Positions 1 to 33,326 of a stretch of DNA of 33,326 nt are shown in pieces (positions within the stretch are counted from its first letter, which is position 1; the number at the start of each line of letters is the position of its first letter). The notes under the pieces were generated by a model. It was given only the letters and a program-made list of their open reading frames with translations, was not told where the DNA came from and did no database searches. A program made the translations under genes and the position numbers. Source of the DNA: an uncultured Bacteroidota bacterium (GTDB lineage: Bacteria; Bacteroidota; Bacteroidia; Chitinophagales; Chitinophagaceae); the NCBI GenBank assembly GCA_903916555.1, contig CAIWXG010000039.1, positions 1 to 33,326 of the forward strand, written 5' to 3'.

Positions 1-267
1 ATAGATTTTATACTACATAAAGAGAAAGAATGACCTTCAAACTGCCCTACAAAACACAAAAAACACAGCCTAGTTACTAGTCTATAAATCTTTTCTCAGC
101 ATCGCACTAACTCTGCTCTAAGTTATACCGTTAAAAACAGTAAGCTTTATTTCACCGTCCCCACCACCATTGACTTCATTCCGTATTTTCGCAGAATCAC
201 CTGATAACCTGTACGCTGCTTTCTCTTAGATGTGCCACACCTCAAAGGTGTGGCACATCTAAAAAAA
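1..267. other. Left-edge non-coding stretch
   Basis: No convincing gene is visible. On the minus strand a frame is open without an ATG from the 226-262 palindrome to a stop at 147-149; its last residues are GYQVILRKYGMKSMVVGTVK. This could be a remnant tail or chance. The stretch lies downstream of the NHL/T9SS gene. Confidence 0.3.
226..262. repeat. 17-bp perfect stem-loop after the NHL/T9SS gene
   Basis: Bases 226-242 pair perfectly with 246-262 around the three-base loop CAA. The stem lies five bases beyond the stop codon of the minus-strand gene, so it probably marks the transcript 3' end. In that direction the run of T precedes the stem rather than following it, so it is not a textbook intrinsic terminator. 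It may act by blocking 3' exonucleases or be a repeat-family palindrome. Confidence 0.6.
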
Positions 268-2988
268 CTATTTCATCTTCACTAATTTCTTTACAAGTTC
301 CCCACCTTCGCCCTTGAACGTAACATAATATAGCCCTGTAGCTAAATTACTGATGTTTACTTTGGTAGTTGCAGTTGTTAGGGTTTGGTGCAGTTGTTCT
401 TGCCCCATAATATTGCTTATTGTAAAGGTTGTAAAAGCAGTTGGGTCTGTTTTTATTATCAGTTCATCGGTGGCAGGGTTGGGGTATAGCTCTGCCTGGG
501 CTGTTGGGGCTTTAGCGGTATTTAGTGTACCGCAACCAACAGTGTTGGCAATATAATTGGTCATTACTACCGGGTTGTCGTCAAAGAAGATGCCTGCATG
601 GTTACTGATAGTTGTACCTGCACTTAAACCACTGTTGGTATTGATTGTAAAGAGTACCATACCATCGCAGAAGCCGTGGTGGCTACTGTCTAACAGGTTG
701 ATACCCGGGAAATCAAATTTAATGATGTTATGATGAATGCTTGTATCATACCACCTGCTGGTGTTCATGGTGTGCGATGCAGCTACAATTCGTATGGAGT
801 GGGAAGCTAAATTATCACTTAGTGTATCCATAACATATATGTTATGTGCAGTATCGTTACCCGTATTCTCGAATAGTATAGAGTATTGCAAATTAGTAAC
901 TGTACTTGCAGGTATGCAACCACTTGGCAACACCGCAATTTCATTAGGGTCGAAAGAAGATTTTACAGTATCTACCCGGTTTATATGGTTATTGGTGCTG
1001 TCATAATCGCCAATAGTAGGTGTTATTACCGCATTACTCATTATGGTATCCCCGGGTAGGAGCCATGCTCCCGGCACTTCAAGATGCACATACATTAATT
1101 GTGGTGAGTTAATATAAGAAAGAGAACTCATATCCCAAGTAACAGTATTGCCAATAACAGATGTTGGGGTAGGTACTCCATAACTAAAATGATAGTTTGG
1201 GCTAAAATTGAAACTTAAAGCAGATATTTCGGGAGTACAAAAAGTATTGCCTGTAATTAAATTGATTACTTGTTGATGCCTGCCGGTACGAGTACAAGCA
1301 TTTACCCATAAATTAAAATTGGCAACCGTATCGCAATTAACAGCAAAATACTTGGTTGTCTCTGTTCCAATAAACAATGTATCGAAAATAACAGATGTAG
1401 ATGGGCAAGTAACATGCGTACCGGTAGTTGTATTCAAAACTCTAAAAGAATAGATATCTCCCGGATTACCATAAGCTACATAACTAAAGCCGGAAGTAGA
1501 TGAAACTGTATCAACTGCAATTCCATTAGAATCAATTTCTGTTAAAGCGCTCAGTCCAAAAAAGTTTTCTGAACTATCTTTTACACAATCCCCATTAACG
1601 TCAAAATAGAATTTAATATTAAAATTTTGACAAGGGGTGAAATTGTGGGAGTAAGTAATGCTGTCTATAGCTACAGAACCATTATACAATACATGTTTTA
1701 TAGTATAAGTACCTGAAGATGAATAATTCTCTGTAAAAAATGCAAGTCCGGTGCTACCATAAGCACTGGTTAAGGTATCTAAATGTTGCCCATTACCAAA
1801 ATAGGTAATAAAATGTTGCCCGGCAGAATAGTGATTGGTACTCATATTGAAATTAATTCCAGAACACATGTTAGCAATATTAACCGAAAAACTATCAGCA
1901 ATTGCAACAGAAATATCTAAATCAACTCTTCGGATACGGTTATTATTCAAATCAGCAATGTGGATATGATTAATATGGTCTATAACAACACCGGAAGGAC
2001 TACTTAACTCTGCCGCAGTTGCATTGCCTCCATCACCACTAAATCCTGCAATACCATTACCGGCAATTGTGCTAATTATCCCACTATAATTTACTTTACG
2101 AATACGGTTGTTATATTCGTCAGCAATATAAACATTCCCCAATGCATCAGTTGTTATACCTATTGGGTTATTAAATCTTGCAGCAGTTGCCGGACCTCCA
2201 TCTCCGATATAACCGCCACCTACAATCCCAGCAAAAGTACTGATGATACCACTACTATTTATTTTACGAATGCATTGATAACTAGCATCGGTAATAAATA
2301 TATTTCCAATTCTATCAATTGCAATACCTGCAAGTGGACCTAATTCTGCTGCCGTTGCCGGACCTCCATCTCCACTATAACCAGGAGTTCCATTACCTGC
2401 AATTGTAGTAATTATCCCGCTACTATTTACTTTGCGAATCACTCCGAAATCTGCAATATAAAGATTCCCACTTCCATCAAATGCTAAACCTTGAGGTTGA
2501 TTTAAAGTCGCGGCTGTTGCCTGTCCGCCATCTCCACTGTAACCAGTTGTCCCATTACCTGCAAATGTGCTAATGAAACCAGTATGGTTTACGATGCGAA
2601 TTACAGCATTGGTGATGTCAGCAATATAAACATTTCCGAATCCATCAACGGCTATACCAACGGGTAGATTTAGTTCAGCAGATACTGCAAGTCCACCGTC
2701 ACCACTATACCCTGCTGTTCCATTACCTGCAAAAGTACTAATTACGCCACTGCTATTAATTTTACGAATAATATTATTATATGCATCAGCAATATACATA
2801 TTACCACTACTATCAAATGCTGCTGCTACTGGTTGGTTTAAACTTGCAGCTGTTGCCGAACCGCCATCACCGGAGTAACCAGATGTACCATTACCGGCTA
2901 TAGTATTAATTATTCCTAATTGTGCTTGTGCATAAAAACCACTAAACAAGTTGCAAAATAACAGAACTAAAGAAGCGATATTTTTCAT
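268..2988 (-). CDS. Secreted NHL-repeat propeller protein with T9SS sorting domain
   Basis: This 906-residue protein begins with a signal peptide ending near AQAQ (about residue 23). Six repeats of about 56 residues follow (about 24-360), each with a GYSGDGG-like motif, an NxPxG turn, a GN(V/L)YIAD strand and an IRKVN strand. Six such repeats make one complete NHL beta-propeller. The middle (about 370-690) has Cys-containing Ig/SdrD-like segments. A DPNE..PSGC...FENTGND segment (about 695-825) resembles the DUF7619/DUF11-type conserved domain. The last ~75 residues (LYPNPATDELII...GLYYVTFKGEG) are a type A T9SS C-terminal signal, so the protein should cross the outer membrane and be surface-attached or released. 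NHL propellers usually bind proteins or sugars; the ligand here is unknown. The near-identical repeats are recombination-prone at DNA level. Confidence 0.9.
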   Translation of the reverse strand: MKNIASLVLLFCNLFSGFYAQAQLGIINTIAGNGTSGYSGDGGSATAASLNQPVAAAFDSSGNMYIADAYNNIIRKINSSGVISTFAGNGTAGYSGDGGLAVSAELNLPVGIAVDGFGNVYIADITNAVIRIVNHTGFISTFAGNGTTGYSGDGGQATAATLNQPQGLAFDGSGNLYIADFGVIRKVNSSGIITTIAGNGTPGYSGDGGPATAAELGPLAGIAIDRIGNIFITDASYQCIRKINSSGIISTFAGIVGGGYIGDGGPATAARFNNPIGITTDALGNVYIADEYNNRIRKVNYSGIISTIAGNGIAGFSGDGGNATAAELSSPSGVVIDHINHIHIADLNNNRIRRVDLDISVAIADSFSVNIANMCSGINFNMSTNHYSAGQHFITYFGNGQHLDTLTSAYGSTGLAFFTENYSSSGTYTIKHVLYNGSVAIDSITYSHNFTPCQNFNIKFYFDVNGDCVKDSSENFFGLSALTEIDSNGIAVDTVSSTSGFSYVAYGNPGDIYSFRVLNTTTGTHVTCPSTSVIFDTLFIGTETTKYFAVNCDTVANFNLWVNACTRTGRHQQVINLITGNTFCTPEISALSFNFSPNYHFSYGVPTPTSVIGNTVTWDMSSLSYINSPQLMYVHLEVPGAWLLPGDTIMSNAVITPTIGDYDSTNNHINRVDTVKSSFDPNEIAVLPSGCIPASTVTNLQYSILFENTGNDTAHNIYVMDTLSDNLASHSIRIVAASHTMNTSRWYDTSIHHNIIKFDFPGINLLDSSHHGFCDGMVLFTINTNSGLSAGTTISNHAGIFFDDNPVVMTNYIANTVGCGTLNTAKAPTAQAELYPNPATDELIIKTDPTAFTTFTISNIMGQEQLHQTLTTATTKVNISNLATGLYYVTFKGEGGELVKKLVKMK

Positions 2989-3027
2989 AAAAACTAGCAG
3001 ATTTTATGTTAATAATAATTGATTTCT

Positions 3028-3035
3028 CAAATATA
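3028..3035 (-). promoter_or_regulatory. Candidate -7 element for the NHL/T9SS gene
   Basis: On the minus strand this reads TATATTTG, a full match to the Bacteroidota TAnnTTTG element, about 40 bases before the ATG. No clear -33 TTG is seen at the expected distance. Such octamers also occur by chance in AT-rich DNA. Confidence 0.4.
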
Positions 3036-3107
3036 AGTACATTTTTTGGAGTTTTTATATTAATTTTTAGTTTTTTTTTGTTTATGCTTAGTAATTGAAA
3101 AGAATGG

Positions 3108-3303
3108 AAAAAGCCCAATAGAAGAGCGTCATTTCGCAATGCAGCCCCTTTTTCAGGGGCGAAATGGAGAAATCTGCCTAATGTTAGTAATGACTTAAAT
3201 AACAAGTTCTATCACCGGGCAGATTTCTACATTTCATTGCGTCCCGAAGGAAAAATCGGGTCTTCATTTCATTGCGAAATGACGGCTATGTGGGGCTTTT
3301 TTT
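3108..3303. repeat. Large nested palindrome (MITE/REP-like)
   Basis: A cruciform-capable inverted repeat of about 196 bp lies between two divergent genes. The outer arms are AAAAAGCCC (3108-3116) and GGGCTTTTT (from 3293). A perfect 15-bp pair follows at 3127-3141 with 3270-3284. An 18-bp pair with one mismatch lies at 3161-3178 with 3218-3235. Each arm carries its own small hairpin: GCCCCT/AGGGGC at 3144-3160 and CCCGA/TCGGG at 3243-3260. No ORF fills it. It looks like a non-autonomous palindromic repeat; the T-rich right end could also end transcription. Confidence 0.7.
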
Positions 3304-3412
3304 GTGGTTTTCAACGCCTAATCAACAAGCGTCATTCCTCATTTCTTATCAATATTAGCTATGTCTTATCCTTTTTGATTTTTTTTCAAAATAGTACTAT
3401 TACCTTTACATT

Positions 3413-4213
3413 ATGAATGGTAGCCAAATAACAGATAATATTCGTAAAAAGCAATCGTTGCTTTGCATAGGCTTAGATACTGATATTCATAAAATTCCAA
3501 AACATTTATTAAGGGAAGCAGACCCTGTTTTTGAATTTAATAAAGCACTAATTGATGCTACTAAAGAATTTGCAGTAGCCTATAAACTAAATACTGCTTT
3601 TTACGAGGCCCAAGGTATTAATGGGTGGATTAGTTTAGGCAAAACATTAGAATACATTCCTAAAGATATTTTTACTATTGCCGATGCCAAAAGAGGCGAT
3701 ATAGGCAATACATCAGAACAATATGCTCGTACTTTTTTTTATACCTATCCGTTCGATAGTGTTACTGTAGCACCCTATATGGGCAGAGACAGTGTGGAGC
3801 CGTTTTTACAGTTTGAAGATAAATGGGCTATTGTATTAGGTTTAACTTCTAATGCCGGCAGTGCCGATTTTCAATTGTTGGAATGTGGAACAGAATTTTT
3901 ATTTAGCAAAGTATTGCAAAAAGTAGCTACTTGGGGTACTATAAATAATACTATGTTTGTTGTAGGTGCTACACGAAGCACACAACTAAAAGAAATAAGA
4001 CAATTATTACCCGAGCATTTTTTTCTAATACCGGGTGTTGGGGCGCAAGGTGGCGATTTAGATTCGGTATGTAGAAATACATTAAATAAGGATGCCGGAA
4101 TACTTATTAATGCATCAAGAAATATTATCTATGCCGGTAATGATGAATATTTTGCTGAAGCAGCAGCAAATGAAGCCTATAAATTGCAAAAAGAAATGAA
4201 ATTATATCTATAA
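3413..4213 (+). CDS. pyrF: Orotidine-5'-phosphate decarboxylase (type 2)
   Basis: The cytoplasmic enzyme converts OMP to UMP, the last step of de novo pyrimidine synthesis. The catalytic motif DAKRGDIGNTSEQYA sits at residues 91-105, giving the D-x-K-x-x-D charged network (D91, K93, D96). The N-terminal beta strand CIGLDTD (18-24), the FNKALIDAT segment, VAPYMGRDSVEPF and the phosphate-binding IPGVGAQGGD near the C-terminus fit the family. At 266 residues it matches the longer type 2 subfamily (about 270) rather than the ~230-residue E. coli type. No other pyr genes are nearby; it is divergent from the NHL gene across the palindrome and appears to be a single-gene unit. Confidence 0.95.
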   Translation: MNGSQITDNIRKKQSLLCIGLDTDIHKIPKHLLREADPVFEFNKALIDATKEFAVAYKLNTAFYEAQGINGWISLGKTLEYIPKDIFTIADAKRGDIGNTSEQYARTFFYTYPFDSVTVAPYMGRDSVEPFLQFEDKWAIVLGLTSNAGSADFQLLECGTEFLFSKVLQKVATWGTINNTMFVVGATRSTQLKEIRQLLPEHFFLIPGVGAQGGDLDSVCRNTLNKDAGILINASRNIIYAGNDEYFAEAAANEAYKLQKEMKLYL

Positions 4214-4273
4214 CATAAAAAGCAAATGAGTATAAAACGGAAAATTACTTTTTTCATTTTACATAAATTCCTT

Positions 4274-4281
4274 TAAGTTTG
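4274..4281 (+). promoter_or_regulatory. Candidate -7 promoter element for dnaX
   Basis: TAAGTTTG matches TAnnTTTG fully and lies about 67 bases before the dnaX ATG. No TTG is seen about 20 bases upstream, only a T-rich stretch. It would give a leader of roughly 60 nt. Confidence 0.4.
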
Positions 4282-4348
4282 TACTATAAGCTGTTTTGTT
4301 GGTAATTAAATTACCGGAGTGTGCTTATATCAATAGCAACAAATAAAA

Positions 4349-6118
4349 ATGAGTGAAAATTATATAGTATCAGCCCGTAAATACCGCCCGCAAACTTTTG
4401 ATACAGTTGTAGGGCAAGGGCATATTACTACTACTTTAAAAAATGCTATTAAAAACCAGCATCTGGCACATGCTTATTTGTTTTGCGGGCCACGTGGTGT
4501 AGGTAAAACAACCTGTGCGCGTATATTAGCAAAAACAATAAATTGCGAACATCCCACAGCAGATATGGAGGCTTGCGGGGTATGTGACCCATGTATGGGT
4601 TTTAAAAACAATAATTCTTTTAATGTATTTGAATTAGATGCTGCCAGTAATAACTCTGTTGATGATATACGAGAATTAACTAATCAGGTAAGATTTGCAC
4701 CCCAACAAGGTAAATACAAAGTATATATAATAGATGAGGTTCACATGTTGAGTGCGCAGGCGTTTAATGCCTTCCTTAAAACATTGGAAGAACCACCACC
4801 CTATGCTATTTTTATTTTAGCCACTACCGAAAAACATAAAATACTACCTACAATACTTAGTCGTTGCCAAATTTTTGATTTTAAGCGGATAACTACACAC
4901 GATATTGTTGAACATTTGCAAAGTATAGCCGGCAAAGAAGCTATTATTGCCGATGAGGCCGCTTTACATATAATAGCCCAAAAAAGCGAAGGCTGTATGC
5001 GCGATGCATTGTCTATGCTTGACCGCATAGCCAGCTTCACAAACGGCAAAATGACGTATAGTAACACAATGGAACATTTAAATTTGCTTGATGCAGATTT
5101 TTATTTCCGAGTTACAGACGCTTTACTTTCTCAAGATGTGGCAGGCACTTTATTATTATTAGACACTGCATTGGAAAAAGGTTTTGAAGGTGATGTTATT
5201 ATTAGCGGCTTAGCCGAACATTTTCGTAATTTGCTTTTATGTAAAGATATAAGGATGGCAAAATTATTGGATGTACCTAACGACCACAAACCTATTTTCT
5301 TTGAAAAAGCCAATCAGATACCACCATCATTTATTATTTCTTCATTAAGTGTTATAAATGATAGTGAATTAGAATATAAAAATGCAACCAATAAACGTTT
5401 ACATGTAGAAATGTGCCTTATTCGACTGTGTTATGTATTGCAAGCTACAAAATCAGGTAATCTGCTAACAACGGATGACGTAAAAAAAAACTCTGATAAT
5501 ATAGCAACTATACAACCTGCTGTAGTTGAAAGACAGGCTATTGCGACAAACAATATAAATAGTACACCGCAGATAAACAATAACATAAAACATAATGAAC
5601 CTGTAGCTACTACTATTGTGCCAGTGCAGCTGGTTAACATACCTGCTGCAGTACCAAGCGGTAGGCGTTTAAGCTTAAATATGTTGACAGATTTAGACAC
5701 AATTGTCAATCAAACAAACACTATAAAAGTAGCTGAAAAGAAAGAGTTTACACCAGAAATTGGAATTGAAATATTTGAAAAATACAAACAAAAATTACAC
5801 AACGAAGGCAAAACAATGTTGTATTCGCAGTTTTGCCAAATGAGAATTGAAGTATTACCACCCGATGAAGTACGCCTAATAACTACAAACGAACTTACTG
5901 AAACGTATGCTAAAGACCAGCGTAGCTCGCTAATAGATTTTTATAATGATGAAACACAAATGCAGGTACGCATTACGACTGTTATAATTGAAGATAAAAA
6001 TGAATTGGAATCTAAAGTTACAGTATTAAGTAAAACAGAAATATTTGCAGAAATGATAAAAAAAAATCCCCAAATTCTTCGGTTGAAAGATACTTTGAAT
6101 TTACAAATTGAATATTAA
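4349..6118 (+). CDS. dnaX: DNA polymerase III subunit gamma/tau
   Basis: DnaX is the AAA+ clamp-loader subunit that opens the sliding clamp and, as tau, ties polymerases to the helicase. Visible motifs are Walker A GPRGVGKT (47-54), four zinc cysteines (C66, C76, C79, C82), Walker B YIIDEVHML (126-134), sensor 1 LATT (157-160) and the SRC arginine finger (171-173). Domain III ends near residue 370. A low-complexity, Asn/Thr-rich linker (about 375-450) leads to a divergent C-terminal tau domain. The full length of 589 fits Bacteroidota tau. An A9 run at codons 378-381 probably allows a short gamma form (separate entry). The gene ends two bases from the convergent TPR lipoprotein gene. Confidence 0.95.
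   Translation: MSENYIVSARKYRPQTFDTVVGQGHITTTLKNAIKNQHLAHAYLFCGPRGVGKTTCARILAKTINCEHPTADMEACGVCDPCMGFKNNNSFNVFELDAASNNSVDDIRELTNQVRFAPQQGKYKVYIIDEVHMLSAQAFNAFLKTLEEPPPYAIFILATTEKHKILPTILSRCQIFDFKRITTHDIVEHLQSIAGKEAIIADEAALHIIAQKSEGCMRDALSMLDRIASFTNGKMTYSNTMEHLNLLDADFYFRVTDALLSQDVAGTLLLLDTALEKGFEGDVIISGLAEHFRNLLLCKDIRMAKLLDVPNDHKPIFFEKANQIPPSFIISSLSVINDSELEYKNATNKRLHVEMCLIRLCYVLQATKSGNLLTTDDVKKNSDNIATIQPAVVERQAIATNNINSTPQINNNIKHNEPVATTIVPVQLVNIPAAVPSGRRLSLNMLTDLDTIVNQTNTIKVAEKKEFTPEIGIEIFEKYKQKLHNEGKTMLYSQFCQMRIEVLPPDEVRLITTNELTETYAKDQRSSLIDFYNDETQMQVRITTVIIEDKNELESKVTVLSKTEIFAEMIKKNPQILRLKDTLNLQIEY
5482..5496 (+). promoter_or_regulatory. A9 slippage site for short (gamma) DnaX
   Basis: Nine consecutive A (5482-5490) lie in frame as V-K-K-N at codons 378-381. 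A -1 shift, or one extra A in the mRNA, reads AAA CTC TGA and stops at 5494-5496, giving a product of about 382 residues. That is exactly the end of the clamp-loader core, before the tau-specific part. Thermus thermophilus dnaX is known to make gamma by transcriptional slippage on an A9 run, and E. coli by -1 ribosomal frameshifting. No strong downstream hairpin was identified, which favours transcriptional slippage here. This is inference from position. Confidence 0.55.
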
Positions 6119-6120
6119 TA

Positions 6121-6954
6121 TTATTTTCCACATATTTCTTTAATGTAATTTGCCGCCTGGGGATTATGCATTTTATCGGCATATCTAAATTGAAGACAGG
6201 CACTATCTTTAATATTTAATTTATTATAAATAACGCCCTTATAAATGTATGCCTGAGACCAAGTAGGGTCTATATTTATTGCCGTGTTTATATCTAATAA
6301 AGCACTACGATAATTTTTTATTTCGGCATAAGCAAATGCTCTATTTATATAACCTAGTACATGCGTTGGCATAGTTTTAATTTCTAAATCGAAATCTGCA
6401 ATTGCTCCGGTATAATCTTTTAATTTAAATCTACTGGAACCCCTCATGCTGTAAAGCATATAAAAATCAGACCTTAAATTAATAGCATCTGTTAAATCAT
6501 CAATAGCTTGTTTGTAATTACCTTTCCCATATTCCATTTGCCCTTTAAAATAATAGGGCATAAAAAAATCTTTTTTGTTTTCTATTGTTTTTTTAAAATC
6601 TCTCACGCAAGCCTTTTCATCTCCTAACTGCGATTCTAAATTTGCACGACTTAAATAAGCCATTGTGAATTTGGGATTTAATTCTATAGCTTTGGAATAA
6701 TTTAAAAGTGCACCTCTAAAATAACCCAAATATTGTAGTGTACCGGCTAACCCAAAATATGCTTTATAATTATTTGTATCAGCTTTTATGGCTAATTCAT
6801 ATTCTTTTTGTGCGTTTATAAAATCTGCTTGTATCTGGTAATTTGTTGCCAAAATAATATGCTCTTCACTAGCATTCATTTTTACTTCTTTTTGTTTACA
6901 TGCATTCAATATCCCGAATAACAGTATAAATAATAGCAAATATTTTTTAGTCAT
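6121..6954 (-). CDS. TPR-repeat lipoprotein
   Basis: The 277-residue protein starts with a lipoprotein signal: hydrophobic residues 5-15, then the lipobox LNAC with lipidated C19. The rest, from about residue 30, is a stack of roughly seven tetratricopeptide repeats, with the typical A-x-x-x-[YF]xxAIxLxP pattern (for example NYSKAIELNPKFTMAYLSRA and AINLRSDFYMLYSMRGSSRF). TPR solenoids bind other proteins, so it is probably a periplasmic or outer-membrane scaffold. The specific partner cannot be told. It is convergent with dnaX, two bases between stops, and is not part of a visible operon. Confidence 0.85.
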   Translation of the reverse strand: MTKKYLLLFILLFGILNACKQKEVKMNASEEHIILATNYQIQADFINAQKEYELAIKADTNNYKAYFGLAGTLQYLGYFRGALLNYSKAIELNPKFTMAYLSRANLESQLGDEKACVRDFKKTIENKKDFFMPYYFKGQMEYGKGNYKQAIDDLTDAINLRSDFYMLYSMRGSSRFKLKDYTGAIADFDLEIKTMPTHVLGYINRAFAYAEIKNYRSALLDINTAINIDPTWSQAYIYKGVIYNKLNIKDSACLQFRYADKMHNPQAANYIKEICGK

Positions 6955-7048
6955 ATTCCTTAATTTTGTTGAAACTTAAACTTAGAGAAACAATTTTACA
7001 CTATTTTTTTGAATTAAATAGTAAGCTTATAAATTTAATTAAATTAGA

Positions 7049-7270
7049 ATGGAAAAAATAGGGTTAAAAATAATAAGTATTGGTATTTTTATTATTGTTG
7101 CAGGTGTTATTATCTATTTTTTTGGTAACAAACTACGTTTTTTAGGCAAACTGCCAGGCGATATACAGATTAAAACAGATAATGTACAAATCTATTTCCC
7201 GGTAGTTACTATGTTGTTGGTAAGCATTTTATTATCCTTTTTTATGTGGCTTTTCAATAAATTTAAGTAA
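7049..7270 (+). CDS. DUF2905 family small membrane protein
   Basis: This 73-residue protein has two transmembrane segments (about 7-25 and 48-69) separated by the family signature FGNKLRFLGKLPGDIQIK (about 25-42). The length is usual for the family. DUF2905 proteins are widespread inner-membrane proteins with no established role. The gene stands alone between the divergent TPR lipoprotein gene and the S1/P1 nuclease gene. Confidence 0.85.
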   Translation: MEKIGLKIISIGIFIIVAGVIIYFFGNKLRFLGKLPGDIQIKTDNVQIYFPVVTMLLVSILLSFFMWLFNKFK

Positions 7271-7351
7271 CACAACTGATAAATTTAAAATTGTACTTTT
7301 TAAATAACACTAATTTAATACACTTAAACACGGTTAATGTTTGTTTTAAAG

Positions 7352-7359
7352 TAGTTTTG
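7352..7359 (+). promoter_or_regulatory. Possible -7 element before the S1/P1 nuclease gene
   Basis: TAGTTTTG matches TAnnTTTG, only seven bases before the ATG at 7367. If used, the leader would be almost absent. No -33 TTG is seen at the right distance, so this may be chance. Confidence 0.25.
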
Positions 7360-7366
7360 TAAACTT

Positions 7367-8143
7367 ATGAAAAAAACAATTTCTCTTCTTTTATTAATTA
7401 GCTTTATAGCTTTTCTACCTATTATTTCATTTTCTTGGGGTAAAAAAGGTCATTCACTTACTGCTGAAATCGCATTCTATTTCTGCGATAGCATAACTAA
7501 AGAAAGGGTACAGAATTACTTGGGCGATATGACAATAGAACAAGCCGGTAGTTGGATGGATGAAATGCGAAGTGATCGCAAATTTGACTATATGAAACCA
7601 TGGCATTATGTAAATGTAGAAAAGGGAACTAGCTATGAGGCAAATAAAGACGAGAATATCATTAATGAATTAACTAAAGCCATAACCGCATTACAAAATA
7701 AAGACAAGAACAAATTAAGCAAAGAAGACATTAAAAGGAATATACTTATACTATTTCATCTTTGCGGAGACCTGCACCAACCATTGCATGTAGGTTATGG
7801 GGTTGATAAAGGTGGCAATACTATAGATGTTAAGTACCTTACAAAAGAATCTAATTTACACCGTGTTTGGGATAGTGAAATTATTGAAGGTGAAAAAATT
7901 ACAATAAATGATTGCTTAAAACATTATACATCGTTTGACAAAAAAATGATTGAACAATTAAAAGTAATTGATGTTGAAAATTGGATGCACGAACCACGTG
8001 CTCAATTAGGTAATGTATATAATTTTAAGGACAACACTATTGATCAAAAATACATTGACAAAAACAAAAAAATTATTGAAGAGCAATTATTAATAGGTGG
8101 AATTAGATTAGCAGCTATTCTACAAATGGCATTTAGAGCCTAA
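7367..8143 (+). CDS. Secreted S1/P1-type zinc nuclease
   Basis: The enzyme family cleaves single-stranded DNA and RNA using a three-zinc centre. A signal peptide (1-23) would expose W24 as the mature N-terminus, which is itself a zinc ligand in P1 nuclease. All nine P1 ligands can be matched with the right spacing: W24, H29, D65, H80, H131, D135, H141, H165 and D169. Recognisable blocks are SWGKKGHS, KPWHYVNVE, HLCGDLHQPLHVG and NLHRVWDSEII. At 258 residues it is a normal bacterial length. It probably acts in the periplasm or outside the cell in nucleic-acid scavenging. It is a single-gene unit ahead of scpB. Confidence 0.93.
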   Translation: MKKTISLLLLISFIAFLPIISFSWGKKGHSLTAEIAFYFCDSITKERVQNYLGDMTIEQAGSWMDEMRSDRKFDYMKPWHYVNVEKGTSYEANKDENIINELTKAITALQNKDKNKLSKEDIKRNILILFHLCGDLHQPLHVGYGVDKGGNTIDVKYLTKESNLHRVWDSEIIEGEKITINDCLKHYTSFDKKMIEQLKVIDVENWMHEPRAQLGNVYNFKDNTIDQKYIDKNKKIIEEQLLIGGIRLAAILQMAFRA

Positions 8144-8279
8144 TATTTATTGTTGGGAATAAAGTATGAAATAGCTTTATCCAATTTCATTCTTCCTTAA
8201 GTTATCAACAGTTGTGTAATAATAAAAAAAGGGGGTAAGACCTAATTTTATTAAATTGCAGGTAATTTAGAACAACAAT

Positions 8280-8918
8280 ATGGAAATAGAACAATTAATG
8301 CCACATGCCGAAGCTCTTATTTTTGCAAGTGAACGCCCGGTAAATAAAAAAGAAATAGTAGAGTTATTAAGTAATGTTTTTGATGATAATATAGAATCTG
8401 ATTGTATTAATATATGTCTGTCTGCAATTAAAGAAAAATACGATGCTTCATTTTATCCATTTCAATTAACCGAAACAGGAGGTGGTTATCAGTTTTTAAC
8501 TAAAAAAGCGTTTCATAAAACTGTTTTACAACTAAATGGAGATAAACACATAAAAAAATTATCGGTTGCTGCTATGGAGACTTTGTCTATAATTGCCTAT
8601 AAACAGCCTGTAACTAAAAGCGAAATAGAATTAATACGGGGTGTAAGTGCTGATTACAGCATTCAAAAATTATTAGAAAAAGAATTAATTATTATTTCCG
8701 GCAGAAACGAAAATATGATAGGGAAGCCATTAATCTATTCTACATCTAAACATTTTATGGATTATTTGGGCATTAATTCACCAACACAATTACCTTATCT
8801 AAAAGACATTACAGACAAAGAAATTATATTTCCTATTAACGGTATTGAGGCTGTGCCGGTTAGTCATAAACCTATTTTGCAAGTAACCGAACCCGAAAAT
8901 CTAAAACAAGCATCTTAA
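8280..8918 (+). CDS. scpB: Segregation and condensation protein B
   Basis: ScpB forms the kleisin-associated dimer of the SMC-ScpA-ScpB condensin, which compacts and separates sister chromosomes. The 212-residue protein has two winged-helix domains. The first starts at MPHAEALIFASERPVNKKEI, and the second contains the family hallmark ETLSIIAYKQPVTKSEIE followed by LIRGVSADYS. The C-terminal ~35 residues are unstructured-looking, as is usual. No scpA or smc gene is nearby. The transcript is closed by the strong stem-loop at 8955-9014. Confidence 0.93.
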   Translation: MEIEQLMPHAEALIFASERPVNKKEIVELLSNVFDDNIESDCINICLSAIKEKYDASFYPFQLTETGGGYQFLTKKAFHKTVLQLNGDKHIKKLSVAAMETLSIIAYKQPVTKSEIELIRGVSADYSIQKLLEKELIIISGRNENMIGKPLIYSTSKHFMDYLGINSPTQLPYLKDITDKEIIFPINGIEAVPVSHKPILQVTEPENLKQAS

Positions 8919-8954
8919 TTTTACGATTACATACTTTCATTCAATATTTTTTAT

Positions 8955-9014
8955 ATACAAATAAAATAAGGTTACTTTACTTAAAGAAGTTTAGTAACCT
9001 TATTTTATTTGTAT
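8955..9014 (+). terminator. Perfect 22-bp stem-loop terminator after scpB
   Basis: Bases 8955-8976 pair without mismatch with 8993-9014. The 16-base loop holds a further ACTT/AAGT pairing at 8979-8990. A T-rich run follows at 9022-9031. The stem is AT-rich apart from the GGTTACT core and would work in both directions, isolating scpB from the kinase gene downstream. Confidence 0.8.
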
Positions 9015-9053
9015 AATCTATTGTTTTTTTTAATAAATATTATGCCGATAGTT

Positions 9054-9061
9054 TAATTTTG
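9054..9061 (+). promoter_or_regulatory. Candidate -7 element for the kinase gene
   Basis: TAATTTTG matches TAnnTTTG and ends 16 bases before the ATG at 9078. No -33 TTG is seen at the expected spacing; the nearest TTG (9021-9023) is 30 bases away. Confidence 0.4.
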
Positions 9062-9077
9062 TAGAAGAAATAAAACA

Positions 9078-11027
9078 ATGACTGTAACAGGTATTAACAA
9101 CGAAAAATATGAAATAGGCAACGAAATAGGGCGTGGTGGGGAAGGTATTGTATTTGATGTTATTAATAAAAATAATATTGTATTTAAAAAATATATAGAA
9201 CGGCTTAGTACTACTAAAATAGACAAACTATGTTATATGGTGTCTATAAAAAATGCAGTATTAGAGGCTTATTCCGCATGGCCAATTGATGTTGTTAGGG
9301 ATGAAACAGGAGTACCTTGTGGTTTTATAATGAAAAAACTAAAGGCGTTTGTTCCTCTACATGTCATCTTTAGCCCAATGGACCGAAAAAAATATTTTCC
9401 GGATAAGGGATATAATTTTTTGGTTCATGTGGCTCGAAATTTGTCAACTGCATTTTATCAGCTACACGAAGCCGGTGTAATAGCAGGGGATGTAAATGAA
9501 GGTAATATTTTAATAAATACAAATGGGCTTGTATCATTTATTGACTGTGATTCTTTTCAGATAAAAGACACAAAAAATAATTATTTTTTATGCGAAGTTG
9601 GCGTACCAAGATATACACCGCCAGAATTATTAGAACAAGAGTCGTTTACACAAATTATACGAACCGTAAATACAGATAGTTTCTCTTTAAGTGTATTAAT
9701 TTTTCAATTACTGTTTTTAGGTAGGCATCCTTTTGCCGGTAAAAACAATACACAACATGATATAGATGAGGAAACAGCAATAAGACAACATGAATTTGCT
9801 TATTCGCTCGAAAAAAAGAAAAAAAAACTATTGCCACCCAATAATAGTTTACCCATTACAAGTTTGCCTGCAACAGTAGTCGATTTGTTTCACAGAGCAT
9901 TTGAGCAAGAAACAAGACCCGATGCCGCAGAGTGGGTTAAGGCATTAGACAGCTTACTGGCAGAAATGACAACATGTACAATTTCAAGAATACACTCCTA
10001 TCCTGCACAATTAGATAGTTGCCCTTGGTGCGATTTTAAAGCTAAACAAGGCATACTCTTCTTTATAGACAATAGTTATTTGCATACACAAAATGCGCTG
10101 CATGATATTGAAAGTTTTGTACAGGGTTTTGTTGTTGAAAAAATGTTGTTGAAAAAATGGAATGAAACTTTTAGTTACCCTGATATAAAACCAAATATCA
10201 TTCATAAAAAACTACAGCAATCAGCCCTTTTAAAGAAATGGATGGAGCCCATTTTAATAGTTTTGGTAGAATTGCTGCTTTTCTTTTGCTTTCAAACAAA
10301 TTATTTTTTTCTATTTACTATTGTTTTTGGTGCAATTGTTTATTGGGGTCGCAAATATTTCCCATGGCGACAACTATTAATTATAGAACAGGAACGAAGG
10401 AAACAAGAATTGAAACAATTTAAAGAAAGACTATATCAATCTATTAATAGTTATAATCAATCGCAGGATGTTTTAAATTATGAAAAACAGCTAAGTAGTT
10501 TTCAAGAGTATATAACAGCATTTAAAAGCTTACCGGATACTTATATTAAATTAAAGAATACAAAGGAGGAATCTATTTATAATGAACAATTGGCTACCTA
10601 TCTTAAACTATTTGCAATAAACGACTATACAATACCAACTATAGGCTCCGTTAAGAAAACAACCCTTTCTAATTTCGGTATTCAAAATGCTGCAGATATA
10701 TATAAGTTAAGTACCACTAAAATACCTACTATCGGGCCAAAAAATATACAAACATTATTAAGTTGGCAAAGGCAAATGGGTTCCGGCTTTGTTTATATAC
10801 CCGATGCTTACAGAATAGCAATAGGAATGCAGGATGTAGATAAAGAAATAAATAGAATAAAAGCAGATTTAGAAATGAATATAAGAAATGAATATAAATC
10901 GTTGAGTTATTTTAAAGCTACAATTTCTAATCGTTCTACAATTCTGGAAATTCAGATACGGGATTTAGGAAGAAGAGCCTATCAAGCTGAAATTGATTGT
11001 ACTGCTTTTGAAAAAATTGCAGCATAA
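9078..11027 (+). CDS. Membrane-anchored Ser/Thr kinase-like protein with helix-hairpin-helix tail
   Basis: The N-terminal ~295 residues form a eukaryotic-like kinase: glycine loop IGRGGEGIV (17-25), ATP lysine K37/K38, catalytic loop GDVNEGN (D138, N143), DCD (156-158) in place of DFG, and YTPPE (179-183) as the APE equivalent. A CPWC pair (316-319) follows. Residues 391-425 are hydrophobic enough for one or two membrane passes; 430-510 look coiled-coil; two PTIG helix-hairpin-helix units (about 518-566) resemble DNA-binding HhH. This layout resembles the YegI/TerY-P-type kinases, usually encoded beside a PP2C phosphatase and a VWA protein. Neither is adjacent here. Since GDVNEGN replaces HRDxxxxN, activity is likely but unproven. 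Substrate unknown. Confidence 0.82.
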   Translation: MTVTGINNEKYEIGNEIGRGGEGIVFDVINKNNIVFKKYIERLSTTKIDKLCYMVSIKNAVLEAYSAWPIDVVRDETGVPCGFIMKKLKAFVPLHVIFSPMDRKKYFPDKGYNFLVHVARNLSTAFYQLHEAGVIAGDVNEGNILINTNGLVSFIDCDSFQIKDTKNNYFLCEVGVPRYTPPELLEQESFTQIIRTVNTDSFSLSVLIFQLLFLGRHPFAGKNNTQHDIDEETAIRQHEFAYSLEKKKKKLLPPNNSLPITSLPATVVDLFHRAFEQETRPDAAEWVKALDSLLAEMTTCTISRIHSYPAQLDSCPWCDFKAKQGILFFIDNSYLHTQNALHDIESFVQGFVVEKMLLKKWNETFSYPDIKPNIIHKKLQQSALLKKWMEPILIVLVELLLFFCFQTNYFFLFTIVFGAIVYWGRKYFPWRQLLIIEQERRKQELKQFKERLYQSINSYNQSQDVLNYEKQLSSFQEYITAFKSLPDTYIKLKNTKEESIYNEQLATYLKLFAINDYTIPTIGSVKKTTLSNFGIQNAADIYKLSTTKIPTIGPKNIQTLLSWQRQMGSGFVYIPDAYRIAIGMQDVDKEINRIKADLEMNIRNEYKSLSYFKATISNRSTILEIQIRDLGRRAYQAEIDCTAFEKIAA

Positions 11028-11042
11028 AAAATCAGAAAGGCA

Positions 11043-11240
11043 TCACTTTAATTTGCCGGCATTTTTTAATTTCTCAATTATTTTTTCGATAGGTGTTTTT
11101 TCTTCTTTTTTTCTTATCTCTAACATTAGTTCGTATAATAGATTTTCTATTTGAACATAGTTTTCTTCTAATGTTAAAAGTTCCAATACGATAGCTTTTT
11201 TTTCGTTGTGTTCGTCGGCAATATAGCTTACTCCTTTCAT
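11043..11240 (-). CDS. Small antitoxin-like protein without a toxin partner
   Basis: The 65-residue protein has an N-terminal strand pattern (KGVSYIADEHNEKKAIVLEL), then helices with many Glu/Lys, ending in IEKIIEKLKNAGKLK. I do not recognise it surely; it resembles short Bacteroidota antitoxin-like proteins found ahead of RelE/ParE toxins. Here the space downstream holds only the convergent end of the kinase gene 15 bases away, so no toxin follows. A good promoter (11270-11299) supports that it is a real expressed gene. It may be an orphan antitoxin or a regulator. Confidence 0.55.
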   Translation of the reverse strand: MKGVSYIADEHNEKKAIVLELLTLEENYVQIENLLYELMLEIRKKEEKTPIEKIIEKLKNAGKLK

Positions 11241-11575
11241 GTAAATTGTTTATAATTCTGAATTTTTTGCAAATGTATTAAAATGAAATCACTATACAAT
11301 ATTTTAGCTTTTATTTAACATTTATATTGTACAATAGATGGGTGTATTCACAATTTTTTGTTAACAATAATAGGTATTGGTGTATCTTAGTCAAAATTTA
11401 TCATTTCACCCGTACCAATATTGCTGAAAATAAGATTATACTAATAAATAATCATTTTTTTTTGGTAAAATTTAATCATATTTGTACTTTAAAAAACCTG
11501 TCGTCATACAATAATGGAATTTATTGTTTACTTTCAATTTTTAAATAGCTATAAAATACATTTAAAATAGCATAT
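11241..11575. other. Divergent intergenic region with promoter and inverted repeat
   Basis: The 335 bases separate the small antitoxin-like gene from the GH20 gene. They hold the minus-strand promoter at 11270-11299 and an inverted repeat TACAATAT (11295-11302) / ATATTGTA (11324-11331). An open frame at 11327-11548 (+) has unnatural-looking, AT-driven composition and is not called. Confidence 0.5.
11270..11299 (-). promoter_or_regulatory. Full Bacteroidota-type promoter for the antitoxin-like gene
   Basis: On the minus strand it reads TTG (11297-11299), 19 bases, then TACATTTG (11270-11277), matching both the -33 and -7 elements with normal spacing. Transcription would start near 11264, giving a leader of about 24 nt. 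The inverted repeat at 11295-11331 overlaps the -33 element and could be an operator. Confidence 0.55.
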
Positions 11576-13462
11576 ATGAAACACGCAAAATATATTTTTT
11601 TAATTCTGTTTTTTTTTAATTGCATAAGTGTAAATGCACAAAGTTACGACCCCTATATTGGTATTATTCCGGCTCCGGTATCTGTAAAGCAAAATACAGG
11701 TGTATTTAAGTTAACACCCGAAACATTTATACTCGTTGATGCACCGGATGACAAAGCGGTATTATTTTTTAAAGAATATATAAAAAAGGCAGGGTACGGC
11801 AATGGTTTTACCGACATTTCTAATATTGACAAAAAAACAGGACTGACAAATTCAATAAAAATTTTAACAAATTTCAAATCTACTATACCAAATGATGGAT
11901 ATGAGTTGACTGTTACCGAAAATCAAATTACACTTAGTGGCAAAGGTGCCGGTCTTTTTTACGGAATCCAAACACTTATACAACTAATGGATAGCAAAAA
12001 AGCAGGTTATGCAACCTTGCAATGTGCTATAATTAAAGATAATCCTCGTTTTGCATACAGAGGTATGCACCTTGATGTAGCCCGACATTTTTTTGATGTA
12101 AATTTTATTAAGAAATATCTTGATGTAATGGCAGCCTACAAGCTCAATTATTTTCATTGGCACTTAACCGACGACCAAGGGTGGCGAATAGAAATAAAAA
12201 AATACCCAAAACTAACAGAAATTGGCAGCAAAAGAGCCCAAACTAAAGTTGGAAACGCTATTGGTAATGACTCTGATTTATATGATAATATCCCATATAG
12301 TGGTTTTTATACGCAAGAAGAAATTAAAGATATTGTAGAATATGCTGATAAGAGATATATTACTATAGTACCCGAGATTGAAATGCCCGGGCATTCTTTA
12401 GCAGCAATAGCATCTTACCCCGAAATGAGTTGCCACCCAAATATACCCTATAAAGTTGGTGAAAACTGGGGGGTTACCACAGATGTGCTTTGCCCCAATG
12501 ATGCTACTTATAGAATATTACAAGATGTACTTTCTGAAATTGTGGGTTTATTTCCGGGCAAGTATGTACATATTGGTGGCGATGAGTGCCCTAAGGATGC
12601 TTGGAGAGCATCTGAATTTTGTCAGCAATTGATTAGAGACCAAAGATTAAGAGATGAAAACGGATTGCAAAGTTATTTTATACAGCAAATACAAAAATAT
12701 CTAAATGCACGAAGCAGAACTATAATAGGGTGGGATGAAATTTTAGAGGGTGGTTTGGCATCTAATGCAGTAGTTATGAGCTGGCGAGGCGAGGCTGGTG
12801 GAATTGCCGCTGCACAATTAAACCATGATGTAATAATGACACCTAATAGTGGAGGTTTGTATTTTGACCATTCCCAGTCAAAATCTCAACAAGAGCCATT
12901 ATCAATTGGCGGCTACTCACCATTATGGAAAATATACAATTACGACCCTGTACCCACTGCATTAAATGCAGAGCAACAAAAACATGTTATAGGTGTACAA
13001 GCAAATTTGTGGACAGAATATATTGCAACAAATGCAAAAGCAGAATATATGCTGTTACCTAGAATGTTGGCACTTGCAGAAATAGCCTGGTCTCCTAAAG
13101 CAAACAAAGATTACATAAATTTTTCGGAGCAAAGGGTAGCAAGACATTTACCCCGTTTAGATGCACAAGGATATGATTACCGAGTGCCGGAAGCAATTGG
13201 TGCTGATGACACTACTTTATATGGAGAAACGTTTAAAGTTGTACTTAAAGAACCAGTGCAAGGAGCTAAAATTTATTATACAATTGATGGTTATACACCT
13301 CGCGAAACAGATTTCTTATATACAAAACCTATTACTATTGCTGTACCAAAAAAGAAAAGAATTGACCTGCAAACAATTACAATAACAACTACAGGCAAAA
13401 GAAGTAACGTTACACATACTTATCTTGAAAATGGAGTTGTGCCGGATTTTGGTGATAAATAA
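11576..13462 (+). CDS. Secreted beta-N-acetylhexosaminidase (GH20)
   Basis: The enzyme removes terminal beta-linked GlcNAc/GalNAc from chitin oligomers or glycans by substrate-assisted catalysis. A signal peptide ends at NAQ (1-22). A GH20b N-terminal domain (about 27-155) precedes the catalytic barrel (about 158-500), which carries YRGMHLDVARHF, NYFHWHLTDDQGWRIEI (191-207), VPEIEMPGHS (265-274) and the catalytic pair D336-E337 in HIGGDECPKDAW. A small C-terminal CHB_HEX_C-like domain (about 545-625) has the IYYTIDGYTPRE motif. The length, 628, is usual for Bacteroidota. It is 44 bases ahead of ligA on the same strand; a shared transcript is possible but functionally unlinked. Confidence 0.94.
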   Translation: MKHAKYIFLILFFFNCISVNAQSYDPYIGIIPAPVSVKQNTGVFKLTPETFILVDAPDDKAVLFFKEYIKKAGYGNGFTDISNIDKKTGLTNSIKILTNFKSTIPNDGYELTVTENQITLSGKGAGLFYGIQTLIQLMDSKKAGYATLQCAIIKDNPRFAYRGMHLDVARHFFDVNFIKKYLDVMAAYKLNYFHWHLTDDQGWRIEIKKYPKLTEIGSKRAQTKVGNAIGNDSDLYDNIPYSGFYTQEEIKDIVEYADKRYITIVPEIEMPGHSLAAIASYPEMSCHPNIPYKVGENWGVTTDVLCPNDATYRILQDVLSEIVGLFPGKYVHIGGDECPKDAWRASEFCQQLIRDQRLRDENGLQSYFIQQIQKYLNARSRTIIGWDEILEGGLASNAVVMSWRGEAGGIAAAQLNHDVIMTPNSGGLYFDHSQSKSQQEPLSIGGYSPLWKIYNYDPVPTALNAEQQKHVIGVQANLWTEYIATNAKAEYMLLPRMLALAEIAWSPKANKDYINFSEQRVARHLPRLDAQGYDYRVPEAIGADDTTLYGETFKVVLKEPVQGAKIYYTIDGYTPRETDFLYTKPITIAVPKKKRIDLQTITITTTGKRSNVTHTYLENGVVPDFGDK

Positions 13463-13506
13463 AGGTTTCAGTTTTTTATAACTTTAATAATTTATTTCTA
13501 TTTGCG

Positions 13507-15603
13507 ATGTATAATACTATAAACGAAAAACGACTTTATGAACTTGCAAAAAAATTATTGCAAAAAGAGGTTTTAGATGTACAAATAGCTGTAAACCAGT
13601 TGCGTGAAGTAATTAATTATGCCGATTGGAAATACTATGTGCAGAGTGAGTCGGTAATTGCCGATTTTGAATATGATGTTTTATTGAAGCTACTAAAAGA
13701 GCTAGAAGAAAAACGCCCCGATTTACTTAGCCCCGATTCCCCTACTCAGCGAATTTCAGCAGGGTTAAGCGAGCGTTTTCCAGCTGTAAGCCATTTAGTA
13801 CCCATGCTTAGTTTAGATAATACTTATAATGCAGACGACCTAAATGACTGGGACAAAAGATGCCGCGAGTTTATTGATGAAACAGAAGTAATAGAATATT
13901 GTGTAGAACCTAAATATGATGGTGCAAGTATTTCGTTGATATACGATAATGGTTTATTGTTGCGCGGTGCCACAAGAGGCGATGGAGTTATGGGCGAAGA
14001 GGTAACCTTAAACATACGACAGATAATGTCTGTTCCTCTTTCTGCCGATTTTATAAAACAAGGTATAAACCAGATTGAAATAAGAGGCGAAATTGTTATA
14101 CATAAAGACAAATTTGAGGCTTTTAATAAACAACGTATTTCCGAAGGGCTTGCTCCTTTGGCAAATCCTCGCAATGCCGCATCGGGTACGCTAAGAATGT
14201 TAGACCCTGCCGAAGTGCGTAAAAGAGGTTTAAGTGCTTTGCTGTATCATGTAAGTTTTTATTCAGTTACGGCAAATAAAGAAAAACCATACCAATTAAA
14301 TACGCACTACGATACACTGCAATGGCTATATACTTTAGGATTTCCAACTCCTGCAAAGGAAATGAAAGTTTTTAAACATATAAATGAAGTAATAGCGTAT
14401 TGTCATGAATTTGAACAGCATAGGGACGAGTTACCATTTGAAGTTGATGGGCTTGTAATAAAGGTAAATAATATTGCTATGCAAGAAAAAATGGGCATGA
14501 CAACCCATCATCCCCGTTGGGCTGTGGCATATAAATTTAAAGCCAGGCAAGCCACAAGCAAATTATTAAAAGTAGAATTTCAGGTAGGACGCACAGGTGC
14601 AATCACCCCTGTTGCTAAAATAACCCCTGTGCCGATAGGCGGTGTTACTGTTTCTTCTATATCTTTATTTAATGAAGATGTGGTGAGAGAAAAAGATGTA
14701 AGAATAGGCGATACCGTTTTGGTGGAAAGAGCAGGCGATGTAATACCTTATATTGTAAAACCATTAATAGAATTACGAACAGGTGAAGAAGAAGAAATAA
14801 AATTTCCTGTAAATTGCCCTGCTTGTAATGGCTTACTTGAAAAACAGCCCGATGAAGCAGCTTGGCGTTGTATAAATAGGAGTTGCCCGGTACAAGTAAT
14901 AGAAAAACTAATACACTTTGCAAGTAAAGACGCAATGGATATTAGAAATATGGGAACTGCTAATGTACAGAAATTCTTTGATTTAGAATTACTTAAAGAT
15001 ATACCGGGCATCTATACAATTGATTGGGATAAGATAAAGATGATGGGTGGTTTTGGTGAAAAATCGGTTACTAACTTGCAGCAAGCAATAGAAAACTCTA
15101 AAAAACAGCCGTTAAACAGAGTAATTTATGGTTTAGGCATTCGGTATGTAGGCGAAAATACATCTAAAATATTAGCTTCTGCCGTAGCAAATATTCGAGA
15201 ACTCTATGATTGGGATATTGAAAAATTAACTACTCTTGGCGATGTTGGTCCTAAAGTAGCCACATCGGTTGCAGACTTTTTTAGCCGTATAGAAAACCGT
15301 AATACAATTGATTTGCTAGAAGCTGCCGGAGTAAATATGATTAATGAGCATAAATCGCAACCAAAAACCGAAGGTGCATTAAATGGCAAGTCTTTTTTGT
15401 TTACAGGCACATTGGCAAAACTAAAAAGAAGTAATGCAGAAGCAATGGTTGAAGAAAAAGGCGGAACGATATTAGGTGGAGTAAGCAGTAAATTAAATTA
15501 TTTAGTAGTTGGTACTGATGCGGGGTCTAAATTAGAAAAAGCTAAGAAATTAGGAACAGTAAATATTTTAACGGAAGATGAGTTTTCAGAACTAATTCAA
15601 TAA
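13507..15603 (+). CDS. ligA: NAD-dependent DNA ligase
   Basis: LigA seals nicks in DNA during replication and repair, using NAD as adenylate donor. The 698-residue protein has the Ia domain at the N-terminus, the adenylation motif EPKYDGAS (K136 is the lysine that is adenylated), RGDGVMGEEVT, an OB fold (VGRTGAITPVAKI), a four-cysteine zinc finger (CPAC...C...CP, about 440-462), a helix-hairpin-helix domain (about 475-600) and a C-terminal BRCT domain (about 620-698, GKSFLFTGTLAKLKR). All domains are intact and the length is normal. It is convergent with the BatD-like fragment, 15 bases between stops. Confidence 0.96.
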   Translation: MYNTINEKRLYELAKKLLQKEVLDVQIAVNQLREVINYADWKYYVQSESVIADFEYDVLLKLLKELEEKRPDLLSPDSPTQRISAGLSERFPAVSHLVPMLSLDNTYNADDLNDWDKRCREFIDETEVIEYCVEPKYDGASISLIYDNGLLLRGATRGDGVMGEEVTLNIRQIMSVPLSADFIKQGINQIEIRGEIVIHKDKFEAFNKQRISEGLAPLANPRNAASGTLRMLDPAEVRKRGLSALLYHVSFYSVTANKEKPYQLNTHYDTLQWLYTLGFPTPAKEMKVFKHINEVIAYCHEFEQHRDELPFEVDGLVIKVNNIAMQEKMGMTTHHPRWAVAYKFKARQATSKLLKVEFQVGRTGAITPVAKITPVPIGGVTVSSISLFNEDVVREKDVRIGDTVLVERAGDVIPYIVKPLIELRTGEEEEIKFPVNCPACNGLLEKQPDEAAWRCINRSCPVQVIEKLIHFASKDAMDIRNMGTANVQKFFDLELLKDIPGIYTIDWDKIKMMGGFGEKSVTNLQQAIENSKKQPLNRVIYGLGIRYVGENTSKILASAVANIRELYDWDIEKLTTLGDVGPKVATSVADFFSRIENRNTIDLLEAAGVNMINEHKSQPKTEGALNGKSFLFTGTLAKLKRSNAEAMVEEKGGTILGGVSSKLNYLVVGTDAGSKLEKAKKLGTVNILTEDEFSELIQ

Positions 15604-15618
15604 TAACGGTGTTGCTTT

Positions 15619-16077
15619 TCATCTCACAAAATTATAATTGCAATATTTCTGTGATAAAATATGTAATTTAGATTTTGATAATGTACCGGAAACAACCTGA
15701 ATATTTATGGGGTTTGATTGATAAATAATACCATCAGCATCTTTGGCTACAGCAGGCAAAATGATAAATGAACCTTCGTGCTTAGGACGCAAAATGTATG
15801 TAAGAGATACATTGTGCGAATTAATTGTCTTATCTCCTATCGTAGCAGAATGGAAGCTTTGAGACTGAAACGGACCTTGCACAACAATAAAATCGTTACT
15901 TATAGCAGGTGTAATACTTATTAATTTATGGACATCTGTTACCGTATAATCAAGTTGAAATTCGTCATCCAAACCTAATTTAGTTGTAGAAGGTGTAACC
16001 GTAAAAACAACATTTTGAGCTAAGATATCGCAATGGATAGTACATAACAACAAATAAATTAAGCCAAAGCGCCACAT
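15619..16077 (-). CDS. BatD-like N-terminal domain protein (possibly truncated)
   Basis: A signal peptide (about 1-20, ending DILAQ) is followed by an Ig-like domain with FTVTPSTTKLGLDDEFQLDYTV, an FIVVQGPFQSQSF segment and a TYILRPKHEGSFIILPAVA strand pair. This is the pattern of the first domain of BatD, the periplasmic partner of BatA/B in the aerotolerance-type operon. Full BatD proteins are roughly 550-600 residues with a C-terminal membrane segment; this one stops at 152, right next to ligA. The last ~20 residues (KSKLHILSQKYCNYNFVR) lack the family pattern. It is probably a 3'-truncated remnant, or a stand-alone single-domain paralogue. Confidence 0.6.
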   Translation of the reverse strand: MWRFGLIYLLLCTIHCDILAQNVVFTVTPSTTKLGLDDEFQLDYTVTDVHKLISITPAISNDFIVVQGPFQSQSFHSATIGDKTINSHNVSLTYILRPKHEGSFIILPAVAKDADGIIYQSNPINIQVVSGTLSKSKLHILSQKYCNYNFVR

Positions 16078-16601
16078 ACTTTTTCTATAATTTTAGATAC
16101 ATACAAAAGTATAAGTAAATAAGATTAGAGAAAAAAACGGAGGTTAAATCTGCGTTAAAAAGCCTTCTTGATATTCACATTTAACAGGTTGCAAAATACG
16201 AAATCAAGTTTTTAACCGAAATACCTGTATTGTCAATGGTTTAGGAAGATAAAGAGGTGAAAAAAGTAATAATTAGGTAACAAGTTTTACATATACAGAC
16301 CTAAATTGTTGCAAATTTTGTTTGGGTGGGAAGCAGTTAGTTTTTGTTATTCCTTTTTACATGGCAGTATTTCAAAGAAGTACGAATTAAATCTAATAAA
16401 TTTCGTGCTGTTATAAGAGAAATAAAGTTTTAATAACTCTTTTGTTTTTTTAGTTGAAAAAATAGCCTTTTGGGGTAGTGCTGCCTTGTAATTATTATTT
16501 TCACATAAAACAAGCAAATTCAAGTCCGTAAGTGTTTTGGATAAAAGAAAGAGCATAAAATTAAATATTTTATATTTGGCAAAACAGGCTACTAAAAATA
16601 A
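16078..16601. other. Intergenic region without a convincing gene
   Basis: The 524 bases contain no recognised gene, RNA or clear repeat. A 69-codon minus-strand frame at 16347-16556 has no family resemblance I can see. A TATATTTG element at 16571-16578 near the right end probably belongs to the Rpn-family gene. Confidence 0.5.
16571..16578 (+). promoter_or_regulatory. Candidate -7 element for the Rpn-family gene
   Basis: TATATTTG matches TAnnTTTG, 23 bases before the ATG at 16602 and 59 before the alternative ATG at 16638. No TTG at the expected -33 spacing. Confidence 0.4.
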
Positions 16602-17546
16602 ATGCCTAAATTTGCAAAAGATACAAATAAACGGATAATGGCAAAATATATAGACATCTTTACAGATTATGGGTTTAAGAAGATTTTTGGGGAAGAGGCA
16701 AATAAGAATTTCCTTATTGATTTTCTTAATTCCTTATTGCCTGATGCACCTATTAAAGACTTAACTTTTAAGAACACAGAGCAATTACCCGTAACACTCA
16801 TTGAACGTAAAGCGGTTTATGATATCTATTGCGAAAATGAACTAGGTGAAAAATTTATTGTAGAGCTACAAAAAGCCAAGCAGAATTATTTTATGGAGCG
16901 CACCATATATTATTCTACATTCCCTATTAGTGGGCAGGCACTAAAGGGTGAGTGGGACTATAACCTGAAAGCCGTTTATTGTATTGGTATATTGGATTTT
17001 AAATTTAGTCCCGATAACTATCGGGATACAAATGAAGGGGAAATGGGCGAAGTTGTACATACACATACCCTAAAAAACCAAAATAATAGGCAGGTATATG
17101 ACAAGCTAACCTATATTTATTTAGAAATGCCCAATTTCTGTAAAGAGGAGCATGAGTTGAAAACCCGTCTTGACCAATGGCTTTTCTTTATCAAAAACCT
17201 TGAAACTTTTACAGTGATACCGGAAATATTTAAAAATGATGGTGTATTTATAGAGGCTATAGAAAAAGCAGAACTATCAAAGATGAGCGAGGAGGCGCAG
17301 GCAATCTATTTTGCAGGGCTGAAAGCCTACCGCGACAATTACTCAATTATGAAAACCGCAATGAGTGAAGGTATGGAAAAAGGCATTGAAAAAGGCGAAG
17401 CAAACAAAGAAAAATATGCAGAAGAAAAAGCGAAGGCAAAACAGTTGGAAATGGCAAAAAACTGCCTAAAAAATGGTTTGAGCATAGAAATGACAGTAAA
17501 ACTAACTGGTCTTACCGAGGATGAAATTAAGGATATTGCTATATAA
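16602..17546 (+). CDS. Rpn-family recombination-promoting nuclease (PD-(D/E)XK)
   Basis: The protein belongs to the Rpn/PF12784 group, DNA nucleases once called putative transposases and linked to RecA-independent recombination. The N-terminal signature KYIDIFTDYGFKKIFGEEAN and the nuclease core YDIYCENELGEKFIVELQKAK (D and E-x-Q of the PD-(D/E)XK fold) are clear. The C-terminal ~70 residues are a Lys/Glu-rich helix (EGMEKGIEKGEANKEKYAEE) followed by a small helical unit (NGLSIEMTVKLTGLTEDEI), as usual. Most relatives start at MAKYIDIF, so the true start may be 16638 (residue 13), although the upstream ATG is also open. Such genes are commonly multicopy and sit in isolation, as here. Confidence 0.88.
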   Translation: MPKFAKDTNKRIMAKYIDIFTDYGFKKIFGEEANKNFLIDFLNSLLPDAPIKDLTFKNTEQLPVTLIERKAVYDIYCENELGEKFIVELQKAKQNYFMERTIYYSTFPISGQALKGEWDYNLKAVYCIGILDFKFSPDNYRDTNEGEMGEVVHTHTLKNQNNRQVYDKLTYIYLEMPNFCKEEHELKTRLDQWLFFIKNLETFTVIPEIFKNDGVFIEAIEKAELSKMSEEAQAIYFAGLKAYRDNYSIMKTAMSEGMEKGIEKGEANKEKYAEEKAKAKQLEMAKNCLKNGLSIEMTVKLTGLTEDEIKDIAI

Positions 17547-17629
17547 CCCTGTTTATATTTGTGGGTTTAAAAATTAGGCTCATAAAGAAAGGATTTTGAT
17601 TCATGAGTGAGATGCTTGATTTCTTTATT

Positions 17630-18199
17630 TTATTTAGATGCAAATTCAACCAATTCTTTCAACATATCTTTCACTTTTATTTGCCATTCCTCTTGTTTTT
17701 CCTTGTTACGGGAGTGGTTGGTTTCAAGGTCATATTGAGTATCAAAGTTTACTTTTTCTGCAAATAAGGTGCTGAAAATTTGCTTAATTTCGGCAATTGC
17801 ATTTTCTGAATTTGCATTTTCTTTTAAGTATTTTGCCATTACTTGTCTTGCTTTTCTTGCATACAGCTCTGTAATATCAAAATGTAATTGTTCGTGTGTG
17901 AGTATATATGCATTTACGACATCTTTCTTTTTCCACGATTTACTTTTTATAAAGCTGCAATTCACCTTAATAGTTTGTTTGCCATTCTCGTCCGAAACAT
18001 AGCTATAATTTAATTTAGAATAGGTAGTGGCAGCATGTGGCGACGATTTATCAGGTAGTGCTTTAAAATCTGTCCATTTAAGCTTTAAATCTGCTTTCCA
18101 CTTTAATTCATCTCCATTTGTTTGTGCATAGACTTCGGTATGCAAAATCTGAAATAAGATTATAAATAATAGAAAGTATAAGTTGTGTTTTTTTGTCAT
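17630..18199 (-). CDS. Secreted DUF922 zincin-like protein
   Basis: A signal peptide (about 1-26, ending VYAQ) precedes a 160-residue DUF922 domain. The metal motif HEQLH (H102-H106) in ILTHEQLHFDITELYARKAR is a HEXXH zincin signature, so it is predicted to be a periplasmic or secreted zinc peptidase; activity in this family is largely untested. Further family-like patches are KWTDFKALPDKSS near residues 41-53 and the aromatic/charged stretch SKSWKKKDVVNAYIL. Length, 189, is usual. It has its own likely promoter at 18237-18265 and no co-directional partner downstream. Confidence 0.82.
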   Translation of the reverse strand: MTKKHNLYFLLFIILFQILHTEVYAQTNGDELKWKADLKLKWTDFKALPDKSSPHAATTYSKLNYSYVSDENGKQTIKVNCSFIKSKSWKKKDVVNAYILTHEQLHFDITELYARKARQVMAKYLKENANSENAIAEIKQIFSTLFAEKVNFDTQYDLETNHSRNKEKQEEWQIKVKDMLKELVEFASK

Positions 18200-18236
18200 T
18201 TATGTATCTCTTTGGTAATTGGAATTCTAAAATATG

Positions 18237-18265
18237 CAAAAATAGTAACTATTCAGATGTGCAAA
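18237..18265 (-). promoter_or_regulatory. Promoter for the DUF922 gene
   Basis: On the minus strand TTTG (18262-18265) is followed after 17 bases by TATTTTTG (18237-18244), a full TAnnTTTG match. The leader would be about 32 nt. The spacing is at the short end for Bacteroidota. Confidence 0.5.
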
Positions 18266-18288
18266 AAAATATTATTATATTACATCTA

Positions 18289-18444
18289 ATCCCGTAGGGA
18301 TGATATTATTATAAAAAAGGTGTAATTATGATAAAACCCTGAAAGGGTGGTATTGTTTTTCAGCATAATAGAATAATGTTACCCATTCAGGGTTTTAGGA
18401 TTTTTTAGTGCAAATTTGCTATACTAATATCATCCTTTCAGGAT
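18289..18444. repeat. Nested inverted-repeat element
   Basis: About 156 bp with two layers of pairing. Outer arms 18289-18308 and 18425-18444 share TAATATCATCC plus a CGGGAT/CAGGAT end. Inner arms 18333-18346 and 18383-18396 (AAAACCCTGAA..GG) differ at one position. A run of eight T follows the right arm, so on the plus strand it could stop transcription. No ORF is present. It looks like a dispersed palindromic repeat of the AACCCTGAAAGGGT kind. Confidence 0.6.
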
Positions 18445-18505
18445 TTTTTTTACTTACTTGAATAGTTGCTATATATAATTTAATTTTCAGTTTTGTACGC
18501 TCAAA

Positions 18506-19033
18506 TCAATCTATTTTTAAATGTTGTTTTAAAATAAGAAACGTTTGTTCGCTAAACCCATATAATTCTTTTAAATCATTAATGTTTTTAAACTTGCCTT
18601 TTGTATTTCTTCTTAAAATTATTTTAGATGCAATTGCCGGTCCTATTCCTTTTAAGCGTACTAAAGTAGCCGAATCGGCAGTATTTATACCAATGATAGC
18701 AGGCATTGGTAACGGATTATCATCAAATGCATCTTCATAATCATTTTTATTCTCTGTAATTTCTTCCTCCGGTTTCCGGTAGGTTTCATTTTTTTTGAAA
18801 GCCGCCCATGCTATGCGTAATTTACTTTCTTTATCTGTTTCTAATTTTGGGTGCACCCAAATAGATATACTTAATCTAACCACAATTAATATAAATAGTA
18901 TTGTGCATAAAACAATTAATCCCATACGTTCGCTACGAGTAAAGTTTATGTATGATTTTACTATTTGTGATAATTGTTTCAATATGTTTTGGTTGTACCT
19001 TATTGTGCAAGCCAGTATTTTCTTAATAACCAT
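18506..19033 (-). CDS. ComEA-type helix-hairpin-helix protein
   Basis: The 175-residue protein has one membrane segment (about 38-60, GLIVLCTILFILIVVRL), an acidic linker and a C-terminal HhH domain GINTADSATLVRLKGIGPAIASKI (about 114-137) plus FKNINDLKELYGFS. This is the ComEA/KOG-like DNA-binding fold, used in DNA uptake or as a general DNA-binding module. Only the C-terminal module is diagnostic. The called ATG lies inside the upstream VWA-like gene (34-base overlap, different frame). A later start at M37 would remove the overlap and start right before the membrane segment. Confidence 0.8.
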   Translation of the reverse strand: MVIKKILACTIRYNQNILKQLSQIVKSYINFTRSERMGLIVLCTILFILIVVRLSISIWVHPKLETDKESKLRIAWAAFKKNETYRKPEEEITENKNDYEDAFDDNPLPMPAIIGINTADSATLVRLKGIGPAIASKIILRRNTKGKFKNINDLKELYGFSEQTFLILKQHLKID

Positions 19034-21051
19034 TCAACTACTGCAACTAACAAAATAAGGAAGAAATACCATTTACGTTCCACTAATGGTATTGTCTCGG
19101 TATTTGAACGTATAATAGGTTTTATTTTTTCATTATGAATAATACTATCATATAGACTTGCAATTTGTGTAGCCGGGACGAATGCTCCATTGTATTTTTT
19201 TGCAATGCCATATAATAATGGGTAGTCAGCCCCTGTTTCCATAAACTCCAAAGGTGTGTTTTCTACAACAATAGTTCCGTTTGCATTATAATTTATACTG
19301 TTGTAATTGGTATGTGCTGAATAGGTATAGGTTCCGCCTGCCCATACACCTATATTTAAATTATATGCAGAGCCTGCTTTTTCAAAAGAAAAATTTTGTT
19401 TATGTCTGGTACTGTCTGTAATTGTAATTTGCACATCAGGTGTATTTATAGATTCATGATTTGAATTATACAAATGTGCAACCATGTTTATAGCTTCTTG
19501 GTCGCTCCATACATATTTAGGTAGTGATACATTAAAAGGTTTCTCATTAGTATTTGCACATAAAAAAGCTACTGTTTGCCTTATACACTCATCTATTACA
19601 TTGTGATTGCCAAAATTTTTATATTCATACATTCTCCAACGCCATATACCTTCACCTAAAAGAAATGCAGAAGGTATATTGCCTTGTTGCAAAACCCAAA
19701 CAGGCGTTTGACCTTCGCCCACACCGGTTTTTTGATTCAGAAATGCCGTAGTACCCGGTGCAGCCAAAATGTTGTTTACATTAGCCGATAAGGGAGGCAT
19801 TTTATCTATAATTGTTTGTATGTCTTTAGGTACAATAAAAGAATTAAATGCAGGTGAATAGACCGGTAAAATAGTATGTGCTATAGCCGGTGAAACCGTG
19901 GTGTGTGTAATTGTTCTTAAATCATTTAGAATTTGGTATCCTGTTTGATTGGTAAGAATAAGCCATACCGGCTTTTTAGCAGCTACTAGTTGCGGATTGA
20001 AATTATATCTAATTGATGGCAACCCATGCATAATAATTGCATTGTATGCAGAAAGTGATTTGGGGAAGTTATCAGCTGTACAAATAGTAACTTTATAGGT
20101 TTCAAGCCCTGTAAGAGCTTCTTTTATAGCATTTACATCTGGATGTGGTGCCGCAGAAACAATAAGTATATTTTTCTTTTCGTCTATAACTTCAACAAAG
20201 ATGTCTTTTCTATTATTAATTGTATTTTTTTCACCTTCAGCAACAGGTATTTCAATTAAATAATGATGCAACCCTGCTTTTTCGGCTTTTAATGTAAAAG
20301 AAACAGGACGGTCGTATCTATTAGAATTTACAGAGATAATTATATTAGATAAAATCTTTCCATCTTCTTTTAAGATAATACCATTATTATATCCTGCACA
20401 TAATTGGGCAATTATATCAGCTCGTATTTCAAAATTATTATTTAATGTAACTACTTTATTGGCAAATATACCGGCTATTTTTATGTCTTTTTGCAGCGAA
20501 CTATCACCAATTGCTACTGTATAAACAGGATTATGTAGTCCTAATTCCTGAAATAGAGGATTTATACCTTCATTATACCTGCCGTCGCTTGCCAAAATTA
20601 CAGCCCCGAGATTTTGCATGCCATAAAAATCTTGCATTTTGGCTAATGCAGAAGAAATATCTGTTGTTGATTGATAGTAATTAAAGATGCTGTCATTATC
20701 AATTTTATGTCCAAAACCACGATTAATAACTTTGTAATTTAAAGAGAGTTTTGCATTTAGCTCATTTATGTTTTTTCTGTAATTAGCGGTGTCTGCACCT
20801 AATGCATTAGCAATAGAACGAGAATTATCTTGCAGAAGAACAATAATAGGTTTTTCTGTAACATTTACTACTAATGTAATAGTAGGCATAAGCACTAATA
20901 ATAAAGTAAGAAATACAACTATGCTACGCAATAGTGCCACAATCCAAGGATAAGGAACAGCCCGTTTTTTATCTCTTCTAAATACAGCATAACCGGCAAA
21001 TGCCGATACAATAATTGCTAAAAGCCAGAATATTATTTGCATTGGCAGCAA
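19000..21051 (-). CDS. Membrane protein with VWA-like and GATase1-like regions
   Basis: The 683-residue protein has two N-terminal membrane helices (about 4-24 and 38-62), and a C-terminal one (about 657-677) near WYFFLILLVAVVEWLL. After the second helix comes a VWA-like fold: VLLQDNSRSI gives the MIDAS D75-x-S77-x-S79, and GAVILASDGRYNEG is the later MIDAS strand. A middle region (about 290-370, NILIVSAAPHPDVNAIKEAL...AIIMHGLP) resembles the class I glutamine amidotransferase-like fold seen in related membrane proteins, but no catalytic Cys is evident. It is probably an envelope protein of the BatA/BatB-like superfamily; the role is unknown. It is upstream of and overlaps the HhH gene. Confidence 0.8.
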   Translation of the reverse strand: MLPMQIIFWLLAIIVSAFAGYAVFRRDKKRAVPYPWIVALLRSIVVFLTLLLVLMPTITLVVNVTEKPIIVLLQDNSRSIANALGADTANYRKNINELNAKLSLNYKVINRGFGHKIDNDSIFNYYQSTTDISSALAKMQDFYGMQNLGAVILASDGRYNEGINPLFQELGLHNPVYTVAIGDSSLQKDIKIAGIFANKVVTLNNNFEIRADIIAQLCAGYNNGIILKEDGKILSNIIISVNSNRYDRPVSFTLKAEKAGLHHYLIEIPVAEGEKNTINNRKDIFVEVIDEKKNILIVSAAPHPDVNAIKEALTGLETYKVTICTADNFPKSLSAYNAIIMHGLPSIRYNFNPQLVAAKKPVWLILTNQTGYQILNDLRTITHTTVSPAIAHTILPVYSPAFNSFIVPKDIQTIIDKMPPLSANVNNILAAPGTTAFLNQKTGVGEGQTPVWVLQQGNIPSAFLLGEGIWRWRMYEYKNFGNHNVIDECIRQTVAFLCANTNEKPFNVSLPKYVWSDQEAINMVAHLYNSNHESINTPDVQITITDSTRHKQNFSFEKAGSAYNLNIGVWAGGTYTYSAHTNYNSINYNANGTIVVENTPLEFMETGADYPLLYGIAKKYNGAFVPATQIASLYDSIIHNEKIKPIIRSNTETIPLVERKWYFFLILLVAVVEWLLRKYWLAQ

Positions 21052-21145
21052 GCTAAAGAAAAATTCAGGAAAAGGATTACAAAAAAAATATAAAATCTTA
21101 ACTTTATAAAGAATTAATGAACTTTACCCCTTAAAGTACTGATTT

Positions 21146-22069
21146 ATGAACAAAAATAATTTAATTATTACATTTTTAATTGTTCCGTTTTTATTCTTAA
21201 GTTTTAATTTAACAGGTAAGGAAAAAGTAAAAAATAAAGCAAAAAAAACAACTCCAACTTCAAATACCCAAATACAAAAAAACGAAAAGTCCAATAGCGA
21301 TATAAGAAATAAAATAATACCGGCAACAAAATATAAACTTTTTGCTACCCCTTACGATGGATGGAAGCCGAAACCACATTTTCTGTTTTTTTATCCTTGG
21401 TCTAATTTTACTTTCTATGGCATAAATAATAATCAACCTTCCAATTTTCCGAATGAAACCGTTGGTAACCCTAATATAAATTATGATAACACAAAATATG
21501 AAGAAACACCATTTGAAGGAAATATAATTTATAATAAGGATACAATTTGGGGTAATATAATGTTTAATAGAAAAACAATAAATATAGAATATAATATAGA
21601 CTGCCCGGTGGAAAAAAATTACCAATACAATATTAAAAATGAAAGTTTAAAAATGATAAATAGAAAAACAATAAATATAGAATACAATATAGACTCCCTG
21701 GTAAGCAAAAATTGCGAATACAATATAAAAAACGAAAGTTTAAAAACAATAACTGTACGCAATCTTGATGAAAAACAAATGACACTTACCCGATTGAATG
21801 AAAATAAAAAAAGATTATGGAGGCTTTTGCATGTAGGTAAAGTAACTTTTTATGACAATGGTAAAAATTTTATATATTATCCGTATGAAATTGATAAAAA
21901 CTATCTGAAAATTGTATATGGCACACAAATAAAGACAATACATACCCCATTTAAAAAGCATAATAAAAAGAAATTAATAAATATTATAAATAATGTTTAT
22001 AGTTTAGAAATAAAACCAAACGACTATTCTTGGGATGAATTGTTTATATATATTGATAAATTAGATTAA
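21146..22069 (+). CDS. Unknown secreted protein with internal tandem duplication
   Basis: I do not recognise a family. A hydrophobic N-terminus (about 6-24) looks like a signal peptide or membrane anchor, followed by a Lys/Thr/Asn-rich linker (25-58). The rest is beta-strand-like, with aromatic and Asn/Lys-rich composition. Residues 141-171 and 172-202 are two copies of a 31-residue unit beginning NRKTINIEYNID and containing YNIKNESLK (bases 21566-21658 and 21659-21751). The gene is divergent from the VWA-like gene and more AT-rich than its neighbours, hinting at fast evolution or transfer. Confidence 0.6.
   Translation: MNKNNLIITFLIVPFLFLSFNLTGKEKVKNKAKKTTPTSNTQIQKNEKSNSDIRNKIIPATKYKLFATPYDGWKPKPHFLFFYPWSNFTFYGINNNQPSNFPNETVGNPNINYDNTKYEETPFEGNIIYNKDTIWGNIMFNRKTINIEYNIDCPVEKNYQYNIKNESLKMINRKTINIEYNIDSLVSKNCEYNIKNESLKTITVRNLDEKQMTLTRLNENKKRLWRLLHVGKVTFYDNGKNFIYYPYEIDKNYLKIVYGTQIKTIHTPFKKHNKKKLINIINNVYSLEIKPNDYSWDELFIYIDKLD
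21566..21751 (+). repeat. Two 93-bp in-frame tandem repeat units
   Basis: Units 21566-21658 and 21659-21751 begin with the same AATAGAAAAACAATAAATAT stretch and stay strongly similar through GAAAGTTTAAAA. Differences cluster in the middle (codons for CPVEKNYQ versus SLVSKNCE). The unit is exactly 31 codons, so the frame is kept. Confidence 0.85.
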
Positions 22070-22175
22070 AATTGAGAATATTTCCATTCTTTTATTTTTT
22101 ACTACTATTTTTTACTAAAATAATTTGAAAATAAAATTGTATTTTGCCAAACCATTTAGATACTATTAATTACAA

Positions 22176-22802
22176 ATGAAAATCATCGTTATATCAGACA
22201 CGCATGGCAAGCATAGAAAGCTAAATATGCCCAAAGGTGATATGCTAATACATGCAGGTGATGTTTCGATGGAAGGCAAAACAGAAGAAGTAATCGATTT
22301 TTTAAATTGGTTTGGAGAACTTCAATATAAATATAAAATTATGATTGCCGGTAATCATGATTATTTCTTTGAAAAAATAAACAAACAAGAATTAGATACT
22401 ATCATACCACAATCTGTTATATATCTAAATGATAGTGGAGTTACAATTGAAGGTATTAATATATGGGGTTCGCCGGTAACACTTTGGTACGAAAACTGGG
22501 CTTTTAATAGACATCCCGGTAAGGATATTAGCAAACATTGGGAATTAATACCTAAAAACACAAACTTACTTATTACACATAGCCCCGTATTTGGTATATT
22601 AGATAAACTTGAAATGGGTTTGCAGATTGGTTGTCCTAATTTATTAAAAAAAGTAAATGAAGTAATACCAAGACTTCATATTTTTGGGCATGTACATGAA
22701 GCTTATGGTGTAATAGAATCGAAGGATACTACTTTTATTAATGCTTCTTCTTTAAATAGTAAGTATGAATTGCAAAATAAGCCAATAGAATTTATTTGGT
22801 AA
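22176..22802 (+). CDS. Calcineurin-like metallophosphoesterase
   Basis: The metal-binding set of the family is complete: D8 and H10 in ISDTHGKH, D29 in HAGDVS, N60 and H61 in AGNHDY, H135 in ITHSP, and H172/H174 in FGHVHEAYG. It is a 208-residue cytoplasmic hydrolase of phosphomonoesters or diesters. Similar short proteins in many bacteria and eukaryotes are annotated as UPF0046/MPPED-like phosphodiesterases; the physiological substrate is unknown. The gene ends 13 bases from the convergent thioesterase gene. Confidence 0.9.
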   Translation: MKIIVISDTHGKHRKLNMPKGDMLIHAGDVSMEGKTEEVIDFLNWFGELQYKYKIMIAGNHDYFFEKINKQELDTIIPQSVIYLNDSGVTIEGINIWGSPVTLWYENWAFNRHPGKDISKHWELIPKNTNLLITHSPVFGILDKLEMGLQIGCPNLLKKVNEVIPRLHIFGHVHEAYGVIESKDTTFINASSLNSKYELQNKPIEFIW

Positions 22803-22815
22803 TTTCAACCTTATT

Positions 22816-23274
22816 TTATATAAATTTCATATTAGTAGCAACTAAATTACTATTACCCCTTGCTAATAATTTATCTGCATTGTTATAAACAAAGCATTCT
22901 ACATTTATTATTTTCTTGCCTGTCCTTAATACATTCGCAATAGCTTTTAGTTTTTCTCCTTCTTTTATAGCATATAAAAAATCTACATTTAGGCTTAATG
23001 TGGTATAATGTTGTTCGGATTCTAAGCTATAAACTGCCCATCCAATTGTTTCATCTATCACCATACTCATCATACCGCCATGTATATTGCCATAAGGGTT
23101 TGTCATTTCTTTTATTACTGTTAAACTAAGTATAGCCTTTCCGTGTTCTATTTGTTCTAAGGTAAACCCCAGCCAATTGCCTGCGGATGATTTGGAATTT
23201 TCTACTTTTTTCCCTTCAAAAGTCTGCTTAATTTCTATTAAAGTATGCCTATTTGTATTTTTTTTATCACCCAT
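22816..23274 (-). CDS. PaaI-family hotdog thioesterase
   Basis: The 152-residue protein has a hotdog fold with the signature NPYGNIHGGMMSMVIDETIGWAVYS (about 59-82), including HGG (65-67) and an acidic D74/E75 for water activation. These enzymes hydrolyse acyl-CoA thioesters, typically of phenylacetyl-CoA-like or medium-chain substrates; which one cannot be told. The N-terminal ~30 residues are longer and more polar than usual. It is a single-gene unit. Confidence 0.85.
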   Translation of the reverse strand: MGDKKNTNRHTLIEIKQTFEGKKVENSKSSAGNWLGFTLEQIEHGKAILSLTVIKEMTNPYGNIHGGMMSMVIDETIGWAVYSLESEQHYTTLSLNVDFLYAIKEGEKLKAIANVLRTGKKIINVECFVYNNADKLLARGNSNLVATNMKFI

Positions 23275-23426
23275 TTGGTTCTATTCTAAGCAAAATTACA
23301 ATTATAAACTGCTGCTTAAACATTTCTAAAAGTTAATAGTCTAATTGCACTATTGATTCTACCTATGACCAAAAAATTGACAATAAAATAATCTTACAAA
23401 AATATTTACCTTTAAAAAAAAATTCA

Positions 23427-26033
23427 ATGACAAAACGTCTCCTTTTTTCAGCTTGTATCATTTTGTGTACTGCTTTAATTTCAACAGCACAAACCATAAG
23501 CAAAGGCAGAGAAACAAAAAAAACGGTTGTAAATGTTTCTGAGCTAAGTAACTATTATAAAGAACATCCTGAAAATATAGTTCGTAAACCTTTGTTTGAT
23601 GAAGATGAACACGAAGAAAGACATCCGGGAATTCCAGACCCTTCTTTAGTACATTATAGAACCAACAATACTACCGAACAGAGAGCTGCTCATAGTGCAT
23701 TATTACCTGCTTCACCTGCACCTAACGATACGTTTGAATCTACACCAAGTAACTTGTCATCTATACCACCGGATACACATGGTGCTGTAGATTCTCAATA
23801 TTGCATTACAGCAATTAATACGGCAGTACATATACAATCAAGAACAGGAGCTACTATTATGAGTTTCGGTATCGATGGTTTTTGGTCTTCCTTACTTACG
23901 GCAGGGCCGGGAGCTTTTGACCCACGTGTGCATTACGACCCTTTTTATAAAAGATGGATTATGGTATGCGATGCCTATGGACAGTCTGCCAATTCACAGA
24001 TAATGATTGCTGTTTCGCAAACAAATGACCCAACCGGACTTTGGAACATGTATGCGGTAACAGTAGATGGTACCGGTGCCTATTGGCTGGATTTCCCTTG
24101 TGTGGGTTTTAATAAAAAATGGATTACAGTTACAGGCAATATGTTTCCTAATTCTACAGGTGGTGGTGGCCCTGCTGTAGTATATGTATTTGATTATGCA
24201 AGTATAATGGCGGGTACGGGTGCGCCCTATACAAAATTTACACAAACAAGTTCTTTTACTATTTGCCCCGCATTAACTTACGATACTACACAAAATAGTA
24301 TGTTTGCTGTTGAAATACACGATAATACTGCAGGTACTCTTAAGCTGTGGAAAATATCTGGGGCTGTAGGGTCTGAGACCATGAGTGTTGTGGGCTATCC
24401 GGGCACATCGCAACATTGGAGGTCTAATGCACCCGGCTATGGCGATTTTACACCACAAGTAGCGTCAACACACAAAATGGATGCCGGCGATGATAGAATA
24501 ACAAGTTGCACCTATAGAAATCATAAGATATGGTGTTCGCATACCGTATTTTTGCCTGCAACAGGTACTGCAAATAGATGCTCGGTTATGTGGTGGCAAG
24601 TAGATACGGCAGCTCACCCATTACAAACCGGCTTAATTGACGACCCTTCGCATACTAAATTTTATGATTATTCTTCTATTGCTGTCAATAGAAATGATGA
24701 TGCTTTAGTAGGTTTTGGTTGCTTCTCTTCTTCGTTGCACCCAAGTGCAGGTTATGCCTTACACATGCATACCGACCCGACAGACTCTATTCGTCCGGTG
24801 GTTATATTCAGACATGGCTTAGCCCCCTACTACGAAACATTTGGCGGAACACTTGATAGATGGGGCGACTATTCTAATACGTGTATAGACCCAAGAAACG
24901 ATTCTGATTTCTGGACGATACAAGAAAGCTCAACCGTTGGTAGCTCGCCTAATTGGGATACTTGGTGGGCTAATGTGCAAATATGTTCTAAACCAAATGA
25001 GCCTGTAATGGCTTATTCTAAAACAAGCATTTGTAGCCGTGATACCGGTAATTATATTATAAACAGTATTCCCGGTGCTACAAGTTATATGTGGTATGTT
25101 ACCGGTACAGGTTGGGGAATAGCCTCCGGTTTATACGATACATCTATTTTGCTTATTGCCGGTACCGGTGTAGCCACTATTACGGTTTTAGCCTATAATT
25201 CTTGTGGCGAAGGTGCTGCCCATACTTTTACAATTTCTCCTTTTACATTCCCGGTTGCACCAACGGTAGCTACCTATTCACCTGCATGTGTAGGGTCTCC
25301 TACAGCCATTTTTACTGTTACTTCTATAGGTGCAAGTTCTTATTCATGGGCTGCTTATGGTACCGGTTGGTCGGGTACAAGTTCTTCAACCTCTTTTACT
25401 GCGGGGGTTGGGACAGGTACGGGTATAATTGTTTGCACACCTTATAATTTCTGTGGTATGGGTACGCCCGATACTTTATTGGTTACACCCGGTATTTATC
25501 CTGTTGCCTCATTTGCCGAAGCCTTGCATTCTACGCTAACAGCAATAAATGATACAATTACCTTTACAGGTACCGTTACGGGTACATGCACCTACAATTG
25601 GAATTTTGGTGGCGGTGCAGGTACGCCGGGTACAGGGGCAGGCCCTCAAATTGTTCATTGGTCAATACCGGGTTTAAAAACCATAACCCTAACTGTAGAT
25701 AACAATGGCTGCACGTCTAATGTTTATACCGATACAGTGTTAGTGTTACAAAATACAGGAGTATCAATTATAAATAACGATAATTCTGAAATTACAATTT
25801 TACCTAACCCTAATGACGGTATCTTTCAATTGAATTTTGGCAAAGAATTAAATACAACTATTGAGGTTAAATTAATTGATTTACAAGGCAATACCGTTTA
25901 CAGTAATAAATTTAATGGTACAATTAATCAAAAAATTGCAGTAAATACCGTGCATGTAGCTACCGGCATATATACATTACTAATTATTGCAGACGAAAAG
26001 ACAGTAACTAAGAAGATAGATATAATAAAGTAA
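23427..26033 (+). CDS. Large secreted protein with PKD-like repeats and T9SS sorting domain
   Basis: The 868-residue protein has a signal peptide (1-22, ending STAQ) and a ~430-residue globular part (about 90-520, from FESTPSNLSSIPPDTHGAVDSQ to TWWANVQICS) found in Bacteroidota secreted proteins but with no assigned activity. Two Ig/PKD-like repeats follow (about 530-610 and 615-690), each with a C...SY.W...GTGW pattern. A true PKD domain comes next (about 695-775, YNWNFGGGAG...GLKTITLTVDNNGC). The last ~80 residues (ITILPNPNDGIFQLNF...GIYTLLII) are a type A T9SS signal. The protein is therefore exported to the cell surface. GC content is higher than in its neighbours, as is common in such repeat proteins. 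Confidence 0.9.
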   Translation: MTKRLLFSACIILCTALISTAQTISKGRETKKTVVNVSELSNYYKEHPENIVRKPLFDEDEHEERHPGIPDPSLVHYRTNNTTEQRAAHSALLPASPAPNDTFESTPSNLSSIPPDTHGAVDSQYCITAINTAVHIQSRTGATIMSFGIDGFWSSLLTAGPGAFDPRVHYDPFYKRWIMVCDAYGQSANSQIMIAVSQTNDPTGLWNMYAVTVDGTGAYWLDFPCVGFNKKWITVTGNMFPNSTGGGGPAVVYVFDYASIMAGTGAPYTKFTQTSSFTICPALTYDTTQNSMFAVEIHDNTAGTLKLWKISGAVGSETMSVVGYPGTSQHWRSNAPGYGDFTPQVASTHKMDAGDDRITSCTYRNHKIWCSHTVFLPATGTANRCSVMWWQVDTAAHPLQTGLIDDPSHTKFYDYSSIAVNRNDDALVGFGCFSSSLHPSAGYALHMHTDPTDSIRPVVIFRHGLAPYYETFGGTLDRWGDYSNTCIDPRNDSDFWTIQESSTVGSSPNWDTWWANVQICSKPNEPVMAYSKTSICSRDTGNYIINSIPGATSYMWYVTGTGWGIASGLYDTSILLIAGTGVATITVLAYNSCGEGAAHTFTISPFTFPVAPTVATYSPACVGSPTAIFTVTSIGASSYSWAAYGTGWSGTSSSTSFTAGVGTGTGIIVCTPYNFCGMGTPDTLLVTPGIYPVASFAEALHSTLTAINDTITFTGTVTGTCTYNWNFGGGAGTPGTGAGPQIVHWSIPGLKTITLTVDNNGCTSNVYTDTVLVLQNTGVSIINNDNSEITILPNPNDGIFQLNFGKELNTTIEVKLIDLQGNTVYSNKFNGTINQKIAVNTVHVATGIYTLLIIADEKTVTKKIDIIK

Positions 26034-26087
26034 AATACATAAAAGCGGATTAGAAGCAAAAATAGATTATAGATTTCCAAGAGTAGT

Positions 26088-26133
26088 AACCCATTAGTTC
26101 TTTGAATAGTTATTTTCAAAGAACTAATGGGTT
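26088..26133 (+). terminator. 19-bp stem-loop after the PKD/T9SS gene
   Basis: Bases 26088-26106 pair fully with 26115-26133 around an 8-base loop. It lies 55 bases after the stop. No T run follows, so it is a less certain terminator; it directly abuts repeat copy A. Confidence 0.55.
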
Positions 26134-26144
26134 GCTAAATTTAC

Positions 26145-26319
26145 GCCTTTGTTGGGTGTTTTCACCAACAAATAGTTTGTTCTTCAGATGACGAAAACAA
26201 TCCATTTTAACTACTATACGTTTTTGTTGATAAAAATACAAACAAAGACACTGTAAAGATAAAAAAATTAGCTATCTTGGGTTATGATGTTGTTTGTCGG
26301 TGAAAACACCGACAAAGGC
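26145..26319 (+). repeat. Structured direct repeat, copy A
   Basis: First of three copies, 175 bp. Hairpin 1: 26148-26158 with 26163-26172 (TTTGTTGGGTG / CACCAACAAA). Hairpin 2: 26223-26232 with 26237-26246. Hairpin 3: 26293-26302 with 26307-26316, a perfect 10-bp stem. The ends GCCTTTGTTGG and CGACAAAGGC are inverted relative to each other. It sits between the PKD/T9SS gene and the end of the toxin gene. I do not recognise a named family. Confidence 0.85.
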
Positions 26320-26337
26320 ACAAACGTAAACCCTTTT

Positions 26338-26664
26338 TTACGGAATATCTTTCAAAAGTAATTGAATTTCTATGTCTGAAATATTTTCCTTTTCATTTTT
26401 ATCAAATATAGTTAGCAGATAAACAGCATCTTCAGTGATTTTAAAACAAGTAATAACTCTTGCACCTCCCGATTTACCTTTGCCTTTTGAGGCAATGGCT
26501 AAACGAATTTTAAAACAATTGTTGCCGAGCCCGATACCTTGCATTGGATTTTGTTTTAATCCATTAACCATTTCAATATATTCATTTTTTAGCGACTGGT
26601 ACTTTTTCACTAAATGTTTTAATTCTTTTTCGAATTTAGGGATTGATATTACTTTATAGCTCAT
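26338..26664 (-). CDS. RelE/ParE-superfamily toxin
   Basis: The 108-residue protein fits the RelE/ParE/HigB fold: YKVISIPKFEKELKHLVKKY at the start, the central IRLAIASKGKGKSGGARVI strand with basic residues, then YLLTIFDKNEKENIS near the end. The KGKSGGARVI...IFDKxExENI pattern is common to toxins that cleave ribosome-bound mRNA. Its start overlaps the end of the upstream small gene by 11 bases, giving translational coupling. It lies between repeat copies A and B. It could instead be a decayed relative, but all expected strands are present. Confidence 0.85.
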   Translation of the reverse strand: MSYKVISIPKFEKELKHLVKKYQSLKNEYIEMVNGLKQNPMQGIGLGNNCFKIRLAIASKGKGKSGGARVITCFKITEDAVYLLTIFDKNEKENISDIEIQLLLKDIP

Positions 26665-26860
26665 TAAATAAATCTTCGGCGTTACGACCTTTTAATTTCC
26701 CTACATTTATTAATTTCATTTCCTCAACTGCTTCTTTTATATCTTCTAAAACCTTTGCTTTATAATCGCTGAGGGGTTTAGCTTTTACAAAAGAGAAATT
26801 TTTTAGTAATTCAATAAAAAAGTCGGCTTTACTATCTTTTACATCCAATAATATTTTCAT
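26654..26860 (-). CDS. Antitoxin of the RelE/ParE-type pair
   Basis: The 68-residue protein (MKILLDVKDSKADFFIELLK at the start, KGRNAEDLFNEL at the end) precedes and overlaps the toxin gene. It is acidic in the middle (VLEDIKEAVEEMKL), the part expected to wrap the toxin, and has an N-terminal strand-helix unit that could dimerise and bind DNA. The role is inferred mainly from gene order, size and coupling; the sequence resembles short Bacteroidota antitoxins. The pair has its own candidate promoter upstream (26890-26897). Confidence 0.75.
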   Translation of the reverse strand: MKILLDVKDSKADFFIELLKNFSFVKAKPLSDYKAKVLEDIKEAVEEMKLINVGKLKGRNAEDLFNEL

Positions 26861-26889
26861 GTATCTGTCTTTTAAAGAAATATAAAGTG

Positions 26890-26897
26890 CAAAAATA
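26890..26897 (-). promoter_or_regulatory. Candidate -7 element for the toxin-antitoxin pair
   Basis: On the minus strand it reads TATTTTTG, a full TAnnTTTG match, 29 bases before the antitoxin ATG. The nearest TTG on that strand is 24 bases further, slightly too far for a perfect promoter. Confidence 0.45.
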
Positions 26898-26964
26898 TAA
26901 TGAATATAAACATAAAAAAGGCAATAGAACTATTTGTCAATATTCTATCTTTTATAGCTTTTAC

Positions 26965-27140
26965 GCCTTTGTTGGGTGTTTATACCAACAAATAGTTTGT
27001 TCTTCCGATGACGAATACACTCCATTTTAAGTACTATAAGTTTTTGTTGATAAAAATACAAACAAAGACATTCTAAAGATAAAAAAACTTAGCTATCTTG
27101 GATTATGATGTTGTTTGTGGGTGAAAACACCAACGAAGGC
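26965..27140 (+). repeat. Structured direct repeat, copy B
   Basis: Second copy, 176 bp, same orientation as copies A and C. All three hairpins are present (26968-26988 region, 27043-27062, 27114-27137). The third stem has a G27119/A27132 mismatch. It separates the toxin-antitoxin pair from the GNAT-like unit and ends 24 bases before the GNAT-like ATG. Confidence 0.85.
27094..27101 (+). promoter_or_regulatory. Possible outward promoter inside repeat B
   Basis: TATCTTGG fits seven of eight positions of TAnnTTTG-type spacing, and the same octamer occurs in copies A and C. In copy C a TTG lies 20 bases upstream (28058-28060); in B it is TTC and in A CTG. If active, hairpin 3 would be in the 5' leader of the GNAT-like gene. 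Confidence 0.3.
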
Positions 27141-27164
27141 ACAACGGAAGATTAAATTAAAGAA

Positions 27165-27743
27165 ATGAAAACATTGGGTGAAATTATTTTTAATATACCC
27201 AATTTTTTCGTAATTTTGGGTGTGTTTAATAAAGGTCGTCTATCAGATTTCATTATAGATAAACTTACTAATTCTATAGAAAATGTTGAAACTGGAGAGG
27301 TTTTTGATACTGATATTAATAAGCTTACTACTGCAACATTAAAATTAATTGTAAAGTCGCAATGGCAATTTGATTGGAGAAAAGAAATTAATGATACTAC
27401 AAAATTAGTGTATAAGCTTTCAACAACTAAAAATGATAAAATAATACAAGGACTTGTAAGTATTGAAGATAAAGAAGACCACATTTTTCTTCACCTTGTA
27501 GAAAGTGCAAAATTCAATAAGGGAAAAGAAAAAGTTTATTTGGGAGTACCCGGTAATTTGGTAGCCTTCGCATGCCAACAATCCATTGAGAAAGGCTATA
27601 ATGGATTCGTAGCTTTTGATGCAAAAACAATTCTGATTGAACATTATAAGGCATCGCTTGGGGCAATACACATGGGTGGCAAAAGAATGTATATTAATGA
27701 TAAGGGTGCAAACTTGCTTATAGAAAAGTATTTTAAACAATAG
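27165..27743 (+). CDS. GNAT-fold-like protein, first gene of a two-gene unit
   Basis: The 192-residue protein is unlike a canonical acetyltransferase at the N-terminus (1-75). Residues 80-190 have the GNAT outline: LVYKL and IIQGLVSI strands, then VYLGVPGNLVAFACQQSIEKGYNGFVAF (124-151), whose GVPGNLVAFA-helix-GYNGFV pattern resembles acetyl-CoA motif A, then LIEHYKASLGA (157-167), resembling motif B. Similar proteins occur widely in Bacteroidota beside a small partner. The next gene starts eight bases later. Size, pairing and position beside a toxin-antitoxin pair suggest a GNAT-type toxin or modifier; no direct evidence. Weak alternative: a housekeeping acetyltransferase. Confidence 0.65.
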   Translation: MKTLGEIIFNIPNFFVILGVFNKGRLSDFIIDKLTNSIENVETGEVFDTDINKLTTATLKLIVKSQWQFDWRKEINDTTKLVYKLSTTKNDKIIQGLVSIEDKEDHIFLHLVESAKFNKGKEKVYLGVPGNLVAFACQQSIEKGYNGFVAFDAKTILIEHYKASLGAIHMGGKRMYINDKGANLLIEKYFKQ

Positions 27744-27751
27744 AAAATAAT

Positions 27752-27958
27752 ATGAAGCTAATTAAAGAGCCGGTTGATGTTGATTTTATAATAGAATCGA
27801 AACCTTGGTCGGAAAGCGAGGTAAATGAACTGAGACTAATAATGAGAAAAACGAAGGCTGATGCTACAAAGAAAATAAAAAAAAAAACAAAAGAAAACAA
27901 ACTCAGTGCTGCCCATAGTCAAAATGTTTCAGTAAATACTGCAAGGCAATTATTATAG
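27752..27958 (+). CDS. Small basic partner of the GNAT-like protein
   Basis: The 68-residue protein starts MKLIKEPVDVDFIIESKPWS, continues with an acidic helix (ESEVNELRLIMRKT), and has a Lys-rich tail coded by an 11-base A run (27877-27887). It is eight bases after the GNAT-like gene, so co-transcribed. I do not recognise a family with certainty. As a candidate antitoxin it would come second, as in some systems. The A11 run makes frameshifts likely and could switch the tail on and off. Confidence 0.55.
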   Translation: MKLIKEPVDVDFIIESKPWSESEVNELRLIMRKTKADATKKIKKKTKENKLSAAHSQNVSVNTARQLL

Positions 27959-27967
27959 GATTGCTTA

Positions 27968-28127
27968 GCCTTTGTTGAATAGTTTGTACTTCCGATGACG
28001 AATACAATCCATTTTAACTACTATAAGTTTTTGTTGATGAAAACACCAACAAAGACATTGTAAAGATAAAAAAACTTAGCTATCTTGGATTATGATGTTG
28101 TTTGTGGGTGGAAACACCAACGAAGGC
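27968..28127 (+). repeat. Structured direct repeat, copy C
   Basis: Third copy, 160 bp. Compared with A and B it lacks 16 bases that make up hairpin 1, keeping TTTGTTG joined to AATAGTTTGT. Hairpin 2 (28030-28039 with 28044-28053) is stronger than in A and B because its right arm reads CACCAACAAA. Hairpin 3 is 28101-28110 with 28115-28124. Over the shared part it differs from B at about seven positions. Confidence 0.85.
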
Positions 28128-28129
28128 AC

Positions 28130-28300
28130 AAAAAGGTAAATGATAAAAAGAATAAAGGTTTAACGGATGCAGAATTGATTGCTAAGTATGGGAATGAAAC
28201 ACCCCAAAAATCTTTTAAAGAAATGATTACTGTCCTTTTGTCTGTTAGGAATTTAAAAGTTCCTACAAGGAATAAAAGGCACTTATCTATAAATGAGTGA
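28130..28300 (+). pseudogene. Remnant small ORF after repeat C
   Basis: The frame open from 28085 begins inside repeat C, but its protein-like part starts only beyond it: NDKKNKGLTDAELIAKYGNE, then SFKEMITVLLSVRN. The GLTDAELIAKYG motif resembles very short Bacteroidota proteins linked to toxin-type modules. No ATG lies between the repeat and this motif, so the native start appears lost, perhaps when the repeat inserted or recombined. Confidence 0.35.
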
Positions 28301-28618
28301 TTATTTAAATATAGCCTAAATAGCTATTATTAGGTAATTATCATATTTATTATTTATCTTGTGCATTCTGCTATGTCATTACCATATTTTATAGCCTTAC
28401 TTGCCAAAAGATGCATTTGTTTTTAATATTCTTAGCTGCGTTTCTTTTCATTTTGCATTAGTTCAATGAATATGTTCATAGAACGGTTTTATTTATACTT
28501 CCTGATTCCCTGCGGAAAATCAGGAAGAACGGATGTGTATGGTAGTATTTAAGTTATATAAAATAAATACATTGATAATAAATCAGTATTTTTGTCTATT
28601 TTTCAGACTAATTAAAAT
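28301..28618. other. Intergenic region right of the repeat array
   Basis: The 318 bases hold no gene. A hairpin at 28498-28507 with 28518-28527 (CTTCCTGATT / AATCAGGAAG, extended by CC/GG around the loop CTGC) is the only structure noted; no T run follows. TATTTTTG at 28587-28594 is a candidate -7 element for the transglutaminase-like gene. Confidence 0.5.
28587..28594 (+). promoter_or_regulatory. Candidate -7 element for the transglutaminase-like gene
   Basis: TATTTTTG matches TAnnTTTG and lies 24 bases before the ATG at 28619. The closest upstream TTG (28572-28574) is only 12 bases away, too near for a normal -33. Confidence 0.4.
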
Positions 28619-29620
28619 ATGAAATATCTTTTTATTGTTTTCCAATTATTGTTGTTCCATTCTGTTTTTTCTCAAGTCAAAGAACAAGCTGAAGTAGATA
28701 GAAATTCAGCATTAATTGGATATTATAACTTAGATGAATTACACAATAAACTGGCAATAAAATCTTATTCCGATTCAGAAAAAGTAAGGTCATTTTATTA
28801 TTGGATAACCCAACACATAAGTTATGATGTATCAGAATTTCATTGGTCAGGATATGTTGCACCAAGACATTTACAATCAACAGATAGCTTAGAAAGGGTA
28901 AAAGTACATTTAAATGATTATGGGGCTTATGTTCTTAAAAGAAAGAAGGGAGTTTGTGAAGGCTACGCAACTATTTTCAAGCTGTTGTGCGACCGTTCTA
29001 AAATTGAGTGTGTTATAATACATGGGTGCGGAAAAACAGATGTAAGTTCTATTGGACAATCGCTAACAGAAAATCACGCATGGAATGCAGTTAAAATTAA
29101 AGGGAAATGGCTATTGATAGACGTTTGCTGGGCAAGTGGCTATTGCGACAATATGGTAACCAAGTTTACAAAACAACTAAATGAAAATTATTACCTTACA
29201 CCACCGGATAGGCTAATATATGACCATTATCCTACAGATACTCAATGGACATTGTTGGTAATACCTCCTTCAAAAAAAGAATTCGAGAATTTTCCTGTTC
29301 TTTTTTCTAGAAAAAACAAAGTCAAAATTGATTCATCTAGCCTAAATGGAAATGTAATTGCACATTTAGGCGATACCTTAATACTAAAAGTAGAGATTAT
29401 ATCAGAAACCATTACTCAAGGCAATTATATTCCATGTATTGATGTGTATGATGAACAAGGTGAAATGCTTCCACGTTCAACTAATTCTACAAATCAGACT
29501 TTCAATAAAGACGGAAATAAACTTACTTATACTTATTGCATTGGGTCTAAAAATAGTTGCCGGCTTTATTTGGCTTATGGTTCAGAATACGTTGCAGCAT
29601 ATAGACTACAGGTTAAATAA
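28619..29620 (+). CDS. Secreted transglutaminase-like (papain-fold) protein
   Basis: A signal peptide (1-19, ending SVFSQ) leads to a transglutaminase-core domain (about 30-200). The triad is visible as C113 in KKGVCEGYA, H153 in ENHAWNAV and D168 in LLIDVCWASG. The family includes protein cross-linkers, peptidases and amidases; the WxITQHISYD start resembles bacterial proteins close to kyphoscoliosis-type transglutaminases. Residues 200-333 are a beta-rich, Ig-like C-terminal region with no T9SS tail, so it may stay in the periplasm. It lies just outside the repeat array and is not obviously part of it. Confidence 0.85.
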   Translation: MKYLFIVFQLLLFHSVFSQVKEQAEVDRNSALIGYYNLDELHNKLAIKSYSDSEKVRSFYYWITQHISYDVSEFHWSGYVAPRHLQSTDSLERVKVHLNDYGAYVLKRKKGVCEGYATIFKLLCDRSKIECVIIHGCGKTDVSSIGQSLTENHAWNAVKIKGKWLLIDVCWASGYCDNMVTKFTKQLNENYYLTPPDRLIYDHYPTDTQWTLLVIPPSKKEFENFPVLFSRKNKVKIDSSSLNGNVIAHLGDTLILKVEIISETITQGNYIPCIDVYDEQGEMLPRSTNSTNQTFNKDGNKLTYTYCIGSKNSCRLYLAYGSEYVAAYRLQVK

Positions 29621-29731
29621 GTATCACTAATTGCTACTACAAACTAAAACCCACTACTACAGCGGGCTTTAGTTAAAATTATATGGAACGATTGCTGAGA
29701 TTTAAATTTTATATTGAAAACCCGTAAAAGT

Positions 29732-31195
29732 TTAATAATTATTTTTTGGTATTCGTTTTAAAGTCTCTAATAAATAGCTCCAGAATTTTTGCACAGAGGA
29801 TATTTGTACGCATTCGTCCGGTGAATGAGGCCCATTAATATTGGGACCAAAAGAAATCATTTGCACATCAGGATAATTAGTACCCAAGATACCACATTCA
29901 AGACCGGCATGTACTGCATTTACATGAGCGGATTCGTGAAATAATTCCATATAAAGCTCAGACATGATTTTTACAATTGGAGCATCAGTTCTTGGCTGCC
30001 AGCCTGGGTAAGAACCGCTCAAATTCACGTTTGCATCCATCAATTCAAAAGTACTGGTAATGGCACTTGCTAAGTCTTGTTTTTCACTATCAACAGAGCT
30101 ACGTGTTAGGCATTGCATATTAAAAGTACCTGCTGCAACCAAAATACGAGCCAAATTATTAGAACTTTGCACCAGTCCGTTAATTTCAGGACTCATGCGG
30201 TAAATACCATTAGGGCAGGCATAAACGGCACGTAATAATTTTTGTTGAAACGCTGTCTCCATTACATTTTCAGGTGTCGGAGCTCTATCAATCGTTATAA
30301 TAAGTTTAGGGTCTGTAACTTTATATTCGTCTTTTAAAATAGTGGCAAGTGTTATGAAGGTTTCCTGCATCTTTGCTGCTTTTGTATCATCTGCTACAAT
30401 CACTGCCACCGACTCTCGAGGTATGGCATTGCGTAGGCTGCCACCATTAATACTCGCAATGTTAATGCTATATTCATTGGTAAGATTCAACAATATTCGA
30501 TTCATTATTTTGTTGGCATTACCCCTACCCAAATGAATTTCTGCACCTGAATGCCCACCTGTAAGACCCTTTACCGATATGGTGAAAGCAGACCCATTTC
30601 CAGATTTTACTTGACTATAGTTACCTGTTGCTGTAATATCAATGCCGCCGGCACAGCCTATAGTAAGTTCATTATCTGCTTCTGTATCTAAATTCAGTAA
30701 TATTTTACCTGCCAGTAAGCCGCCTTTTAAAGATAATGCTCCGGTCATTCCTGTTTCTTCATCAATGGTAAACAGAGCTTCAATTGCAGGATGCGGAATA
30801 TCTTTGGCTGCTAATAAAGACATAATAGACGCAACACCAATCCCATTGTCGGCACCAAGAGTAGTTCCCTTTGCTTTAACCCAGTCGCCGTCAACAAACA
30901 TCTCAATTCCTTGTATGTCAAAGTTGAAGTTTGTATCACTATTTTTCTGGTGTACCATATCCAGGTGGCTTTGCAGCACCACTGTTTGGCGTTCTTCCAT
31001 ACCGCTTGTAGCAGGTTTTTTAATAATTACGTTTCCTACCGCATCTACAGAAGTTTCTAATTTCAATCCTTCCCCAAAAGCCTTCATAAAAGCGATTACT
31101 CTTTCTTCTTGCTTGGATGGTCTAGGTACTGCATTCAAATCTGCAAAATGGTTCCATAAAACCATTGGTTCTAACAATCTTATTTGTTTGTTCAT
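29732..31195 (-). CDS. pepD: Aminoacyl-histidine dipeptidase (M20, PepD type)
   Basis: PepD hydrolyses X-His dipeptides such as carnosine, using two metal ions in the cytoplasm. Visible M20 ligands are H77 and D79 in SHLDMVH, D116 in LGADNGIG, catalytic E145 with E146 in TIDEETGMTGA, D170 in NLDTEAD, and a late His in FGPNINGPHSPDE. The lid domain contains the HSGAEIHLGRGNA motif. At 487 residues it has the full family length. A TAnnTTTG match lies on the minus strand at 31215-31222, 20 bases before the ATG. Confidence 0.94.
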   Translation of the reverse strand: MNKQIRLLEPMVLWNHFADLNAVPRPSKQEERVIAFMKAFGEGLKLETSVDAVGNVIIKKPATSGMEERQTVVLQSHLDMVHQKNSDTNFNFDIQGIEMFVDGDWVKAKGTTLGADNGIGVASIMSLLAAKDIPHPAIEALFTIDEETGMTGALSLKGGLLAGKILLNLDTEADNELTIGCAGGIDITATGNYSQVKSGNGSAFTISVKGLTGGHSGAEIHLGRGNANKIMNRILLNLTNEYSINIASINGGSLRNAIPRESVAVIVADDTKAAKMQETFITLATILKDEYKVTDPKLIITIDRAPTPENVMETAFQQKLLRAVYACPNGIYRMSPEINGLVQSSNNLARILVAAGTFNMQCLTRSSVDSEKQDLASAITSTFELMDANVNLSGSYPGWQPRTDAPIVKIMSELYMELFHESAHVNAVHAGLECGILGTNYPDVQMISFGPNINGPHSPDECVQISSVQKFWSYLLETLKRIPKNNY

Positions 31196-31214
31196 GTTTA
31201 ATGAGTTTCGGGGT

Positions 31215-31222
31215 CAAAAGTA
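31215..31222 (-). promoter_or_regulatory. Candidate -7 element for pepD
   Basis: On the minus strand this reads TACTTTTG, a full TAnnTTTG match 20 bases before the ATG. No TTG at the -33 distance. Confidence 0.35.
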
Positions 31223-31382
31223 AGCATTAATAATAAGCCTACATAGTGTGTGCGAAAGGTGGGGGAGTAGTGATTTTGGATTTATAGGTTAGAACATTGT
31301 ATTATAATTAGTAATGCTACCTGAAAACGATTTCATTTACCATAAAATTTGTTGTTATTATGCCCACAACAGAAGAATATAT

Positions 31383-31421
31383 AAAAAACAAAGACTACCC
31401 AATAGATAGTCTTTGTTTTTT
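31383..31421 (-). terminator. Strong bidirectional terminator after pckA
   Basis: Bases 31383-31397 pair perfectly with 31407-31421 (15 bp) around a 9-base loop. The stem itself ends in A6/T6, so a T run follows the GC-containing core in both directions. It lies 27 bases past the pckA stop and serves as its terminator. Confidence 0.85.
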
Positions 31422-31447
31422 ATATATATAATATTTTAATAAACTAA

Positions 31448-33061
31448 TTATACATTTTCCATAACCTTTGGTGCTGCAGAACGAATTTCTTCGTTGGCAT
31501 GTGATGCGTATTTCTCAAAGTTCTTATTGAATAATTGAGCAAGTTCATTTGCTTTTTTATCATAAGCTTCTTTGTCGGTCCATGTATTTCTTGGCATTAA
31601 GATTTCATTTGGTACATCGGGTACTGTTGTAGGCATTAATAAACCGAAAACTGAATGTGGATGATAAGTAACATCGTTTAATGCACCGTTCATAGCTGCA
31701 GTAATCATAGAACGTGTATATTTTAATTTCATTCTGCTACCTGTTCCATAAGCACCGCCGCTCCAGCCTGTATTAATTAGCCACACATTTACATGTGGAT
31801 TTTCGTCTAATTTTTTGCCTAATAATTCAGCATATTTTGTTGGGTGCAATGGTAAAAATACACGACCAAAGCAAGCTGAGAATGTTGTTTGTGGTTCTAA
31901 AATACCAACTTCGGTACCTGCAACTTTTGCTGTATAACCACTAATAAAGTGGTACATAGCTTGTGCTTTGGTTAATTTAGAAATTGGAGGTAAAATACCG
32001 AATGCATCGCAAGTAAGGAAGAATACATTCTGTGGTAAGCCACCATAAGAAGGCTCTTTGGCATTACTTATATAATCGATAGGATATGCGGCGCGTGTAT
32101 TTTCTGTAATGCTTGCATCGGTATAATCTACTGTGTTAGTACCCGGTTGGAACTTAGTATTTTCTAATAATGTACCTGCTTTTATGGCAGCAAAAATTTG
32201 AGGTTCTTTTTCCTCAGTCAAATCAATACATTTAGCATAGCAACCACCTTCGAAATTAAAAACGGAATGTGTAGCCCATCCATGCTCATCATCGCCTATT
32301 AATGCACGGTCAGGGTCAGCACTTAATGTTGTTTTTCCGGTACCGCTTAAACCAAAGAAAAGGGCTACATCGCCATTTTTACCTTCGTTAGCAGAGCAAT
32401 GCATACTTAATACATCGTGGTTGTGTGGCAAAATGAAATTTAAAACACCAAAAATGCCTTTTTTCATTTCACCGGTATAAGCCGAACCGCCAATTAATAT
32501 TACTTTTTTAGTAAAGTTTACGATTGTAAAATTACCTTGACGAGTACCATCTATAGCAGGGTTTGCAAGAAAACCGGGTGCTTGTAATATTAACCAATCG
32601 TGATTTTGCGTTTCAATCTCTGCATCTGTAGGACGTAAAAATAAATCATTACAGAATAAATTAGCCCAAGGCGTTTCGTTTATTACGCGTACATTTAATC
32701 TGTATTCCGGGTGTGCACATGCATAGCTGTCGCGAACCCATATTTCTTTGCCATCTAAGTATTTGCATATCTTATTGTAAAGATTGTCGAATGCTTCTGG
32801 CGATATTGGGATATTAACATCACCCCAGTCAACACTTTTTTCTGTAATAGCATCTTTTACAGTAAATTTATCTTTAGGCGACCTACCGGTAAATTTTCCT
32901 GTATTTACACATAAAGCTCCGGTATCATTAAGAGTACCTTGCCCTAATTTTAATGTTTGATTTACTAATTCAGTGGGATCGAGATTCCAATGTGCTATCC
33001 CTGCGTTTATGCCCAAGTCTGATAATTGTACTTGGGGGTTCTTTTTACCAAATTCCTGCAT
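31448..33061 (-). CDS. pckA: Phosphoenolpyruvate carboxykinase (ATP)
   Basis: The enzyme converts oxaloacetate and ATP to PEP, CO2 and ADP in gluconeogenesis, and in many Bacteroidota runs in reverse to fix CO2. The ATP-type signatures are complete: GGSAYTGEMKKGIF (191-204), the P-loop GLSGTGKTT (237-245) and the metal loop LIGDDEHGW (254-262). The R-SPKDKF substrate motif (60-66) and NTGWSGGAYGTGSRM near the C-terminus also fit. The length of 537 is standard. A TAnnTTTG element lies upstream and a strong terminator downstream, so it is a single-gene unit. Confidence 0.97.
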   Translation of the reverse strand: MQEFGKKNPQVQLSDLGINAGIAHWNLDPTELVNQTLKLGQGTLNDTGALCVNTGKFTGRSPKDKFTVKDAITEKSVDWGDVNIPISPEAFDNLYNKICKYLDGKEIWVRDSYACAHPEYRLNVRVINETPWANLFCNDLFLRPTDAEIETQNHDWLILQAPGFLANPAIDGTRQGNFTIVNFTKKVILIGGSAYTGEMKKGIFGVLNFILPHNHDVLSMHCSANEGKNGDVALFFGLSGTGKTTLSADPDRALIGDDEHGWATHSVFNFEGGCYAKCIDLTEEKEPQIFAAIKAGTLLENTKFQPGTNTVDYTDASITENTRAAYPIDYISNAKEPSYGGLPQNVFFLTCDAFGILPPISKLTKAQAMYHFISGYTAKVAGTEVGILEPQTTFSACFGRVFLPLHPTKYAELLGKKLDENPHVNVWLINTGWSGGAYGTGSRMKLKYTRSMITAAMNGALNDVTYHPHSVFGLLMPTTVPDVPNEILMPRNTWTDKEAYDKKANELAQLFNKNFEKYASHANEEIRSAAPKVMENV

Positions 33062-33093
33062 AATTTTTTATTTTATTTAGTGGAAATTGCCTG

Positions 33094-33101
33094 CAAAAAT
33101 A
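33094..33101 (-). promoter_or_regulatory. Candidate -7 element for pckA
   Basis: On the minus strand this reads TATTTTTG, 33 bases before the ATG. No TTG at the expected -33 position, only AT-rich DNA. The remaining bases to the window edge (33102-33326) show no gene. Confidence 0.4.
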
Positions 33102-33326
33102 ACACATAAACTTAAAAGTAAAGATTATTTTGAAAAAGTATTCTTTATTTTTATTAAATTATATTTAAGCTACAACTGTAAGTTATTGTATAAGAAAAAT
33201 ATAGACAATATAGCTAAGTTATTTTAATGTTTATTTTTTTGAATGATTTTAGAGTTTTTAATTAAAATGTTTATTTGCGTTTTGCAAAATCAGTTTTTTT
33301 ATACTAATACACATTTAAATAATTTG

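Follow-up and report, generated by a model that had tools for sequence, protein, structure and literature searches.

We consider it probable that the YegI-type Ser/Thr protein kinase encoded in the 33,326-nucleotide stretch of DNA analyzed here (the window) belongs to a split trio: its YegL-like VWA and PphC-like PP2C partners would be encoded elsewhere in the genome, and the VWA–PP2C pair is probably missing from the draft assembly. The kinase had been taken for an orphan in an earlier, sequence-only reading of the window. We favor a split trio over a true orphan because nearly all relatives of the kinase keep all three genes. The protein itself is an ordinary member of an already known family, that of YegI, and it is the arrangement of its genes that is instructive.

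The window kinase is a full-length YegI homolog

A BLASTP comparison of the window kinase with Escherichia coli YegI gave 29% identity over 655 aligned positions (residues 7–642, 7e-91). The two proteins are of nearly the same length (649 and 648 aa, respectively), and an alignment of 11 homologs revealed the same domain order in both. We use the name YegI because the homology is near full-length and extends beyond the kinase domain alone. The Pfam Pkinase family (PF00069) matched residues 11–247. The anticipated combination of a kinase containing GDVNEGN (residues 137–143) with CPWC (residues 315–318), a membrane region and two PTIG hairpins was recovered in full, and a helical-looking region is present where a coiled coil had been proposed (Table 1). 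Structure predictions of the kinase (pLDDT 32) and of the helix-hairpin-helix (HhH) tail alone (pLDDT 37) were too poor and were set aside.

The closest relative, 91% identical, is the kinase of a sister species (G002), whose record was the only one found in a scan of genome contigs. Between the two genes, dN is 0.044 and dS is 0.419 (dN/dS ~0.11); the open reading frame is real and under purifying selection. Conservation is highest in the kinase domain and the HhH tail (94–95% identity). Identity falls to 72% in the membrane segment and to 82% in the helical linker, the faster-evolving parts.

Table 1 Features of the kinase gene and its immediate flanks in the window
Feature	Positions	Strand	Basis
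Inverted repeat between scpB and the kinase gene, 29-nt arms, 4-nt loop	8954..9015	.	One copy within the window; absent from G002
TAATTTTG, matching the Bacteroidota −7 element TAnnTTTG, ~17 bp before the start codon	9054..9061	+	Sequence; conserved in G002
YegI-type Ser/Thr protein kinase, 649 aa	9078..11027	+	Intact ORF; BLASTP to E. coli YegI; dN/dS
Kinase domain, residues ~11–290	9108..9947	+	Pfam PF00069, 1e-13; residues aligned in 11 homologs
C-x5-H-x8-C-x2-C, residues 300–318, putative metal knuckle	9975..10031	+	11/11 homologs; plasmid homologs
Two hydrophobic helices, residues 389–405 and 408–424, likely membrane hairpin	10242..10349	+	Hydropathy; fast-evolving
Helical, coiled-coil-like linker, residues ~430–510	10365..10607	+	Sequence pattern
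Tandem helix-hairpin-helix tail, residues ~517–566	10626..10775	+	PTIG pattern; weak profile matches; conserved across phyla
Convergent ORF, 65 aa, no significant family match	11043..11240	-	Purifying selection

Kinase and partner genes co-occur across the family

We searched 299 genomes of the family (Chitinophagaceae) for the kinase and for its presumed partners. YegI-type kinases were found in 29 genomes. YegL-type VWA genes were likewise present in 29, namely 28 kinase-bearing genomes and one further genome (79% complete) that carries the VWA gene only, and PphC-type PP2C genes were present in 28, all of them kinase-bearing. Outside the window's own assembly, which lacks both partners, every kinase-bearing genome (28/28) encodes both. 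The co-occurrence of kinase and partners is highly significant (Fisher's exact test, ~1e-37), a value that is overstated because the genomes are related. The proposal that related kinases form a triad with PP2C and VWA proteins is borne out.

The three genes are contiguous or at most ~1 kb apart in 23 of these 28 genomes, including that of a species of the same genus (G001). In the remaining five, one member is unlinked and all three are kept: the kinase gene is alone and the VWA–PP2C pair lies elsewhere in the genome in G002, G003, G228 and G290, and PP2C and kinase genes are together with the VWA gene elsewhere in G117. In G290, a genome rated 100% complete, the kinase gene and the pair are far from the ends of their contigs (222 and 421 kb), so that the split is no assembly effect. 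The sister species G002 has a lone kinase gene at the locus equivalent to that of the window, and its VWA–PP2C pair is on another contig. An intact triad at this locus in close relatives had been named as evidence that would reduce the arrangement to a recent loss; the triad is indeed intact in the same-genus species and in many other genera, but the corresponding locus of the sister species also holds the kinase gene by itself.

The kinase tree and the tree of VWA plus PP2C agree in the relevant clades where these are resolved (G001 with G003, G247 with G194, and G032 with G029). In both trees, the intact trio of G001 is sister to the split trio of G003, and the near-contiguous trios of G247 and G194 group together. 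Intact trios fall within groups of split ones, a pattern most simply explained by several breakages that occurred independently. That the YegI trios of this family were broken repeatedly, in some four to five events that detached differing members and always left all three genes in the genome, is a proposal we regard as evenly balanced; the number of events is approximate, and deep branches of the trees are poorly supported.

Extra sequence is found between the PP2C and kinase genes in G247 (~1 kb, L045:7881-8873) and in G194 (~0.3 kb, L046:9853-10174), possibly representing early stages of separation. In G290, the split kinase and the split VWA–PP2C pair each have an NHL-repeat protein gene nearby (L041:12952-14292 and L042:9622-12309, respectively), and the window carries a related gene (268-2988, minus strand) ~6 kb from the kinase gene. 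Such genes could mark recombination points at which the trio was split, or their proximity could be due to chance, since they are often multicopy.

A phylum-wide sample of 396 genomes contained three distant species with a full-length relative of the kinase, each with a VWA gene ~0.8 kb away. In a fourth species of this sample, from another family of the phylum, a 427-aa frame (G632:C7:375277-376221) matches only profile positions 18–324, covering the kinase and metal-motif half, and lacks the transmembrane helices and the HhH tail; it is possibly a minimal YegI relative. A scan of viral contigs revealed no relative of the kinase, and phage records gave two weak matches to the kinase domain.

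The VWA–PP2C pair is missing from the window's own assembly

As the earlier description of a gene that stands alone implied, no PP2C or VWA gene adjoins the kinase gene of the window; in the sister species, the partners are nevertheless present elsewhere in the genome. The search for both partners that had been suggested as a check returned neither a YegL-type VWA nor a PphC-type PP2C anywhere in the window's own assembly (G000), a draft of 494 contigs rated 99% complete, and found both in the sister species and in 27 other genomes. Three VWA matches in G000 were rejected as YegL-type proteins: two are long, BatA/BatB-like proteins with transmembrane helices at both ends, and the third (340 aa) is marginal to the YegL profile and was therefore set aside.

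To locate where the pair would be expected, we used the 4.7-kb contig of the sister species that carries it; the next genes on this contig are peroxidase-like and ATP-grasp-like (both named by sequence reading). The right flank of the pair is present in G000 at 90% identity, on a contig (G000:C79) whose first base lies inside the peroxidase-like gene, ~0.3 kb beyond the position at which the PP2C gene would end. On the other side, the HEAT-like gene next to the VWA gene of the sister species matches the end of G000:C172 (87%), but this contig diverges before the expected VWA start, and the left flank is not collinear with that of the sister species.

A true orphan would imply that the species lost both the VWA and the PP2C gene and that the kinase acts alone or with an unrelated phosphatase. 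The failure to match either partner in a 99%-complete assembly and the rearranged left flank of the pair site are in line with such a loss. Against it stand the retention of both partners in all other kinase-bearing genomes of the family, including a sister species whose kinase is 91% identical, the contig break at the very place expected for the pair, and a catalytic domain that has evolved without relaxation (dN 0.027 relative to G002). We therefore consider a true orphan unlikely. A piece that failed to assemble is considerably likelier than loss of the pair, mainly because 28/28 other genomes retain it, and the VWA–PP2C pair is probably present in the organism from which the window derives. 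The term orphan does not hold for this family, in which even the five genomes with one unlinked member carry all three genes and the sole exception to joint retention is the fragmented draft itself.

The catalytic residues are conserved

The window kinase contains a glycine-rich loop (GRGGEG), Lys37, Asp138 and Asn143 in the catalytic loop, Asp156, and PPE at the position of the APE motif. Two canonical motifs are altered: AGDVNEGN replaces HRDxxxxN, and DCD replaces DFG. The glycine-rich loop, the catalytic Lys37 and Asp138, and the metal-binding Asp156 are invariant in 11/11 homologs. Asn143 is kept in 10/11, the exception being E. coli YegI, which has a serine at this position and whose catalytic loop reads GDVNQNS as opposed to GDVNEGN in the window kinase. 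The core catalytic residues, whose loss in an alignment had been named as a refuting finding, are thus kept.

Given the altered HRD and DFG motifs, the protein might be a pseudokinase or scaffold that binds without catalysis. For a Yersinia protein, PMC12599244 lists a pseudokinase family called Yegi1, and the title of a reference cited in PMC13232886 describes E. coli YegI as 'lacking conserved motifs'. This reading is nonetheless highly improbable in view of the invariant lysine and aspartates, the near-invariant Asn143, the autophosphorylation reported for E. coli YegI (PMC13232886) and the retention of an antagonistic phosphatase alongside the kinase.

The flanks of the kinase gene do not recur in the other genera examined

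Homology to the sister species spans positions 9024 to 16245 of the window and thus starts past the inverted repeat that separates scpB from the kinase gene. The kinase gene therefore travels with its downstream flank and without scpB, and the repeat probably represents the end of the upstream unit. Its arms (8954–8982 and 8987–9015) are 93% complementary. It had been described as a 22-bp terminator, which fits neither the length of its arms nor its composition, as the repeat falls outside the G+C-rich terminator pattern. The Bacteroidota −7 promoter consensus is TAnnTTTG; the matching octamer upstream of the kinase start is not accompanied by an identifiable −33 element.

The convergent ORF downstream of the kinase gene had been called antitoxin-like. 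We rejected this label because the family searches gave the ORF no significant match, whether to antitoxins or to other proteins, and no toxin gene adjoins it. That the kinase forms a functional unit with a current neighbor, be it the upstream scpB or the downstream 65-aa ORF, is hardly credible: the ORF still adjoins the kinase gene in the sister species (97% identity), but it is convergent and was not found near the kinase gene in the other neighborhoods examined beyond G002, the upstream neighbor differs in the sister species, and none of the window's neighboring genes recurs beside the kinase gene in the other genera examined.

Further along, the window encodes a PD-(D/E)XK nuclease family transposase (Rpn-like; 16602-17546, plus strand; PF12784, 3e-59) and a protein of 175 aa (18506-19033, minus strand) that combines a hydrophobic segment with an HHH_3 motif at its C terminus (1.2e-15), a ComEA-like layout. 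The toxin–antitoxin-like pair of the window is located at 26338-26860 (minus strand) and consists of a RelE-family toxin (PF06296, 6.6e-10) and a 68-aa upstream partner ORF.

A Cys/His motif, a probable membrane hairpin and an HhH-like tail

The CPWC pair, singled out in the sequence-only reading, is not a lone pair and forms the second half of a larger motif, C300-x5-H306-x8-C315-x2-C318. All four Cys/His positions are invariant among the 11 homologs, including E. coli YegI, with one Pro-to-Ile change inside the motif. The motif is also kept in plasmid-borne relatives from alpha- and betaproteobacteria and from Deinococcus, where the second spacer is one residue shorter. We interpret the motif as a putative metal knuckle.

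Two putative membrane helices follow, separated by a couple of residues. Such a short loop would leave no room for an extracytoplasmic sensor domain, and the tail would lie on one side of the membrane together with the kinase domain, presumably the cytoplasmic side. While hydrophobic segments are present where a membrane region had been proposed, the idea of a membrane sensor is weakened accordingly.

The HhH match of the tail of the window protein is itself below the cut-off. The homologous tail of E. coli YegI matches HHH_5 at 9.3e-4, under the curated cut-off, and the best PDB profile matches of the tail are to the HhH regions of Rev1 and Hel308, which are weak (E 0.016–0.16). A Sphingomonas homolog has an additional C4 zinc finger of the topoisomerase type C-terminal to the HhH region, which favors nucleic acid as the ligand of the tail.

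Comparison to known kinase–phosphatase–VWA systems

The closest counterpart is the YegI–PphC(YegK)–YegL system of E. coli K-12. It shares with the window protein the kinase domain, the C-H-C-C motif, two putative transmembrane helices, a helical region and HhH-like motifs, and its partner families are those kept in relatives of the window kinase. In E. coli, yegI, pphC and yegL form one locus, whereas the window kinase gene is unlinked. For E. coli YegI, a Ser/Thr kinase bound to the membrane, autophosphorylation and dephosphorylation by PphC have been reported, and no condition that induces it is known (PMC13232886).

Related kinases from plasmids of Rhizobium, Sinorhizobium, Cupriavidus, Sphingomonas and Deinococcus resemble the window kinase in having the C-H-C-C motif and an HhH-like tail, at 28–31% identity. 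In contrast to the window kinase, they are encoded in contiguous trios, mostly on conjugative plasmids; the order VWA–PP2C–kinase was observed in 6/6 plasmid relatives (these five and Sphingobium). The Sphingomonadales kinases carry the additional topoisomerase C4 zinc finger after the HhH region, and the Deinococcus kinase, unlike that of the window, has no transmembrane helices. On the Sphingomonas and Sphingobium conjugative plasmids (L048 and L049), the complete trio is preceded by a gene for an ATP-binding protein.

The protein classes of the YegI trio, VWA, PP2C and Ser/Thr kinase, are also those of the TerY-P triads found in tellurite-resistance and defense islands and in CoCoNuT systems. 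In CoCoNuT TerY-P, a zinc ribbon comes after the kinase (PMC11090510), which is comparable to the C-H-C-C motif of the window kinase. Protection against T7-like phages has been reported for one TerY-P system (PMC7699616). TerY-P kinases are described with a terminal zinc ribbon or OB fold, whereas the window kinase has membrane helices and an HhH tail. There are no defense or tellurite genes beside it. We rejected assignment to a defense-type TerY-P triad on the basis of the HhH-like tail and the lack of such neighbors, and membership in a defense system because the PADLOC matches are to generic kinase domains only. By analogy, the window kinase may still work in a TerY-P-like way.

Discussion

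By analogy with the E. coli system, the window protein is most likely an inner-membrane Ser/Thr kinase whose action is reversed by a PP2C phosphatase, with a VWA protein as third component. A two-helix hairpin would hold it at the inner membrane, with both its kinase domain and its HhH tail in the cytoplasm. The kinase would phosphorylate itself and probably other proteins as well, the PP2C partner would reverse these phosphorylations, and the VWA protein may assemble or gate the kinase–PP2C pair. Input might come through the Cys/His site and the HhH tail, by sensing of a metal, nucleic acid or a partner protein. The HhH tail, together with the topoisomerase-type zinc finger of the Sphingomonadales homologs, points to nucleic acid as a candidate ligand, and the shared C-H-C-C motif connects the YegI trio to TerY-P, for which metal sensing has been proposed.

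The natural split trios provide independent support for the three proteins acting together. If the trios were repeatedly broken and yet kept, they would represent a single signaling unit that works without linkage in an operon, and the HhH tail may tie this unit to DNA.
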